Origin: Polystyrenella longa | GTDB lineage: Bacteria; Planctomycetota; Planctomycetia; Planctomycetales; Planctomycetaceae | Length of the DNA stretch: 64,000 nucleotides | Direction: 5' to 3' | Assembly (NCBI RefSeq): GCF_007750395.1 | Contig: NZ_CP036281.1 | Coordinates: forward strand, 1,265,001-1,329,000 | Shown: in pieces, positions 1-64,000 of the stretch | Layout of the letters: each line of letters begins with the position of its first letter | How positions within the stretch are numbered: position 1 is the first letter of the stretch | Made by a program: the position numbers and the translations under genes | Notes under the pieces: generated by a model | Databases searched by the model: none | What the model was told of the DNA's origin: nothing | The model's input: only the letters and a program-made list of their open reading frames with translations

Positions 1-229
1 TAGCGAGGATGATTTTCTTAGTCAGGTTCTTAATGTCTTTGGTGGCTTTGTGGTGAAAAAGACATCTTGGCCGTTCTCTCGCTGAGTAATTGTCAGAACA
101 CCTCGCGGAGAGTTAATGGGAGAAGAATAATTGCGACTGTACCTGAAGTAACGAGTCGCTAGAATACTAACAGGTGCGATTCTGGTTTCTTGTTCTATTC
201 AATACCGTCGTCAATCAGAGTAACTTTGT

Positions 230-382
230 ATGACTACATCTCTAAAACGGTTGGGGGCCATTCTCGTAATCTCTATTGGCCTCATTGCTTCGCTGCTCAC
301 GTTTCCTGCTGTGGTTCCCTGGATGATTGCCGGTTGGTTGAGCGTCGCGACTGTATTTATGGTGCGACAAGGTCCGGGTTAG
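230..382 (+). CDS. Small membrane ORF ending in an in-frame amber codon; probable 5' part of the next gene
   Basis: An ATG at 230 opens a 50-codon frame with two hydrophobic stretches (around residues 9-25 and 29-43). It ends in TAG at 380-382. The next codon, TTG at 383, is in the same frame and continues directly into another hydrophobic stretch and then the SGNH hydrolase. The two pieces read like one protein with an N-terminal membrane region, interrupted by a single nonsense codon. Alternatives are a genuine small membrane protein followed immediately by a TTG-started gene, or a sequencing error. The reading frame is seen directly. The one-gene interpretation is inference. Confidence 0.5.
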   Translation: MTTSLKRLGAILVISIGLIASLLTFPAVVPWMIAGWLSVATVFMVRQGPG

Positions 383-1189
383 TTGCCGCTTGCTGTCTGT
401 GCGGTCATCGTACTGATAAAAAATGTCGACTGGCCACCGGCGATTTTCCTGCTGGCTGCCGTCATGCTGGGCGTGGGGTTTGGACGATTTATCCTGTTTC
501 GAAAACAGTCTCCGCAACATTCCAGTCCCCTCATCAAGGGGATGAGTACGATTGCTCTCTGGGGAGCGTGGCTAGTGTTTACCTGGTCATGGTTGGCCTC
601 CGCGCAAAGCAGCACAACGCCGCAATTAGATGGACAACGCCCGGTTGTTTGCGTGGGCGATAGTCTCACTGCGTTCGGATATCCGGAGGAGCTCGGAAAG
701 TTGTTGTCGATTCCAGTAATCAATCAGGGAATGGATGGAATCACCAGCGGCGATGCGCTGAAGGACTTACCAAAGCTGATCGATGAGAATCCGCAGATCG
801 TTGTGATCGAACTGGGAGGACATGATTTTCTCAAAGGAAAAACGCGGGCAGCGACGAAAGCGAATCTCCAGAAAATTGTCGATGCCTGCGAGGAGATCGG
901 AGGCGCAGTCATCATCATGGAAGTCCCGCGCGGATTCATCGTCGATCCATTTGGTGGGCTCGAACGCGAATTAGTCCGGGACAACGATTTAGAGTTAGTC
1001 TCCGACGGAGTGATTCGAAATCTCGTCCTGTGGAGTCCTTTTGCTCCACCTGGTTCGTTGTTCGCCTCGGACCAGCATTTGAGCAACGACGGCCTGCACC
1101 CCAATTCGCAAGGAAATCAATACATGGCCGAAAGTATCGCCAACGTGTTCACAGGATGGTACGGCGAAACCATCCGGGCGAAGCCCTGA
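383..1189 (+). CDS. SGNH/GDSL-type lipase/esterase, membrane-anchored
   Basis: The frame runs 268 codons from a TTG at 383, directly after an in-frame TAG. Residues 1-70 are mostly hydrophobic (membrane segments near 17-35 and 52-70). The catalytic domain then begins with the block I motif VCVGDSLTAFG, where Ser of GDS is the nucleophile. It has a GGHDF block and ends with DGLHPNSQGN, giving the Asp and His of the triad. Such enzymes hydrolyse ester bonds such as acyl or acetyl groups, and here the active site should face outward. The natural start is probably ATG 230 if the amber codon is a lesion. TTG 383, or ATG 542 inside the frame, could serve as a truncated start. Substrate is unknown. 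Confidence 0.75.
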   Translation: MPLAVCAVIVLIKNVDWPPAIFLLAAVMLGVGFGRFILFRKQSPQHSSPLIKGMSTIALWGAWLVFTWSWLASAQSSTTPQLDGQRPVVCVGDSLTAFGYPEELGKLLSIPVINQGMDGITSGDALKDLPKLIDENPQIVVIELGGHDFLKGKTRAATKANLQKIVDACEEIGGAVIIMEVPRGFIVDPFGGLERELVRDNDLELVSDGVIRNLVLWSPFAPPGSLFASDQHLSNDGLHPNSQGNQYMAESIANVFTGWYGETIRAKP

Positions 1190-1380
1190 TATTGTGTTGG
1201 GAATTGGGAATAGAGAGCAAGGGCACTCGGCTGGTGACGTTCTGCGTCAGGTGAGCCCGCTTTAAGTAGCTAATGAAATAATAACATTTCATAGGAGGGG
1301 AAAAACTAGAGGCGGAGGGCTTCGTTGTCTTTGTCAAAAAACATGTTCACGTTTAAAATTCCATTGTTACGACTAATCTT

Positions 1381-2127
1381 TTAATCATTGTAAACAGTTT
1401 CCCAGACGTTTTCTGTCTTCAAATCAATTCTGTTCACTGTAGTGTTATTGCCTTCTCCGTTTGCCCACAGCCTGTAGTACGTTTTCTTCTCGACGCCAAA
1501 ATCATTTTTAGAAATTACCCATGAATCAATATAGTACCCGCCATCTTTTTCAGTGACTTTCGTCCCGCCTTCAAAGATACTTGGGAATTCGACGGTTTCA
1601 GGATTACGCATCACCGTTGGGATAATCTCCTTCGCCAGTGCGCGGGTCATTACATCACCAGACCATTCTGTTGGCTTTTGATTTGGTGAATAATCGGTAT
1701 TACGCTGATATAGGCTGTCGTTCGATTGATTTATTTCTTTCTCGGAATCACCGGACACGAGGTAGAAGAATCCGGCGAAAAGAATCACGCAAATGGTTAA
1801 GCAACCAGCATAAGTATCTCTGGTATTGACCTCCTTTTTGAGAGGCGATCCGCAATGTGGGCACGCCGTTGCACTCTTACTGATCTGGTTGTTGCAATCT
1901 TTACATATAGTTAGGTTCTGTTTATTTAGTTTTGGTGGGCTGGCAACATTTAATTCAACTGATTTAGGTTCAATTCCCACATGTCGTGGAGGCTCTGCTT
2001 TTTTCTTCGGCGGAGCACATTGTTCACAAGCCATAGGGTCATCTAACGCCATTGGAATAAAATACTGTTGTTTGCACATGGGGCAGGCCCACAATCTTCG
2101 ATCGGCGGGTGGTTGTGGTATATCCAT
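1381..2127 (-). CDS. Zinc-ribbon membrane protein, function unknown
   Basis: The ATG at 2127 is chosen because the frame upstream of it (to 2214) has no recognisable domain, giving 248 residues. Two zinc-ribbon-like cysteine clusters are visible. One near residues 15-35 has CPMC followed by CEQC. The second near 75-95 has CKDC followed by CPHC and resembles the zinc-ribbon domains of many small bacterial membrane proteins. One transmembrane helix follows (about residues 105-125), then a soluble tail of about 110 residues with alternating polar and aromatic positions and no family I can name. The topology suggests cytoplasmic zinc ribbons and an exported tail. No operon partner is evident. It may be a sensor or scaffold, but no function is assigned. 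Confidence 0.7.
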   Translation of the reverse strand: MDIPQPPADRRLWACPMCKQQYFIPMALDDPMACEQCAPPKKKAEPPRHVGIEPKSVELNVASPPKLNKQNLTICKDCNNQISKSATACPHCGSPLKKEVNTRDTYAGCLTICVILFAGFFYLVSGDSEKEINQSNDSLYQRNTDYSPNQKPTEWSGDVMTRALAKEIIPTVMRNPETVEFPSIFEGGTKVTEKDGGYYIDSWVISKNDFGVEKKTYYRLWANGEGNNTTVNRIDLKTENVWETVYND

Positions 2128-2653
2128 TGGTATGTATCCGGCGTAGGGTATAGTTGTTAAATGTACATTATGTACTTTGCGTGGAGGCAATTTCAATAGC
2201 GAGAGGCCGTTCACTAAATGAACGCTATTTCACAAAACCCATATCTTCACTCCAATTTTCACCGCGTTCCAAATTCTCCATCGCCTTCTTCAATTCCTTA
2301 GGCTTTAAAACCGTTTCTTAAATCGCCGAATGCTCAATAGATGGGCCAGTCAGGGAGTTATTCAAGCTGAACGTATTCCTATCGCGATCAATGAGTACCG
2401 TGCGCTCCTAGGCAGCAATTCTGGCGTATGAGGCCTCGGGTAGCTCGTCTACCGTGGGCAACCTTCGAAACTCTTTCGGGCTCGTTCACGCAGCGATAGG
2501 TTGGATATAAGCAGTTCGCATTTCGTGAGGTAACGTGGGACGCTGTAGTGAGAAAGCATTCTAACAGCCCTTCCATCATCGGCACGACTGAACGAACCAG
2601 ACCGAGGGACCCCATAAGCGGCATCTATCAGGCGAAGATGCGAGTAGCGGCAT
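2128..2653. other. Non-coding gap with a possible decayed repeat
   Basis: No convincing gene is seen. The only longer frame (leftward, 2388-2624) has a composition unlike its neighbours and no start context. Around 2438-2455 there is a small inverted repeat, GGTAG/CTACC, inside a stretch that looks like eroded coding sequence or an interspersed repeat. This stretch was not matched to any element and is recorded only as unexplained sequence. Confidence 0.3.
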
Positions 2654-2917
2654 TCAATCCACTTCTGATGAGTCCTCCGATGACTGATCCGTTTCGATCT
2701 CGGAGGGATTTTGTGAGGCGTCGTTTTTGCCTTGGTTGTAAATCATCAGGACAATCACCCCGATGGTGCCGCCCATGAAGAAGAGGCAGCAGGCGCCTCC
2801 CAGGTCGATGCGGATGCTGCCACCGATCATCATGACCAGGAGTGCGAGCACGGCAAATACTAACAGGCATCCAAAACCCCCTTTGGCGAAGGCGATCCCT
2901 TTTTCAGAAGATGACAT
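2654..2917 (-). CDS. Small two-helix membrane protein, unknown function
   Basis: The ATG at 2917 gives 87 residues. Codons upstream of it to 2983 are open but lack signal-like character. Two glycine-rich hydrophobic helices span about residues 12-34 and 38-60, followed by an acidic, serine-rich hydrophilic tail. It stands alone between a long gap and the divergently oriented giant surface-protein gene. No family was recognised. The hydrophobic pattern is clear, and nothing supports a specific role. Confidence 0.6.
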   Translation of the reverse strand: MSSSEKGIAFAKGGFGCLLVFAVLALLVMMIGGSIRIDLGGACCLFFMGGTIGVIVLMIYNQGKNDASQNPSEIETDQSSEDSSEVD

Positions 2918-3082
2918 GGTGAGGATCGCTTTCTGGTGATCGTGGAAACTTCTGGTTTCAGTGGTCGGGGCCGTTGCTTGCACATGTATTTAAATGTGTT
3001 GAACGAAGCCGTTGTTTCGGGGATAACTCTACTAAAATAAAGATTGAGGTGTTGAAAATCTACCCGGATTTCGTAGAGAGGA

Positions 3083-6000
3083 ATGGCATTTTATGTTGTT
3101 TACGTTCGATCCCCCCGACTGAACATTATTTTGAGGGTTATTCCTGTGCGAATTCTCCATCATTTCCTGTCTCTGACTTTGTTCAATAAATCCAGAAACC
3201 GTCCTTCCTTCGCTCCTCGCGACGTGAGAAAGAGTCGGTTGAATCAGCTCGATATTCTAGAAACTCGCCAAATGCTTTCGGGCGTTTCTTCTCTCGCGTT
3301 AGGGGCAGCGGCAGCAGCTGCGGGAACAGGGAATTTCGAAGAGTCGGCCGAAAGTTTTGCCGACACTCAACAGTCAAAACTGGCCGTCCTTGAGGATTTT
3401 AATGGGGATGGGCACGTAGACGTCTTTCTGGCCGGTGCCGGAACTGCTGCCGATGTGAATGTCATCGATCTGGAGAATGAACTCTGGTTGAACCAGGGAG
3501 ATGGCACCTTTTTGAAGCAAAGCTCCCCGTCCGGAGCATTCCGAATTGACAGCGTTGTCGCCGCGAATCTGGATGGCGACAGCGATGTTGATCTATTGGT
3601 CGCTTCTACAGATGGGGAAACGAATAGAGTCAGTATCTGGTGGAATGACGGAAATGGAACATTTAGCGAAGAGGTGCTGGATGATTCAGAGGAATTGTTG
3701 TTGGTAACTGCCGTTGCGGATGTCGATGGTGATGCGGATCAGGATGTGGTTCTCGTTCTCAGGGACGAACCTACACCTCAGGTGTATAAAAATGATGGTG
3801 CCGGGAACTTCAGTTTGGGAGAAGCGTTCGTCATTCAGGGAGATAACCGCGGGAACGACCTGATCAAGGACATTAATTTTGGTGACGTCGATGGCGATGG
3901 TGATCTGGATGCGATCATTACCTACAACTACTTGAGAACCTCTTTTCACGACGCCACCATTTTAGTTTTCATCAATGATGGGAATGGCGTCCTTGATGAC
4001 CGTCGCCCGAGTTTCAGTGCTTACGATTCTCATTCAACGGAACTGGGTGATGTCGACGGCGATGGTGATCTCGATATTGTTGTGGTCGGATTGGATTTGG
4101 GTGAGTATTCGAATTCACGGATATTGTTTAACAATGGACAGGGTATCTTTACGGAAGGGCATCAATGGTTGCGTTCCGCTGCGAATGCCAACCTTGCTGA
4201 CATCGATGCCGATGGAGATTTGGATCTCCTGTTCGCGATAGACGTCACTTCCGAGACACCGGATGAGTGGAAGCATAATTTGTATCTAAATGATGGCAGC
4301 GGGTTTTTCTCACCCAGTCCGGAAATATTCGGCACGACAATTCCTGGTGAAGAGGCTCATCACGCCTTTGTCGCTACGGGTGATCTGGATGGTGATGGAT
4401 CCGTGGATGTTCTGTTAGGACAGATTGAAGCCAACGATCAAGTCTGGTTCAACACCAATAAGGTGCGGTTGCCCTACCGGCACAATTTCGAAATGTCCCG
4501 TCCTGCATTTCAGGGTTTGGAATTGAACCGGGAATCGACGACGTCGATTCAACAGTCCGGTATGAATCGGTCGTTAAGATTTGATAATTCAGGTTTGACT
4601 GGCCTGACGACGGCGACGGTGGAAACTGTTTCGGCACTGCCTGCCGAATTCAACTTCTCAGCGGAGTTAACCTCCGTTGCCGGTTCCAATCGCTGGTATG
4701 ATGGATTCCTGATCTTCGATTACAAGTCAGAAACCAACTTCAAATATGCCGGTCTGTTTGCCGGGCAGAATCAGTGGGTCATTGGCCATTATCAGGGGGA
4801 CTTCAGTAATCGATTGGCCCAGGTCGACTGGGATGATGTCGGTCGATCCATCAACACCAATGAAGCTTATTTACTTGAGGTCGCCATTTCGGGCAACGAC
4901 GTTCAATTGTGGGTCGATGGTGAGAATATTCTAGAAGCGACCTTTGGTGGTGTCTTCAATACAGGATCGGTTGGACTGGCGTCTTACAATGCAGTTACCT
5001 TGTTTGACGACATTCAGTTGGTCTCCGAGAATACGCTGTTACCTATCCACGAGACGTTTGAGTACGGAGAGAAAACCAGCCTGCATTACAACAAGCCGAA
5101 CGGTACGGATCTTGTCTTCCGAAACGGCAATAGTTATCTGAAACTGGATGTCTCCGGACGAAATGAGTTGGCCGTGGCGGTTTCAATGTCGGCAGAGGAG
5201 TTGCCTGAGGTTTATGAAATCAAGTCGACCGTTCAGTCCATCGCTGGCCCCAATCGCTGGTACGATGGGTTTGTTGTTTTTGATTATAAAAGCGAAACCG
5301 ACTTTAAGTATGCCGGTATGTTCGTCGGCCAGAACGAGTGGTCTATTGGGCATTATCAAGGAAACTGGAATAACCGCATCGCCAATGTCGATTGGGATGA
5401 CACGGGTCGGTCGATCAACCCGGGCACGGATTACGAGCTGAATATTCAGATCGTCGATTCGACGGTGCAATTGAAAGTCAACGGAGAGTTCATTGCGGAG
5501 GGAACATTTACCAACTGGCATGGTGACGGTTCCGTCGGTATGGCGAGTTATAAAGCGGAAACCTGGTTTAAAGAATTTCATGTCGCCGAAACACTGACAC
5601 CGTTTCCAGCCCATTACGAGCGATTCGATGATCGTACTCTGCAATATTTGTATATAGACCGAGACCGCGCAGCGGGATTCGGGTCTGAAGGTACCTTTTC
5701 AAACCCGGGGAATACCTATTTAGAAATGGAAGATTCCAGTGCGACGTTATCAAATTACTTTACCGTTGATGTCAGTTCACAATTAAATCCGTCCTATGAA
5801 GTTTCGGTGGAGATGAGTTTCACGGGGACCTTCAATTCTCGAATATTCGGTTCGAGTCTTATCTTGTTTGATTTTATGAATGAGCAGAATTATAAGGTCG
5901 CTGGTTTTCATGATGGTCAGTTTGTGATCTCGGAAGTCGTTAATAGTTCAATCCATGAGCTTGAACTGACGACGGGTGCATTCGTGGAATACACCAGGAT

Positions 6001-7432
6001 GGACCGTACTCTGCTGCGGAACACTCCTTATACGATGCATTTAGATGTAGTCGGAAACAGGGCTACTTTCTCACTGGATGGAGAAGTTCTGGTTTCTTAT
6101 GAATTCGACGAAATGTTGAAAGATGGCAAAGTTGGAATCGTAACGGATGACGGCATGTTTGCCGTCGATAACTTTGTTGTAGGTGATCACGCTCCGCTGG
6201 GAGGTCCCTCCAAATTGGGTTACCTCGAGGATTTCTATTACCCGGACGAGGTGTATACGTTTACTTACAGTGAGGAAGCAACTGTCAGCTATGTCAATAA
6301 TGGGCTGTTTGATCGTACTAAGCTGCAAATTGATTCCACCGAAGGAAATGGAGTTGGTTTTGCGATCCAGGAAACGCATTCACCGCTAGCGAACGTGTTC
6401 GATGTGATTACAGAAGTACAAGCGGTTAGCGGTACGGATCGATGGATCGATGGCTTCGTTATCTTTGATTACCAGAGCGAAACCGACTTCAAGTACGCCG
6501 GTATGTTCGCCGGACAGAATACGTGGGTCGTTGGGCATTATCAGGGTGACTGGTCCAATCGCCTGCTGGAAGTCGACTGGTCATTGGAAGGGCGGGCGAT
6601 TACTACAGACATCGACTACTTGCTGCATGTGAGTGTAGATGGATCCGCCGTGACTTTACACGTTGATGGTGAGCTGATCGGCACGGCGAACTTTTCGGCC
6701 TCGGTGCACGCGGGTCAAGTCGGCCTGGCGGTCGCCAATGGTGTGACTTTGTTTGACAACTTCAGCTTGTTTAACGAAATCCAAAGGGGACGCGCTGCGG
6801 ATTTCCCCTACGTGCGAAATCTGGATTCCTTTGTGGATCAGCGGCTGAGAGCGTTCCGATATAATGATCTCATGATCGAAGTCAATGATCCCGCCGAACG
6901 GCTTGCAGCCGTGGTTCTACCTCTTGATGAGCCTCTTCCCGAAACGTTCGTGATAAAATCCGAAGGATTAATTGGATATCCGGTGCCTATAACGCTTCAA
7001 AATAGCTTTATTATTTTTGACTACAAAAGTCCTTCTGACTACAAATATGCGGGGGCTGATTACGGAGCAAAGCTTTGGAGTGTCGGCCATCATCTCAACG
7101 GGAACGATCACGCTGTTTCGACGGCCCCAATGACGGATACGCAATATTACCAGTTGGCTAGTTCCACGCAGAAGTTTGAACTGCACGTTGATGGAGATCA
7201 AGTCATGTTCAAGTGGGATCGAGCCTTTGAAATCAGCGGGAACTTCGATGCTTCTGTTAATCAGGGACAGGTAGGAATTGCCACGATCATGAATCGTTAT
7301 CACTACCGCAATCAGACAATGTCGCAGACGCTGAGCAATATGCCCTTTGCACTTCTTGAATCTGAAAGTACCCCTGCAGGAACAGATCTGGTTTTTGCCG
7401 ATAGTCAAATTCAGGATGAAATCCTGACGTGA
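3083..7432 (+). CDS. Giant FG-GAP/VCBS and LamG-like repeat surface protein with LEPR-XLL-like signal
   Basis: The frame is 1449 codons. Near residue 57-66 it carries LDILETRQMLSG, which resembles the LEPR-XLL motif at the N-terminus of many huge planctomycete exported proteins. Seven Asp-rich calcium-binding FG-GAP/VCBS repeats follow (about residues 100-460), each with a core such as DVDGDGDLD. From about residue 515 to 1410 there are five copies of a roughly 125-residue module. Copies 1, 2 and 4 share RWYDGF or RWIDGF, FDYKSET or FDYQSET, FKYAG and IGHYQG or VGHYQG. Copies 3 and 5 are more divergent. These look like concanavalin/LamG-type beta-sandwiches, so carbohydrate or matrix binding is likely. 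The start is uncertain: ATG 3083 is far upstream of the motif, and TTG 3179 would give a shorter N-terminus. The gene appears monocistronic. A role in adhesion or the extracellular matrix is inference. Confidence 0.8.
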   Translation: MAFYVVYVRSPRLNIILRVIPVRILHHFLSLTLFNKSRNRPSFAPRDVRKSRLNQLDILETRQMLSGVSSLALGAAAAAAGTGNFEESAESFADTQQSKLAVLEDFNGDGHVDVFLAGAGTAADVNVIDLENELWLNQGDGTFLKQSSPSGAFRIDSVVAANLDGDSDVDLLVASTDGETNRVSIWWNDGNGTFSEEVLDDSEELLLVTAVADVDGDADQDVVLVLRDEPTPQVYKNDGAGNFSLGEAFVIQGDNRGNDLIKDINFGDVDGDGDLDAIITYNYLRTSFHDATILVFINDGNGVLDDRRPSFSAYDSHSTELGDVDGDGDLDIVVVGLDLGEYSNSRILFNNGQGIFTEGHQWLRSAANANLADIDADGDLDLLFAIDVTSETPDEWKHNLYLNDGSGFFSPSPEIFGTTIPGEEAHHAFVATGDLDGDGSVDVLLGQIEANDQVWFNTNKVRLPYRHNFEMSRPAFQGLELNRESTTSIQQSGMNRSLRFDNSGLTGLTTATVETVSALPAEFNFSAELTSVAGSNRWYDGFLIFDYKSETNFKYAGLFAGQNQWVIGHYQGDFSNRLAQVDWDDVGRSINTNEAYLLEVAISGNDVQLWVDGENILEATFGGVFNTGSVGLASYNAVTLFDDIQLVSENTLLPIHETFEYGEKTSLHYNKPNGTDLVFRNGNSYLKLDVSGRNELAVAVSMSAEELPEVYEIKSTVQSIAGPNRWYDGFVVFDYKSETDFKYAGMFVGQNEWSIGHYQGNWNNRIANVDWDDTGRSINPGTDYELNIQIVDSTVQLKVNGEFIAEGTFTNWHGDGSVGMASYKAETWFKEFHVAETLTPFPAHYERFDDRTLQYLYIDRDRAAGFGSEGTFSNPGNTYLEMEDSSATLSNYFTVDVSSQLNPSYEVSVEMSFTGTFNSRIFGSSLILFDFMNEQNYKVAGFHDGQFVISEVVNSSIHELELTTGAFVEYTRMDRTLLRNTPYTMHLDVVGNRATFSLDGEVLVSYEFDEMLKDGKVGIVTDDGMFAVDNFVVGDHAPLGGPSKLGYLEDFYYPDEVYTFTYSEEATVSYVNNGLFDRTKLQIDSTEGNGVGFAIQETHSPLANVFDVITEVQAVSGTDRWIDGFVIFDYQSETDFKYAGMFAGQNTWVVGHYQGDWSNRLLEVDWSLEGRAITTDIDYLLHVSVDGSAVTLHVDGELIGTANFSASVHAGQVGLAVANGVTLFDNFSLFNEIQRGRAADFPYVRNLDSFVDQRLRAFRYNDLMIEVNDPAERLAAVVLPLDEPLPETFVIKSEGLIGYPVPITLQNSFIIFDYKSPSDYKYAGADYGAKLWSVGHHLNGNDHAVSTAPMTDTQYYQLASSTQKFELHVDGDQVMFKWDRAFEISGNFDASVNQGQVGIATIMNRYHYRNQTMSQTLSNMPFALLESESTPAGTDLVFADSQIQDEILT

Positions 7433-7452
7433 GTGGCTGCTTCTAAGAAGGC

Positions 7453-8445
7453 TTAAGCCCCTCGCATCGGGTCGGGTTGTTGCCAGGGGGGAGGGCAGAT
7501 CATGTCGAGTTGGGCCAGATGGTCCTGGGGGATGGTGACTTTGGCGGCTTGAAGGGCGTCTTCGATCTGGGATTGGTTTTTGATACCGACGATGACAGAA
7601 CGGATGGCTGGTTGAGTTAAGGCCCAGGCGAGGGCGTACTGCGCCATCGGGATGTCCGCACTATTAGCGAGAGATTCGATTGCTTCAAGTTTATCGAACA
7701 GCGGGTCATCCTGCTGCCAGATCCAATCTGGTTTTTCTTCGGCACGGGAGCCGGCCGGTGGAGCGGAGCCCCGTTTGTATTTGCCTGTGAGCAAACCGCT
7801 CTGCAGCGGTTGATAAGGAGTCACTGCGATGTCGTGCTTCTCGCAGAACTGAAGGTCGTGATGGAACTCACGTCTCAGCAGGCTAAAGGGGACTTGCGAG
7901 CTGACAACGTGCGGCAGGTTGTGTTTATCCGCCAGCCAGAGCATTTCGCACATCTGCCAGGCGGCATGATTTGACGCCCCGAAGCATCGGATTTTTCCCT
8001 GGCGAACGGCCGTCTCCATCGCGTTTAACGTGACGTCGAGGGGGACATACTTATCGGGCCAGTGGATGATATAGAGGTCAATGTAGTCTGTTTTCAATCT
8101 ACTCAGGCTTTGGTCCAGTTCTCGCAAAATATGACTGGCGGAGAGTCCGCGATCCTGCGGTCCGGGTCCCACGGGGGCACCGACTTTGGTCGCGAGGACG
8201 ACTTTCTCGCGGCGATCGTGAATTGCTTTCCCGACGATCTCTTCGGCAACCCCTCCCGGACTTCCGAGATACCGGGTGTACCCTTCGTAGGCGTTCGCGG
8301 TGTCGACGAAGTTGATCCCCTCGTCAATCGCGAAATGCGTGAGCTTGATGGCGTCCGTTTCGGCGACGGGGGAACCGAAGGTCATCGTACCGAGGCAGAT
8401 AGGAGAGACAAGCAGGCCGCTGGAACCAAGAGGACGAAGTTGCAT
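7453..8445 (-). CDS. Aldo/keto reductase
   Basis: The start is ATG 8445 (330 residues, beginning MQLRPLG), the usual start of the family. The 20 codons upstream are non-homologous and run into a dispersed repeat. The catalytic tetrad of the AKR superfamily is complete: Asp48 and Tyr53 in DTANAYE, Lys87 in ATKVG and His128 in IIHWPD. A C-terminal NADP-binding region follows (SVIVGIKNQSQI). These cytosolic TIM-barrel enzymes reduce aldehydes or ketones with NAD(P)H. The sequence resembles the YajO/Tas-like group of uncharacterised bacterial reductases more than sugar-specific members. The gene is convergent with the giant surface protein and separated from it by 20 bp. Confidence 0.88.
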   Translation of the reverse strand: MQLRPLGSSGLLVSPICLGTMTFGSPVAETDAIKLTHFAIDEGINFVDTANAYEGYTRYLGSPGGVAEEIVGKAIHDRREKVVLATKVGAPVGPGPQDRGLSASHILRELDQSLSRLKTDYIDLYIIHWPDKYVPLDVTLNAMETAVRQGKIRCFGASNHAAWQMCEMLWLADKHNLPHVVSSQVPFSLLRREFHHDLQFCEKHDIAVTPYQPLQSGLLTGKYKRGSAPPAGSRAEEKPDWIWQQDDPLFDKLEAIESLANSADIPMAQYALAWALTQPAIRSVIVGIKNQSQIEDALQAAKVTIPQDHLAQLDMICPPPWQQPDPMRGA

Positions 8446-8780
8446 GGGGTACCTGTTTTCGGTTGGAACCACAGATGGACACGGATTTACACAGATGGGG
8501 AACAATCCACACTAAAGCGAAGTTGTCCGCCGTGCAACTGTAGGAGTGGAACAGGATCAACATGATCTGTTCGTAGCCCGACCAGAGGGTGAAGCAGAAC
8601 AGAAATGCGAGCATCCGCCAACTCGTTCTCAGTAAGGAACGTATTATGGTTCTCTGGAAGCTGCCTTCTTGAAAAAATGACAACGGTACTGATGCTGTGT
8701 GATTTAAGGTTTTGTTTGCCGCGATTGGTCGCTCTAATTAAGAGGTGAACGAAGGAAATCTTTCTTCTCAGGAGAGTTGA
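8446..8780. other. Intergenic region between divergent genes
   Basis: This stretch separates the aldo/keto reductase from the prolyl oligopeptidase. It holds a dispersed repeat copy (8465-8497, listed separately) and presumably the promoter of the peptidase gene. No convincing gene, hairpin terminator or operator was seen in the remainder. Confidence 0.5.
8465..8497. repeat. Dispersed repeat, copy 1 (inverted relative to copy at 32916-32946)
   Basis: On the minus strand this reads ATCTGTG, then a short variable stretch, then GTGTCCATCTGTGGTTCC. The same pattern occurs on the plus strand at 32916-32946. The shared 18-base right half is identical and the left ATCTGTG is also shared. It contains two ATCTGTG words itself. 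Similar CACAGATGGACAC-type repeats are scattered in intergenic DNA of many bacterial genomes. This is stated from memory, not from a search. Confidence 0.75.
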
Positions 8781-10901
8781 ATGAAATTGAACGTCTTGTT
8801 GTCCGCAGTTTTTCTGATGTGTGGTGTAATTGTAGCACTGGCTGAGTCCGTTGACTATCCGGAATCGAAAATAATGAATCAGGTTGATAATTATCACGGC
8901 ACCGAAGTTGCCGATCCGTATCGTTGGTTAGAGGACGACGTCCGCGAGTCAGCGGTGGTCAAGCAGTGGGTCGAAAAGCAAAACGAGGTGACGTTCGATT
9001 ATCTCGAAAAATTGCCCATGCGCGAGGCATTCCAGAAGAAGCTGGAACAGCTCTGGAATTTTGAGCGATATTCAATTCCGTATAAAATAGGCGGACGGTA
9101 TTTCTACAGGCGGAATGATGGGCTACAGAATCAGTCGGTGTTGTACGTTCTCGACGAACTGGATGGGGAACCGCGGGTGTTACTCGATCCGAATCAGTTG
9201 TCGGAAGACGGAACGACGGCGCTCGCCCGGTATACAATCAGTGACGATGGAAAGTTGATGGCGTACGCACTGTCGGAGTCGGGGTCGGATTGGAACAAAT
9301 GGTATGTGATGGATATTGATACAGGCGAAAAACGCAGCGACGAGATTCAGTTTACGAAGTTCACCTCGGCGACCTGGACGAAGGACAATCAGGGATTCTT
9401 CTATTCCCGATTTCCGGAACCGAAAGATGACTTTCAGGATTTGAACAAGAATCAGAAGGTCTATTATCATCGCATCGGGACACCGCAGGCAGAGGACAAG
9501 CTGATCTACGAGCGTCCGGATGAACCCGATTGGGGTTTCGCGAATTCGATTAGTGATGATGGTCGTTACCTTATTCTTTCGGCATGGAAGGGGACCGACC
9601 CGAAGGCGCGTATCTTCTATAAGGATTTGACCGTCGATAATTCAGCCCCGGTGGCGTTGATCGATCATTTCGAGAACGAATACGGATTTCTGGGGAATGA
9701 TGGCGAACTGTTTTATTTTGTCACCGATAAAGACGCCCCGCGCCGCCGCGTGATTGCAATTGATCTTAACAAACCGGAACCAGAGAATTGGCGGGAGATC
9801 ATTCCGGAAGCCGAAGCGAAACTCGATGATGTTTCGCTGGTGAACAATCTGTTCGTGATCAACTACCTGGAAGATGTGAAGTCGCGTGTCCGTATTTTCA
9901 ATGTCGCGGGGAAGCATGTTCGCGACGTGGAACTAGCAGGGATTGGTACGGCCAGTGGCTTCAATGGCGAGCGAACGGATACTGAAACTTTCTATGCGTT
10001 TCAGAGCTTCATCCAACCACCTACGATTTATCGTTATAACTTGATCACGGGCGAGCAGGAAATCTTTCGCAAACCGGAAGTCGACTTCTCACCCGAGGAC
10101 CTGGAGGTCCAGCAGGTCTTTTACGAAAGCAAAGATGGCACCCCCATTCCGATGTTTCTCATCTCAAAAAAGGGGCTTCAGCAGAATTGCGAGAACGCCA
10201 CGATTCTGTATGGTTACGGTGGGTTTGGAATTTCATTAACACCCGGGTTCAGTGTTGGTTGGTTGAGCTGGGTGGAGATGGGAGGCGTGGTGGCCATCGC
10301 CAATCTGCGCGGTGGCGGCGAGTACGGTGAAGAGTGGCATCAAGCGGGAACAAAGCTGAATAAGCAGAACGTGTTTGATGACTTCATCTCTGCTGGGAAA
10401 TGGTTGATTGAAAATAATTACACGCAGCCAGCGAAATTGGGCATCACGGGTCGTAGCAACGGTGGGCTGCTTATCGGGGCCGTCCTTAACCAGGCTCCCG
10501 AGTTGTTTGGCGCTGCGGTTCCCGGAGTAGGCGTGATGGATATGCTCCGCTTCCATCAATTCACCGCGGGACGCTACTGGGTCGATGACTATGGTTCTGC
10601 CGAGAATCCAGAGGAGTTCGATGCACTCTATGCGTATTCCCCCTATCACAATATCAAAGAAGTTGAGTATCCCGCGACCTTGGTGATTACAGCCGATACT
10701 GACGACCGGGTGGTACCCGGTCACAGCTTCAAATACATCGCCCGCTTACAGGAGCAACAGCAGGGGGAGGCGCCAGTAATGATTCGTATCGAAACATCTG
10801 CCGGTCATGGAGCAGGGACACCGATTTCAAAAGTGATCGAAGAGAAAGCCGATACATGGGCGTTCTTTGCGAAGCACCTCGGATTGAAACAGTCCCCGTA
10901 G
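8781..10901 (+). CDS. Prolyl oligopeptidase family protein (S9A), exported
   Basis: This 706-residue serine peptidase has a signal peptide (residues 1-21, ending ALAES). A GGAGAG ribosome-binding site lies about 6 bases before ATG 8781. The N-terminal part (about 30-430) is the seven-bladed propeller that gates the active site, beginning with the family hallmark DPYRWLED. The alpha/beta-hydrolase domain follows with YGGFG, the nucleophile Ser559 in GRSNGG, Asp in DTDDRV (about residue 641) and His676 in AGHG. All triad positions are intact and the length is normal for the family. It should cleave proline-containing peptides in the periplasm or outside the cell, probably for nutrient peptides. 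It is transcribed alone. Confidence 0.93.
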   Translation: MKLNVLLSAVFLMCGVIVALAESVDYPESKIMNQVDNYHGTEVADPYRWLEDDVRESAVVKQWVEKQNEVTFDYLEKLPMREAFQKKLEQLWNFERYSIPYKIGGRYFYRRNDGLQNQSVLYVLDELDGEPRVLLDPNQLSEDGTTALARYTISDDGKLMAYALSESGSDWNKWYVMDIDTGEKRSDEIQFTKFTSATWTKDNQGFFYSRFPEPKDDFQDLNKNQKVYYHRIGTPQAEDKLIYERPDEPDWGFANSISDDGRYLILSAWKGTDPKARIFYKDLTVDNSAPVALIDHFENEYGFLGNDGELFYFVTDKDAPRRRVIAIDLNKPEPENWREIIPEAEAKLDDVSLVNNLFVINYLEDVKSRVRIFNVAGKHVRDVELAGIGTASGFNGERTDTETFYAFQSFIQPPTIYRYNLITGEQEIFRKPEVDFSPEDLEVQQVFYESKDGTPIPMFLISKKGLQQNCENATILYGYGGFGISLTPGFSVGWLSWVEMGGVVAIANLRGGGEYGEEWHQAGTKLNKQNVFDDFISAGKWLIENNYTQPAKLGITGRSNGGLLIGAVLNQAPELFGAAVPGVGVMDMLRFHQFTAGRYWVDDYGSAENPEEFDALYAYSPYHNIKEVEYPATLVITADTDDRVVPGHSFKYIARLQEQQQGEAPVMIRIETSAGHGAGTPISKVIEEKADTWAFFAKHLGLKQSP

Positions 10902-11071
10902 GTATTTGAGTGGGAATCGTTGCATCTTTGTGTTTTTGATTAATTCAGGCTTAGTGACAGGTGGGGAAGAAGATGCTGGTTGTCATGGCTTGGTCGCTCG
11001 GTGTAAGCTAAAGGACTGCATGAAAAACCTACCTGAAATCTCTCCATCCCACCTCAAAACTGGAGTCTCGA

Positions 11072-12061
11072 ATGACCCGTCCCGCCTTGTTGCTGGCCCT
11101 GATGTTGTCCTGCGTTGTCACTGTTCCGTCGATACTATTTGCGGGAGAAACTGATGAATCTTTTAGCATCGTTTTACTTCCAGACACACAGAACTATTCT
11201 GAAAAGTTCCCGGACACTTACACGCAGCAGACAGTCTGGATTCGCCAGAACAAAGAGACGGAAAACATCAAGTTCGTTATTCACCTTGGAGATGTCGTGC
11301 AAACGGCGGCGGTTGAGGAGCAATGGGTTAACGCTCATAAATCAATGAGGTTGCTCGATGGTATTCTTCCCTACAGTATGGTGCCGGGTAACCATGACCA
11401 GGTTAACGAAGGTGGTGGACCGACTCGTAACACGACTCTGTATAACAAATACTTCGGACCGGACCGCTTCGAACTGGAGTCCTGGTACGGTGGCAACTTT
11501 GAAGATAAGAATGATAACAATTATGTCTTCTTCGAAGCGGCTGGAATTAAGTTCATGGTGATTAGCCTGGAGTTCTGTCCTCGAAATGAAGTTCTTCGCT
11601 GGGCGGGCAATGTAGCCAAAAAGCATCCTGATCATCAGGTTATCATGGCAACTCACTCCTATCTGAGAAGTGATGGTCGCGACACGGGGAATGTGAAAAG
11701 TTACGGACTCTCCGGCAATACTGGTGAAGAACTATGGGAGAAATTTGTCAGCAAACACCCCAATGTCTTCATGGTTGTGTGCGGACATATCGGTGCCTCT
11801 TACAATCAAACCAGCACAAACGAAGCGGGTAAACCCGTTCACGAGATTCTCGTCGACTATCAGAATCTTGAAAATGGTGGCGATGGCTGGTTACGCGTTC
11901 TAGAATTCACACCGTCTGAAAACAAAGTGAGAGCAAAAACGTATTCACCGGTTGTGAATGATTTCAAAACAGAAGGGGCTCACCAGTACGAACTCGATTT
12001 CGAGATGACTCGTGCCCCTGTCGCCCCAGAAAAAGAGGCAGCTGCTCCTGCCATACCGTAA
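11072..12061 (+). CDS. Exported calcineurin-like metallophosphoesterase
   Basis: The protein has 329 residues with a signal peptide (1-25, ending LFAGE). The metal-binding motifs of the superfamily occur in order: DTQNY (about residue 37), HLGDVV (about 71), GNHD (about 106), ATHSY (about 195) and CGHIG (about 237). The first motif has Gln in place of the usual DxH histidine, a variant seen in several secreted planctomycete members. These enzymes hydrolyse phosphate mono- or diesters using two metal ions. The substrate cannot be deduced. GGAG lies upstream of ATG 11072. The gene precedes the glycoside-hydrolase-like gene on the same strand with a 127-bp gap. Confidence 0.85.
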   Translation: MTRPALLLALMLSCVVTVPSILFAGETDESFSIVLLPDTQNYSEKFPDTYTQQTVWIRQNKETENIKFVIHLGDVVQTAAVEEQWVNAHKSMRLLDGILPYSMVPGNHDQVNEGGGPTRNTTLYNKYFGPDRFELESWYGGNFEDKNDNNYVFFEAAGIKFMVISLEFCPRNEVLRWAGNVAKKHPDHQVIMATHSYLRSDGRDTGNVKSYGLSGNTGEELWEKFVSKHPNVFMVVCGHIGASYNQTSTNEAGKPVHEILVDYQNLENGGDGWLRVLEFTPSENKVRAKTYSPVVNDFKTEGAHQYELDFEMTRAPVAPEKEAAAPAIP

Positions 12062-12188
12062 GATCAAAGACGGCAACAGAGTCAGAACTATTCTGAAAAC
12101 CTGTTACCGTTTTGTATTTCGGCCCGAAGGAATTTCTATATTCCACTTCTGTCGGCTTTCAAGTGACTCTTGTAAGAAGAATTTGCGC

Positions 12189-14000
12189 ATGCATTCTCCA
12201 CTGAACATCATCTTCGTCTGTCTGATCGGATTGTTGACTGTTCCAGCAGGATTCTGTTGGGCTGAGGGGCAAGCAGAGCCTCAGGTAATTTATCTGAACG
12301 ACATGAGCCACTGTGAGCCACAATCCGCGATAAAATCGGCGGACTCTGCTGGAAACGGTGAAGCAAACCAATGGAGGTTGATCCCTTACCGAACAAAAGA
12401 AGTTACGGGAACGATGCTGGGAGCAGCCTCCTATGTGAATGCTCCCGAAGTGCGACTGCCGATAGATGTCGACGGATGGTATTCCGTCTATCTGGGAATC
12501 TGGAATCCACATTTGACTTATGATGGGAAGACCGTGGTGAAAGCACGGTTGTCGAATCGGGAAGTCTTTCAACAGTTTCATCCCGGCGCCAGCCCCGATA
12601 ATCAGGGGGCGACTTTTATCGAAGAGGTCCATTTCGGAAACGCCGATCTGAGCGAAGAATCGTATATTGCCTTTGGGAAGTCCAACGGCATGCAACCACG
12701 CAGCTCCTTTGTTGCGTACGTGAAACTAGTTCCGCTCACCACGAAGCAGGTGGAAAAAGAGATTGCTCGTCGAAATGATCCCCAGCAGAAAAACCTCGTG
12801 GCGACATTTGATGGCTCGTCGATTTATCATTTCAGTGATTGCACGGAGCAGTCCCATTTGCTGGAGTGGGTCGAGAAGCATAAAGATGCCTCGACAAAGA
12901 AAATTCTGTGGGCGGTTACCTATGGCGACAAAGTCGGCTTTCCGACTTCGAACCCGAACCTGACCTACCTGGGTGATGAAAAGTTGATGTCCAACAGCAG
13001 CCTGATTCCGGGGAACGACTATCAACGCGGTCATCTTCAGATGGAACAGTTCTTTCGTAAGTCAGAGGAAGAAGGAATTGTCCCTCAACAAAAACTGGCC
13101 GAACATACGCACTCCCTTGGAATGCAATTCGATCTGATGTTCCGCATCGGTTTTCTGGGAGGGCTCGGTTTATCCGAATTACACAAGGATAACTTTGTGT
13201 CGAAGCACCCTGAAGTTCGTCAGGTGACTCATGACGGACGTGTGTTGGAGAAAGGGAGTCTCGCCTTTCCGCTGATGCAGCAATTGATTCTGGAGCAGAT
13301 CGAAGAGAGTTGTCAGTTAATCGATACGGATGGGATCAATCTCTGTTTTGTGCGGGGACCGCATTTTCTGCTCTGGGAAGAGCCTGTGCGTAAAGCATTT
13401 GAAGAGAAATACGGAGAATCGAGTGACGGAATTGCTGAGAATGACCCGCGGATTAAGCAGGTGCGTGCGGACATCATGACCGGTTTCATGCAGCAGGTTC
13501 GGAATCGACTCGATGAACTGGGCGAAGAGCGCGGACGGCCTTTTACGTTGTCGGTCTGGGTCTGGCCACATGACCGGAACGTCTGGCTCGGTCGACATCC
13601 GCTGGATGAAGGGCTCGATGTGCAGGAATGGATTAAACAGGACCTTCTCGATAGTGTACTCTGCCAGGAAGGAATTGATCAAAATTATATCGACTTGGGC
13701 AAAGAGCACGGCTGTGAATTTACACTCTTCACTGGTTACCGTGATGAGAAAACGATGTCACCGACTTCCGTCTTGAAGGCAGAAGCAGAGGGAGTGGGAT
13801 CCTTTGTTTACTGGGACGTCGATGCCGTACAGAATGATCCTCGGACCTGGCGCTGGTTGCGAATGTTGGGAGTCAGTGATCGGTTGAAAGAGTTCCGAGA
13901 CGACAACACGCTCATGAAACGAAACCTCTTTCAGCTGATTGAGCTGAACGGTATCAGAGTGGATGCCGGTCTGGCCGATGCTGTCTATTCTGGCGGTTAA
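12189..14000 (+). CDS. Exported glycoside-hydrolase-like protein (probable GH10-like TIM barrel)
   Basis: ATG 12189 (603 residues) is preferred because a clear signal peptide follows (MHSPLNIIFVCLIGLL, ending CWAEG). The earlier in-frame ATG at 12012 overlaps the preceding gene and adds a non-signal leader. Residues 40-190 look like a beta-rich accessory domain. The central part has segments typical of sugar-hydrolase barrels, such as DTDGINLCFVRGPHF and FTLSVWVWPH, with acidic residues near strand ends. I could not identify the catalytic acid/base pair with certainty. The family resembles planctomycete proteins annotated as family 10 glycosylhydrolase-like. A role in polysaccharide breakdown is inference. 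Confidence 0.65.
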   Translation: MHSPLNIIFVCLIGLLTVPAGFCWAEGQAEPQVIYLNDMSHCEPQSAIKSADSAGNGEANQWRLIPYRTKEVTGTMLGAASYVNAPEVRLPIDVDGWYSVYLGIWNPHLTYDGKTVVKARLSNREVFQQFHPGASPDNQGATFIEEVHFGNADLSEESYIAFGKSNGMQPRSSFVAYVKLVPLTTKQVEKEIARRNDPQQKNLVATFDGSSIYHFSDCTEQSHLLEWVEKHKDASTKKILWAVTYGDKVGFPTSNPNLTYLGDEKLMSNSSLIPGNDYQRGHLQMEQFFRKSEEEGIVPQQKLAEHTHSLGMQFDLMFRIGFLGGLGLSELHKDNFVSKHPEVRQVTHDGRVLEKGSLAFPLMQQLILEQIEESCQLIDTDGINLCFVRGPHFLLWEEPVRKAFEEKYGESSDGIAENDPRIKQVRADIMTGFMQQVRNRLDELGEERGRPFTLSVWVWPHDRNVWLGRHPLDEGLDVQEWIKQDLLDSVLCQEGIDQNYIDLGKEHGCEFTLFTGYRDEKTMSPTSVLKAEAEGVGSFVYWDVDAVQNDPRTWRWLRMLGVSDRLKEFRDDNTLMKRNLFQLIELNGIRVDAGLADAVYSGG

Positions 14001-14008
14001 GTGGCGAA

Positions 14009-15673
14009 CTAATGCAGCTTGGCCTCGATTGGTTTTTCTGACGGTTCGAGTGCCCGGTTGAGATATTCCTGAACACGTTGTTGAATCGCTTTTTCCGGAA
14101 TGACATCTTGTGGAGTCGGTTTGAAATCCGTCTGGAGACGGACCAGTTCTTGTCGCACCATTTCGTTATCTTGAAACTTCCGAAGCGAGTCTCTCAATGA
14201 AACCGCCATGATCACTTCTGCAAAATTACAGGTAAGATCACAGAAGGCCGTTCGTTCAAGTCGCGTCGGAAGTTGTGCAATGAGTTGCTCGGCAGTCAGA
14301 TTCTGTTCTGCCGTTGTCCACTTATGTTGAAGCCTTTCGACCAGCTCCTGCTGTGCGGTAGTTAATTCTGCGGACTTGAAGGAGTCCAGAATCTCAGCAG
14401 GAAAGCCGACTTGTTGCTTTCCGAGAGTGCCCAGATTCGTTTCCCATTCGGGTTTGTCGGGACCGTTATAAAGTTGCATCAACCGCTCATGAGTTTCCAG
14501 CGGTGTAAGCTGATTCTCCACCGATGTCTCCGCTGAAACTGGCGGTTCTGGGAGCGAAAGTTCAGTGAGGTTGCCCCATTCGTTTTCCTTACGTGCGAGA
14601 AGTAGGACTGTACCTCCGCTGGTGGCGGCTGCAAGAATGTTTCCATCGTCAGAGAAATCGAGACTGGAAATATCGTTTTCGAAATTCTTGTGATAAACAA
14701 CTTTGTCTTCTTTCCAGTCGCGAATCGACAGCTCGCCGTTGCCAACACCGATTGCGAGGAGCTCTCCTTCCGGATGGAATTTCGCGGCAAAAACCCAGTC
14801 TTGAAACTTGTCGAATGTCTTGATAGTCGATGCTGTATCGACATCCCAGATGCGGACCGTCTGATCGTAACTGGCAGAGGCAAGCAGAGGTGATTCTCCC
14901 TCGACGGTAGGCGAGAAGTCCACGGACAGGACATCGGCGGTATGCCCTTCCAGGACGCTTGTCGGCTCCAGCGTGTTTGCGTTCCATAATCGAATGGTCT
15001 TATCGCGACTGGCTGAGGCGATTAAGTCACCCGCGGGATCGACGGCGATAGCAGTAACTTGTTTGGTATGACCCGGTAGAACTTTCGATGTTTTCTTCGT
15101 CAGGTCCCACATCCGTAGTTCAGTGTCATCGCTGCCGGTGACGAGCCGATTGCTGTCGAGTGGAAAATACCGAATGCCATGCAGGTCGTCGGTGTGACCG
15201 GCCAGCTGTGTTGAGAAGGAGAAATCAGGAAGCGACTGAATGAAAGCGAGGTTGTCTCCTCCCGCCGTGGCGATTTGTGTGCTGTCGGGGCTGAAGTGAA
15301 TATCAAAGGTCCAGTTCTCATGTCGCTTCTGGTTTGCAATTAACTTCTGAGTGGCGAGGTCCCAGAGAAACAGTCGGCCTTCCCCGTTCCCGGCGGCGAG
15401 ATATTTTCCATCCGGGCTGATATCAACTGTTTTGATCGCCTTGGCGGGAATCGGTTTATGTCTCAGTGAGGTCGCGACTGGATCCAGAAGCGGAGTCGGT
15501 TCGGAGGGAGAACCTTCATTTGAAGGAGTCACCTTGTCGGACGTCTCCTTGTCCGATGTCTTCTTGGCGGAGAGAGGCGGGTCGGGAGACTCTGCTTCTA
15601 CGGTGCAGCCGAACAGGCCTAAACAGATTAGCAGTAAAAGCGAGTTGAGAGAAAATCGTAAGATCAGGCTCAT
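14009..15673 (-). CDS. WD40-repeat lipoprotein
   Basis: This 554-residue protein has a lipoprotein signal ending in the lipobox LFGC (Cys23). A Ser/Thr/Pro/Lys-rich linker follows, then WD40 repeats from about residue 70 to 360. Repeat endings such as LFLWDL, LRMWDL, IRLWNA and VRIWDV, and GH dipeptides in AGHTDD, PGHTKQ and EGHTAD, are visible, enough for a seven-bladed propeller. The C-terminal 180 residues are Gln/Glu-rich and helical with no recognised domain. It follows the DUF1501 gene by 117 bp on the same strand, so it probably belongs to the same transcription unit. It likely acts as a scaffold at the periplasmic face. Confidence 0.88.
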   Translation of the reverse strand: MSLILRFSLNSLLLLICLGLFGCTVEAESPDPPLSAKKTSDKETSDKVTPSNEGSPSEPTPLLDPVATSLRHKPIPAKAIKTVDISPDGKYLAAGNGEGRLFLWDLATQKLIANQKRHENWTFDIHFSPDSTQIATAGGDNLAFIQSLPDFSFSTQLAGHTDDLHGIRYFPLDSNRLVTGSDDTELRMWDLTKKTSKVLPGHTKQVTAIAVDPAGDLIASASRDKTIRLWNANTLEPTSVLEGHTADVLSVDFSPTVEGESPLLASASYDQTVRIWDVDTASTIKTFDKFQDWVFAAKFHPEGELLAIGVGNGELSIRDWKEDKVVYHKNFENDISSLDFSDDGNILAAATSGGTVLLLARKENEWGNLTELSLPEPPVSAETSVENQLTPLETHERLMQLYNGPDKPEWETNLGTLGKQQVGFPAEILDSFKSAELTTAQQELVERLQHKWTTAEQNLTAEQLIAQLPTRLERTAFCDLTCNFAEVIMAVSLRDSLRKFQDNEMVRQELVRLQTDFKPTPQDVIPEKAIQQRVQEYLNRALEPSEKPIEAKLH

Positions 15674-15790
15674 CGAGACGTTTCTTTCGTTATAGAGGGA
15701 GGGTTTCTCTTACGATGCCATAAACTCGCGAATAGTTCCGATGAAATGCAAAATAGTGGAATCCTCTGGAAGTCTCCCTCTCGAAATGGC

Positions 15791-17251
15791 TTAGGCAATG
15801 ATCCCCTGAATCACTTTGCCTTGAACGTCGGTCAGGCTTTCTTCGCGGCCTTGATGGAAGTAAGTCAGCAATTCATGGTCGAGGCCCATCAGGTGCAGGA
15901 TGGTGGCATGGATGTCGGAGATGTGGGCTTTGTCGACGATTGCTTCGAATCCGAATTCGTCAGTTTCGCCATAGGTGATGCCCCCCTTCACGCCGCCCCC
16001 CGCCATCCACATGCTGAATCCGTACGGGTTATGGTTGCGGCCTTCCGCACCTTTCCCTTCACTGAACGGCATTCGTCCAAACTCACCACCCCAGACGACG
16101 AGAGTCTCTTCCAGCATGCCTCGTTGCTCTAGATCACTGAGCAGAGCGGCGATAGGTTGATCGACTTCGGCCGCGTGTTGACCGTGGTTCTTCTCGATAG
16201 AGTTGTGCGCGTCCCAGGTGTCATCGAGATGCCCGCCACCGGAATAGAGTTGCACGAACCGAACGCCCCGTTCGACCAGTCGACGAGCGACGAGGCAGTT
16301 GCGACCGAATTCATCCGTAGGCTGCTGACCGACCCCATACGCGGCTTGGGTTTGATCGGATTCCTGAGACAAGTCGACGGCCTCCGGAGCAGCAGACTGC
16401 ATGCGGTAAGCGAGTTCATACGAATTGATGCGCGTCTGTAAATCGCTTCCTCCCGGACGGCTGGCCAGATGCTCGGCGTTGAGCTTCTCCAGCATTTCCA
16501 GTTGGGAAATCTGAGCTTGTGGGGTGATATGTGCGGGGCCTTGCAGGTTCAAAATCGGGTTCCCCGCTGGTCGGAAAAGAGTCCCTTGATAGGTGCCTGA
16601 CATAAATCCGCTGGACCAGTTGGGAAGTCCACTGATGGGGCCGCCTCGCTTATCGAGCAGGACGACGTAACCGGGCAGGTTCTCGTTTTCAGTCCCCAAA
16701 CCATAGACGGACCAACTACCGAGGGAAGGGCGACCGATGAAGGTTTTGCCCGTGTTCATCGCCACAAGAGCAGAGCCATGAGCGTGAGAGTCGGTATGGC
16801 AAGAACGAATGACGGCCAGCTTGTCGGCCTGTTTACGAACTTCCGGGAAGTAGTCCGAGATGAGAATACCACTTTCTCCACCGGGACGGAAGGGGCGAAA
16901 ATTAGGCGTCAGAAAACCGACTTTGCGCCCGCCGGAGTTAATGAATTCCTTACTTTCAGGGAGGGGCTGTCCGGCGAACTTTTCGAGCACCGGTTTGTAG
17001 TCGAAGGTATCGACTTGACTCGGGGCACCGTTCATCATCAGAAAGATGACGTTCTTAGCTTTGCCCGGGTAGTGGCCTTCCTTATCCGCCAGTGGACTGA
17101 GATTTTCGGGGGAATCGGCGAAGGCGTGTTTTGCAAAAAAACCGGACTGGGCGAGTAACGCAGTCAGTGCGGTACCAGCGAAGCCGCCTCCCATCTCCCA
17201 CAGCCATTCGCGGCGATCGAGTCCACAGGGATAATATTGCTTCTGTTTCAT
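15791..17251 (-). CDS. DUF1501 family protein, Tat-exported
   Basis: The protein has 486 residues. The N-terminus carries a twin-arginine-like signal (LDRREWLWEMGGGFAG) and a hydrophobic core. The body has the DUF1501 pattern of alkaline-phosphatase/sulfatase-like fold: FLMMNGAPSQVDTFD near residue 70, RSCHTDSHAHGSA near 150, VVWGGEFGRMPFS near 385, and GRNHNPYGFSMWMAGGGVKGG after it. It lies 187 bp downstream of a cytochrome/DUF1549/DUF1553 gene, the usual pairing in Planctomycetota. Such pairs are often found near sulfatases and glycan-degrading enzymes. The actual reaction is unknown. Confidence 0.9.
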   Translation of the reverse strand: MKQKQYYPCGLDRREWLWEMGGGFAGTALTALLAQSGFFAKHAFADSPENLSPLADKEGHYPGKAKNVIFLMMNGAPSQVDTFDYKPVLEKFAGQPLPESKEFINSGGRKVGFLTPNFRPFRPGGESGILISDYFPEVRKQADKLAVIRSCHTDSHAHGSALVAMNTGKTFIGRPSLGSWSVYGLGTENENLPGYVVLLDKRGGPISGLPNWSSGFMSGTYQGTLFRPAGNPILNLQGPAHITPQAQISQLEMLEKLNAEHLASRPGGSDLQTRINSYELAYRMQSAAPEAVDLSQESDQTQAAYGVGQQPTDEFGRNCLVARRLVERGVRFVQLYSGGGHLDDTWDAHNSIEKNHGQHAAEVDQPIAALLSDLEQRGMLEETLVVWGGEFGRMPFSEGKGAEGRNHNPYGFSMWMAGGGVKGGITYGETDEFGFEAIVDKAHISDIHATILHLMGLDHELLTYFHQGREESLTDVQGKVIQGIIA

Positions 17252-17438
17252 AATGTAATCCCAGTAGGGAGTCGTTTATTTAAAGGGTGGTCCAGACAAT
17301 CGCGTTAGTGTTGTCTGGATGCCAAAGGCACACTAAGGAGTGAACAACAGGAGAGACTGGAATCGCTCCCTCAGCCATCTCCAATGTGAAACCATTCATT
17401 ACTTTGTGTCTCTTTGAAACCCAGAAAACTCTTCGGTA

Positions 17439-20402
17439 TCAATCGATAAACATGAACTCATTACTGTTGAACAGGACATGGCATAGTGAGGCTAATGCGA
17501 GTTCTTCCGGAGTAAAATGTTCTTCGCGCGACTGAAGTTGATAACGGTGCATCAGGTGTCGTTCGACCTGTTCCTGTTCCAAATCAGAAAGTTCTCTGTC
17601 GAAGACGATCAGCTCCGCGATGTTTCCTTTCCAGAACTCACCATTGATATTGCCCTGTTGTCCGATGACATAGGGGGTGGTCAGGTTCCTTGGTTGCAGA
17701 GGATTACTGTTGCTCGCCTTCTCAGTTGAGTTCAGAGAAATCGTTGCGTCGTAGGTGCCATTGATTGCGGAAATCAGGAAGGGCTTGTCTGGGTTGGGGT
17801 AGGGAGGCGACGCAGCAAAGTCGTCGCTGAACCTTACGGTGCCTGCTCCTGTACTCCCGAGGAAGAGCGATGTCGTTGAATTTCCTTCGCTCCCATTCCA
17901 GTTAGAGAATATCTCCCGATGGGTACCATTGTTCTCATCACTGACAACAGCAAAGATTGAATAGGTTTGATTCTTTAAAACCTGTCCAGTGAGTTGCAGA
18001 AATTGTTGCTCTCCCGAGAAGTGGAGGGCGGGTTGATTGCCGATTCCAGAAGAAATCCATTTGGGGCGAGCGGCAGGAACAGTCTGCGCGGCATCGTGCC
18101 CTTCTGGTGATGCGTCCAGCCAGCGAACAACATGTCCGGTCTCATCCATCTCCACGCCCTGATCCGCACTTAGATGCAACGTCAGTGCAGGTAGTTCCGA
18201 AAGATCGGCGAACTGCGGTTGTTCGGGTTCGTCTGTCGTCTGTTGCTGGAAAAGATGTAACTGAGATTTGAAGTGGTTCTGTGCTGTCGCTTGTTCGGAC
18301 TCGGTCGGATTGCGTCCAAAGGTGATCCGCCAGAGACTGATGATCTGCTGTTCGAGATCGTTGGGTTCCTGTTGCAGGATATGCTGGGCCAATGATTTAC
18401 TTTGGTCGTGAACGAATTCGTTGTTGAGCATCGCCAGGGCCTGTGGAGCGACCATAGTCACATCGCGGTCGGCACATGGCAAAGTCGTGTCGGAAAAATC
18501 GAAGGTTATTAGAAAAGGATCAAGCAACGTGCGCTGACTGTAAATATACAGGCTGCGTCGGTTCTGTTCGGCAAGTGGCGACGGAGTCCATGCAGCTCCT
18601 TTTTTCGATAGTCCTTCGAGGGCTTCGGCGGGAATATCGGGTTTGAAACTCTCTCCGCCAATCTGAGAAAGGTCGAGATCGCCGGTGGTATATACTAGGG
18701 AATCGCGGAAGGCTTCCGCATCCAGTCGTCGTCGATTTGCTCTCCACCAATATCGGTTGGTAAAATCTTGTTCGGCATACTCGGCATGTTGTGGATGCAA
18801 CGACGACTGCCGGTAGGTTCGGGACATGACCATCAGTTTATGGATTCGTTTTAATCTCCAGTCTCCATCGCGTAATTCTAACGCGAGCCAGTCGAGCAAT
18901 TCGGGATGAGTCGGTTGGTCGCCCGTGAAACCGAAGTTGTTCGGGGATCGGACCAGACCCTCACCGAAATGGTGTAACCAGAGTCGGTTGACGACGACCC
19001 GTGCTGTGAGGGGGTTTCGGTTATCGACGATCCAGTTCGCCAGTTGCAAGCGGCGCTCTGTGGTCTTGGCTTCCTCTGACGGGGGATTAAAAGGACCAGC
19101 CAGTTCGGGTACAAACGAAAGCTGAGCCGGCTCAATCACGGGGCCTGGATGTTTGGGATCTCCTTTAAATAGCAGATGTAGATCAGGAGCTTCTTTACCC
19201 AGGTCAGTCCAACCAAATACGTCATACCCGAGTTCTTCCGGCGAGGGGCCACCCAGTAGTTTGCTGCTGCGAGGTTCAATCGGACCCGACCAGAAAGTAC
19301 TTGCCATCCGGTGATAGTCGACATGAGTTATGGGATCGAACTTGTGGTCATGGCAGCGAGCGCACTTCACGGTGAGTCCCAGAAATGCGGAACTCGTCAC
19401 GTGCACCATGTCTTCCAGACGCTCGTACTTATATTCCTGTGGGTCGTTGGGTTCATCGTTCCAGGTGCCCAGTCTCAGGAAGCCAGTGGCAATGACGGTC
19501 TCTTCACTGCGGGTTGGTAATTCATCGCCGGCGAGTTGTTCCAGTATGAATTCGTTGTACGGTTTGTCATCGTTAAAAGCATTGATGACGTAGTCGCGGT
19601 ATTTCCAGACGTCCTTCTTCTCCTGGTCTCGCTCGTAACCGCTCGTCTCTGCGAAGCGCGCGAGGTCGAGCCAGTAGCGGGCCCAGCGCTCTCCAAAATG
19701 CGGGGAGGCGAGCAATTCATCGACCTGTTCTTCATAAGCTGCTGGCGAGGGATCGGCGGCAAACGTGTCCAGTTGACTTGCGCTGGGGGGCAGACCGATG
19801 AGGTCGAAATACAAACGCCGCAGAAGTTGGCGTGGTTCAGCCAGGGGGGCCGGGGTTAGTTGTTGTTCCTGCAACTCGGCTCGGATGAAAGCATCAATCG
19901 TGTTGGCATCGGCAGGAAGATTGGCGACGGTGGGGATGGGGCTTGACTGAATCGGTTGAAGTGACCACCAGTCACGGCCTCCACGAACAGTGGTTGTTTT
20001 TTCAAACAGGTCCAGTTCACGATCGACGGGCCAGGTAGCCCCTGATTCGATCCAGCGTTTGAGTACTTTCTGTTCTTCTTCAGACAGTGGTTGTGGCTTG
20101 CCCTGTTTTTCGGGAGGCATATCGCCATCGGCGACTCGTTCCCACAGGTAGCTCTCTTCCAGATGGCCGGGGGTCAGCACGACACCCGAATCGGATCCGG
20201 CTTGAATCGCTTTAAGTGAGGAGAGGTCCAGTCCACCGGAGGCTTCATTCGCGTTGTGGCATTCGATGCAACGCGTGAGCAGAAGAGGAGCAATGTCTCT
20301 TTCGAAATCAATTGGATCGGCAGTACGCCCAACGTCAATCAGGAGAAATGCGAGAGTACAAAAGGCAAATGCCAGAATACGACCAGAGAGCATGACCGAC
20401 AC
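17439..20402 (-). CDS. Planctomycete cytochrome c/DUF1549/DUF1553 protein with internal LamG-like domain
   Basis: The protein has 987 residues with a signal peptide (about 1-27). A c-type heme site CIECH sits at 45-49 in the PSCyt1 domain, DUF1549 spans about 165-370, and a second CARCH is near 347-351. DUF1553 begins after about 470 (RVVVNRLWLHHFGEGLV). A concanavalin/LamG-like domain at about 737-935 (LTLHLSADQG to LIVFDRELSDLEQ) is inserted before the final DUF1553 segment LCHVLFNSNEFMFID, which normally follows closely. Expected location is periplasmic, with a probable electron-transfer role linked to the DUF1501 partner downstream. The LamG insert suggests carbohydrate binding. Family domains are clear; the function is inference. 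Confidence 0.9.
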   Translation of the reverse strand: MSVMLSGRILAFAFCTLAFLLIDVGRTADPIDFERDIAPLLLTRCIECHNANEASGGLDLSSLKAIQAGSDSGVVLTPGHLEESYLWERVADGDMPPEKQGKPQPLSEEEQKVLKRWIESGATWPVDRELDLFEKTTTVRGGRDWWSLQPIQSSPIPTVANLPADANTIDAFIRAELQEQQLTPAPLAEPRQLLRRLYFDLIGLPPSASQLDTFAADPSPAAYEEQVDELLASPHFGERWARYWLDLARFAETSGYERDQEKKDVWKYRDYVINAFNDDKPYNEFILEQLAGDELPTRSEETVIATGFLRLGTWNDEPNDPQEYKYERLEDMVHVTSSAFLGLTVKCARCHDHKFDPITHVDYHRMASTFWSGPIEPRSSKLLGGPSPEELGYDVFGWTDLGKEAPDLHLLFKGDPKHPGPVIEPAQLSFVPELAGPFNPPSEEAKTTERRLQLANWIVDNRNPLTARVVVNRLWLHHFGEGLVRSPNNFGFTGDQPTHPELLDWLALELRDGDWRLKRIHKLMVMSRTYRQSSLHPQHAEYAEQDFTNRYWWRANRRRLDAEAFRDSLVYTTGDLDLSQIGGESFKPDIPAEALEGLSKKGAAWTPSPLAEQNRRSLYIYSQRTLLDPFLITFDFSDTTLPCADRDVTMVAPQALAMLNNEFVHDQSKSLAQHILQQEPNDLEQQIISLWRITFGRNPTESEQATAQNHFKSQLHLFQQQTTDEPEQPQFADLSELPALTLHLSADQGVEMDETGHVVRWLDASPEGHDAAQTVPAARPKWISSGIGNQPALHFSGEQQFLQLTGQVLKNQTYSIFAVVSDENNGTHREIFSNWNGSEGNSTTSLFLGSTGAGTVRFSDDFAASPPYPNPDKPFLISAINGTYDATISLNSTEKASNSNPLQPRNLTTPYVIGQQGNINGEFWKGNIAELIVFDRELSDLEQEQVERHLMHRYQLQSREEHFTPEELALASLCHVLFNSNEFMFID

Positions 20403-20545
20403 CTAGAAGGGTGTAATTTAACTTTATTGTTAAAAGTCATGCTAAGTCTGATGGTTCGGGAGTGCAAGTATAAACCAGAGTTGATGTATGCATTCCGTTA
20501 AGCACCGTCTGCGCGAGCCTGATTTTCGTTGATTCTTGCCACTGC

Positions 20546-21637
20546 TTAGTTCGTTTCGGGTCGCTCTCCCGGTTCCACAACGACCACATTGGAGCCAAGT
20601 CCCTCGGAGATTCTATCTTCGAAGATGTGCCCATCGGTCCGGATTTTTCTCAGTTCCCGTGGATCAAGGTCGTCAGGGAGCCGACCGAGATTACAAACAG
20701 GTTCACCGGGGCTGACGGCGGGCAACGTCGTCATGCCGACAACCACAGCGTTGAAGGGCGAAACCAGAACAGATCGTTCTTTACCAAGTAACGTCGTGTT
20801 GGTCGCCAGGGGTTGTTTCTTACGGACAACATCGCCCGGTTTAATATGAAACTGCAGGAAGCCACCCCGTTCCGCCCGGATCCATTTTGATTTTTCCATC
20901 ACGATCGGGCTTTCGGCGCGGTCGGGTTCACCTTCAACCATTTTGAAAGTTCGTAGGACATTCTCAATTCCGCGGACGGCGGCATCGACGATACCGGGCT
21001 CCACTTTCCAGACTTCGCCCCCTTCCATGATAATGGTAGGGCAACCGGCGATGCAGGCTTCCCGGCGCAGAGCCCCTTTTGGTCCCTTGCCGTTCATAAT
21101 GATTTCGCATCCGAAGGCCTTGGCCAGTTTTTTGACCTTGGGATTGGTCAGGTCTCCCCGGACATTCGGGTAGTTGGTACGGCGCACCGAGGCCGTGTGC
21201 AGGTCGATTCCGTAATCGGCCCGAGTGATCAATTCGTCAAAGATCGTCCGCGCCATACGCCCGGCGAGACTTCCGTTGGCTGAACCTGGAAAAGACCGGT
21301 TCAGGTCGCGGCGGTCTGGCAGATATCGAGAGTGACGGTCGAAGGCGAGCATGTTGAGAACGGGGACGAAGATAACCGCCCCGCTAATCAATTTGATGTC
21401 CTCGTCCTGCATCAGGCGATGAATGGCACCGGTGCCATTGATTTCATCTCCGTGAAGGGCCGCAGTCAGAAGTAAAGTCGGGCCCTCTTTGACGGCGCGA
21501 CGAATATGAATCGGAATTTTCAACGTCATACCGCTGTATGATTCGCTGACGGCCAGGGTCACGTTTTTGGATTCGCCCGGCTTAATCTCCGACCCATTCC
21601 ACTTGCCTATCGGTTTTCTAATACGCTCGTTGCTCAT
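20546..21637 (-). CDS. Succinylglutamate desuccinylase/aspartoacylase (AstE/AspA) family deacylase
   Basis: ATG 21637 is chosen (363 residues) because a GGGAGG ribosome-binding site lies about 13 bases upstream. A GTG at 21661 is the alternative. The zinc-carboxypeptidase-like motifs of the family are present: ALHGDEINGTG (zinc His and Glu), DLNRSFPG, and DLHTAS (third zinc ligand). A beta-rich C-terminal domain contains KPGDVVRKKQPL, reminiscent of a biotinyl-like fold in this family. Members hydrolyse N-acyl amino acids. It is the third gene of a leftward cluster with a RimK-like ligase and a retropepsin-like protease, a pairing known for rim-type systems. A role in removing amino-acid adducts is inference. 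Confidence 0.88.
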   Translation of the reverse strand: MSNERIRKPIGKWNGSEIKPGESKNVTLAVSESYSGMTLKIPIHIRRAVKEGPTLLLTAALHGDEINGTGAIHRLMQDEDIKLISGAVIFVPVLNMLAFDRHSRYLPDRRDLNRSFPGSANGSLAGRMARTIFDELITRADYGIDLHTASVRRTNYPNVRGDLTNPKVKKLAKAFGCEIIMNGKGPKGALRREACIAGCPTIIMEGGEVWKVEPGIVDAAVRGIENVLRTFKMVEGEPDRAESPIVMEKSKWIRAERGGFLQFHIKPGDVVRKKQPLATNTTLLGKERSVLVSPFNAVVVGMTTLPAVSPGEPVCNLGRLPDDLDPRELRKIRTDGHIFEDRISEGLGSNVVVVEPGERPETN

Positions 21638-21687
21638 CTTTTTAGTGAGCTTACCTCCCACGGGTGTTGGACGAAATCGAAGGGCGG

Positions 21688-22890
21688 TCAGTCGACCTTG
21701 CCTGAGACAGGTTGCGCAGGCAGTTCCAGAACTTCGTAACTTCGCTTACGTCGTGTTTTAGCGGGAATGAGGTCTCGCATCAATTCCAGTTTGCCAAAAC
21801 AGAGCAGGCGATCTCCTGATTCCAGCTGACGATCGGATCTTGGGTTAGGAATCACGGTCGTTCCCCGGTAGAGAGTCAAGGCGTTAATGTCCTTCTCCCG
21901 CAGTCCCGATTCGCTGATCGTTTTCCCAATGTAATCGGATCCTTCCGGGATGTGAATCTCGGTCACTCCGTAGCCTCGGCTGACCGTAAGTCGCTGACGG
22001 ATATCGATCTCGGGAAAATTCACCTGGCCGGCGATGTAGTCGACCACCGTACCCGCCACGTCAAGTTGCGTACAGGATTCGATTCCCTCCAAGCCAGGAG
22101 AGGAATTGACTTCCATAATCTGAGGGCCATCTTTTCCTTCGAGCATGTCGACACCCGCGACGCGGAGTCCCATGATCTGTGCCGCTCGAACTGCTGTCTC
22201 GCAGTAGTTGGCATCCAGGGTGACTGCCTCGGTTACTCCGCCGCGGTGGACGTTGCTACGGAACTCCTGTCCCTGCGCCACTCGACGCATGGCGGCGACG
22301 ACCTGATCACCGACGACAAACGCGCGGATATCTTTTCCTTTGCTCTCGGCTACGAACTTCTGAATCAGCACGTTTTGTCGTTGGCTCTGAAGTAGTTCGA
22401 TGATCGACTCGGCTGACTTGACCGACTCGGCCAGTAACACGCCAATTCCCTGAGTTCCTTCCAGGAGTTTGATGACAACCGGAGCACCTCCCACGCGTTT
22501 AATAGCGGGGAGAACGTCTTTTTTATCTCGGACGAAGGTCGTCTGGGGAATACCGATATGGTGTTTTGATAATATTTGCAAACAGCGAAGTTTATCTCGT
22601 GAGTTTGCCACGCCGGCCGAAGAGTTGGCTGAGAAGACATCCATCTGTTCAAACTGCCGGATGACGGCTGTACCGAAATAGGTGATCGAATTACCGATTC
22701 GGGGGAGGATGGCGTCGTAGTTGGAAAGCTGTTTCTGTAAGTAGAAAAGGTCCGGATCTCCCTGTTTCAGGTCGATGGCAAAGCGAAGTGTATTGAGGAC
22801 CTTAGCTTTGTGACCTCGTTGTTCCGCTGCCTCAACAAGGCGCCGGGTGCTGTAACAGCGGGGACTGCAGGATAGAATACCGAGTTTCAT
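21688..22890 (-). CDS. rimK: RimK-like ATP-grasp ligase with C-terminal TrkA-C domain
   Basis: The start is ATG 22890 with AAGG 8 bases upstream (400 residues, beginning MKLGILSCSPRCYS). The N-terminal domain and ATP-grasp core match RimK: FSANSSAGVANSRDKL, VVIKLLEGTQGIGV, LIQKFV, DIRAFVVGDQVVAAM and IMEVNSSPGLEGIE for ATP and metal binding. RimK adds glutamate residues to ribosomal protein S6 in gammaproteobacteria. Standard RimK is about 300 residues. Here an extra segment from about 305 to 385 (VTEIHIPEGSDYIGKTI to SGDRLLCFGK) has the pattern of a TrkA-C/RCK_C ligand-binding domain. It sits between the protease and the deacylase in one transcription unit. The modified substrate is not known here. 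Confidence 0.88.
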   Translation of the reverse strand: MKLGILSCSPRCYSTRRLVEAAEQRGHKAKVLNTLRFAIDLKQGDPDLFYLQKQLSNYDAILPRIGNSITYFGTAVIRQFEQMDVFSANSSAGVANSRDKLRCLQILSKHHIGIPQTTFVRDKKDVLPAIKRVGGAPVVIKLLEGTQGIGVLLAESVKSAESIIELLQSQRQNVLIQKFVAESKGKDIRAFVVGDQVVAAMRRVAQGQEFRSNVHRGGVTEAVTLDANYCETAVRAAQIMGLRVAGVDMLEGKDGPQIMEVNSSPGLEGIESCTQLDVAGTVVDYIAGQVNFPEIDIRQRLTVSRGYGVTEIHIPEGSDYIGKTISESGLREKDINALTLYRGTTVIPNPRSDRQLESGDRLLCFGKLELMRDLIPAKTRRKRSYEVLELPAQPVSGKVD

Positions 22891-23087
22891 AAAAGAACCT
22901 TGAACCTTTTTTTTTGCGGGTATTTCTGGTCGCTTTACCACCAATTGATCACAACTCGTTATTCAGTCGAGACGTGCGAATGGGTAAGAACAGGGAAGGG
23001 TTGAAGATGTGCCGGGTGATTTGCTGCTGAAATCTATTATAGCGACAACTGGACCCTTTTCGGGGGGCGGATATGAGAAAGCGGAAA

Positions 23088-23564
23088 TTATCGTTTCTTA
23101 ATCCGCTTTGGCCGTTTTTCTCTACCGTCATAGTACGATTTACCGGCATCAACTAGAAATCGACCGCGGAATGCTTCCCGTCCCAGCAACATTCGAAAAC
23201 CCATTTCATCGCGATTGGCGAGCGTTAATTCAATGGACCACGTTTGGCCCAGTAGAGTCATATTGGTCATGATGACGGGCCGCATATTGGCTTTGCCACT
23301 CGAACTTCGGACCGAACGTACGTCGACAACTTCAGCTTCAGTGGTGACGATTTCCGTCGTTTTACGCTGCAATGGATGAACTTTGAACCGCACAAATCGG
23401 GTTCCGCGTCGTTCGAAGTAAGAGAGATCGTAGGCGTGCAGCGATGAAGAGCGAGCGCCCGTATCCACCTTGACTTTAATCTGTTCGATTCCCAGTTCGG
23501 GAAGGGCAATCCATTCCCTCCAACCAATGATTGGTTTGACGGGCTCCGCTTTTTTCGGTCTCAT
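23088..23564 (-). CDS. RimB/ATP-dependent zinc protease family (retropepsin-like) protein
   Basis: The start is ATG 23564 (158 residues). A TTG immediately before it is not needed. The motif VKVDTGARSSSLHA near residue 33-46 is the aspartic-protease-like DTGA signature of the PF05618 family, misleadingly named ATP-dependent zinc protease. The matching second half is FRMLLGREAF. Members sit beside rimK and are thought to trim the glutamate tails added by RimK. It begins the leftward rim cluster, about 200 bp upstream of rimK. The intergenic gap has no obvious terminator, so co-transcription is plausible. Confidence 0.87.
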   Translation of the reverse strand: MRPKKAEPVKPIIGWREWIALPELGIEQIKVKVDTGARSSSLHAYDLSYFERRGTRFVRFKVHPLQRKTTEIVTTEAEVVDVRSVRSSSGKANMRPVIMTNMTLLGQTWSIELTLANRDEMGFRMLLGREAFRGRFLVDAGKSYYDGREKRPKRIKKR

Positions 23565-23763
23565 CAATCAATCCCTGCAACAGCAGATGAAAGTAGGTCG
23601 CATCGACGTAAAACGACTTGGAACAGGAGGGATCTTAATAATTGGCGATTTGAAAAGGAAGTCCCTGCGAGAATGGTGGCGTTTTCCCCCTGAGTTCCGA
23701 CATAATCGAAGAGACTCTTTTTGAACGTCTGACTTTGAAAACTCAACCTGAGGAGAACCAAGA

Positions 23764-24321
23764 ATGCGCCGCTACCTGACGATTGCAATGATGCTTGTAA
23801 TAGGAATCGGAATCTACACCAGTTGGAACCGGACTATTGGCGACGACCGGGAGACTTCCTGGTTTAAATCGACCACCGTCGATTTTGGAATCGTGGTGAG
23901 CGATGTCGAAAAATCGGTTGCCTTCTATCGCGACGTACTGGGTTTGAAAGAAACCTCGACGTTCGATGTTTCCAGTGAGATCGCTACGGACGCCGGGCTG
24001 ACCAAAGGGGAATCTCTAAGCGTACATGTGATGCAGTTGGGTAATGCGGCAACCGCGACTAAAGTTAAATTGATGCAAATCGAAGGTAGTACTCCTGCCA
24101 AGCAGGATACCAGTTACATCAACAGTACCCTCGGCATGAGCTACATGACATTACATGTGACAGACGTAAGTAAAGTGCTCAAAAATGCAGAGAAGCATGG
24201 CGTCAAAGCGATTGCCAAGGGGCCAGCAGATATCTCCCGTGGAAGCGGAAATAAAATGGTACTGGCGATCGTCCGCGATCCGGATGGAAATCTGGTAGAA
24301 CTGGTTGGACCCCTGAACTGA
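23764..24321 (+). CDS. VOC (glyoxalase/bleomycin-resistance) fold protein with N-terminal export signal
   Basis: The protein has 185 residues. Residues 1-20 form a signal peptide or anchor (MRRYLTIAMMLVIGIGIY). GAGGAG lies about 8 bases before the ATG. Residues 35-185 form two beta-alpha-beta-beta-beta modules: VDFGIVVSDVEKSVAFYRDVLGL starts the first, and a second near 125-180 ends VRDPDGNLVELV with the usual terminal Glu. VOC enzymes bind a divalent metal and act on small electrophiles or aromatics. The ligand set here could not be confirmed. Export of a VOC protein is somewhat unusual. The gene is convergent with the TetR regulator. Confidence 0.82.
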   Translation: MRRYLTIAMMLVIGIGIYTSWNRTIGDDRETSWFKSTTVDFGIVVSDVEKSVAFYRDVLGLKETSTFDVSSEIATDAGLTKGESLSVHVMQLGNAATATKVKLMQIEGSTPAKQDTSYINSTLGMSYMTLHVTDVSKVLKNAEKHGVKAIAKGPADISRGSGNKMVLAIVRDPDGNLVELVGPLN

Positions 24322-24357
24322 TCGTGTCACTGAACTGATTCCGAAATTAGCTCGAAA

Positions 24358-25005
24358 TCAATCGAAGGGAATCGGACGCCGGCTAGATAGGCCGGCGTCT
24401 CCTTTGAGGGAATTCCAGGCATGCTCGGCAAGTTGTTCCGTGTAATCGAGAATGTCGCCAATTCGAGTCTGGCGAGTTACCCACGCGCGAGCGAGCTGTG
24501 AGCAGGGGCCTGTAATCTGTGCAAACAGATAAGTTTCGTTCACATCTAGTATTTCCCCTCGTTTGATGAAGGGTTTGAACTCCGAGAAGACTTCCACCAC
24601 AAATTGTTTTCGCAATTCGTGATATTGGACTTCGATTGTGTCAATCAGATCGGAAAGCCCCATCCGCGATAAGTAAAGCGACAACTGCGGGTTGTCATGC
24701 GAATACTGCAGATGAGTGTGAATCATCGCTCTGATTTTTTCGAAGGCAGTCTCTGCAAACTGAACGCGTTCCAGCATATGTTCTTGATAGCGAGCAACGC
24801 CTTCGAGAAATAATGTGCAGGCAATCTCATTTTTGCTCTCAAAGAGATGGTAAATACTACCATGGCTGGCGCCGGAGATTTTGCGAATCTGCTCGATGCT
24901 AGACCCTTCAACTCCTTGTTTCAAGAAGCATTCGAGGGCCGCGTCAAGAATCTCCCTGCGTCGGCGTTGGGTGCCGGGGCGTAGTTTCTTCGTATTTACA
25001 ATCAT
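24358..25005 (-). CDS. TetR family transcriptional regulator
   Basis: The protein has 215 residues. The N-terminal helix-turn-helix region (about residues 12-60) has the TetR pattern RREILDAALECFLKQG, then SSIEQIRKISGASHGSIYHLFESKNEI. The C-terminal ligand-binding half is helical and not assignable. The last residues are encoded by a perfect 9-bp inverted repeat. It is divergent from the lone DUF1501 gene across a 405-bp gap, so it could regulate itself and that gene. The target is unknown. Confidence 0.9.
   Translation of the reverse strand: MIVNTKKLRPGTQRRRREILDAALECFLKQGVEGSSIEQIRKISGASHGSIYHLFESKNEIACTLFLEGVARYQEHMLERVQFAETAFEKIRAMIHTHLQYSHDNPQLSLYLSRMGLSDLIDTIEVQYHELRKQFVVEVFSEFKPFIKRGEILDVNETYLFAQITGPCSQLARAWVTRQTRIGDILDYTEQLAEHAWNSLKGDAGLSSRRPIPFD
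24375..24399. terminator. Perfect hairpin at the 3' end of the TetR gene
   Basis: Arms GACGCCGGC and GCCGGCGTC are perfect over 9 bp around a 7-base loop. The structure lies between the convergent VOC and TetR genes and overlaps the TetR C-terminal codons. There is no long U-tract, so it may act as a bidirectional barrier or RNA-stabilising hairpin rather than a classical terminator. Confidence 0.55.
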
Positions 25006-25410
25006 GATCGCATTCTACTGAAAACAGGCGGAGATTTTTTAAGAGATGATGGAACTCCGAAAAATTCTGGTATAACAGGAATGTTAACCGAATTCAGAAA
25101 AAACGAAAGTAGAGGGGACGAACGGATACACAAATAATTGCGAGGTCAGCATTTCAGTATTAGAAACTGTTCGCGTATTTCCTCTTTATGGTTCCGTTTC
25201 GCATGGGCCGTTTCTGAAAGGAAGGCTTACCAGGTTCTGACAGAGGTGTCTTATAGCAAGTGTCTTATAGAAGTGATGGGTGACTGCCAACTCGTCAACC
25301 GTTCTATTCAAGGCCCAAGTAGAATTCCAGTTCACATCCCGCGATTGATTTCGATGATCAATCGGCTCATCGTCATATTCATATAATTATGAATCGACAG
25401 AGGTTTCAAG
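25006..25410. other. Divergent intergenic region between TetR and DUF1501 genes
   Basis: No convincing gene is seen. Two features stand out. Near 25065-25081 there is an imperfect inverted repeat (TTCTG, AT-rich centre, CAGGAA), which could be a TetR-type operator. At 25246-25256 and 25260-25270 an 11-base word GTGTCTTATAG occurs twice with a 14-bp period. Neither has been tested as a binding site. Confidence 0.35.
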
Positions 25411-26823
25411 ATGACTGGCAAAGCGAACTTTTCCCGTCGAGAAACATTGCAAGCAGGTGCCGTTTCTCTATTAGGACTGAATCTCGCGCATTTATCAACG
25501 ATAAAATCGCTGCAAGCGGCCGAACCCTCGCACGCAGACTCTGTTGAAACTCCCTATCGTGCTTGCATATTTATCTTTCTCTTTGGCGGACCAAGTCAGC
25601 TCGACCTGTGGGATATGAAACCAGGAGCCCCCGCGGAAATCCGCGGCGAGTTCAAACCGGTGGCGACAAATGTCCCCGGTATCGAACTGTGCGAGCATCT
25701 TCCTCACATGGCCCAGCAGATGGATAAGTTCTGTCTTCTGCGATCGATGACACATAAAATGAATGTGCATGGTCCGGCCTGCAGTGAAATTTATTCCGGC
25801 CGCGAATACTTCGGCCCTCCGGTAACCGACCAGGCAACACCGGAGGATTGGCCCTCACTCAGTGCGATGGTCACCCGGTTTGGTAAGTCACAAGAGGGGT
25901 TACCGCCTGCAGCAGTTTTGCCCTGGTACAGCCAGTTTGTTGGGCAGGACAAACGTATCGCCGGACAAACAGGGGGACGGATGGGCGAGAACTGGAATCC
26001 ATTCCTGATCAACGGAGATCTCAGTCGTGCCGATTTTGAAGTCCAGGGAGTTCAGCTACCACAGCAAATGACGGCCGACCGATTTACGAGACGTGCACAG
26101 TTATGGTCGCAGCTTGATCGATTGGCGCCTCAGCACATTACGAATTCCCAACCCGCTTCGAAGCTTCATAAAAACTACGAGACCGCCTGGCAACTTATTA
26201 AGAACGCCGCCGACTCCGATGTTTTTTCGTTAGCGAAAGAATCGGAACCGCTGAAGGAGAAATACGGGAGAACAAAGTTTGGACAAAGTCTGTTGATGGC
26301 GCGCAGGTTAGTCGAAAACGGAATTCCCCTGGTCACCGTAAACTGGGATGACGATTCCCGTAACGACAAAGTTTCACCGCATTGGGATACTCATAACGAC
26401 AACTTCAACAAATTGAAGAACGGTCTCTGTCCGGTATTCGATCGAGCTTATGCCGCATTAATTGCGGACCTGGACGACCGGGGTCTGCTGGAATCAACTT
26501 TGGTGGTGGCTTTAGGTGAGTTTGGTCGCACGCCACGGATTGGCCTTGTTACTCAAAACGGAATGACAGAACCGACCGGTCGCGATCATTGGCCGCATGC
26601 TTTCACATCCCTGCTGTCAGGAGGCGGCGTCCGTGGTGGACAGGTCTATGGTGCCACGAACAACACAGCAGGTTACGTTGACGACAAACCGGTCACGCCT
26701 GCCGATCTATCCGCGACCGTCCTGCATCATCTGGGGATTGATCCCCATTGGACTTATCACGACGAATTTCAGCAGGTCGAACGGCAACTCAGTACGGGAA
26801 CCATCATCACGGATTTGGGGTGA
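25411..26823 (+). CDS. DUF1501 family protein, Tat-exported, unpaired
   Basis: The protein has 470 residues. A twin-arginine signal SRRETLQAGAVSLLGLN opens the protein and is cleaved near residue 36. DUF1501 motifs follow in order: IFLFGGPSQLDLWDMKPG, RSMTHKMNVHGPACSEIYSG, VTVNWDDDSRNDKVSPHWDTH, VVALGEFGRTPRI, and GRDHWPHAFTSLLSGGGVRGG. The fold is phosphatase/sulfatase-like. Unlike the other two DUF1501 proteins here it has no adjacent cytochrome/DUF1553 gene. Its partner may lie elsewhere or be absent. A role with oxidised or sulfated glycans is inferred only from family context. Confidence 0.9.
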   Translation: MTGKANFSRRETLQAGAVSLLGLNLAHLSTIKSLQAAEPSHADSVETPYRACIFIFLFGGPSQLDLWDMKPGAPAEIRGEFKPVATNVPGIELCEHLPHMAQQMDKFCLLRSMTHKMNVHGPACSEIYSGREYFGPPVTDQATPEDWPSLSAMVTRFGKSQEGLPPAAVLPWYSQFVGQDKRIAGQTGGRMGENWNPFLINGDLSRADFEVQGVQLPQQMTADRFTRRAQLWSQLDRLAPQHITNSQPASKLHKNYETAWQLIKNAADSDVFSLAKESEPLKEKYGRTKFGQSLLMARRLVENGIPLVTVNWDDDSRNDKVSPHWDTHNDNFNKLKNGLCPVFDRAYAALIADLDDRGLLESTLVVALGEFGRTPRIGLVTQNGMTEPTGRDHWPHAFTSLLSGGGVRGGQVYGATNNTAGYVDDKPVTPADLSATVLHHLGIDPHWTYHDEFQQVERQLSTGTIITDLG

Positions 26824-26849
26824 TTGGCCTCTTATGCAAGTGGTCAGCT

Positions 26850-27959
26850 TTACTCAATATCGTCAGCTACATTGACGAAGACTTTCAGTGCATCCGGGTC
26901 TTCCACCAGTAGTCGCATCATCTCCGCGTAGTTGTCGAGGCCCTCGACGGGGTGAGTCAGAATCTTTTCGATCACTCCCGGATAAGTCATCTCGCCTAGA
27001 GCCAAATCGGCGATTCCCATTTCGAAATGACGGAAGTTCGCATTGACGGAGCCAATCAGCATTTTGTTACCAAGGACCCACTCCAGGTTCAGCTTGTCCG
27101 CAGGAGTCTCATGTAAATCTTTGCCGCCGGTGATGCTGGTCCAGATGAGGACGCCGTTCAGGTTGAGGTGTTCCATCGCTCCGAACGAGATCGAGCTATT
27201 GCCCGTCGCGTCGAAAATGATATCCGGTTTTCCTGATTCTTCGACGACCTCTGCGATAGATCGTTCCCGCGTGCTGACATAAGTCGCCTCCATACCCTCG
27301 ACGATCTCGGCTTTCAAATTCGGAGCGACTCCTCGCGCGAATGTGTAAACCTGCAAACCTCGCAGACGCAGAATGAGTGTCGCCAACAGACCAATTTGTC
27401 CGGCACCCATCACGAAGGCAGTGCGGGGTTCCCATACCTGTAATCGCTTCTGAGCTTCGTACGCCTGATGGATGGCCTTGGCCGAGCAACTCATTGGTTC
27501 GGCGAGGACATGAAGATGTCTCAGGCCAACGGGAATACGAACGATAAATTCAGCGTCATCGACGAAGTATTCGGTCAGATATCCATGCAGGAGGTTGATG
27601 CCTCGCTCGTAGTAGGTTTCTTCGCTGGTGATATCCGATCGACCGATACTATCGTAAATAGAAGCTCCCGGTCGACGGACTGTGCAGGTGACATAGTCAC
27701 CAGGCGAAACATGCGTGACCTGTTCGCCAATCGCTTCCACTCGTCCAAAGACTTCATGGCCCAATACCAGATAGTCGTCTCCAATGGGCGCATTGCCATA
27801 CAAGGCATCGTTAATCTCGCGGTCTGTCGCGTCGACACCCACCTTCAAGACTTTCACCAGTACGCCACGTCCGTTGGGAATGTCCTCCAGCTTCGGTGTC
27901 GAGATGTCGGTCAGGTGAACGCTATTCGGCTTACCGGGAGTAACGGCAATCGCTTTCAT
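26850..27959 (-). CDS. Zinc-dependent dehydrogenase, glucose 1-dehydrogenase-like
   Basis: ATG 27959 (369 residues, beginning MKAIAVTPG) fits the medium-chain dehydrogenase family. The upstream in-frame leader is not homologous. Visible motifs are GVDATDREI with Asp43 at the position that is Cys in most alcohol dehydrogenases and Asp in several archaeal glucose dehydrogenases, GHEVFG (His68 and Glu69), and the Rossmann motif [10 protein letters not shown]. The sequence [17 protein letters not shown] also resembles archaeal-type glucose 1-dehydrogenases. It probably oxidises D-glucose or a related sugar with NAD(P). It is convergent with the DUF1501 gene. Confidence 0.82.
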
Positions 27960-28040
27960 GGAGATAGGCTTTGAGCAAGAGTAATTGAATCTTGGATTTG
28001 ATGTTCGCATCGTCTATTTCAAACGATGACTCTTAACAGG

Positions 28041-31040
28041 TTATTCTGCGGCAGGTTCGGATGCGGCCCCTTCGGGAAGCGGAACCTGATTCTCGGACTG
28101 AAGGTAAGAAACAAGGTCAAGAGTGTCCTGTTCGGAAAGGGATTTAAGCAATCCTTCGGGCATCAGCGAAAGACTGGATGTTTTTCGGTCTTCGACATCT
28201 TCCGTGCTGAGCGTCAATTTTTCTGTTGGTGTCTGTAATGTGATGATGTCATTCTCTTCCGAAATAATGATCCCCGAAACAACCCGGCCTTCAGTGGTCG
28301 AGAACGTCGTCATTTGAAAATCTTTACCGACGAGAGCGTTGGGAGTCACCATGTTCTGAATCAGGTATTCCGAATTGCGGCGTTGTGATCCGGTCAGTTC
28401 CGGACCCACTTTGCTTCCTTCTCCAAACAGTTGATGACAGTTGGCACAATTCAGTTTAAACAATAATCGACCATGAGACGCATCCGCGTTGGAAATGTTG
28501 TCCGCTGTGAACAGTTTAGTCAGTGAATCGATCTGTTCCTGTTTCGCTTCGTCTGTTTGGCCGATCGTTCCCCAGACTTCCTCGAGCCGTTTCGTCAGAT
28601 TTTCCTGTTTATGGCTCAAGATCTGGCGAACGTAGAACGCCGAGAGGGCATTTCTCTCAATTTCTTCTTTCTCCATCGCATCGAGCAGCTTAAGGGCATA
28701 ATCGGGACGAGAAGTTAAAGTTCCGATGGCCTTCTGTTGGTCAACGAGAGGCATCTTGGTGAACCGGGAAAGAATTTCACTGGGAATGGCCTCATTCTCA
28801 AACGCAGCCAGACTGACCAGGGCGGGTCCCCGCATCGTCTCTTCGTCGAGTAATTGCAACAGCACGGCAACGAGTTCCGGGTTCTGCTGGAGCGTTAAAG
28901 CGGTAAGGGCTGTCTCTCGGTTTTCCTGGGGCTGTTCCTGGTTGCTGATCAGCGTCCGAAGTTCTCCTGCGGCTTCAGGAATACCGAATTGCAGAGAGAG
29001 TAATGTGGTCAACAATTCGATTTCTGGATTATTCGAGGTCGCCATTCGTTTGCGAACCTGATCCCAGGCGGCTGGCTTTTCAACCTGTTTCTGGCCCAGG
29101 AGTGCGGTTTGAATTCCACGCAACAAATCCAGCCGGACGATGTCGTAACTGCTATTGGCTAGCTTTTCGTAAAGGGCAGGTTCATTCGCCAGTTGGCGAG
29201 CAATCAACTCCCGGACTTGAGGGAGTTCCGTGAGCGAAATCAGATCAACTCCCTGTTGAGGGTATTGTTCGATTGCTTCATTGATACCGTACCAGATCAT
29301 CAAGGGAAGGTAGGGGTCTTCCTGATCCTGAGCTCTGTTGAGTAAGTAAGGGGCAATCATCCAGCGATACGGTCGCGGCATCCGCTGGAGTGCGGAGGCG
29401 AGTTCGAGTCGTACGCGTGGCGATTCTTCCTGTTCGGCCAACTGGATGAAACGGGAAAGGAGATCGGAAGTGACATACCGATCATCCATGGCCAGACGAA
29501 TTGCCCAGGATCGCAACCATTCTTCCGGGCTACGCAGCAGCTCCGTGATTTTCTGATCGTTAACACCACCCAGCACATGAATGGTCCAAAGGGATCGGAG
29601 TTTCATCGGAACAGCGGTAGATTCGTGGAATTGATTCCACAGGGCTTCGATGATTTCAGCCTGAGAACTCAGTTCTCCTAGTGCCGCCCGCTCCTGTAGC
29701 AGTTGACGGGCATGTTGGGCGTACCAGTTGTTCGGGCGTGTGTGCAGTTCAACCAGTTCAGCGTCCGTTTTTTCGGAGAGGTTTACCGGTTCAGATTTCA
29801 AGTCACCGTAGCTGACTTTGAAAATACGTCCTGTTTGTTTTTGCGTGTTGATGTAGTCATGGCATTCCCCGGTGTCGTTCCAGTCGGTGATGTACACGGC
29901 GCCATCGGGTCCATACTTCAGTTCCAGACCTCGAAACCAGGGGTCGCCCGAAAAGAGCATGTCTTCCCCGTGATGAGCGGAATAGGTGGAACCCTCGGGT
30001 TCCAGGATGTCCTGGTTAGCGCGGCGACCATGAATATTAAGAGTGTATAATTTGTTTCGATATTCTTCCGGCCAGTTGTCCCCCTGATAAACCATGGCAC
30101 CCGCATGGGCATGGCCACCACCAGCCGAATCGTGTTTGCCTTCGCCATCTCGTGAGGAGGTCCAGTTGCCGCCCCCCCAGTGAATGTGGTCCGCAACGGA
30201 TTCGATCAGCTCGTAGGTATGAGGAGTGACATCTACGCCGAACATTCGCTCGTAATGAGCACCGGGAACAATGTGCCAGAGATGTTTGATCACGCAGTTA
30301 GTAATAAACATCTGACCGTACTGATCGAAGTCGAGCCCCCAGGGGTTCGTTGTGCCATGGGCGACGACTTCGAATTCCTGTTTGGTCGGATGATATCGCC
30401 AGACACCGCAGTCCAACTGATCGCGTTTTGTTTCGGGCGTGCCCGGTTTGCCAACGAGTGATTTGGAGAGGATTCCGTTGAGTCCATATAACCAACCATC
30501 CGGTCCCCAGGTTAAACCATTGAAAACATTGTGCCGACTCGATTTGGCATCCCAGCCGTCGAGCAGGACAACAGGTTCTCCATCCGGTTCGTCGTTTTGG
30601 TCGGCATCGGCAATGAAGAGGAAATTCGGCGTCGAACAAACCCAGACTCCACCGAATCCGACTTCAATTCCAGACAGGTTAACGCCCTGGTCCCAGAACA
30701 CTTTACGGTCATCGAATGTTCCGTCACCGTCGGTGTCTTCCAGAATGACGATCCGGTCCTGTTTTTTGTCCGACCATTCCGGATAAGAGAGACATTCAAC
30801 GACCCATAATCGGCCACGATGGTCGATCGTAAAAGCAATTGGTTGCACCACATCCGGTTCCGCTGCGAACAGGGATACATTGAACCCTTCGGGAACCGAC
30901 ATTTTCTCGGCTGCTTCTTCGGGGGGGAGAGGTTCCGAATCCTGAGCGACCAGTGGCAGGGCCAGCAGCGCAAACAGGCACAGGGTACAGAGCGAACGGA
31001 GTAAGCCGATCGAGAGGGCAGGGTTGAGGGTGGGTCTCAT
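28041..31040 (-). CDS. PVC-type heme-binding CxxCH protein with propeller and HEAT-like repeats
   Basis: The start is ATG 31040 (999 residues), giving a signal peptide (about 1-33, ending LPLVAQD). The N-terminal half is the propeller of planctomycete/verrucomicrobial membrane-bound dehydrogenase-like proteins: FAAEPDVVQPIAFTIDHRG, GRLWVVE, DGDGTFDDRKVF and GPDGAVYITDWNDTGE. A HEAT-like helical stretch follows (about 440-810). A c-type cytochrome domain carries CANCH near residue 862 and GSKVGPELTGSQRRN. The C-terminus has LMPEGLLKSLS and DLVSYLQS, typical of the family. It probably oxidises a carbohydrate or related substrate in the periplasm with heme as electron acceptor. A second paralogue lies 2 kb away. 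Confidence 0.9.
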   Translation of the reverse strand: MRPTLNPALSIGLLRSLCTLCLFALLALPLVAQDSEPLPPEEAAEKMSVPEGFNVSLFAAEPDVVQPIAFTIDHRGRLWVVECLSYPEWSDKKQDRIVILEDTDGDGTFDDRKVFWDQGVNLSGIEVGFGGVWVCSTPNFLFIADADQNDEPDGEPVVLLDGWDAKSSRHNVFNGLTWGPDGWLYGLNGILSKSLVGKPGTPETKRDQLDCGVWRYHPTKQEFEVVAHGTTNPWGLDFDQYGQMFITNCVIKHLWHIVPGAHYERMFGVDVTPHTYELIESVADHIHWGGGNWTSSRDGEGKHDSAGGGHAHAGAMVYQGDNWPEEYRNKLYTLNIHGRRANQDILEPEGSTYSAHHGEDMLFSGDPWFRGLELKYGPDGAVYITDWNDTGECHDYINTQKQTGRIFKVSYGDLKSEPVNLSEKTDAELVELHTRPNNWYAQHARQLLQERAALGELSSQAEIIEALWNQFHESTAVPMKLRSLWTIHVLGGVNDQKITELLRSPEEWLRSWAIRLAMDDRYVTSDLLSRFIQLAEQEESPRVRLELASALQRMPRPYRWMIAPYLLNRAQDQEDPYLPLMIWYGINEAIEQYPQQGVDLISLTELPQVRELIARQLANEPALYEKLANSSYDIVRLDLLRGIQTALLGQKQVEKPAAWDQVRKRMATSNNPEIELLTTLLSLQFGIPEAAGELRTLISNQEQPQENRETALTALTLQQNPELVAVLLQLLDEETMRGPALVSLAAFENEAIPSEILSRFTKMPLVDQQKAIGTLTSRPDYALKLLDAMEKEEIERNALSAFYVRQILSHKQENLTKRLEEVWGTIGQTDEAKQEQIDSLTKLFTADNISNADASHGRLLFKLNCANCHQLFGEGSKVGPELTGSQRRNSEYLIQNMVTPNALVGKDFQMTTFSTTEGRVVSGIIISEENDIITLQTPTEKLTLSTEDVEDRKTSSLSLMPEGLLKSLSEQDTLDLVSYLQSENQVPLPEGAASEPAAE

Positions 31041-31370
31041 GATCTCTTTCTTATGAGCACGATGTGCAAGCAAACACGGTCTGTCAGTTCACTTTGATTC
31101 GAAACACTCTGATTCGAAATACCGTGAGTCGGAATATCAAGGAGAAGGGGGGAATCGGTCAGATCGCCCCGATCATCGCAAGTCGTGGGTTGCGTTGGCT
31201 ATGTTCAGCCTCAAGAATAAGAGCTGGCATTATAAAGTTTCAAGCGGCAGAATGAAACTTGGGGCCATTGCCCGTCGCCGACTCACGGAGGATTCGTATC
31301 TTCTGATGACCTCCGCTTTATTTTTTTGAACCTCGTCGAACTAAGCCAAACAAAACATAAGTCAAACAAT
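31041..31370. other. Intergenic region between the PVC heme protein and sialidase-like genes
   Basis: This is divergent promoter space. A 10-base word TGATTCGAAA occurs twice at 31095-31104 and 31110-31119 with a 15-bp period and could be a binding site. No gene or terminator was recognised. Confidence 0.35.
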
Positions 31371-32627
31371 ATGCATAACTCACCGCTCGATCGTCGTCAT
31401 TTCCTACAATACACGTCTGCTTCGCTACTGGCAGGGGGAATGCTGTCAGGCGTTTCCAAAGGGCAGCCCCTACTGGGAGCGGAACCTTCCGGTCCAATAA
31501 AAGAGGTGGAACGGACCGTTGTTCACTCCGGGTACGATGGTGTCTATTGCTGGGTTCATCCCCGCGCTGGGGCAATTCCTGGAAAAACCCCGTCTGTCGT
31601 GATGACGATGCAGAAGTTGTGGCTTAAAGGGTCGGATATTTTCCAACCACTCAAAGAGATGAGAACGGACGACCTGGGAGAAACCTGGTCGGGTCCGAGT
31701 GATACCAGTTTTGCGCACCGGGAAGAAGAGGGGGGGATTACCGCGGGTGTTTGCGATTTCACTCCTGCCTGGCATGCGAAGACCAAAACATTACTCGGCA
31801 TTGGACACACCGTCCGTTATGAAAACAACCACGTGCAGAAAGGTCGCCGCAAACGGGAAACCTCCTTCGCGACTTACGACAACGACAGTCGTACCTGGTC
31901 CGATTGGGATGTGGTTCAAATGCCCGACATGAAAAACAAGTTCTACCATTCGGGTGCAGGCTGTTCTCAGCGGGTCGACTTACCTGATGGCGATCTGTTG
32001 ATTCCATTTTACTTCTCAGATGGTATCAATCCCCATCGTAAAGTCTCCGTGATGCGGTGTGCTTTCGATGGTAAGAAGGTTGAGTATCTCGAACATGGTT
32101 CCGAACTCGATATCCCCACCCACCGGGGAGCACTTGAACCCTCGCTTACCTATTTTCAGGACGAGTTCTTCGTCACGATTCGACACGGCGATGGGCATGG
32201 TTATGTCGCCCGCAGTAAAGATGGCCTGCAGTTCAGCGAACCGCAACCATGGAAATGGGACGACGGCACCGAACTCTCCACGGGCGACACACAGCAACAC
32301 TGGATCTCTCACCAGGACGGTTTTTATCTCGTCTTCACTTACAAGCGAGAAGACAACCAGCACGTCTTCCGTCAACGAGCGCCACTCTTCATGGCCGAAG
32401 TGGACCCGGAAACTCTGAGCCTGAAGAAAGAGACGTTGCAAGTACTCGTCCCTGAACGAGGTGCCCGTCTTGGCAACTTCCAGGTCGTCACCGTCTCCCC
32501 TCAGGAAAGCTGGGTGACCGTCACCGAATGGATGCAACCCGTCGGTTGCGAAAAACGCGGCAGCGACAACTCGGTCTACGCCGTGAAAATCAAATGGAAC
32601 ACCCCCAACGAATATGCCGTTGGGTAA
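31371..32627 (+). CDS. Exported sialidase-like (BNR-type propeller) protein
   Basis: ATG 31371 (418 residues) is chosen because it directly precedes a twin-arginine signal (LDRRHFLQYTSASLLAGG). Earlier in-frame codons to 31326 lack that context. The body has the six-bladed sialidase-like pattern: DDLGETWSGP and RSKDGLQFSEPQPW resemble Asp-box/BNR repeats, and blade-like segments continue to the C-terminus. An arginine triad typical of true sialidases could not be verified. It could act on sialic acid, on another glycan, or be a glycan-binding protein. It sits between two PVC heme proteins in what may be one carbohydrate locus. Confidence 0.7.
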   Translation: MHNSPLDRRHFLQYTSASLLAGGMLSGVSKGQPLLGAEPSGPIKEVERTVVHSGYDGVYCWVHPRAGAIPGKTPSVVMTMQKLWLKGSDIFQPLKEMRTDDLGETWSGPSDTSFAHREEEGGITAGVCDFTPAWHAKTKTLLGIGHTVRYENNHVQKGRRKRETSFATYDNDSRTWSDWDVVQMPDMKNKFYHSGAGCSQRVDLPDGDLLIPFYFSDGINPHRKVSVMRCAFDGKKVEYLEHGSELDIPTHRGALEPSLTYFQDEFFVTIRHGDGHGYVARSKDGLQFSEPQPWKWDDGTELSTGDTQQHWISHQDGFYLVFTYKREDNQHVFRQRAPLFMAEVDPETLSLKKETLQVLVPERGARLGNFQVVTVSPQESWVTVTEWMQPVGCEKRGSDNSVYAVKIKWNTPNEYAVG

Positions 32628-32642
32628 CGCGAACATTTCTTT

Positions 32643-32700
32643 TTAACACGAAGTCACAAAGACACGAAGAGCTTAAGGCAAATGTCTCGCTCTTCGTGTC
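32643..32700. repeat. Inverted repeat element of the CACAAAGACACGAAG type
   Basis: The left part reads AACACGAAGTCACAAAG then ACACGAAGAGC. Inverted partners GCTCTTCGTGTC follow at 32689-32700, with a weaker one near 32806-32823 (GAGTCCTCGTGCCTTAGTG). The arms ACACGAAGAGC and GCTCTTCGTGT pair over 11 bp. Closely similar intergenic repeats occur in many bacterial genomes (from memory). Confidence 0.65.
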
Positions 32701-32875
32701 TTTTACATTTGATGGACTCGAAATCGTTATCAAAAAGAAAGGAACTCAGCTTGGCTGGCTCGATGCTAACGCTTCGCAAATCTTTCTGTTCTCTTTTCTT
32801 CTTAGAGTCCTCGTGCCTTAGTGTTGAAAATGAATATCAACGCGACGCAAAGCCTGAAATGCTCCAAGCAGTTGA

Positions 32876-32913
32876 CTTTCTACAGTATGGTTCACTTTCT
32901 ACAGTATGGTTCA
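32876..32913. repeat. Perfect 19-bp tandem duplication
   Basis: The 19-base unit CTTTCTACAGTATGGTTCA occurs twice in direct succession (32876-32894 and 32895-32913), ending immediately at the dispersed repeat copy. It could be a recent slippage duplication or a target-site scar. Confidence 0.85.
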
Positions 32914-32915
32914 CT

Positions 32916-32946
32916 ATCTGTGGTAATCGGTGTCCATCTGTGGTTC
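32916..32946. repeat. Dispersed repeat, copy 2 (see 8465-8497)
   Basis: On the plus strand this reads ATCTGTGG, a short variable stretch, then GTGTCCATCTGTGGTTCC. The last 18 bases are identical to the reverse complement of 8465-8482. The two copies are about 24 kb apart in opposite orientation. Confidence 0.75.
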
Positions 32947-32970
32947 CAAACTCCTTTAAATCAACTTCCT

Positions 32971-35900
32971 TTAAGGCAACTTCAACCCGCGCATCGATTG
33001 CTGGGCTTCACGGTCTTTGAGAAAGGCGACGAGGTCGATGAGTTCCTGATAGGAAAGTTGGGAGATGACTCCCTCTGGCATCAGGCTCTTTTTGCTCTCA
33101 AATTTTTCGTCGATTTCATCTGTGGGGACGCGAATCTCTTTTCCACTCGAATCTCGCAGCACTAACGCCTGGGCGTCTTCCTTCACTTTAAGGCCGCTGT
33201 AGACGAGACCGTCCTCGGTGATCACATTCCAGGTGGCATAGCCTTCTTTGACTTCGCGGGAGGGATCCAGGATCGATTCCATGATTTTACCTACCGTGTG
33301 CGTTTCCCATATTTTGGTCAAGTCAGGCCCCACTTGGAAACCGACACCTTCGATTTGATGGCAGTTAATGCACTGTGTCCGTTTTTCGAGGAATAATGCT
33401 TTACCATTGGCCGGGTCGCCTGTGGTCTTCACCAGGTTTTCCATTTTCTGGATTTCTTCCGGTGTCAAATCGACCAGCAGACCCCCTTTGAAAACTTCCT
33501 CCAGCAGAGGTTTAATCTCCCCTGATTGGTCCCGGCGCTGATGCCGTTCCAGGGCTTCGGCGATTTGTGGCAACAAACCGCGATCAATTTCTCCCGCCAG
33601 GAATTGCTTCGCCAGTCGACGGGCTGTTTCCGAGCGGCGGCCCAGTACTCGCACAGCGGTGACCTGTTTCACCAGGTCTTCATCTTGTAATAACTTTTCT
33701 GCCGTGGGAACCGCTTTCTCGTAATCGACTTCCGCGAGAAGTTCGAGGGCGGCCAACTGAATTTGTAGATCAGGATCACTCTCAGCAATGGACGTCAGTT
33801 CGTCCAGTACCAGTTCCACACCCGGGGCCGTGCGGCCACGGGGATGCAATGAATAAGAGCGAAGTTTAGCCAATGCCTCGAGAACTGTGGTTCGTTCTTC
33901 AAATGACTTCGATGTGTCCAGCAGGATTTCCATAATCTGAGGAGAAAGCGATTTCAGATCGGTGTCCCCAATCGAAGTAATGACTCGGTTACGAACCTCT
34001 TCATTTTTATTCGTGAGTAAGCGGGTCGCCAGTTCATTCATCACTTCCGGATCACCCCCCGGAACAGCGCCCAGGGTTTCCATACAAGCGAGTTGTACGG
34101 ACAGTGGGAGGTCGTCCTGTTTGGCCATCCACTTCGTAATGGCGGTCGCTTGAACGGCGGGCTCGACGATAATGTGCCGATAAGCAGAAATCACGCGAGC
34201 CTGCTGGTCTGGACCAAGTAACAGCATCTGTTCGCCCAGCAGAATCTGGTCGAGAAGATCGGCTCCAGCCCGTGTGCGTAACGATTCCAAACAGTAGACC
34301 GCTTTCTCCCGCAGGGCCGGATCTTCTGATTGCAGCCAGAGAGCGAGATACTTTAAACCATCTTTATCAAGTCGTTCCAATCCGCGAAACGTTCCGTCGA
34401 ACAGATAGATGTCGTCGTAGTTCAGTTGGGCAAGATGCCTTGCGAGTTGGTCTGCTGTTTCCAATCTCAGTTCATCTCCGGCTGGCAGTAGTCCTGCCAA
34501 TGTTCCTAAAGCGATTGCCGCAGAGCGACTGACGGCAGCATCGTTATCGACTAAGGCGAGACTCAGCGAGTACAACAAGTCGCGATCAATATCCGTCGCT
34601 GGCACGTTGCGTGAAAGTGTTTCCGCCGCAACACGTCTTAGTTGTGGATGTTCGTCAGCGACGACAGCCAGCAGCATCGACTTCACTTTAGCGTCGTACT
34701 GTTGTGCTGCTGCACCCAGAGCCATCACACGGGCTTCGGGACGCATGTTGGTATTCAGGGCGAGGGAGATGAACTGATCGAGGTTGTCTCCCCGTTTAAT
34801 CAACTCTAATTGGGCCCGACGGCGAAGTTCAAAGTCGTCCGTGGTTTTGAGAGTATTCCACAGGTTCTCGTTCGGGCTGGCGATCAAGCGTTTCCAGTCC
34901 TTGGATGTTCCCGGTGCAATCGCGGGTGTCCCTTCGATGCCCGACCAGGTGAGTCGGTAGATGCGGCCATGTTCACTGTCACCCCACACACGACCCGCTC
35001 CACCGGAAGGGGTTCGCCAGTCGACAATGTAAATCGCACCATCGGGTCCTACCAGTGCCTGACAGGGACGGAACAAATCATCGGTGCTATCCATCAACAC
35101 AAATTCGCGGTCGACCTGAAACGTACTTCCAACTTTAGAGACTTCGTAAGCGCGTACCATCTTGCGATAGACATCGGGATAGATAAAGAGGCCCCGGAAA
35201 AAGTCGGGGAAAGCCGTTCCCTGGTAAATCATTAAACCTGCTGGGGCTCCGCGACCTGTTTTTAACATCGACGGCATTTTGCCCGGCTTCTCGCCAAAGA
35301 CCGCGCCACGGACAAAGTCGGTGCGGCAGCAGATGGCGCCAGGGTAAAGTCGCCAACCATAGTCGGCCCCTTCCGGGACATGCATCAGACGCACGCCCTG
35401 AAACTTTGAACCATCTTCCTGATCGTTGTCGACGTGGAACATGTTATAGAAATGATCGAACGAAACATCGCGATAGGGGTTCCGGAAACCGCGAGCATGT
35501 TCGTGCAATTGCGATCCGTCCGGCTGCATGCGGAAGATCGCACCCGTTCTGAGGACTGTTGAGCGGGAGCCGTCAGTTCCTTCCCCTTTGTTATCGTTGT
35601 CGCCGGCGGGGACATACAACCAACCATCATGGGATAGAGTCACCCCCGAAGATTGATGATGATCGAAGCCGCATAGGCCGTGAACGATCTCTTCTTCAAT
35701 ATCAAACGGACCGCCCGGTTCACTCTGACGACGACGGATCACCCAACCGTTGGACGGGAAATAGAACCAGCCATCGTGTATGAGCAATGACGACGGGCAT
35801 TCCAGATCGTCCATGATCACTTTGGAAGATTCGTAAACTCCATCGCCATCTTCGTCAATCAGTTGCTTCATGACATCGCTGACATCTTTGAAGATGCGTT

Positions 35901-36258
35901 CAACGTGCCCCTGGGTTCCATCCTGATAGGTGAACTCGTAGTTACTGTTCACCTTGCCTGAAGCGGCCCGCCACTCCAGGACGTACGGTGTACCATCGGG
36001 AGCGAAGGACATGCCGACCGGGTCGATGACCGCCGGGTCGGTGGCGAAGAGTTCCACTTTTATTCCGGCGGGTGTCTTAATACCGCTCAGCTTCGGATCG
36101 ATCGTTCCCTGATCGATCATCTTCACCCACTCAGGGCTTGGCCGTTTTTCGAATTCGTATTCCTGAAAATCGTCTTGCGCGAAAAGTGGTCCACAGAGAT
36201 TTAGGCAGAGACTTAAAGTGAGGAACAGGGAAAGCGCGCAACAGAGCCAACTGCGCAT
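32971..36258 (-). CDS. PVC-type heme-binding CxxCH protein with HEAT repeats (second paralogue)
   Basis: ATG 36258 gives 1095 residues with a signal peptide (MRSWLCCALSLFLTLSL, ending LFAQD). The propeller region has VELFATDPAVIDPVGMSFAP, DGDGVYESSKVIMDD and GPDGAIYIVDWRTPSGG. A long HEAT-like region spans about 480-900. The cytochrome domain carries CINCH near residue 961 with GVGFQVGPDLTKI, and the end carries LMPEGVISQLSYQELIDLVAFL. It is a paralogue of the heme protein at 28041-31040 with the same domain order but clearly diverged. Expected role is periplasmic oxidation with heme electron transfer. It lies downstream of the SGNH hydrolase gene on the same strand (112 bp gap), so the two may be co-expressed. 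Confidence 0.9.
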   Translation of the reverse strand: MRSWLCCALSLFLTLSLCLNLCGPLFAQDDFQEYEFEKRPSPEWVKMIDQGTIDPKLSGIKTPAGIKVELFATDPAVIDPVGMSFAPDGTPYVLEWRAASGKVNSNYEFTYQDGTQGHVERIFKDVSDVMKQLIDEDGDGVYESSKVIMDDLECPSSLLIHDGWFYFPSNGWVIRRRQSEPGGPFDIEEEIVHGLCGFDHHQSSGVTLSHDGWLYVPAGDNDNKGEGTDGSRSTVLRTGAIFRMQPDGSQLHEHARGFRNPYRDVSFDHFYNMFHVDNDQEDGSKFQGVRLMHVPEGADYGWRLYPGAICCRTDFVRGAVFGEKPGKMPSMLKTGRGAPAGLMIYQGTAFPDFFRGLFIYPDVYRKMVRAYEVSKVGSTFQVDREFVLMDSTDDLFRPCQALVGPDGAIYIVDWRTPSGGAGRVWGDSEHGRIYRLTWSGIEGTPAIAPGTSKDWKRLIASPNENLWNTLKTTDDFELRRRAQLELIKRGDNLDQFISLALNTNMRPEARVMALGAAAQQYDAKVKSMLLAVVADEHPQLRRVAAETLSRNVPATDIDRDLLYSLSLALVDNDAAVSRSAAIALGTLAGLLPAGDELRLETADQLARHLAQLNYDDIYLFDGTFRGLERLDKDGLKYLALWLQSEDPALREKAVYCLESLRTRAGADLLDQILLGEQMLLLGPDQQARVISAYRHIIVEPAVQATAITKWMAKQDDLPLSVQLACMETLGAVPGGDPEVMNELATRLLTNKNEEVRNRVITSIGDTDLKSLSPQIMEILLDTSKSFEERTTVLEALAKLRSYSLHPRGRTAPGVELVLDELTSIAESDPDLQIQLAALELLAEVDYEKAVPTAEKLLQDEDLVKQVTAVRVLGRRSETARRLAKQFLAGEIDRGLLPQIAEALERHQRRDQSGEIKPLLEEVFKGGLLVDLTPEEIQKMENLVKTTGDPANGKALFLEKRTQCINCHQIEGVGFQVGPDLTKIWETHTVGKIMESILDPSREVKEGYATWNVITEDGLVYSGLKVKEDAQALVLRDSSGKEIRVPTDEIDEKFESKKSLMPEGVISQLSYQELIDLVAFLKDREAQQSMRGLKLP

Positions 36259-36370
36259 GGGGCCAATCCTTTGCTGAAGAGAAGTGAAGTAGAGATCCGT
36301 GGCATCACTATAAAGGGTACGTCGCCCTGTTTTCAATCGCGGGTGCGAATTCCCATAGCAGGAATCGCCC

Positions 36371-37507
36371 TTACTCCGCAGGAGAGGGCGACTGGGCAAG
36401 TTCGTATTTCAACCAGGCATAAATCGTAGTGCCGATTTGTTCATAGCCGACTTTGTTCGGGTGAACAGCGTTGTTGTGGGGATAGCCATCCAGAATATCG
36501 AGGTTGAGTTCGGTCGGAATCAGACTGATGTTTTCAGACTCTCTTCCGTCAAAATGTTCGATGTACCGTTGCACAAGCCGGTGCTGAATCTGTTTCCAAC
36601 CACGCCGAGGATACTTGTCTTTATAGTTTGCCTCAAAGGCTTCCTCGCGACCATTCCCCGGAGTCGTCAGACAGATTCCCAGTTTGGCATTCGGAGTGAC
36701 CTTCTTGAATTCATCCACAAGCTGATCGGCCCGGGACAGAATGACATCGATTTGTGCATCCGGATCAGCAGCGTTCACGCGAAAGGCGTCATTAATGCCC
36801 AGCTTAAAGATGACCACATCCGGGGCCACACCATCAGCATGTTCGTCGATAAAGTACTGCACATCGAGTGTCGGTTTTCCCTCTTCGTTCAATTTCAGGA
36901 ACGGACTCGACTTGGTTCGGTACGTCCCGTCTGACTTGTCGGCGGGAATGTAGCGGCTCAGAAAACTGTGCCACGTCCAGCCACCGTATCCCTCGTGCAC
37001 GACTTCGGGCAGAGCGTTCGATGGTTGGTGGGTTCCCAGCATCGTGATGCTCGGATTTTCCGGACGAGCACTGAGCGTATGAATCTGGTTCGGATAGTGC
37101 GACGCCTGAGTCAAACTGTCACCAATAATCAGCAAACGCAAATCCTGTCCCGCACCCGCATCCCGTGGGGCGACATGCACGACGGTTTTTGCCGATACAA
37201 TTTCATTCCCCGTTTTATCCTGAACAGATAAGGTCAGCGGATAGTCGCCGACATCGTCCGCGTCCGGTTCAAATATCCAACGACCCGGCTTCTTTTCTCC
37301 CACATCACAGGTCACCTTAAACTGCAAATCAGACGCCGGTTCATACAACACGATGTTCTGGAAGTAGAGACTGACTTCCGATTCGGGAACCGCGTACACC
37401 GCCGGGGGAAGCGTCAATTGGACATTCTCCACCGTCGGTTGTTCGGCCTGGACAGGAAGAGTTCCAAGCAACAGGCATAATGAAAAACTCAGTAGGAAGC
37501 GGCGCAT
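36371..37507 (-). CDS. Exported SGNH/GDSL hydrolase, carbohydrate-esterase-like
   Basis: ATG 37507 (378 residues) directly precedes a signal peptide (MRRFLLSFSLCLLLGTLP, ending VQAEQ). ATG 37519 would add four residues. Residues about 25-125 form a beta-rich domain. The SGNH hydrolase follows with IGDSLTQASHY (Ser nucleophile), GYGGWTWHSF (block II Gly), LGINDAF (block III Asn) and NNAVHPNKVGYEQ (block V His; the usual Asp two to three residues before it appears replaced by Asn). Such enzymes often remove acetyl groups from polysaccharides. It sits beside two heme proteins and a sialidase-like protein, supporting a glycan role. Confidence 0.85.
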   Translation of the reverse strand: MRRFLLSFSLCLLLGTLPVQAEQPTVENVQLTLPPAVYAVPESEVSLYFQNIVLYEPASDLQFKVTCDVGEKKPGRWIFEPDADDVGDYPLTLSVQDKTGNEIVSAKTVVHVAPRDAGAGQDLRLLIIGDSLTQASHYPNQIHTLSARPENPSITMLGTHQPSNALPEVVHEGYGGWTWHSFLSRYIPADKSDGTYRTKSSPFLKLNEEGKPTLDVQYFIDEHADGVAPDVVIFKLGINDAFRVNAADPDAQIDVILSRADQLVDEFKKVTPNAKLGICLTTPGNGREEAFEANYKDKYPRRGWKQIQHRLVQRYIEHFDGRESENISLIPTELNLDILDGYPHNNAVHPNKVGYEQIGTTIYAWLKYELAQSPSPAE

Positions 37508-37626
37508 GGTGGCGGGCATTTCTATCGGAAGGTGAAATGGGCAGGGGAGTGAATCGCGATTTTCAGGGTGATTCTACTTCCAGTGTACCGAGCCATCCGG
37601 GCACGCTCAATTGGGTGCAGAAGAAA

Positions 37627-38592
37627 TCATGGTGCACCATCGACATTGTCGATGGGATTTTTTTCTAACGGATTTGCTTCCGTAGAAATATCGCATTTGG
37701 GCAGCGCTTCTTTTAATGTAGCAATGCCTTCCTCGCTTATCTGCGTATCGGCGATGTAGAGTTCCCGCAGATAAATCATTGTTGAGAGGTGCTCCACTGC
37801 AGCGTCTGTGACATCGCAGCCAGTAAGGTCGAGATAACTCAAGTTGGAAAAACGAGCTATCTGCTTCACGCCTTTGTCAGTGATTGCCAATTTTCTGCAG
37901 GGGAGTTTCGATAAACTAATTCGTTCTTGAAGTAAAGCAAGGTGTTCATCAGTGAGAACCAAACTGAAAGGGGATCTGTCGACTCGTCTGGCAACCGCCA
38001 ATTGAGGTGATTTGCAGACAAGTCGCCATAGTTCTTCTTCGTCGATATTTCCTGTGAATGTGAAACTCGTTAAAGACTTCAATTTTGCTAACTGATCGAA
38101 ATCAGCCGGAGTGAGATGTTCGACTTCGGGCATCTCAAGCGCCCACAAACTTGATAGACTCCCGATGCGTTCGATCCCCAGGTGCGTCGGTCGTATGTTA
38201 TAGAGGACCATTGTGGTGAGCGCGGGCATTTCATCCAGAAATTCCAGGTCTGATTCAATTGGAACCGACGAATCTGGGGGTGATATGGAGAGATCTTCAA
38301 TGTCACGAATCGAATAAAGCTCCATCGCTTGCTGCAATTGGTCCAGAGACGTGACGTGCAGTCTGGTTACCCGCTGGGAAATCAGAAACGGAGGTTGCCA
38401 GTCCCCCATCATATTGGCCAACCACTTAGGCAACATCGAACGGGAATCAAGTTGCGCTAATACTCCGGCTTGATTCTGAAAGCTCTCCCTCCGATCCATC
38501 AACCGAATAAAATAAATCGACAACCCGCCGATCACCAATCCCACCACCAGCGTGATCCCGATCAATACCCGTTTCCGTTTTAGCCAGGACAT
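37627..38592 (-). CDS. Membrane-anchored leucine-rich-repeat-like protein
   Basis: The protein has 321 residues. One N-terminal membrane helix (about 8-31) follows a basic start (MSWLKRKR). The rest faces the periplasm and contains irregular LRR-like units, clearest near the end: LSYLDLTGCDVTDAAVEHL and LRELYIADTQISEEGIATL. Similar short LRR proteins are abundant in Planctomycetota. No partner gene is apparent. Binding to another protein is the likely activity. Confidence 0.75.
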   Translation of the reverse strand: MSWLKRKRVLIGITLVVGLVIGGLSIYFIRLMDRRESFQNQAGVLAQLDSRSMLPKWLANMMGDWQPPFLISQRVTRLHVTSLDQLQQAMELYSIRDIEDLSISPPDSSVPIESDLEFLDEMPALTTMVLYNIRPTHLGIERIGSLSSLWALEMPEVEHLTPADFDQLAKLKSLTSFTFTGNIDEEELWRLVCKSPQLAVARRVDRSPFSLVLTDEHLALLQERISLSKLPCRKLAITDKGVKQIARFSNLSYLDLTGCDVTDAAVEHLSTMIYLRELYIADTQISEEGIATLKEALPKCDISTEANPLEKNPIDNVDGAP

Positions 38593-38827
38593 GCGACTTC
38601 CTACGATGTAGAGGTATTTGGGTGTTGGGTTTGCAGCACTTCAAGGGTAGGAGGATGAGAAGTGGAGATCAAGAGGCGATTAGTGAGAAATCCAGCATTC
38701 TGGCATGGCTCGTTTGCGGCCGACGATGCATTTCCAAACGGGTTGTTATACTCGGGATTGCGGCCATCTTGTGCGTGCAGTACAGTTAGCAATGTGATTG
38801 TTTCCGTTGCTTTCTAAGGATGCTTCT

Positions 38828-39223
38828 ATGCTGAACCGTCGTCTACTGTGTTGCGGTGTTTTCGGCCTGCTGTTGCTGGCAGGTTGTGCGGAAGGTCCGG
38901 GCGACTGGGTGGGAGACCGTGTTCAGGTCATCTATGAATCGGGCGTCCCGGTGCCCGGCAAGTTGCAAGGGTATCTGCTGCAGTACGACGCGGCCGGATT
39001 GATCATTGAATACGATGACGAACAGATCTTCATCCCGCACACCGGAATCAAATCCATCTCCAACCTGACACAAAGTCGCCTCATCCACGAATCCGGTTCC
39101 ACCGAAACCAGAGAAGGGGGCTCCACCGAAAGCTGGGAATCCGGTTCAGTCGAAGTCTGGCCCACCAACGACTGGGAGTCCGGCTCAAGCGAAGCCGGTT
39201 CGAGTACTGTGTTTGGTTATTGA
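38828..39223 (+). CDS. Small lipoprotein with Ser/Glu/Gly-rich tail
   Basis: The start is ATG 38828 (131 residues). It encodes a signal ending in the lipobox LAGC (about residue 19). A compact domain of about 70 residues follows. From about residue 88 the tail consists of variants of ESGSTE (ESGSTETREGG, STESWESGSVE, DWESGSSE), a low-complexity acidic repeat. No family was recognised. The tail could be flexible, metal-binding or surface-exposed. Confidence 0.7.
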   Translation: MLNRRLLCCGVFGLLLLAGCAEGPGDWVGDRVQVIYESGVPVPGKLQGYLLQYDAAGLIIEYDDEQIFIPHTGIKSISNLTQSRLIHESGSTETREGGSTESWESGSVEVWPTNDWESGSSEAGSSTVFGY

Positions 39224-39257
39224 GCTGGTTGCGGCATTATGGCAAGGAAAAGGAACG

Positions 39258-39758
39258 ATGAGTGAATCCGATAAAACTGGGTATGTGAAGTTGGTACTTC
39301 TTTTCGCAGTGACGGTCTCGATTCCTGTCGCGATCTACTTTGCCGTATTTTATACGAGCATGGATTCGGCATCGTTTTCCAGTTTTTCATCTGCACCGGA
39401 AGAGCCGTTGTGGAAATGGGAACTCGTTGAACAAACTCCAAATCAAATTCGATTCAAAGCGGTTGGAGTCGAGATGCCGCGAAGTGATGATGTATTGAAG
39501 GAAGTGAGCGCTCATGCAGAATTGCTTAAGGATGGAATTGATGTGGGACACGTTGATGTCTCATTAAAAATACATCCGGACTGCGAAATTTTACTCGAAG
39601 TCATCTCTGAAGATTTGTCTAACGCAGATGAATTGATCATATCTGTCGCCTGGCAATGTTTGCGAACAGGTTTCTTTGGGCATGGCGATTTTAGCGGAAA
39701 CTTTAGCACGATGTTTAAGATGACGGATGGAAAGGTGATCGACGAGAAGGACGAATAA
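39258..39758 (+). CDS. Small membrane-anchored protein, unknown function
   Basis: ATG 39258 is preferred (166 residues) because AAGGAACG lies just upstream. An earlier in-frame codon at 39213 overlaps the preceding gene. One helix at about residues 11-32 anchors a soluble acidic domain with no family I recognise. It follows the small lipoprotein gene by 34 bp, so the two are probably co-transcribed. Confidence 0.65.
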   Translation: MSESDKTGYVKLVLLFAVTVSIPVAIYFAVFYTSMDSASFSSFSSAPEEPLWKWELVEQTPNQIRFKAVGVEMPRSDDVLKEVSAHAELLKDGIDVGHVDVSLKIHPDCEILLEVISEDLSNADELIISVAWQCLRTGFFGHGDFSGNFSTMFKMTDGKVIDEKDE

Positions 39759-40260
<502 letters not shown>

Positions 40261-40980
40261 TCATGCCCGTCGATTATCTTCAATGAATTTGTCTAATTCT
40301 TGAACTAAGGTCTTAATGTCATTAACGAATGCCTTTGCTTGGCCTTTACTGTATTTGTTGATTGATGATTTTGGTCGGCCGCAATTATGTATCCAGTCAT
40401 GCCGAATTTGTACAATGCTTCCTATTCTTTTTTTTACTGCTGCAATTGCAGACTTCCGGAGTTTTAAAGTCTTTTCATTATTTAGTCCAAGAAGATCATC
40501 GGGGACAACTTTCGTGAATCGTTTGCGGTTCTTTGCGATAAGAATAGGAATAAAGTCTCCCCATAGTTTGTGATCGCTCGATAAAATCGGATTAAAATGC
40601 TCGTGAATGATACTGATGGAAAGCATATTGTTTCGCTCCATTAACTTGCGAGCCGACATACGAATCCCCCAGTTCGGTCGAGATTGACGTGTAGTCTTGA
40701 GGACCTCACCTGCAGGAAGCATGGTTTTAGCGTAATGAGCAGGTAGATCCCCTTGCCACTTTTTCTCTACATACGCTTTTAATACAGCTGTTACGCAATC
40801 GACGTATTTGTCGCATAAATAAGCGTCCATTGCTCCGAAAGATGATGCAATTGCTGATGCGTGTAAATCATTAATAATTAAAGCCTCTCCGCCAGCTAGT
40901 AATTGCTGCTCGGCAAGGTTAAGGATTGCTTCAACGCGTTCTATATCCTCTGTGAAGTGAAGAAATGGTGTAGTTGACAT
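40261..40980 (-). CDS. HEPN-superfamily-like protein (putative RNase)
   Basis: This 239-residue protein is predicted to be all helical. Near residue 194 it carries IRHDWIHN, matching the R-x4-H motif that forms the active site of HEPN ribonucleases. The surrounding pattern (KKRIGSIVQIRHDWIHNCG) resembles the RiboL-PSP-HEPN group. An N-terminal helix (ASAIASSFGAMDAYLCDKYV) could pack against it, as is usual in these domains. Base composition is visibly more AT-rich than in the flanking genes. It lies 87 bp downstream of a two-helix membrane protein gene on the same strand. HEPN proteins often act as toxins or in phage defence. The family call is by motif only. Confidence 0.6.
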   Translation of the reverse strand: MSTTPFLHFTEDIERVEAILNLAEQQLLAGGEALIINDLHASAIASSFGAMDAYLCDKYVDCVTAVLKAYVEKKWQGDLPAHYAKTMLPAGEVLKTTRQSRPNWGIRMSARKLMERNNMLSISIIHEHFNPILSSDHKLWGDFIPILIAKNRKRFTKVVPDDLLGLNNEKTLKLRKSAIAAVKKRIGSIVQIRHDWIHNCGRPKSSINKYSKGQAKAFVNDIKTLVQELDKFIEDNRRA

Positions 40981-41067
40981 ACAGAAGTATCCTTTGCGAT
41001 ATTGAGAAGAGCCGTCGATATTGCATATTCTAAAGACTATTTGGAGTAGTATTGAATGTGGATGATA

Positions 41068-41691
41068 TCATTTTCCATCTTTGTCTAAATATTTCGCGAT
41101 ATCATTCACGAATAATGAGAGCAATTTACCTTTCTCAAGGTTCTCATTTTTGTGGCCAAGATCTGCTCGAATGGTTCGCAAAAGTTCTTCGTATGCGAAC
41201 ATCGAAGAGCTGTCTTCTTTGTTATTATCACCAGCTGATGCACCACGAAATCGAATCCAAGCGTTAAGTACTTCGTCTGATGCCCAGACGATTGACCGCT
41301 GGTGAAAGTCGGACATGAATGTAATTATCTCCGCTTCTGGTATTTTCTTACCTGTTTTTGGTGCCATTAACACTTTAAACATAAAACAAATCAAATCTTC
41401 GTAGACAGGTACTTTCTTTTCTCGTATCTCTTTTCGAATGTTTGCTTTGTTTTCTAAGTGACGAGCAACGACGACTGAAATAACTGACACTACAATAGTA
41501 GCCGCCGCTGTAAGTGTTGGCGCAAAGCTGGCGTCTGTATCTGAGAACGCAGCAATGGCTTCACTCCCCAACTTATATAAAGCATATGTTATTGCAATAA
41601 TTGAAATCGTTCCACAAATCATCGCAATAATATTAGCAGTGCGTGCGGTCACTGTATGTGGCTCTCCAGAAAGGTAAAGGTTTACTCTCAT
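41068..41691 (-). CDS. Two-helix membrane protein upstream of the HEPN-like gene
   Basis: The protein has 207 residues. Two membrane helices span about residues 18-40 and 56-78. A cytoplasmic helical domain of about 125 residues follows with KKVPVYEDLICFMFKVL and a C-terminal SLFVNDIAKYLDKDG. No named family. Composition is AT-rich like the HEPN-like gene that follows it, so the two probably form one acquired operon. A membrane-associated partner or trigger for the HEPN protein is speculative. Confidence 0.65.
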   Translation of the reverse strand: MRVNLYLSGEPHTVTARTANIIAMICGTISIIAITYALYKLGSEAIAAFSDTDASFAPTLTAAATIVVSVISVVVARHLENKANIRKEIREKKVPVYEDLICFMFKVLMAPKTGKKIPEAEIITFMSDFHQRSIVWASDEVLNAWIRFRGASAGDNNKEDSSSMFAYEELLRTIRADLGHKNENLEKGKLLSLFVNDIAKYLDKDGK

Positions 41692-41738
41692 GGTAATTCT
41701 TTACCTTGTGGAATGCAAAACACTGCGACCCAAATAAA

Positions 41739-41775
41739 AAACACCCCGATCAATTTCTTGATCGGGGTGTTTGGC
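41739..41775 (-). terminator. Rho-independent terminator of the ribonucleotide reductase gene
   Basis: Read on the minus strand, arms AACACCCCGATCA and TGATCGGGGTGTT pair perfectly around a short AGAAAT loop, followed by a T-rich run. It lies about 30-60 bases beyond the stop of the reductase gene and separates it from the membrane/HEPN pair. Confidence 0.9.
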
Positions 41776-41802
41776 TTTTCAATTGGTTTCACTACTCACG
41801 CA

Positions 41803-44796
41803 TTAGCTACAGCCCATGCTGGCACCACAGTTGTGGCACAGGTAGCAGTTGCCGTTGCGGACGGTGATGGAGCCGCAGTTATCGCAGGCGGGAGCGTCCG
41901 ATTGGAAGCGGGCAAATTGCTCGCTTCGGTTCGATTCCCCGGGTTCCAGCAGTAACGCGGTCGCTGACACGCCGTCGTGCAGTGATGGTGCAGCAGTTAG
42001 TGACGGTGCAACGCCATTCGTGGCGTGACCGGAAGCTGCCCCGTTGCTTAGTCCGTTTGTCGGCTTCGTGTCCAACGTGGTTCCGGACTGGGGCTTGCCC
42101 TCAGAGATCGATGATGATCCCTTGCTGTCACTGGAATCTTCCACTCGCTTCGGTGTGTTCGCTTCGCGGTAGCCAGGGATAAATTGAATCCCCATCCATC
42201 GGAAGATGTAGTCGACCACACTTTTGGCGTTCGGAATATCCGGGTTGCTTGTCCAACCGGCAGGTTCAAACCGCATGTGACTGAACTTATCGACGATGAC
42301 CGCCAGCGGCACACCGTACTGTAGACACATGGAGGTTTCGGTTCCGATGACATCCATCAGACCACCGATAGTACTACCCTCTTTGGCCATCATGACGAAC
42401 AGTTCGCCGGGAGTACCATCTTCGAACAGTCCCACAGTAATGTACCCTTCGTGACCACCCACAGAAAATTTGTGTGTGATCGACTGACGGGTCGCGGGAA
42501 GCCGACGACGTTCCATGCCCGGTTTGTACTCTTCGCCTTTCTTCTTGCCACCTTCTTTTTTCGTCGCCAGCGGCTGGCTCTGTTTTGAACCGTCACGATA
42601 GATCGCCAGAGCTTTCAGGCCAAGTTTCCAGCCTTCCAGATAAGCGTCTTTGACGTCTTCCACAGTTGAATTCGAAGGCATGTTGACCGTTTTCGAGATC
42701 GCACCCGACAGGAACGGCTGAGCTGCCGCCATCATGCCGATGTGAGCCCGCCACTGAATAGAACGGGTTCCGTTGGCCGGAGTGAACGCACAGTCGAAGA
42801 CCGGCAGATGCTCTTCGAGCAAGCCGGGTGCACCTTCGATCGTGTCGTGCGTATCAATGTAAGCCAGGATTTTCTCGATCGAGTCGTCCGCGTAACCGAG
42901 TGTCGACAGAGCTTTAGGCACAGTACGGTTGACGATTTTCATCATTCCGCCGCCTGCCAGTTGCTTGTACTTCACCAGGGCGATGTCCGGCTCGATACCT
43001 GTGGTATCACAGTCCATCATGAAGGCAATCGTCCCAGTTGGAGCAAGCACAGTCGCCTGAGCGTTGCGGTAACCATATCGACGGCCCGCATCCAGACAAT
43101 CAATCCAGACGTCGCGAGCGGCGTCTTTCAGGTATTGAGGACAGGATTCGTTAATGTCTTCCACTGCTTGACGGTGCATCTGCATCACTCGCAGCATTGG
43201 TTTTTCATTCTCACGGTAGCCGTCGAACGGTCCAATGTTATGGGCGATATGCGACGAAGTCAGGTAACCCTGGCCAGTCAGCATCGCTGTCAATGCACCA
43301 CAGATACCATGACCTGCTTCGCTGTCGTAGGGAATTCCCATCGACATCAGCATGCTACCAAGGTTCGCGTAACCAAGTCCCAGAGGACGATAGGCATGGC
43401 TGTTCTCGGCGATGGCCGGGGTGGGGTAACTGGCATGGTCGACCAGAATTTCCTGAGCCGTAATGAAGATGGACGAAGCTTTACGGAACCGTTCGACGTC
43501 GAACGTGCCATCGGCTCGCATCATTTTCTTCAGGTTGATACTCGACAGGTTACAGGCGGTATCGTCCAGGAACATGTACTCGGAGCAGGGGTTCGACGCA
43601 TTGATCGGACCACTGTTCGGGCAGGTGTGCCAGTTGTTGATCGTCGTCTCGTACTGGACGCCCGGGTCACCACAGAACCAGGTTCCTTCGGAAATTTGAT
43701 CGATTACATAATTGGCGTCGTACTCGGGGCCAGCTACGGAAGAGTCGGTCACCCAGTGAGTCTGCCACTGTCCACCATCCAGAACGGACTGCATGAATTC
43801 GTCCGAAAGACGAACAGACAGGTTGGCGTTCTGGAACATAATGGAACTGTAAGCAGCTCCGTTGAAGTTCGAATCGTACTCGCCACTTTCAATCAAGGTG
43901 CGGGCTTTTTTCTCTTCAACTGTTTTCGCCTGAATGAAATCGAGGACGTCGGGGTGCCAGTCTTTGATCGACTGCATTTTTGCGGCACGCCGGGTCTTTC
44001 CACCCGATTTTACGACAGCGGCGATCTGGTCGTAGACACGCATGAAGGAGAGCGGGCCGGAAGGAGTTCCCCCGCCGGACAGTTTCTCCCGCGAGCTGCG
44101 GATTGTGGAGAGGTCCGTTCCCGTTCCGGAACCGAACTTGAAGAGCATCGCTTCGCTGGTCGCCAGCCGCATGATGTCTTCCATGTTGTCATCCACCGAC
44201 TGAATGAAACAGGCAGAGGCCTGTGGGAATTCATACGGTGTTTCCGGACGACTGACGGTACTTGTCTCGACATCCCAGTAGTAGTTCCCGCGAGAACCTC
44301 GGACGCCATACTCATGGTAAAGGCCGACGTTGAACCAGACGGGAGAGTTGAATGCCCCGTGCTGATGCAGACAGAGCCAGGCGAGCTCGCGGTAGAAGTT
44401 TTCGCCATCTTCCTGTGTAGCGAAAATGCCATCCTGGGTCCCCCAGTCGGCAATGGTCCGGGCAACGCGATGGACAACCTGGCGGATACTGTATTCCCGC
44501 TCGGGTGTTCCCGGTTCACCGTAAAAATATTTACTGACGACAACATTCGTGGCTAACGCACTCCAGTCAGCCGGTACTTCGCAGTCAGTCTGTTCAAACA
44601 GCACATCGCCCGATTCATCCTTGATTTGAGCGGTCCGACGAGTCCAATCGACAGTGTCGAATGGGGCAACATCAGCGGGACAGAAATAAGGGGAAATCTG
44701 CATCGCCTGAGTCTCCTCAGTAACAGATTCCGCCCTGTTTCCTGCGGAGCGCGATCCTTCGTTAATGTGGACATCGACTCCCTTTGAATCGTGCAT
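41803..44796 (-). CDS. nrdJ: Adenosylcobalamin-dependent (class II) ribonucleoside-diphosphate reductase
   Basis: The protein has 997 residues. ATG 44796 is supported by AGGAGG 8 bases upstream. The class II signatures are present: NPCSEYMFLDDTACNLSSINL near residue 400 (active-site Cys region), VLAPTGTIAFMMDCDTTGIEPD near 585, and a C-terminal zinc-ribbon-like cysteine set CDNC, CYLCHNC and MGCS that regenerates the active-site thiols. It reduces ribonucleotides to deoxyribonucleotides using a radical generated from adenosylcobalamin, with no need for oxygen. Two NrdR boxes lie 164-210 bp upstream. Transcription ends at the hairpin at 41739-41775. Confidence 0.95.
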   Translation of the reverse strand: MHDSKGVDVHINEGSRSAGNRAESVTEETQAMQISPYFCPADVAPFDTVDWTRRTAQIKDESGDVLFEQTDCEVPADWSALATNVVVSKYFYGEPGTPEREYSIRQVVHRVARTIADWGTQDGIFATQEDGENFYRELAWLCLHQHGAFNSPVWFNVGLYHEYGVRGSRGNYYWDVETSTVSRPETPYEFPQASACFIQSVDDNMEDIMRLATSEAMLFKFGSGTGTDLSTIRSSREKLSGGGTPSGPLSFMRVYDQIAAVVKSGGKTRRAAKMQSIKDWHPDVLDFIQAKTVEEKKARTLIESGEYDSNFNGAAYSSIMFQNANLSVRLSDEFMQSVLDGGQWQTHWVTDSSVAGPEYDANYVIDQISEGTWFCGDPGVQYETTINNWHTCPNSGPINASNPCSEYMFLDDTACNLSSINLKKMMRADGTFDVERFRKASSIFITAQEILVDHASYPTPAIAENSHAYRPLGLGYANLGSMLMSMGIPYDSEAGHGICGALTAMLTGQGYLTSSHIAHNIGPFDGYRENEKPMLRVMQMHRQAVEDINESCPQYLKDAARDVWIDCLDAGRRYGYRNAQATVLAPTGTIAFMMDCDTTGIEPDIALVKYKQLAGGGMMKIVNRTVPKALSTLGYADDSIEKILAYIDTHDTIEGAPGLLEEHLPVFDCAFTPANGTRSIQWRAHIGMMAAAQPFLSGAISKTVNMPSNSTVEDVKDAYLEGWKLGLKALAIYRDGSKQSQPLATKKEGGKKKGEEYKPGMERRRLPATRQSITHKFSVGGHEGYITVGLFEDGTPGELFVMMAKEGSTIGGLMDVIGTETSMCLQYGVPLAVIVDKFSHMRFEPAGWTSNPDIPNAKSVVDYIFRWMGIQFIPGYREANTPKRVEDSSDSKGSSSISEGKPQSGTTLDTKPTNGLSNGAASGHATNGVAPSLTAAPSLHDGVSATALLLEPGESNRSEQFARFQSDAPACDNCGSITVRNGNCYLCHNCGASMGCS

Positions 44797-44959
44797 CGTG
44801 CACTCCTCCTTCGTAGAAAAAAAACAGGCAGAAAATCCTTAAACATCCTCAACTGCCAGTGTTGAGAACGGAGCCATGGTTCGCCAGTTCAATCCGGAAT
44901 CTGGCCAATCTTATCACGTATGTACAGGTAAATCGTTGTGCGGCAAAGAGATAAGGGCG

Positions 44960-44975
44960 GCACAATCTATTGTAG
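44960..44975. promoter_or_regulatory. NrdR box 1
   Basis: GCACAATCTATTGTAG matches the palindromic NrdR-box pattern (ACAC-W-ATATAT-W-GTGT) at most positions. Its centre is exactly 31 bp from that of box 2, three helical turns, the arrangement typical of NrdR control of ribonucleotide reductase genes. Confidence 0.8.
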
Positions 44976-44990
44976 CGGTGAGGTGTGTGT

Positions 44991-45006
44991 GTACTACATA
45001 TTGTGA
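44991..45006. promoter_or_regulatory. NrdR box 2
   Basis: GTACTACATATTGTGA matches the NrdR-box core (ACTA, CATAT, TGTG positions). Its centre lies 31 bp from box 1. NrdR represses when dATP is abundant; no nrdR gene is in this window. Confidence 0.78.
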
Positions 45007-45354
45007 ATCGACAAGAGCCCGATATTAAATCAGGAATTCTATTTGTCAAGATTCGAATCTGACGAAGATCCGCGCGAAAAGCAGGGCGGACCTCATTTCT
45101 CCCACAAAAACAGGCGTTTGAGCGTAGTAAATATTGTGAAGATTTTTTTTATTTCGCGTGAAGGTTTTTTGTGGGCCTGAAGCTCCAGAATTCGCCCTGA
45201 AAGAATAGGGTGTTCTGGTAACAAGGCCGGGTGTATAATAGCGATTCAGATGCAACCACCGTTGCCTCTATTTCGACAAACTAACGCAATTAAAAATCTT
45301 CTCAGGTTTGAACTCTTCTACCCTTGAACTTTTCCAACGGGAACGGGAACCTTG

Positions 45355-45813
45355 ATGCGACACTGGCACCATTTGACGATCGCTCTGACCGCGCTATTCA
45401 GCTTCGGTCTGCAAAGCGCACTGCCGCTGCATGCGGCCTCGTCTCGCCTTTGTCTTCAAAAATTGGCTGGTACCGTAGCGACTGTATTCGCAGAATCCGA
45501 AACGGTTCTGCCCGCCTGTTGCCTCTCTCGAATGGAAGCATCAGAGCCGAGCAAGCTAAGTCCCGTCTCCTGCTGCCGGACTCATCATCAGGAAAGTCGC
45601 GAGTCCTGCGACGATTGCGGTTGCTGCATTACCAATCCGCATCTCCCACAATCTGCCTCTACGATCATCGTCACGGCTCCTACGCTGCAACTCAACATGT
45701 TGAGTCCTGTGGGCCGGGAAGTGGCTGATACCAGCTTTGAGACGATGCATAGCGACGACATCCGTCCTCGTGACCCACCGACACAATCGCTGCTATGTGT
45801 CTGGCTCGATTAA
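45355..45813 (+). CDS. Exported Cys-rich protein, upstream partner of the next gene
   Basis: The protein has 152 residues. A signal peptide (about 1-27, ending LHAAS) is followed by clustered cysteines: CC in PACCLSR, CCRTHHQ and a dense CDDCGCC. The paired-cysteine and His pattern suggests metal binding or disulfide stabilisation. The C-terminal part (TIIVTAPTLQLNML onward) lacks cysteines until the last few residues. No family was recognised. It lies 88 bp upstream of the very Cys-rich exported protein, so the two likely form one operon. Confidence 0.6.
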   Translation: MRHWHHLTIALTALFSFGLQSALPLHAASSRLCLQKLAGTVATVFAESETVLPACCLSRMEASEPSKLSPVSCCRTHHQESRESCDDCGCCITNPHLPQSASTIIVTAPTLQLNMLSPVGREVADTSFETMHSDDIRPRDPPTQSLLCVWLD

Positions 45814-45901
45814 CGTCCTCGAATTGAATTCGCTTGCTGCCGGTGGAGACATGTCTGTCCCCATCGCATTTCAAAACGTTTTTAAATTTGAGGATAATCC
45901 T

Positions 45902-46189
45902 ATGTCTAAATATTTCATTACCGCTGCGCTTGTTGCTCTGCTGGCCGTCTTCGCCTGGAGCTTTGGTCCTTCTTCGGCTCAGGCTGCCAGTTCCACCTCC
46001 GGTTGCTGTTGCGACAGTTGCGTCTGCGAAACTTGCGACGGCAATTGTCCTGAAGACTGCACCTGCTGTTGTGTGACAGGAGTCTGCGAAGCGGGCTGCT
46101 GCGATGACGGAGCATGTGCTGACGGTTGTTGTGTCGATGGCAAATGCACCACTGGTAACTGCACTGCAGCAGGCTGTTGCACGATGTAA
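45902..46189 (+). CDS. Exported protein with 21 cysteines in about 68 mature residues (metallothionein-like composition)
   Basis: The start is ATG 45902 (95 residues), with GAGGAT 8 bases upstream. A signal peptide ends at SAQA (residue 27). The mature part is almost a third cysteine in a CC, CCC and CxxC pattern: GCCCDSCVCETC, DCTCCC, AGCCDDGACADGCC and NCTAAGCC. There are few hydrophobic residues. This resembles a metal-binding or extensively disulfide-bonded peptide. It follows the other Cys-rich gene and ends at a strong terminator. No homologue is named. Confidence 0.75.
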   Translation: MSKYFITAALVALLAVFAWSFGPSSAQAASSTSGCCCDSCVCETCDGNCPEDCTCCCVTGVCEAGCCDDGACADGCCVDGKCTTGNCTAAGCCTM

Positions 46190-46247
46190 CAATCACGCGA
46201 ACCTGATTCGATTGGAATCTAATTCGCGATGAAATCGATATGAATCG

Positions 46248-46288
46248 CTCCCCATCGGTGGTCTGTCACTGATGGGGAGTTTTTTATT
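46248..46288. terminator. Bidirectional rho-independent terminator
   Basis: Arms CTCCCCATC and GATGGGGAG are perfect (9 bp) with TTTTTTATT after the right arm. It ends the Cys-rich operon. The TTA at 46284-46286 is also the stop codon of the leftward gene at 46284-47069, so the terminator overlaps its end. The leftward U-tract is not evident. Confidence 0.88.
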
Positions 46289-47069
46289 GCTCTGTACGCA
46301 GTGAAAATTCAGAGAAGGTTACAGTGATTGTGATCGTGTTCTTGTCGGTGTCATTCTCGACTTCGAACTTCAGATACGCCCCCTCCGGATGAACTACTGA
46401 TTTCGATTTAAAAAACCAGGAAGAGGTATAAGAGGACACTGTTCCCACTTTCTTGAACCAGCTATCCAGTTGCGTGGCGGAAAAATGTGGTGAAATCTGC
46501 TCTGCAGTGACAAAGTCCGGTAATATGTCGCTAAAATAAAATCCTTTTCCCGCGTAAACATTCTGGACAGGCGATTTCTCTAACGGGTCTTCTGTTGTGG
46601 ATTCATTCGAGAGTTCCTCGACGAGAGTACGGTCGTAAACGATTTGAAAGGGATCAATACCCAAGAGAAGATATTGTGAACTCTGGTTCTGGAGATGAGA
46701 TAAGTTATAAGTCTCAGAAAATGAGGATTTAAACGGTCTACGACTCTCTTCGATAAGTGAATCGGCCATTAGATTTCGGTGGATGTTTCCGCCATAGGTG
46801 TCCGGTTTAAATTCTTCGGTGCGAACGACAATTTTCCCGCTCTTTTCCAAAAAAGAATTCACATCGTACCGAAGTGTGACCAGTACATCATTCATTGCCC
46901 TCTCAAATTTCGCACTGTCCGCGATGATCAATTCCATCTGCGTTTTCTCGGAGAGTCGTTCATTCCAGACAGACGCAAAACGCCCCACTGTAAAACAAAA
47001 GACGCACAACAAGAGGATGGCGATTATCTTGAGCGAACGTGGAAAGCCACTGGTGGTTTCGGAATTCAT
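46284..47069 (-). CDS. Single-pass membrane protein, unknown function
   Basis: The protein has 261 residues. One N-terminal helix (about residues 13-32, IIAILLLCVFCFTVG) anchors a soluble domain of about 225 residues. No family recognised. Its end shares bases with the terminator of the Cys-rich operon. Upstream on the same strand, separated by about 55 bp, is a small two-helix protein gene, so the two are probably co-transcribed. Confidence 0.7.
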   Translation of the reverse strand: MNSETTSGFPRSLKIIAILLLCVFCFTVGRFASVWNERLSEKTQMELIIADSAKFERAMNDVLVTLRYDVNSFLEKSGKIVVRTEEFKPDTYGGNIHRNLMADSLIEESRRPFKSSFSETYNLSHLQNQSSQYLLLGIDPFQIVYDRTLVEELSNESTTEDPLEKSPVQNVYAGKGFYFSDILPDFVTAEQISPHFSATQLDSWFKKVGTVSSYTSSWFFKSKSVVHPEGAYLKFEVENDTDKNTITITVTFSEFSLRTEQ

Positions 47070-47124
47070 GAATTGATCCTGAGTCTCTGTTTAAGTTCTC
47101 TTTTGCAGCTGATAAGGGGTTTCT

Positions 47125-47361
47125 TCACCCGAATTTTACATTTGTGTTCATGGTCATCTTCATGTCGATCAATGTGTTCGCAATCTGCGCTACCAGAATC
47201 GCGAATATGCCTACAGCAATACTGTTGTCGAAAAGGACGACAATACCTCCAAGCATGACGCTGTAGTTAAATATCCTGGCTACCGGCGTAGCGATCACTT
47301 CAATGAGCATCGGGCTTGCTTCAGTATCGTCACCATTGGGAAGAGGCGTTTCGGAAGTCAT
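47125..47361 (-). CDS. Small two-helix membrane protein, unknown function
   Basis: ATG 47361 is preferred (78 residues) because AAAGG lies 8 bases upstream. ATG 47376 is the alternative. Two hydrophobic segments occupy about residues 27-42 and 47-60. It precedes the single-pass protein gene. No family was recognised. Confidence 0.55.
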   Translation of the reverse strand: MTSETPLPNGDDTEASPMLIEVIATPVARIFNYSVMLGGIVVLFDNSIAVGIFAILVAQIANTLIDMKMTMNTNVKFG

Positions 47362-47518
47362 TGAATAACCTTTCATTTAACGACAGAACGAGCGTTTGAA
47401 AAATTCTCATTTTCAGTAAGTTTTGGGAACATTCCCACTGCACCTGAGTCCGTTATAATAAAAACAGCTCCATCAACGCTAACGAAATAACAACATATCA
47501 ACAGTTTGAAGTCTCTCC

Positions 47519-48421
47519 ATGTCCGCCCCTGCTGAACCTCTTGCTTTTCAGGATCCGTCCGCGCTGGCATCGCTCGGTCGGTTGGAAGTGATCGCGCGGC
47601 AATTGGTGGAAGGGTTCATGGTTGGGCAGCATCGTTCTCCTTATAAAGGAGCCTCGGTCGAGTTCGTTGAGCATCGACAATATTACCCCGGTGACGAAAT
47701 CCGCCATATCGACTGGCGGGCCTACGGTAAAACGGGAAAGTATTACGTCAAGGAGTTTGAAGAAGAGACCAATCTGCGCACCTACCTTTTGCTCGATTGT
47801 TCCGGCAGCATGGGGTATTCACAGAATTCGTTAAGCAAGTTCAGCTATGCCCGTTGCCTGGTGGCCGGATTGGTATATCTGCTTCAAAAGCAACGCGACG
47901 CCGCCGGGTTGATTGGCTTTGATGACAAAATCCGCTTGAGAAGAGAACCCTCGGCCACGGCGAAAGTCTTCGAGCAATTGATGCACGACTTGGAATCGCT
48001 GGAACCGGGCGGGGAAACGTCGCTGGCGCAGGTGCTGACAGGGTTGTTGCCGACGTTCAAACGCCGATCCCGGATTGTGCTGCTCTCCGATTGCTTTGAC
48101 TCATTACCCGATTTGTGCAAGTTGATGCAGCAGTTACGACATCAACGGCACGAGGTGATGTTATTACAGATCATTGCACCGGAAGAGGAAGATTTCCCGT
48201 TTTCCAAACCAACTCGCTTCCAAAGTCTGGAGCAGACCACAGATCGCAAACTGGTCGATCCACTCCAACTCCGGCAACACTATTTGAAACAATTTGAATC
48301 ATTCATCGCCGAACTTTCTCAGTTCTGCCAGAATAACGATATTACCTACACTCGCTTTACCACAAAAGACCCTTTCGCGGGAGCATTACAGGCGTTTCTC
48401 TCCGAGTACAATCGGCGATGA
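47519..48421 (+). CDS. DUF58 family protein, orphan
   Basis: The protein has 300 residues. The DUF58 signature YPGDEIRHIDWRAYGKTG, with KEFEEETNLRTYLLLDCSGSMGY, is present near residues 60-100. DCSGS is a von Willebrand A-type MIDAS motif that binds a metal ion. A second acidic stretch SDCFDSLPDL fits the fold. DUF58 genes usually sit beside a MoxR ATPase and BatA-like genes. None of these is adjacent here, so this copy is an orphan in this window. It is likely a cytosolic adaptor for a MoxR-type chaperone encoded elsewhere. Confidence 0.88.
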   Translation: MSAPAEPLAFQDPSALASLGRLEVIARQLVEGFMVGQHRSPYKGASVEFVEHRQYYPGDEIRHIDWRAYGKTGKYYVKEFEEETNLRTYLLLDCSGSMGYSQNSLSKFSYARCLVAGLVYLLQKQRDAAGLIGFDDKIRLRREPSATAKVFEQLMHDLESLEPGGETSLAQVLTGLLPTFKRRSRIVLLSDCFDSLPDLCKLMQQLRHQRHEVMLLQIIAPEEEDFPFSKPTRFQSLEQTTDRKLVDPLQLRQHYLKQFESFIAELSQFCQNNDITYTRFTTKDPFAGALQAFLSEYNRR

Positions 48422-49034
48422 GGATGCTTACCAAGAGAGTAGAAACGTAGAATCCGAAATCTGGATGATACGCTCTAGTTTTGTGTAGGCGTTACTCGTT
48501 TACGAGGATCAATTCGTGAGGTTTTCCACTGCGGAAACTCGTCTCTAACGGGAAAAATGAGTGAATCCCATCCGATATGCATTTCGGTTTGAATAATGCG
48601 TTGAATTCGCGATAGGGCTACGTATACAGGAAGGTACGATGCCCGATTTTATGGTACACCCTCTAAAAGAGGATGAATGTACGATTTAGGACTTATTAAC
48701 TCTCTAGTTTTGCCAATTTGACCCGTTTTACATTTCTAGAAATGAAAACTGGCATTAATACGAAATCAGAAATTTGAATTCCTGATTGTTCACCTGTATG
48801 ATAAAGATCTGGTAAAATCATAACGGTCCGGTCGGGTTTTTAAACCAGTATCAAATCACGTTTCGTTTCGCGGAGAATTCTGCACAAACACCCATCCCAA
48901 TCTATTTCTGCAGCGATAAGCGACTATTCTAGTCCTTAAGGTCGCCAGAAAACTCAAGTTTCAGAGTCACGTCCAACAGCACAACATCGTCTTGATGCGA
49001 AACGTTCGAACCTCTTTCGCAATCACTGTTTTCG
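48422..49034. other. Intergenic region before the DUF1559 gene
   Basis: No gene was seen. It includes AT-rich stretches that could hold the promoter of the DUF1559 gene. Near 48467-48480 a word resembling reversed TAGAGCG appears, similar to words near 50210 and 51796. No terminator was found for the DUF58 gene. Confidence 0.4.
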
Positions 49035-50210
49035 ATGAACCTGATGTTGCTACTCAGCACTTCCAGCAAAATGGAGCGTTCTCAAATGCCCTTTGTCAGT
49101 AAAACACCTCACACCTCCGGCAGACATCCACGTGGATTCACGCTGGTCGAGTTGCTCGTCGTCATCGCGATTATTTCCGTACTGGCCGCGTTATTGCTGC
49201 CCGCCGTTCAACGGGCACGAGAATCCGCCCGCCGAACTCAATGCCTTAATAATATGAAGCAGATTCTGCTGGCTTCTCACAACTACCACGATTTACATCG
49301 TAGTTTCCCTCCAGCTTGGGTCGAGCCGGAAACTCCTATTGATTATGAAGATGACGATGACACATTCGACAGTGGGTCAGATATATTTTCTGGAAGCCCT
49401 CCCGTCGATGTGTTTCTCAGTTTCTCACGGACACCTGTAGATCGCTGGACTTACGATGCTAACCGGGTACGGATCACCAAAGATAAAGTCGATATCTCTA
49501 ACTGGCGTATGTCCCGATACTGGGGCTGGCATGCATTGATCGTTCCTGAGATGGGCGAGTTAACATTGGATATCGATTTCAACGATGCTCATTACAGTCC
49601 CTCTAACCTGGACTCGATGCAGTACGAAATCGGCAGTTTTGTTTGCCCGTCCTCTTCTTACGAAACTGCGTTGGACACACAACGTGCCCGCCGAGTTGAA
49701 GGAAGTGGTGCCGAGTCTCGAACCGAGTTTGGTCTGACTACCTACCGAGGTGTTCGAGGATACTGGGAGAATACAACGTCAGGTGGTGATGACGACGACG
49801 ACGTCGATAACTCAGGATACCGTCTGCACAAAGGTGTTTTCGAAATTGGTCGATCCAATCGATTCCGTGATATCGCCGATGGAGAGAGTAACACGTTGAT
49901 GTTCGGTGAATCATTGTTAGGGTTCTGGGGCGACGGATTCAGCTGCTGTGCCAGTATTCACGATGCTCGTCCCGACTTTTTCTCTTACTTCGAATACGAA
50001 CCCGGACCAGATGATTCGGACGACTCCACCGAGAACGACTTTTATCGCTCTCAGTTCTTCGGTTTTGGTAGTGCCCATGGCGATGTTTCCATGTTTGGAG
50101 TTGCCGATGGTAGTGCAACACCGATCTCACATACTATCGACGGTCAAGTACTACGGGCGCTTGTAACTCGTGATAACAGCGAGAAAATGAATCTTGAAGA
50201 TGCCTTCTAG
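49035..50210 (+). CDS. DUF1559 protein with type IV pilin-like N-terminus and Asp-rich inserts
   Basis: The frame is 391 codons. The start is uncertain: ATG 49035, 49071 or 49086; the last is closest to the processing motif. The prepilin cleavage/methylation motif [24 protein letters not shown] is followed by [19 protein letters not shown], the DUF1559 hallmark. The C-terminus carries the usual [14 protein letters not shown] and TRDNSE. Three acidic inserts ([37 protein letters not shown]) are unusual. It likely forms a pseudopilin-like surface structure. Transcribed alone. Confidence 0.88.
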
Positions 50211-50381
50211 AGCGCATTCCAGATAACCGTAGCGAGTTCTGGCGGCGTAGCCTACTGTTTTTAAGGGCTTTTCGAGACCGATAGCCGCCACACTTATCCT
50301 GGACAGGATCTAGGGTCGATCGCAATTGATCAAAACGGCCTCTGTCTGGCGGGGACACCGTTAGACGAATCCAGGATTATT

Positions 50382-51380
50382 TCAAGCACGTTCATAGGGG
50401 AAAGCGACCACCTCCGGGAGGGTCGCTTTTTTCATGAGCCACATTAAAAGTCGCTCAACGCCCAGCGCGACTCCTGCACTGGCGGGATAACCTGCCTCGG
50501 TTGCCTCAAGGAATAACTCGGGCAGGGGGAGCTCGCACATGCCCTCGGCCCGTCGGATTTCGTTTTGCCGCTCAAAGCGAGTCCGAAGTTCCTCTGCGTT
50601 TGTCTCTTCGTGGTAACCGTTACAGAGTTCGATCCCCTTGATATACAATTCGAACCGCTCCGCTACCGGGGGATCATCCCTGCGGACGCGTGCGAGGGCG
50701 GCCTGGCTTTCCGGATAGTCGATCAGGAACACCGGGTGCTCGATGCCCAACTGGGGTTCGACCTTCTCTGCTAACAGCAAATTCAGCCAGCCGTCCCGGT
50801 CCTGTTCGTCCAGTCCAGGAGGAATCGAAACCTGCTGGTCGATCGCCAGCTGTTTCAGTTCGGATGCCGTCAGCCTGACGACAGAAGTTCCCATGTACCG
50901 TTCAAAAGCGGCGGCGTAGGTCAGCCTTTCGAATAGTTGAGGATCAAGTGGTGACTTCGTAGGGCATTTCTCAGCGACCGTTCGAATCAAACTCTCCACC
51001 AGTTTCATCTGGTCGTGGTGATCCTCGTTACAAGAATACCATTCCAGCAAAGTAAATTCGGTATTGTGACGGTCGCCCTGTTCCTGTTGTCGAAAGACAG
51101 AGGAGAACTGATAGATACGATCGGCTCCCGCCGAGAGTAAACGCTTCATATGCGCTTCAGGAGACGTCTGTAAGTACCGGTCTCCCGCGATCGATGAGTC
51201 TGTCAGCCGAAGGGGATTGATATGAGCATCGATAATCGCTTCCCGACTCAGTACAGGGGTCTGTACTTCCCAATACCCCGTCTCTTCAAAGAATAAGCGG
51301 AGTGTCCGCACCAGTCCCGCCCGAATTTTTAAATCAGAAATCGTGGCGGTCGATCTCCAGGAGGGGGCAGGGGAGTTCAT
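50382..51380 (-). CDS. epmA: EpmA-type EF-P lysine lysyltransferase
   Basis: The protein has 332 residues. The class II aminoacyl-tRNA synthetase motifs match EpmA (PoxA/GenX): VFRQQEQGDRHNTEFTLLEWY (motif 2), KGIELCNGYHEE, and GVALGVERLLMWLM (motif 3). The tRNA-binding N-terminal domain of lysyl-tRNA synthetase is absent, as expected. EpmA attaches beta-lysine to a lysine of elongation factor P, which helps ribosomes pass polyproline stretches. No efp or epmB gene is present in this window. Confidence 0.93.
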   Translation of the reverse strand: MNSPAPSWRSTATISDLKIRAGLVRTLRLFFEETGYWEVQTPVLSREAIIDAHINPLRLTDSSIAGDRYLQTSPEAHMKRLLSAGADRIYQFSSVFRQQEQGDRHNTEFTLLEWYSCNEDHHDQMKLVESLIRTVAEKCPTKSPLDPQLFERLTYAAAFERYMGTSVVRLTASELKQLAIDQQVSIPPGLDEQDRDGWLNLLLAEKVEPQLGIEHPVFLIDYPESQAALARVRRDDPPVAERFELYIKGIELCNGYHEETNAEELRTRFERQNEIRRAEGMCELPLPELFLEATEAGYPASAGVALGVERLLMWLMKKATLPEVVAFPYERA

Positions 51381-52037
51381 AAATCTGGGGCCAGCTTGTA
51401 AGTGAAGCGGATGAATTGCGGAAAACCGTCAGTCGCTAACTGACATTGTACCAGCATGTTACCAACCCTGTCCGGTTTTCGGCCCTGAGAATTCGGGCGT
51501 GAATAGGTAATGAAATCTTCGTTTCGGACCGGATTAAAGCGGAAAAACGCCGGTGGAGAATCTCTTTAAGAAAAAGAGAGAAGGGCACAATGGCCTGTTG
51601 ACATAGGGATTGACCCGGATAGAATTGAGCTATTGAGATCAAGTCTCATTATCTGTTTGGAGCTCACTCAGCAGCCTGCCAATCGACTCCAAACTGGTCA
51701 CACCCCAGTTTTCCTGCCCGATAACCGCACCGCTAATTATCAAACCCCACTTGCTTCCACCCAACTTTACTCATCGCTGCAGTCAGTCTCGTTTAGAGCA
51801 ATTTCCGTTGGATAACGAGCTATTTCCGTTGGATAACAATGTCACTGTTCTTCAATTCCGTCTGACAGATACGTTCGAAAGTCGTGAGAGCAACAACCTG
51901 GTCAATTAATCACGATTAACGCTGCGGACCATTAGAAGTTTCCAATATACCCGATTTCAGCCCTGTGCCAGTCGTTTAATCACCGTAATAGAGCCGGCCT
52001 CGGTCGCTCTTCTGAATTACAAATACGAGTAACCTCG
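51381..52037. other. Intergenic region with a 16-bp direct repeat
   Basis: No gene was recognised in 657 bp. A 16-base word ATTTCCGTTGGATAAC occurs twice at 51802-51817 and 51823-51838. Promoter space for both the EpmA gene (leftward) and the Bfd-like gene is expected. Confidence 0.45.
51802..51838. repeat. Direct repeat of 16 bp with 21-bp period
   Basis: ATTTCCGTTGGATAAC is repeated exactly with five bases between copies. The preceding bases TTTAGAGCA resemble TCTAGAGCG at about 50209-50217 and an inverted CGCTCTAG at 48472-48479, suggesting a family of TAGAGC-containing elements. Confidence 0.7.
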
Positions 52038-52259
52038 ATGACCGTTAAACAGCCCTGTCAGGATCGTATGCTCTGCCACTGTTTGAAAGTGCGCGAGTCC
52101 GAAGTCCGTCATAAATTCGAAACGGGCGAAGCAATGTCCGTTCCGTGTATCGTACAACAGACGGGAGCCGGAACCGGCTGCACCGCCTGTGTGTTACGAA
52201 TTTCCAAAGTACTCGAATCTTATCCTTCGGCCGTTTCGCCCATCTGCATGGCGAGATAA
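52038..52259 (+). CDS. Bacterioferritin-associated ferredoxin-like [2Fe-2S] protein
   Basis: The protein has 73 residues. Cys13 and Cys15 (LCHCLKV) with Cys48 and Cys51 (GCTACV) give the CxC...CxxC ligand set of Bfd-type [2Fe-2S] domains, with spacing close to that of E. coli Bfd. Bfd passes electrons to bacterioferritin to release stored iron. Its last 40 bases overlap the 3' end of the convergent bacterioferritin gene. Confidence 0.85.
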   Translation: MTVKQPCQDRMLCHCLKVRESEVRHKFETGEAMSVPCIVQQTGAGTGCTACVLRISKVLESYPSAVSPICMAR

Positions 52260-52702
52260 TTCTGAGTACCAACCTCTTTGAGCAGGCTCAATTGGGTTTC
52301 CAGCCAGTCGACACTCTCTTCAGATTCGACCAGGATTTTCTCCATAATCTCTTTGCTGCCGGCGTCTTTTTCATCCTGCGCCAGTTTGATGGCATCGTTG
52401 TAGGCACTCACGGCTCCGATTTCGAGTTTCAAGCCATTCTGTAGCTGCTCTTCAACCGTCTTGCCGACGCGGATGACGTCGTAACGGGCGATTTCGGGAA
52501 CCCCTTCCAAAAAGAGAATCCGGTCGATCAGCAGATCGGCATGCTGCATCTCTTCCATTGATTCGTCCCAGTAGAATTTAGCGAGCTTGTTAAATCCCCA
52601 GTCTTTGCACATTTTAGACTGAATGAAATACTGGTTGATGGCGGTCAACTCGATGGTTAATCCCGCGTTCATTGCCTCGATAACTTTGGCGCTGCCCTTC
52701 AT
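52220..52702 (-). CDS. bfr: Bacterioferritin with altered ferroxidase site
   Basis: The protein has 160 residues with GAGGAAG before the ATG at 52702. The length and order of motifs match Bfr. Glu18, Glu51, His54 and Glu94 are in place, and Met52, the heme ligand at subunit dimers, is kept. Glu127 and His130 of the ferroxidase centre are both Ser (ESEESVDW). This leaves the di-iron site incomplete, so this subunit may bind heme but oxidise iron poorly unless it mixes with a second type of subunit. It is convergent with and overlaps the Bfd-like gene by 40 bp. Confidence 0.9.
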   Translation of the reverse strand: MKGSAKVIEAMNAGLTIELTAINQYFIQSKMCKDWGFNKLAKFYWDESMEEMQHADLLIDRILFLEGVPEIARYDVIRVGKTVEEQLQNGLKLEIGAVSAYNDAIKLAQDEKDAGSKEIMEKILVESEESVDWLETQLSLLKEVGTQNYLAMQMGETAEG

Positions 52703-53143
52703 AGTACGTTCTTCCTCTACGCTGTTCGTTCAATAGTCCGCAGCTGACGAATCCGTGCCGCCAGTCTGTAATTCGGTAAGTTGATTAGTGTGGAAATGTC
52801 TCATTTCTGGAGAACTGGCTTCAATCTTATAGACTGAAATCGATCAGGACGAACCCTATCGCCAGCTTTTCCTACCATTTTCATCGATTGAAATCCGGTC
52901 TCTCTCAGGACTTGCGAGTGTGTCTCAGTTCGTCTCCAGTTACGGAGAGAATCAGAGAAAACTCAGAATCTGGTTGTCCTCTGCAATTTTTCATATTAAA
53001 ATTGATCTATGCGTTCGTGAGGACTCCCTCGTCCAATTTTCAACAATTCACGAACGCGCATGCCGAAAATATCCCACCTGAATTTTCCTGCCAAGAATCA
53101 GCCCTCCTTCAACTAGCTTTACTCCAACAAGTCTGTGAACCCC
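52703..53143. other. Intergenic region between bacterioferritin and cytochrome/DUF1553 genes
   Basis: No convincing gene. A perfect 7-bp inverted repeat CAATTTT/AAAATTG with a 7-base loop lies at 52984-53004, which might be a regulator site or RNA hairpin. A Fur-box-like sequence was looked for and not recognised. Confidence 0.4.
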
Positions 53144-55807
53144 ATGCGACAGTGTCCACCCATTGTCCGGAGCTTCCGCGTTAGCTTCTTCCTCCTCGCT
53201 GCCGTCTGCTTATCCTGGCCGTCTTCGAGTCAAGCAGAAGAACCCGGCACAGAGCTGCTTTTCGAGCGGGATATCCGTCCGATTCTCAAAGAGCATTGTA
53301 TCCATTGCCACGGTGAAGGGGGCGAAACCGAAGGGGGACTCGACGTTCGCTTACAACGATTTCTCGTAAAGGGGGGAGACTCGGGGGAAGCGATCGATCC
53401 GGGGAAGCCTGACTTCAGTTATCTGGTCATGCGTCTGGATGCCGGCGAGATGCCGCCCGATGAAGACAAGCTGCTGCCCCAACACGAGATCGATCTCATC
53501 AAGACGTGGATCGCTCAGGGAGCCAAAACAGCCCGTCCCGAACCAGAAGAAATTGGCAATGGTCCAATCATCACTGAGGAGGAACGGAATTTCTGGTCTT
53601 TCCTGCCTGTTCAGGAATATCCGATCCCCGAAGTGGCTCAACAGGAATTGGTGTCGACTCCGATTGATGCATTCATCGTGCAAAAACTGGAGTCAGAGGA
53701 TTTGACCTATTCTTACGAAGCGGACAAACGGACTTTGATCCGTCGTGCCACCTTCGATTTGACGGGCCTGCCTCCCACTCCGGCTGAGATCAACGACTTC
53801 CTGAACGATGAATCGCCCGAAGCATTCGAGACCGTCATCGATCGACTGCTCGCCTCTCCCGAGTATGGCGAACGCTGGGGACGGCACTGGCTCGACGTAG
53901 CTGGGTATGCCGACAGCGAAGGGTACACGATTCAAGATCCACTTCGAGACTACGCGTACAAATACCGCAACTATGTCATCGACAGTTTCAACAATGACAT
54001 TCCTTACAATCAGTTCATAACCGAACAACTCGCGGGCGACGAGCTCGCCAAGCGTCCGCTGGACAATACCGACCCTGAAACGATCCGCCTGTTAACGGCG
54101 ACCGGCTTCCTGCGCATGGCGCCCGACGGAACTGGCTCAGGACCGGATGATGCTGATGTCGCTCGCAATGAAGTCATGAGCGAAACGATCAACATTGTTT
54201 CGACCTCCATCATGGGGATCACGGTGGGTTGCGCCCAATGTCACGATCACAAATACGACCCCATTCCTCAAACCGACTATTACGAAATGCGGGCCATCTT
54301 CGAGCCAGCCCTCGATTGTAAAAGTTGGAAGCCTCCCCAGGGACGCCGATACTCGCTGTATACGAAAGAGGACTACGCTGAAGCGGATCGAATCGAAGCC
54401 GAAGCGAAAAAAGTTCTCGCCGTGCATTCGGAAAAACAGACTGCCTACATTGAAGAAACCTTCGAATCCGAACTGAAAAAACTGCCGGAAGAAATTCACG
54501 AAGCGGCTCGTCTTGCTCGAAAGACCGCCGATAAAGAACGAACGGAAGAACAGAAAACGCTGCTCAAAGAACATCCGAGTTTGAACGTCTCTGCGGGTTC
54601 GCTTTACCTCTATAACCGTAAGGCTTCCGACGAGCTGAAAAAAATCGCCGCAGAAGCCACGGAGATTCGGGCGAAGAAACCATTTCACGATTACCTTCGC
54701 AGCCTCATTGAACCGGACGGTCACGTTCCACCGACGCATCTCTTCTATCGTGGAGATATCAAACAGCCCAAAGAGGAAGTGCAACCCGCCAGCCTGACGG
54801 TGCTTGAGGATCGTCTCGAACCCATTCCCGTTAATGATGAAGACATGCCCACAACGGGTCGTCGGCTCGCATTTGCCAGGCAGTTGACCAGTGGAGAGTA
54901 TCCGCTGGTTCCCCGTGTGATCGTCAACCGTATCTGGATGCACCACATGGGCCGTGGACTGGTCGATTCTCCTGCGGACTTCGGCAAACTGGGGTCGCTT
55001 CCCACGCATCCGGAATTACTAGATTGGCTAGCGACCGACTTCATGAATAACGGTTGGAAGATTAAACGGATGCATAAAATGATGATGCTTTCGCAGGTTT
55101 ACCAACAGTCTTCCGCCCGACAACCACAATTGGAAGAAGGCGATCCGGATAACAAACTTTACGCTCGTATGTCGATCCGTCGTCTGGCAGCGGAAGACGT
55201 TCGCGATTCTTTGTTGGCCATCAGTAATCAGTTCACCCGCAAACAAGGGGGCACCTCCGTTCCTGTTCGGGAAGACAACGTCGGTCAAATCGTCGTGGGG
55301 AATCCAACCAAAGAAGTTGGTGGCAAATACGCCGATGGGGCTCCGCTTAATGGCGAAGAATTCCGCCGCAGTGTCTACATTCAAGTCCGCCGCAGTACTC
55401 CGCTAGCCTTGCTGGAAACATTCGATGCTCCGCGAATGCAGCCCAACTGCACTTCACGGAATGTCTCTACGGTAACTCCTCAGGCACTCATGCTGATGAA
55501 TAACAATGTCGTCCATGAACGGGCCGTCGCCTTTGCAGAGCGTCTGGAAAATGACGCGGGAGAAGATCGTGCGGCTCAGGTCAATCTTGCCTATCAACTT
55601 GCGTGGGGGCTCGAACCTACCGAGTCCGAGCGGAACCAAGCCATCGCGTTCATTGAACAACAGACGGTGGAGTTCGCAAAATTTACTCCGGAAGAAGCAG
55701 CAGACGACAAGAAAGAAGCACCGGCAGGACCCGAGCCCGGTGATCAGGCATTGGCCAGTTTCTGTCATGCGTTATTCAGCGCAAATCGATTTTTGTATAT
55801 TGATTGA
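53144..55807 (+). CDS. Planctomycete cytochrome c/DUF1549/DUF1553 protein
   Basis: ATG 53144 (887 residues) begins a signal peptide (MRQCPPIVRSFRVSF, ending SSQAEE). ATG 53135 is the alternative. The PSCyt1 heme motif CIHCHGEGG is near residue 51, DUF1549 spans about 170-380 with a second CAQCHDHKYDP near 364, and DUF1553 starts with RVIVNRIWMHHMGRGLV and ends LASFCHALFSANRFLYID. A Lys/Glu-rich helical insert lies about 430-510. Unlike the paralogue at 17439-20402 there is no LamG insert. It forms an operon with the DUF1501 gene 91 bp downstream. Confidence 0.92.
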   Translation: MRQCPPIVRSFRVSFFLLAAVCLSWPSSSQAEEPGTELLFERDIRPILKEHCIHCHGEGGETEGGLDVRLQRFLVKGGDSGEAIDPGKPDFSYLVMRLDAGEMPPDEDKLLPQHEIDLIKTWIAQGAKTARPEPEEIGNGPIITEEERNFWSFLPVQEYPIPEVAQQELVSTPIDAFIVQKLESEDLTYSYEADKRTLIRRATFDLTGLPPTPAEINDFLNDESPEAFETVIDRLLASPEYGERWGRHWLDVAGYADSEGYTIQDPLRDYAYKYRNYVIDSFNNDIPYNQFITEQLAGDELAKRPLDNTDPETIRLLTATGFLRMAPDGTGSGPDDADVARNEVMSETINIVSTSIMGITVGCAQCHDHKYDPIPQTDYYEMRAIFEPALDCKSWKPPQGRRYSLYTKEDYAEADRIEAEAKKVLAVHSEKQTAYIEETFESELKKLPEEIHEAARLARKTADKERTEEQKTLLKEHPSLNVSAGSLYLYNRKASDELKKIAAEATEIRAKKPFHDYLRSLIEPDGHVPPTHLFYRGDIKQPKEEVQPASLTVLEDRLEPIPVNDEDMPTTGRRLAFARQLTSGEYPLVPRVIVNRIWMHHMGRGLVDSPADFGKLGSLPTHPELLDWLATDFMNNGWKIKRMHKMMMLSQVYQQSSARQPQLEEGDPDNKLYARMSIRRLAAEDVRDSLLAISNQFTRKQGGTSVPVREDNVGQIVVGNPTKEVGGKYADGAPLNGEEFRRSVYIQVRRSTPLALLETFDAPRMQPNCTSRNVSTVTPQALMLMNNNVVHERAVAFAERLENDAGEDRAAQVNLAYQLAWGLEPTESERNQAIAFIEQQTVEFAKFTPEEAADDKKEAPAGPEPGDQALASFCHALFSANRFLYID

Positions 55808-55898
55808 TATCGAATCGTCACCATAGACTCAACAATTGATAGCGGGTCCACTTTAAATTTATCCGTCGATTTATATCTGTTCTCAGGAAGTAATTACC

Positions 55899-57338
55899 AT
55901 GTCACATGAATCCAGTAGTAACTCGCGTCGACAATTCTTGGCGAACAGTACCTATGGCGTGGCGAGCGTTGCCCTGGGAAGTCTGTTGCAACAGGACAAA
56001 TTGCTGGCGGCACCAGCAAAACCGCCGCTGGAACAGGAATCGTTTAACCTGACACAGAAAACGCCAGTGGAACCGCCCCGAGCCAACGCGATGATCTCGC
56101 TGTTCATGCAGGGGGGGCCGAGCCACCACGATCTGTTCGACCCGAAACCGGAAATGCAGAAATGGCATATGAAGCCATTCCCGGGCAAAATTAAATACGA
56201 CAACGCCGCTCAGGCGAGTTCCAAGATCTATGCGACTCCCTGGAAGTTCGACAAGTACGGTCAGAGTGGAATGGATGTCTCCGAACTCTTGCCGCATTTT
56301 CAGGAAATCGTTGACGATGTCACGTTGATCCGTTCGATGCACACTGGAGTGAACAATCATGGGCAATCGATCTATGCACTCAACTCGGGGCGTTCTCTCA
56401 AAGGGCGTCCGGCCCTCGGAAGTTGGCTGACCTATGGACTCGGCTCCGAAACGCAGAACCTGCCCGCCTATGTAGCGTTAACCGATCCGACCAGTCTCCC
56501 TGTGACAGGAGTTGATCTCTGGTCCAACGGGTTTCTCCCGTCGATTTACCAGGGGACTGTCGTTCGCTCCAAAGAACCGCGAATCCTCAATTTGGATGTT
56601 CCTCATCACCTCAAAGGAAATACTCAGGCGAACTATCTGAATTTCCTGCAGGAGATCAATCAGAATCATCTGAAGGATCGCCCGGGTGAACACGATTTGG
56701 ATGCTCGAATCTCTTCGTATGAACTGGCTGCCCGTATGCAGGGTTCAGCTCGCGAAGCACTCGACCTCTCGCAGGAAACCAAAGCGACTCAGGAGATGTA
56801 CGGTATCGGTCAGAAAGAGACAGACGAATATGGAAAACGCTGCTTGATCGCTCGGCGATTGGTCGAGCGAGGGGTTCGATGTGTCCAGCTCTTTAATCGG
56901 TATCAGTTATGGGATCACCACGGCAACATCCTTAACCTGCTTCCCGCACATTGCCGAATCGTCGATCAACCCAGTGCTGCTCTTGTTAAAGACTTGAAAC
57001 AACGAGGACTGCTCGATTCCACCATTGTCCATTGGGGTGGTGAAATGGGCCGACTGCCGGTCATTCAGAATGAGAAGAGCATCGGACGCGACCACAATAC
57101 CTACGGGTTTTCACAGTGGATGGCGGGGGGCGGATTCAAAGCGGGTTACACCCACGGAGCCACGGACGAATGGGGCCACCATGCCGTCGAAGACGTCGTC
57201 AATCACTACGATTACCACGCTACATTGCTGCATCTCTTCGGTCTCGATCCTTACAGCTTCACCTTTAGGAACAACGGTCGCGAACAGTCGCTCTTGGATG
57301 GGCAACAGGGTAAAGTGGTCAACGAGTTGCTGACCTGA
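55899..57338 (+). CDS. DUF1501 family protein, Tat-exported (operon partner)
   Basis: The protein has 479 residues. A twin-arginine signal SRRQFLANSTYGVASVAL is followed by the DUF1501 core: ISLFMQGGPSHHDLFDPKP, RSMHTGVNNHGQSI, VQLFNRYQLWDHHGNI, VHWGGEMGRLPVI, and GRDHNTYGFSQWMAGGGFKAG. It closely resembles the copy at 15791-17251. It ends at a strong terminator. Confidence 0.92.
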   Translation: MSHESSSNSRRQFLANSTYGVASVALGSLLQQDKLLAAPAKPPLEQESFNLTQKTPVEPPRANAMISLFMQGGPSHHDLFDPKPEMQKWHMKPFPGKIKYDNAAQASSKIYATPWKFDKYGQSGMDVSELLPHFQEIVDDVTLIRSMHTGVNNHGQSIYALNSGRSLKGRPALGSWLTYGLGSETQNLPAYVALTDPTSLPVTGVDLWSNGFLPSIYQGTVVRSKEPRILNLDVPHHLKGNTQANYLNFLQEINQNHLKDRPGEHDLDARISSYELAARMQGSAREALDLSQETKATQEMYGIGQKETDEYGKRCLIARRLVERGVRCVQLFNRYQLWDHHGNILNLLPAHCRIVDQPSAALVKDLKQRGLLDSTIVHWGGEMGRLPVIQNEKSIGRDHNTYGFSQWMAGGGFKAGYTHGATDEWGHHAVEDVVNHYDYHATLLHLFGLDPYSFTFRNNGREQSLLDGQQGKVVNELLT

Positions 57339-57376
57339 TTGGTCGCCTAAGTTGTTACAAATAAACAACTTATAAG

Positions 57377-57420
57377 TCGAGGCTGGGTTCTAAGTGAATC
57401 CCGCCTCGATTTTTTTATTT
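57377..57420 (+). terminator. Rho-independent terminator of the DUF1553/DUF1501 operon
   Basis: Outer arms TCGAGGC and GCCTCGA and inner arms GGGTTC and GAATCCC pair almost fully, followed by a T-rich tract. It lies 40 bases after the DUF1501 stop codon. Confidence 0.92.
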
Positions 57421-57532
57421 CTCTGATCCGAGACCGCTTGATTTTCGTTATCCTGAGAGAACAATTCCACTGGTTCTCCAGTTGAGATCCTTTGAAATTA
57501 AAGCGACCTTAAAACCACCTTATTAACAACGA

Positions 57533-58081
57533 GTGTTTACTGTGATATTGATCCTGTTTTTATTATTCACCCTGGTCCCTGTGGTCGAGCTTTATTTGCT
57601 TTTCCAGTTAGGGTCCCATACCAGTCCCCTGTTCGCGATTGGAGTAGTGATTCTTACGGGAATCATCGGTGCCGCGCTGGCACGTCAGGAAGGAGCGAAA
57701 GCCCTCCGGCGGATTCAGCAGGAACTCGGTTCGGGCAAAATGCCGGCCGATTCTCTAACCGACGGTGTCATGATTCTCGTCGCGGGAATTCTACTAATCA
57801 CTCCGGGCATGTTGACCGATGTTGTCGGGTTCAGCCTGCTTATCCCTCCGATTCGCCGCTTGATGAAAATCTTCGCGGTTAAGTATTTCAAAACCCGCAT
57901 CGTCATGAAAACAGCTCAGGCAGGACCGAATGGTTGGACAACACAAACCTGGTCGCCCGGTCAACGCGGCGCAACGAATTCCTCAACTGGGCCACACGAT
58001 CCTGACGTCATCGACGCCGAATTTCGGTACGTGAAAGAAGAAGATCCCAAAATCAGTTCTCACACTCCTTCATCAGAATGA
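57533..58081 (+). CDS. fxsA: FxsA family membrane protein
   Basis: The protein has 182 residues starting at GTG 57533. Three membrane helices occur in the first 110 residues with the family pattern: LVPVVELYLLFQLGSHT, TGIIGAALARQEGAKALRRIQ, and LLITPGMLTDVVGFSLLIPPIR. FxsA is named for suppressing F exclusion of phage T7 in E. coli. Its biochemical role is not known. The soluble C-terminal tail is variable. Confidence 0.9.
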   Translation: MFTVILILFLLFTLVPVVELYLLFQLGSHTSPLFAIGVVILTGIIGAALARQEGAKALRRIQQELGSGKMPADSLTDGVMILVAGILLITPGMLTDVVGFSLLIPPIRRLMKIFAVKYFKTRIVMKTAQAGPNGWTTQTWSPGQRGATNSSTGPHDPDVIDAEFRYVKEEDPKISSHTPSSE

Positions 58082-58279
58082 ACTCTTTCGGATGAACCCA
58101 GTCTTGGCTTCGCTCGGCTCAGACAAGAAGTCAGCTTACTTTATTCGGAGAAGTTTTCAGGAGATCCACGCATGAATTAATCAGACTGACTGACCGACAG
58201 ATTGCAGGTCATTGTTTTCCTGGCCAGTCTTTTTAATTCTCATCCATCATCAGGAGTTTCGTCTCGAAAGGGGCGTGTC

Positions 58280-58780
58280 ATGAACGATACCAAACATCCC
58301 CGGGAAGAGTCTCAAGCCCGGAAAGAGTCTCAGCAACGAGAGCAGAACTGGGAACAGCATCCACTTGACGAACATCCCGTGAAGGAGAATGCTCTTCTGC
58401 TGGCGCACAGAGACTTATTCTCCCTTTCTGAACTCTGGAAGGAGTTCCTGCTGGACCTGTTGATGGCGACCATTTTGGGAACGATCGTTTTCCGGTACAG
58501 CTCCAGTTCCGGTTGGGCGGTTATCACCGGCTTGCTTATCTTGTCTGCGGGGATTCTCAAACAGGGTATGAAACACCTACTTCATCAGGTGAAACCTGTT
58601 TATAAAAAGTCACCCGCCTGGGTAAAGCATTTCGTGAAGTTAGTTCCCATCGGTTTAGTAGCGATGATCGCGATGGTGAGGATGTTCGACACCACCCTCG
58701 GCCTGTTCTCCACGGCTGTCTTCATGGTCGCTCTCACGACCATCATCTGGCTCAACCAGTCTGACGTTCCCCGGTTTTAA
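58280..58780 (+). CDS. Multi-pass membrane protein, unknown function
   Basis: ATG 58280 (166 residues) is preferred because AAAGGGG lies just upstream. An earlier in-frame start at 58202 has no such signal. A highly charged N-terminal region of about 40 residues (Glu/Gln/Arg/Lys-rich) is followed by about four hydrophobic segments between residues 50 and 160. No family was recognised. The gene is on the same strand as the GH5-like gene 47 bp downstream. Confidence 0.65.
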   Translation: MNDTKHPREESQARKESQQREQNWEQHPLDEHPVKENALLLAHRDLFSLSELWKEFLLDLLMATILGTIVFRYSSSSGWAVITGLLILSAGILKQGMKHLLHQVKPVYKKSPAWVKHFVKLVPIGLVAMIAMVRMFDTTLGLFSTAVFMVALTTIIWLNQSDVPRF

Positions 58781-58827
58781 TCGGTTTGATTCAGCGGGAG
58801 GCTGCTCTATAGATTTCGGAGAACTCG

Positions 58828-59901
58828 ATGCGATTGATTTTGTTCTGTCTGTTTTTTTCCAGTCAATTAAGCTCAGTATCAAATGCGGGTGAACTCGATT
58901 GGATCGTCGTTTCAAAAGACGGAAAATCGTTCGAGCAGCAAGCCTCTGGCAAACCGTTCGTCCCTTGGGGTTTAAACTATGATCGCGACACCAGCGGTCG
59001 ATTGATAGAAGACTATTGGAGCACAGAGTGGGCAACCATTGAGTCAGACTTCGCCGAGATGAAAGAACTGGGGGCGAACGTCGTTCGAATTCATTTGCAA
59101 TTCGGTAAATTTATGAAGAGCCCCACGGAACCGAATCAACCTGCGCTTGACCGTTTGGGAAAGTTGATTGTCCTGGCAGAGCAAACGGAACTCTATCTCG
59201 ATCTAACGGGCCTGGGTTGCTACCACCGGCAGGATGTCCCGGACTGGTACGATCAGATGGGAGAAGTGGAACGCTGGCAGGCACAGGCCGAGTTCTGGAA
59301 AGCTGTCGCCAAGGTCGGATCCACCAGTCGCGCCATCTTCTGTTACAACCTGATGAACGAACCTGTTCTTCCCGGCGATAAAAAGCCCGCAGACGATTGG
59401 CTCGGTCCCGCGTTTGCGGGCAAACATTATGTGCAGTTCCTCGTTCTGGAGATGAAAGGGCGATCCCGAATGGATGTCTTTCAGAACTGGACCGGACAAA
59501 TGCTTGCCGCGATCCGCCAGCACGATAAGCGGCATCTTGTGACAGTCGGAATGGTTCCCTGGATTCTTGATCGACCCGATGAAAACTACGGTTACATCAA
59601 CGAAGAATCAACAACGCAACTCGACTTCCTCGCTCTGCATCTCTACCCCGAAAGCGGCAATAATGAAAAGGCCACCGAGACCTTAAAAGACTTCCGCGCA
59701 CTCGGTAAACCAGTGGTGATTGAAGAGACGTTCCCCTTGCACTGTACTGCAGAGGAACTGGGCAAATTCATCGAGCAATCAGAAGCGGATGCCGCAGGGT
59801 GGATCGGTTTTTACTGGGGCGAATATCCGGAAAACCCCACGACTCGAGGTGACAAGCTGACGAAGGAGTGGTTGGAGTTGTTTCAGGCACTTCAACCCTA
59901 A
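58828..59901 (+). CDS. Exported GH5-like glycoside hydrolase
   Basis: The protein has 357 residues with a signal peptide (about 1-21, ending VSNAGE). It is a TIM-barrel of the GH5/cellulase type. The acid/base Glu178 lies in NLMNEP and the nucleophile is Glu299 or Glu300 in VIEETF. Other GH5-like elements are VVRIHLQFG and LDFLALHLYPE. Substrate could be a beta-glucan, mannan or a related polymer; the motifs do not decide. Transcribed on its own or with the small membrane protein before it. Confidence 0.85.
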   Translation: MRLILFCLFFSSQLSSVSNAGELDWIVVSKDGKSFEQQASGKPFVPWGLNYDRDTSGRLIEDYWSTEWATIESDFAEMKELGANVVRIHLQFGKFMKSPTEPNQPALDRLGKLIVLAEQTELYLDLTGLGCYHRQDVPDWYDQMGEVERWQAQAEFWKAVAKVGSTSRAIFCYNLMNEPVLPGDKKPADDWLGPAFAGKHYVQFLVLEMKGRSRMDVFQNWTGQMLAAIRQHDKRHLVTVGMVPWILDRPDENYGYINEESTTQLDFLALHLYPESGNNEKATETLKDFRALGKPVVIEETFPLHCTAEELGKFIEQSEADAAGWIGFYWGEYPENPTTRGDKLTKEWLELFQALQP

Positions 59902-59946
59902 ATCTCTGGTGCCCTTGGTCCCTCTTGAGTGAAAGATGTAAGGTGG

Positions 59947-61245
59947 TTAGCTGCCGAGCAGTCCACTCAACGTGCGATAAGCGAAACCAATGGCTACGAT
60001 CAATCCAATCACCGCCATGATTTTCAGCCACGTGGGGATCTTGCGATTGCCGATCAGGTCTTTGCGGGTCGCAAGCCAGAGCAGGGCGGCGGCGAGTACC
60101 GGGTTGGCTATGACAGTCACGGATTGAGCGAAGACAATCAGGTTGGCAGGCTTAGGTAAGTCCTGCGATTTTACATAGACGGCGACACTCATGCCGGTTA
60201 ATAGCGCGATTGTGGTGAAGACTTTTGGCCAGGTTTTATCGATGTGATAACCGAGTCCGAATCCATCGGAAAGCATCGCCCCCCCAATCATAGAGTTCAC
60301 CAGGAACGAGCTGAAAGCCCCGGCGAAAATTCCCAGGCAGAAAATGATCACCGCAAATTTCCCGAAGGCAGGTTCGAGTGCCAAGGCGACGTCGGCGGCA
60401 CTATTGAGTTCGATTCCCGCCTTACCGTGCAGCACAATTGCGGAGGTGGACATGACCATGAGCGTGATCAGTCCCAGAACCGTAATGCCCAAAGTCGAGT
60501 CAACAAATCCCTGTCTGATATTGGCGATGGTCCAGCCTTTTTCACGAACCAGATAACTCTGGTAGAAGGCACCGGCGACAGAAAACGTGGTGGCGAACAT
60601 GGCGATGATCGTCACCAGGGTGATGGGCGATGGAGCAGGAGTTTCCGCCACGACTTCTGCTGCCGCTACAGCGGCTTCAGCAGGCGCTTCTTCTGCGGGA
60701 ATCAACAAAGCGCAACCCAGGTTAATGGCAAAGGCAATCGTCATCATGGCGACGAGAATTTTCATCAACGTTTCGATGTGCCCGTACAGCGACTTTAAGC
60801 CCCATAGCACGGCGATAATAAACACGTTTAACGCGACGATGACAGAGATCGAAAAAGTCGGGCTGACATTCTCCATCAGCGGTTCGACCGCCAATAGAAT
60901 GCCGAGGTTGTTTGAGTATTGGAAGCAGGCGCAAATCAGAAAAACGGAGACCCCGGCGAGAATCGCCAGCGGACGTCCCGCCCGTACTTTCAGTTCTTCG
61001 CAGAGACTTTTCTCCAGAACCACGCCCAACCGGGCCGAGAGGGCTGTCATGCAGATCATCAGCACCACGGCCAGCAGGACGACCCACGTCATCGAAAATC
61101 CGTAAGTATTCCCCAGTTTGGAGGCTGAGACAATACTTCCCGGGCCCAGCACCACCGAGGCGGTAATGATCGCCGGGCCAAGGCTGGAGAGAATACTGAC
61201 TTTTCGAGGAGACGTGGCGGGGGTGGAATCGTCGGGCGTGCTCAT
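59947..61245 (-). CDS. Divergent Nramp-like transporter lacking canonical metal ligands
   Basis: ATG 61245 (432 residues) is chosen. Codons upstream to 61359 are not part of the family. About 11 membrane helices with the Nramp (LeuT-like) layout are visible. In helix 1 the usual DPGN is GPGSIVSASKLGNTYG, and in helix 6 the usual MPHN region is FSVAGAFYQSYLV, so the Asp, Asn and Met that bind Mn or Fe are missing. An Ala/Glu/Pro-rich loop (EEAPAEAAVAAAE) lies before helix 6. It may carry a different substrate than Mn or Fe. Name by fold only. Confidence 0.82.
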   Translation of the reverse strand: MSTPDDSTPATSPRKVSILSSLGPAIITASVVLGPGSIVSASKLGNTYGFSMTWVVLLAVVLMICMTALSARLGVVLEKSLCEELKVRAGRPLAILAGVSVFLICACFQYSNNLGILLAVEPLMENVSPTFSISVIVALNVFIIAVLWGLKSLYGHIETLMKILVAMMTIAFAINLGCALLIPAEEAPAEAAVAAAEVVAETPAPSPITLVTIIAMFATTFSVAGAFYQSYLVREKGWTIANIRQGFVDSTLGITVLGLITLMVMSTSAIVLHGKAGIELNSAADVALALEPAFGKFAVIIFCLGIFAGAFSSFLVNSMIGGAMLSDGFGLGYHIDKTWPKVFTTIALLTGMSVAVYVKSQDLPKPANLIVFAQSVTVIANPVLAAALLWLATRKDLIGNRKIPTWLKIMAVIGLIVAIGFAYRTLSGLLGS

Positions 61246-61423
61246 AACGGATCGATCGGTCCTGTTGGCAGGAATAGTTTTCAAACGGAAGTCAATCGCC
61301 CAGTTTTGAATGGACGAAGTGAGTCTATTAAGCCCACCATGACGAGAAAACGGAGCCAACGCAAGCCACAGCCCACGCTCAATTTCTTCGCTGTTCTCAA
61401 ACCAGCTTAGCGATGCTGTTGAG

Positions 61424-63166
61424 CTACCGTATTACCCCTTTGAGACTGTTCAAATCGAAGCCGTTCAGTGGTAATCCCCCCGCCGTCTGGGGGACGACTG
61501 TTCGCAGCATTCCCTGAGCTACTTTGACTTCTTCGTTCAATTCCTGGAAGCGGCTTGTCATCGATTGAGATAGCGTTTGCATTTCCGCTTTCACGAGTTG
61601 ATTCGCCTGGGCTTCCAGATGTTCCTGCCCCGCTTGCCAGGATTGAGTCAACGCGGTCGTCAATCCGGTTGAGATTTGCTCACCCAGATTCGAGTGCACG
61701 TTCCAGCTCAGATCATGGACATCGCCCGAGAAATTCACACGAGACTCCAGTTGATTGATTCCGCTCAGTGAACGTGCGAGGACGTCATTCAAGGCGACCC
61801 GTTTTGGATCAGCACTGAACCCTTTGATCTCCACAGGGGCCTGAGTGAGCAGGATTTCACCTGAAGCTTGTTCCCCTTTCAGTAACAGCGTCGCTTCGAT
61901 GGAGGAAGACTGCGCCGCCAACGTGATGGCAAATTCCTTCGGGTCTCCAAACATCTGTTCGGGCGGAATAGGGGCCTGGAATCGCAGCGCAATGCGGCTG
62001 ACTGTTTCGTCAGAACGTTGGTCAATCGTGCCGTGCAGAACCAGTTGCAATGAGCCTTGAGATGAGAGTTCGATTTCGAGAGGTTTTCCGTAGACTTTGG
62101 GTTCGGTTGTCCAACCTTGCAATATACCAACGAACGGTTCAGGCTGTTGTTGATAATAAAGTTCTCCCGTCAGGTTCAATTTGCGAATCAGCACGCTCGG
62201 CAGGGGTTCCGCAATCACGAATTCGACGGTCGTTCCCCGCATTCGTTCCGGTTCCGGGGGATCTGTGTTGGGGAAGTTCTGCTGCACCCAACGACCCCAC
62301 TCCAAAGCACTTTGCAGATGCCCCGCCAGTTCTTCGCCCAGCATCGCTTCCGAGATTGCTGTCGGATCGAGTCGTACAAAGTCGAGTTTCTTTTTAAGGC
62401 GCTCCTGATCTCGTAGACGCGCAAGTTCGACCTTCTGGAAGTCGGACTCTGCCTGTTGAGGTAACTGCTTTAATTCTTGTTGGATCGATTGGATCTCGTT
62501 CAATAACCGATCTGCTTCTTGTGCTGACTGGGCATAGGTTTTTACTTTTTGAACCGGGTTCTTGTCGGCAAAATCGATGTTCCGTTTGATTTGTTTATAA
62601 TCTTCTTCGACCTTACGCATGCGGGTTTCGAGGTCGTCGAATCGGGTTTTCCATTCTTCCTGTAACTCTTTCGCCAACCGGACTGATTCGAGTTGATTCG
62701 GGTCGAGTTCTCCTTTGGTTTTGCTGATGACCTCTTTCATCCACGCTTCCGACCGGTTGAGGGCAGCTTGTTTGAGAACCTCGATCGACTTCCATTCCCA
62801 ATCAATCAATTCGTCCAATTCTCCCGACTTGTCACGCGGGCGATCCCATTTCAGGCCGGTGAGATTGCCTTCTTCAACGATCAACTTTTTACGCGCGACT
62901 CCCCAGGCGTCGAGCTTGATGTCGGCGGAATCGAATTCAAACAGATTGTGATCTGGTTTGATCGTATTGGCGACAGCGACCTTCGTCAGTGCAATCTCGG
63001 GTGGAAAGAAACCTGTGTCGAGATCGTCGACTTCGACTTCTGCCTGAAAGACCGCCTTACCACCCCAGACGACACCGCGCTGGAGCAGGGGATCGATCAC
63101 GAAGACAAACATCGCCCAGAATAGTCCGAGCAGTACCGCTCGCGATAAAAGATAGGACCAACGCAT
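61424..63166 (-). CDS. TIGR03545-family-like large coiled-coil membrane protein
   Basis: The protein has 580 residues. One N-terminal membrane helix (about 7-27) precedes a region with AsmA-like strands (FFPPEIALTKVAVAN, FEFDSADIKLD), a long helical coiled-coil stretch (about 150-290, Glu/Lys/Gln-rich) and a C-terminal beta region and terminal helix. I recall a TIGR03545 protein of this kind beside a TIGR03546 protein. Its stop and start define an operon with the gene at 63170-63679 (3-bp gap). Function unknown. Confidence 0.75.
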   Translation of the reverse strand: MRWSYLLSRAVLLGLFWAMFVFVIDPLLQRGVVWGGKAVFQAEVEVDDLDTGFFPPEIALTKVAVANTIKPDHNLFEFDSADIKLDAWGVARKKLIVEEGNLTGLKWDRPRDKSGELDELIDWEWKSIEVLKQAALNRSEAWMKEVISKTKGELDPNQLESVRLAKELQEEWKTRFDDLETRMRKVEEDYKQIKRNIDFADKNPVQKVKTYAQSAQEADRLLNEIQSIQQELKQLPQQAESDFQKVELARLRDQERLKKKLDFVRLDPTAISEAMLGEELAGHLQSALEWGRWVQQNFPNTDPPEPERMRGTTVEFVIAEPLPSVLIRKLNLTGELYYQQQPEPFVGILQGWTTEPKVYGKPLEIELSSQGSLQLVLHGTIDQRSDETVSRIALRFQAPIPPEQMFGDPKEFAITLAAQSSSIEATLLLKGEQASGEILLTQAPVEIKGFSADPKRVALNDVLARSLSGINQLESRVNFSGDVHDLSWNVHSNLGEQISTGLTTALTQSWQAGQEHLEAQANQLVKAEMQTLSQSMTSRFQELNEEVKVAQGMLRTVVPQTAGGLPLNGFDLNSLKGVIR

Positions 63167-63169
63167 CAG

Positions 63170-63679
63170 TTACACCTCCCCTAGACTGGCTGCGATTTCC
63201 GCGCCCTGAATAAGACGGACGATTCGAAAACGCTCCAGACGCTCTTTACACCTGGGAGTAAACCACTCAAAGAAGGGGCGGGAATAGCGGGCTGTTGGAT
63301 ACAAAGCGATTGCACCGACGACAAAACTTCCCAGCACCACCGTATTGTTAAAGTTCGTCCAGGGAACAAACGGTTGGTTGTAAAGAAAGGTCCAGGTCGA
63401 TTCGAGCACTGGTAAATGCAGAAGGAATTCGCCCAGTCGATGACTCAGTGGATCGAGTAGAAACCCTACCCACGAAAAGATGAAGGCCGACATCAATGCG
63501 GCGGAAAGATTCACTCGCAGCATATAGAGGAGAGTCATCAGGCCGATCGCCAGCAGATTGTCTTTCGGCACGAGTCCGATCCACATTCCGAGTGTGAATC
63601 CCCACGCCATTTGAGACGTATTCGAGGCTTCGGTCAAAGTCTCTACTAAAAACCGGACCGGTGACAGCAACAATCGCAC
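63170..63679 (-). CDS. TIGR03546-family-like membrane protein
   Basis: GTG 63679 is preferred (170 residues, beginning MRLLLSPVRFL) because AGGGAG lies about 10 bases upstream. An ATG at 63709 would add ten residues. It has about four membrane helices with the pattern SQMAWGFTLGMWIGLVPKDNL near residue 26, characteristic of DUF2062-like proteins. It precedes the large partner gene by 3 bp on the same strand. It probably works with the partner at the inner membrane. Confidence 0.78.
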   Translation of the reverse strand: MRLLLSPVRFLVETLTEASNTSQMAWGFTLGMWIGLVPKDNLLAIGLMTLLYMLRVNLSAALMSAFIFSWVGFLLDPLSHRLGEFLLHLPVLESTWTFLYNQPFVPWTNFNNTVVLGSFVVGAIALYPTARYSRPFFEWFTPRCKERLERFRIVRLIQGAEIAASLGEV

Positions 63680-64000
63680 GTGACGTACTCCCTGAGCAGG
63701 ACATGGCACGCGGGCGCACCCGGGACGCGTGTGTAGAACACGCCCCCGGCCCGATCAAGCCACCACATCTGTATTTAAGCTACTTATTGGAGAGAGTGCG
63801 GGGATTCTCATCAGAAGTGCCGTTTTGATCAAGACGAGTTTTTAATGAACTAGTGATCATGTGAAGGAGACCGTGGAGAAATCGGTCTTTCCAAGGTTCC
63901 CTGTTTTTGCTATCTCGTCCATACCCTGAAGAATTCAAGAGGCAGAATATCTGGTTTTCCCTCTTTATTGCCCACTTTAAAGTTGATGAGGTTCAGGAAG
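63680..64000. other. Intergenic region at the window edge
   Basis: No gene, terminator or recognisable repeat was seen in the last 320 bases. Promoter elements of the leftward TIGR03546/TIGR03545 operon should lie just beyond 63700. Confidence 0.4.

Follow-up and report, generated by a model that had tools for sequence, protein, structure and literature searches.

Gene pair and its surroundings

The window, i.e. the whole stretch of 64,000 nucleotides analysed here, comes from the genome of Polystyrenella longa, which consists of a single contig of 6.13 Mb. On its forward strand lie two genes separated by 88 nt. Gene 1 (45355..45813) starts with ATG and encodes an exported cysteine-containing leader protein of 152 amino acids, which has 10 cysteines and a signal-peptide-like N-terminus MRHWHHLTIALTALFSFGLQSALPLHAA. 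Gene 2 (45902..46189) encodes a protein of 95 amino acids with 21 cysteines that is, by its sequence, exported and metallothionein-like. The first-pass annotation had placed two exported Cys-rich proteins here, which our analysis confirms. The pair forms a unit closed by a strong intrinsic terminator on the same strand 3′ of gene 2 (46247..46287), a 15-pair hairpin followed by a T run with a z score of -5.9 against shuffled sequences. Upstream, on the opposite strand, lies a gene for a class II ribonucleotide reductase (41803-44796, minus), and downstream of the pair follow genes for two proteins without a Pfam match, a DUF58 protein and a DUF1559 protein. Among the neighbours examined, no copper gene adjoins the window's own pair. 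A plasmid tblastn search gave no match, and an Rfam search of the operon found nothing.

An orthologous pair in the same gene order is present in NAT128, a MAG of the same genus (G002), with 62% and 46% identity. It is flanked by the reductase before and by a DUF58-like protein after, the NAT128 neighbours being assigned by eye, and the gene 1 orthologue lies at L020 5455-5907. Between the two genomes gene 1 has a pS of 0.70 and a pN of 0.37. For gene 2, pS is 0.76, at which the synonymous differences are saturated, and pN is 0.22, with changes at the three codon positions distributed 24/18/58. All 21 cysteines of the window's gene 2 are kept in NAT128, and 12 of these 21 codons have changed silently. 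One antisense frame of gene 2 also shows a low ratio (0.17), which is expected since it mirrors codon position 3, and the annotated frame is stronger. Judged by these comparisons both open reading frames are real genes and the pair is more than chance, because an orthologous pair is kept in the same order, the substitutions are of the coding type and the Cys codons change silently.

Exported open reading frames with at least 15% Cys were also counted, and by this strict filter gene 2 is the sole match in the 64 kb window. The same filter applied to 46 control loci (155,571 bases) returned one match, which is gene 2 itself again, in L052.

Composition and relatives of the gene 2 protein

The signal peptide of gene 2 (45902..45985), judged by eye, comprises 28 amino acids and ends in AQA; NAT128 has AKA at the same place. 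The part after AQA consists of 67 amino acids, of which 21 are Cys (31%), and is free of His and of aromatic residues. Thus the earlier count of 21 cysteines stands, while the mature length given as about 68 becomes 67. A small size, a very high Cys content in CC, CxC and CxxC arrangements and almost no aromatics are features of metallothioneins. The first-pass annotation had also suggested looking for conserved Cys positions in relatives, and these are found, with 21 of 21 kept in NAT128 and partial conservation in the remoter homologues of G108 and G083 described below. Gene 2 has no match to the curated metallothionein models or to any other entry of Pfam and NCBIfam at E up to 10, DUF2282 included, and no PDB relative was found. 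Structure prediction from the single sequence gave a mean pLDDT of 56 and no fold; the C-terminal 25 residues reach a pLDDT of 70-78 and are weakly confident. A Cys-lined four-helix bundle of the Csp type is absent from the model, in which the only predicted helix is the signal helix at residues 4-20 (low confidence).

Searches with the window proteins stayed within the genus, with one further genome giving a real match in a 59-genome search and likewise in a 197-genome search. In searches of 392 genomes, scoring the best 9-23 candidates per genome, there was no match except in the window's own genome. True homologues of gene 2 are carried by two genomes of a remoter genus (g5), G108 and G083. 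The G108 protein is 39% identical to gene 2 over 96 columns (BLASTP, E 6e-7 as a single comparison); it has an E of 6.9e-5 in the genome search, and none of 500 shuffles scored as high in either of two shuffle tests. For the G083 protein the corresponding counts are 0/500 and 2/500. In both genomes the homologue comes after a Cys-rich leader. A Cus-type operon is found about 2 kb away from the pair in G108, and none within the 15 kb examined around the G083 pair.

Other Cys-rich proteins occupy the place of gene 2 after related leaders, as described below, and of the 16 other Cys-rich second proteins only 3 have an established homology to gene 2. The pairwise scores of the second proteins of G003, G025, G089 and G130 against gene 2 are mostly not above those of shuffles. 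A profile built from eight second proteins gives gene 2 18.4 bits, a score reached by 1/500 and 2/500 shuffles. The proteins are alike in composition: they have 12-36 Cys, and beyond residue 24 aromatics are absent from 16 of 17 and none has more than one His. Among the further candidates from searches for Cys-rich proteins of the gene 2 type, L002 and L006 proved spurious on reading their frames, as did L021 and L022, and L003, L005 and L007 were set aside on scores or stops.

Cysteine cluster and C-terminus of the gene 1 protein

The gene 1 protein contains the cluster CDDCGCC at residues 85-91 (45607..45627, forward strand), whose last Cys lies 59 residues before the terminal Trp, and further Cys pairs at residues 55-56 and 73-74. 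The CC and CGCC clusters reported earlier for the upstream partner are thereby located. Its conserved C-terminus RPRDPPTQSLLCVWLD, encoded by the codons at 45763..45810 directly before the stop codon, ends in CVWLD-stop. In the alignment of the window and NAT128 proteins the last 18 columns are 83% identical and the middle 37%. An export signal (by eye), a Cys motif and a conserved C-terminal motif, the features expected of a sensor leader, are thus all present. The single PDB match of gene 1 has a meaningless E of 0.47. A Pfam test for DUF2946 at E up to 10 gave no match for the leaders of the window, NAT128, G003, G089, G026 and G025, and therefore we do not class gene 1 as a member of the DUF2946 family.

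Across genera the homology of the leaders is weak outside the C-terminus (hhalign, 85% over 15 residues). With a held-out profile the window leader scores 21 bits, reached by 0/1000 shuffles, and the NAT128 leader 9.9 bits, reached by 5/500 shuffles in which Cys was kept. We examined 37 leaders, i.e. the 35 loci found by the profile described below together with G002 and G021. All 37 have Trp as the third-last residue and C-x-W-x-x-stop is found in 35 of them, a count that is partly selected, as the profile pulling out all 37 leaders includes the C-terminus; the two fixed residues between W and stop are not imposed by the profile. Left out of these counts as fragments or doubtful are G586, G558:C1:7609370 and G578, and the G586 and G558 sequences have no C-x-W end. 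Also outside the counts are the leaders of G083 and G108 (G108:C1:321236, L114 9236), which were reached via gene 2, carry no CxW end and were missed by the profile. The G083 leader ends in SPPPKSVVVA. When the G108 leader (L114 9236-9822) is compared with that of G083, its C-terminus turns up in a different reading frame of the sequence as deposited, through either a frameshift or a sequencing error.

The distance between the Cys cluster and the end of the leader was then compared in 18 leader groups. The cluster starts 58-68 residues before the Trp (mean 62.8, SD 3.0), taking the nearest Cys beyond a 45-residue cut-off that was our own choice. No group has a Cys 50-57 residues before the Trp, and 7 of the 18 have some Cys 5-44 residues before it. 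A nascent chain spans about 60-70 residues from the active site of the ribosome through the exit tunnel and SecYEG. Therefore the cluster would be just emerging on the envelope side of the membrane at the time when the ribosome stands at the stop codon.

The leader family and its next genes in Planctomycetia

The family was reached from the locus beside the reductase in G003, where a similar exported Cys-rich leader is followed by another exported Cys-rich protein. Relatives of the G003 leader in G089, G025 and G026 precede two exported Cys-rich proteins and a Csp-like protein with a Tat signal. A profile of six leader sequences recovered more members, and the final profile of twelve sequences (A10) places the leader in at least 34 of the 377 genomes of the class, at a minimum of 35 loci spread over 14 genera and four families. 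These counts are lower bounds because the genome searches scored the best 9-23 candidates per genome. Fourteen weak matches of the leader search were rejected after reading their frames and the remaining weak ones were set aside on scores or stops. L100, L102, L105, L107, L108 and L109, which have internal stops, and L104 were set aside from the profile search.

In all 35 profile-found loci, 25 of which were not rows of the profile, the next gene on the same strand is of a metal type or Cys-rich; export of its protein was judged by eye from the N-terminus. Exported Cys-rich proteins follow at 14 loci (G000, the window's own genome, and G003, G025, G089:C39, G130, G035, G139, G179, G146, G734, G102, G084, G057 and G624) and Tat-type Csp proteins at two (G026 and G590). 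The G026 Csp-like protein matches Csp3 in the PDB (phmmer, E 1e-5), and the G590 protein is 53% identical to it. A protein with YHS/TRASH features follows at 16 loci, of which 15 come from genomes of one genus (g56) and are thus non-independent; the other is G089:C5. Three loci (G108, G732 and G006) lead into a Cus-type operon, with a small YHS-like protein first in G108 and G732. In the family as a whole the leader is therefore the first gene before metal-type genes, and at the window's own locus the Cys-rich gene 2 is the one such gene.

Several of these loci contain further genes for metal handling. In G624 the leader and the Cys-rich protein are directly followed by a P-type ATPase with YHS and heavy-metal-binding (HMBD) domains, and genes of the CusB/CusA type are found at G108, G021, G732 and G006. 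Pfam matches back the assignment of CusB-like proteins with HMBD, of a CusA-like pump and of YHS domains, some of the YHS matches being below the curated cut-off. ArsR-like genes lie near the pairs of G130 and G035, and ArsD (Pfam) also near that of G130. G130, G035 and G139 form one genus group, and ArsR-like genes are found in both of its loci looked at (G130 and G035), so the metal may vary within the family.

In the same three genomes, the protein after the leader is a third kind of exported Cys-rich protein with CCATGNCCCPGQGSCCA repeats (L112 3413-3748 and 5078-6014; L185 3344-4317), with ArsR-like genes close by in L112 and L185 and ArsD in L112. In the 15 genomes of genus g56 (L153, L155, L156 and L159-L170) the leader precedes an exported protein with YHS/TRASH-like CCGKC motifs.

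A predicted hairpin over the ribosome-binding site of gene 2

Between the two genes, an anti-Shine-Dalgarno arm GTCCTCGAATT (45815..45825, forward strand), which starts 1 nt past the leader stop, is predicted to pair with AATTTGAGGAT (45885..45895), the arm that contains the Shine-Dalgarno (SD) sequence GAGGA of gene 2 (45890-45894). The SD is predicted to be fully paired, with an unpaired probability of 0.00 and a probability of pairing with the post-stop bases of 1.0 in both the window and NAT128. The minimum free energy has z scores of -2.4 and -5.1 in the two genomes, and the arms covary between them: in the two-sequence consensus all 23 pairs are intact, 2 of them through a double change and 8 through a change on one side. 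An SD-hiding hairpin of the kind expected after a CutF/CruR-like leader is thus predicted in both genomes.

We extended the analysis to 17 loci with a Cys-rich protein (CRP) or Csp as second gene. Only 5 of them (G000, G002, G025, G089 and G734) show pairing of the SD with bases near the leader stop, and in these the pairing peaks 6-9 nt from the first base of the stop codon. In 7 of the 17 the SD is unpaired with a probability of 0.05 or less, compared with 11% among 55 gene starts used as controls (Mann-Whitney p 0.01). Complementarity between the post-stop bases and the SD was assessed in 14 groups, leaving out G002, G035 and G139 as near-duplicates, and gave a Fisher p of 7e-4 against shuffles and 9e-6 against other windows of the same operons; taken group by group, 3 of 14 and 5 of 14, respectively, fall below 0.05. 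In genus g5 (G108 and G083), where the leader has a different C-terminus, the last codons of the leader itself pair with the SD, with unpaired probabilities of 0.01 and 0.02.

Comparison with known systems

A close parallel to gene 1 is CutF of Rhodobacter capsulatus (DUF2946-like). In the account of PMC9973294, the exported nascent chain, on binding copper, is held up in its export via a stalling-like motif at the C-terminus, and a hairpin over the SD of the next gene opens; CutF-like proteins are described there mostly from Pseudomonadota and Bacteroidota, where they precede genes of the OEP, CusA, CusB and PCuAC types. Gene 1 shares with CutF an exported leader with a Cys motif, a distinctive C-terminus, the first place in the operon and a hairpin over the next SD. 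It differs in having no Pfam match to DUF2946 and in its C-terminus, which is PP followed by LCxWLx-stop, whereas that of CutF is only proline-rich; the downstream gene here is metallothionein-like and that of CutF a multicopper oxidase. In CruR of Bordetella pertussis (DUF2946), too, a constant spacing separates the Cys motif from a motif at the C-terminus. CruR is described in PMC9426467 as heading copper operons, just as the leaders found here come first, and as having a few homologues in Planctomycetes. In that account CruR has 45 residues from CXXC to RAPP, is Sec-independent and acts by Rho-dependent shut-off, whereas in the family found here the distance to the C-x-W end is 58-68 residues and a predicted hairpin hides the SD. 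The words metallothionein and copper storage are absent from the main texts of PMC9973294 and PMC9426467.

Among exported copper stores, Csp1 is described in PMC7558416 as Tat-exported, and the passages on metallothioneins place them with cytosolic copper handling; a periplasmic gonococcal Csp is described in PMC12510493 as binding 15 Cu(I). Like Csp1, gene 2 would be an exported thiol-rich store, and a Csp takes the same place after the leader in G026 and G590. Csp1 is, however, a Tat-exported four-helix bundle, while gene 2 has a Sec-type signal, no predicted helices past it and a dissimilar sequence. Gene 2, for which no fold is predicted, is small and very Cys-rich like the bacterial metallothioneins SmtA and MymT, metal-thiolate proteins that fold on metal binding. 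These are described as part of cytosolic copper handling; the gene 2 protein differs from them by its signal peptide and its CC/CCC runs, lacks His and is not matched by the Pfam metallothionein models. The phrase 'periplasmic metallothionein' was not found in the literature searched, and by title no such protein is among the listed matches for metallothionein and planctomycetes. Within the literature searched, the exported metallothionein-like group is thus previously undescribed.

Proposed function and alternative explanations

We consider it probable, on the strength of the sequence comparisons, that the pair is a two-gene copper-response operon in which a nascent-chain sensor similar to CutF and CruR precedes an exported metallothionein-like Cu(I) buffer. 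For gene 2 itself the most likely reading is an exported metallothionein-like buffer for soft metals. Its product would bind and buffer Cu(I) in the cell envelope, and possibly Ag(I) or similar soft metals, with copper as our best guess for the metal from the neighbours of the family. The genome also encodes a Csp-like protein with DUF326 and no obvious signal peptide (L133 1480-1827, G000:C1:5308679), so that gene 2 would add an exported buffer to one in the cytosol. By analogy gene 1 most likely works like CutF and CruR. We infer that its nascent chain would be exported, so that the Cys cluster meets copper while the ribosome stands at the C-terminal CVWLD-stop; slowing of the ribosome at the end of the leader would then melt the hairpin that hides the ribosome-binding site of gene 2, and the opened hairpin would switch gene 2 on. 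In the first-pass annotation the upstream partner figured as another Cys-rich protein comparable to that of gene 2. A regulatory leader of the CutF/CruR type is the better reading of this partner, because it always comes first, its C-terminus is anchored at the stop codon and a hairpin covers the next ribosome-binding site.

The sensor role of gene 1 has to be weighed against a simpler possibility, namely that gene 2 is an exported metal buffer and gene 1 merely a co-expressed metal-binding or chaperone protein whose C-terminus serves sorting, folding or protease recognition. Gene 1 is indeed exported and has Cys clusters, and its C-x-W-x-x end could be a signal at the protein level. Against such a role speak the fixed position of the motif relative to the stop codon, the conserved and covarying SD-hiding hairpin right after that stop and the hiding of the SD by the leader's own last codons in genus g5, and genes of this type precede a metal-type gene in all loci seen; we regard it as rather unlikely. 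The same two-gene logic might also serve chiefly a metal other than copper (arsenic, mercury, zinc or cadmium). Soft metals of many kinds bind to thiols, and the ArsR-like genes and ArsD in the genus group of G130 point in this direction, but the identifiable neighbours across the family are dominated by Csp, the P-type ATPase with YHS and HMBD domains and Cus-type operons, which makes another metal unlikely as well.

The other two alternatives concern the cysteines of gene 2. Metal binding and a dense disulfide network had both been put forward for it. The former gains support from the conserved Cys, the metallothionein-like composition and the copper-type neighbours of the family, and a disulfide-bonded state is compatible with the sequence. 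Exported proteins with many Cys are usually disulfide-bonded, and the weakly confident model of the C-terminal 25 residues could belong to a disulfide-rich envelope or structural protein with oxidised, metal-free Cys. We find this improbable, as relatives fill the same slot with Csp copper-storage and YHS proteins, the CCC/CxC runs presumably cannot all make local disulfides, and gene 2 has neither a predicted fold nor a match to any Pfam or PDB entry. Bufferins, described in PMC12452194 as Sec-exported, Cys-containing copper chelators, are similar to gene 2, whose chelation is putative, and a bufferin-like RiPP would be an exported precursor with Cys modified by an MNIO enzyme to chelate copper. 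The window's genome does contain an MNIO gene (PF05114; L139, G000:C1:4752171-4752950), but it lies 3.4 Mb from the pair, with none near the pair itself. This reading is further weakened because G108 and G083 carry gene 2 homologues and no MNIO gene was found in either, and with no match to DUF2282 or another Pfam family it is highly improbable.

Beyond the window, and more tentatively than for the single operon, we propose that Planctomycetes possess copper-sensing nascent chains of a new class, which end in C-x-W-x-x at the stop. Their Cys cluster would reach the envelope side as the ribosome arrives there, and they would control several unrelated exported copper stores, among them the previously undescribed exported metallothionein-like group. 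If true, this would link metallothioneins, of which the bacterial ones are described as cytosolic, with nascent-chain copper sensors, so far described mainly from Pseudomonadota and Bacteroidota. Planctomycetia would gain a copper-response system with a strongly conserved stop-anchored motif and a fixed distance from sensor to stop. The idea that leaders measure metal outside the membrane would then be directly testable by altering this distance, and the leader would provide a genome-mining handle for orphan exported metal buffers beyond the reach of sequence similarity alone.

Other elements upstream of the pair

Two conserved palindromic boxes (44961-44975 and 44993-45007) lie upstream of the class II ribonucleotide reductase gene. 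They resemble NrdR boxes, and as regulators of the pair they were set aside, since they more likely belong to the divergent reductase. Closer to the pair, 180-254 bp before gene 1, is an inverted repeat on the forward strand (45101..45175, CCCACAAA..TTTTGTGGG). It has no Rfam match, and the repeat and its flanks are kept in NAT128; it could be a leader RNA or a regulatory element.
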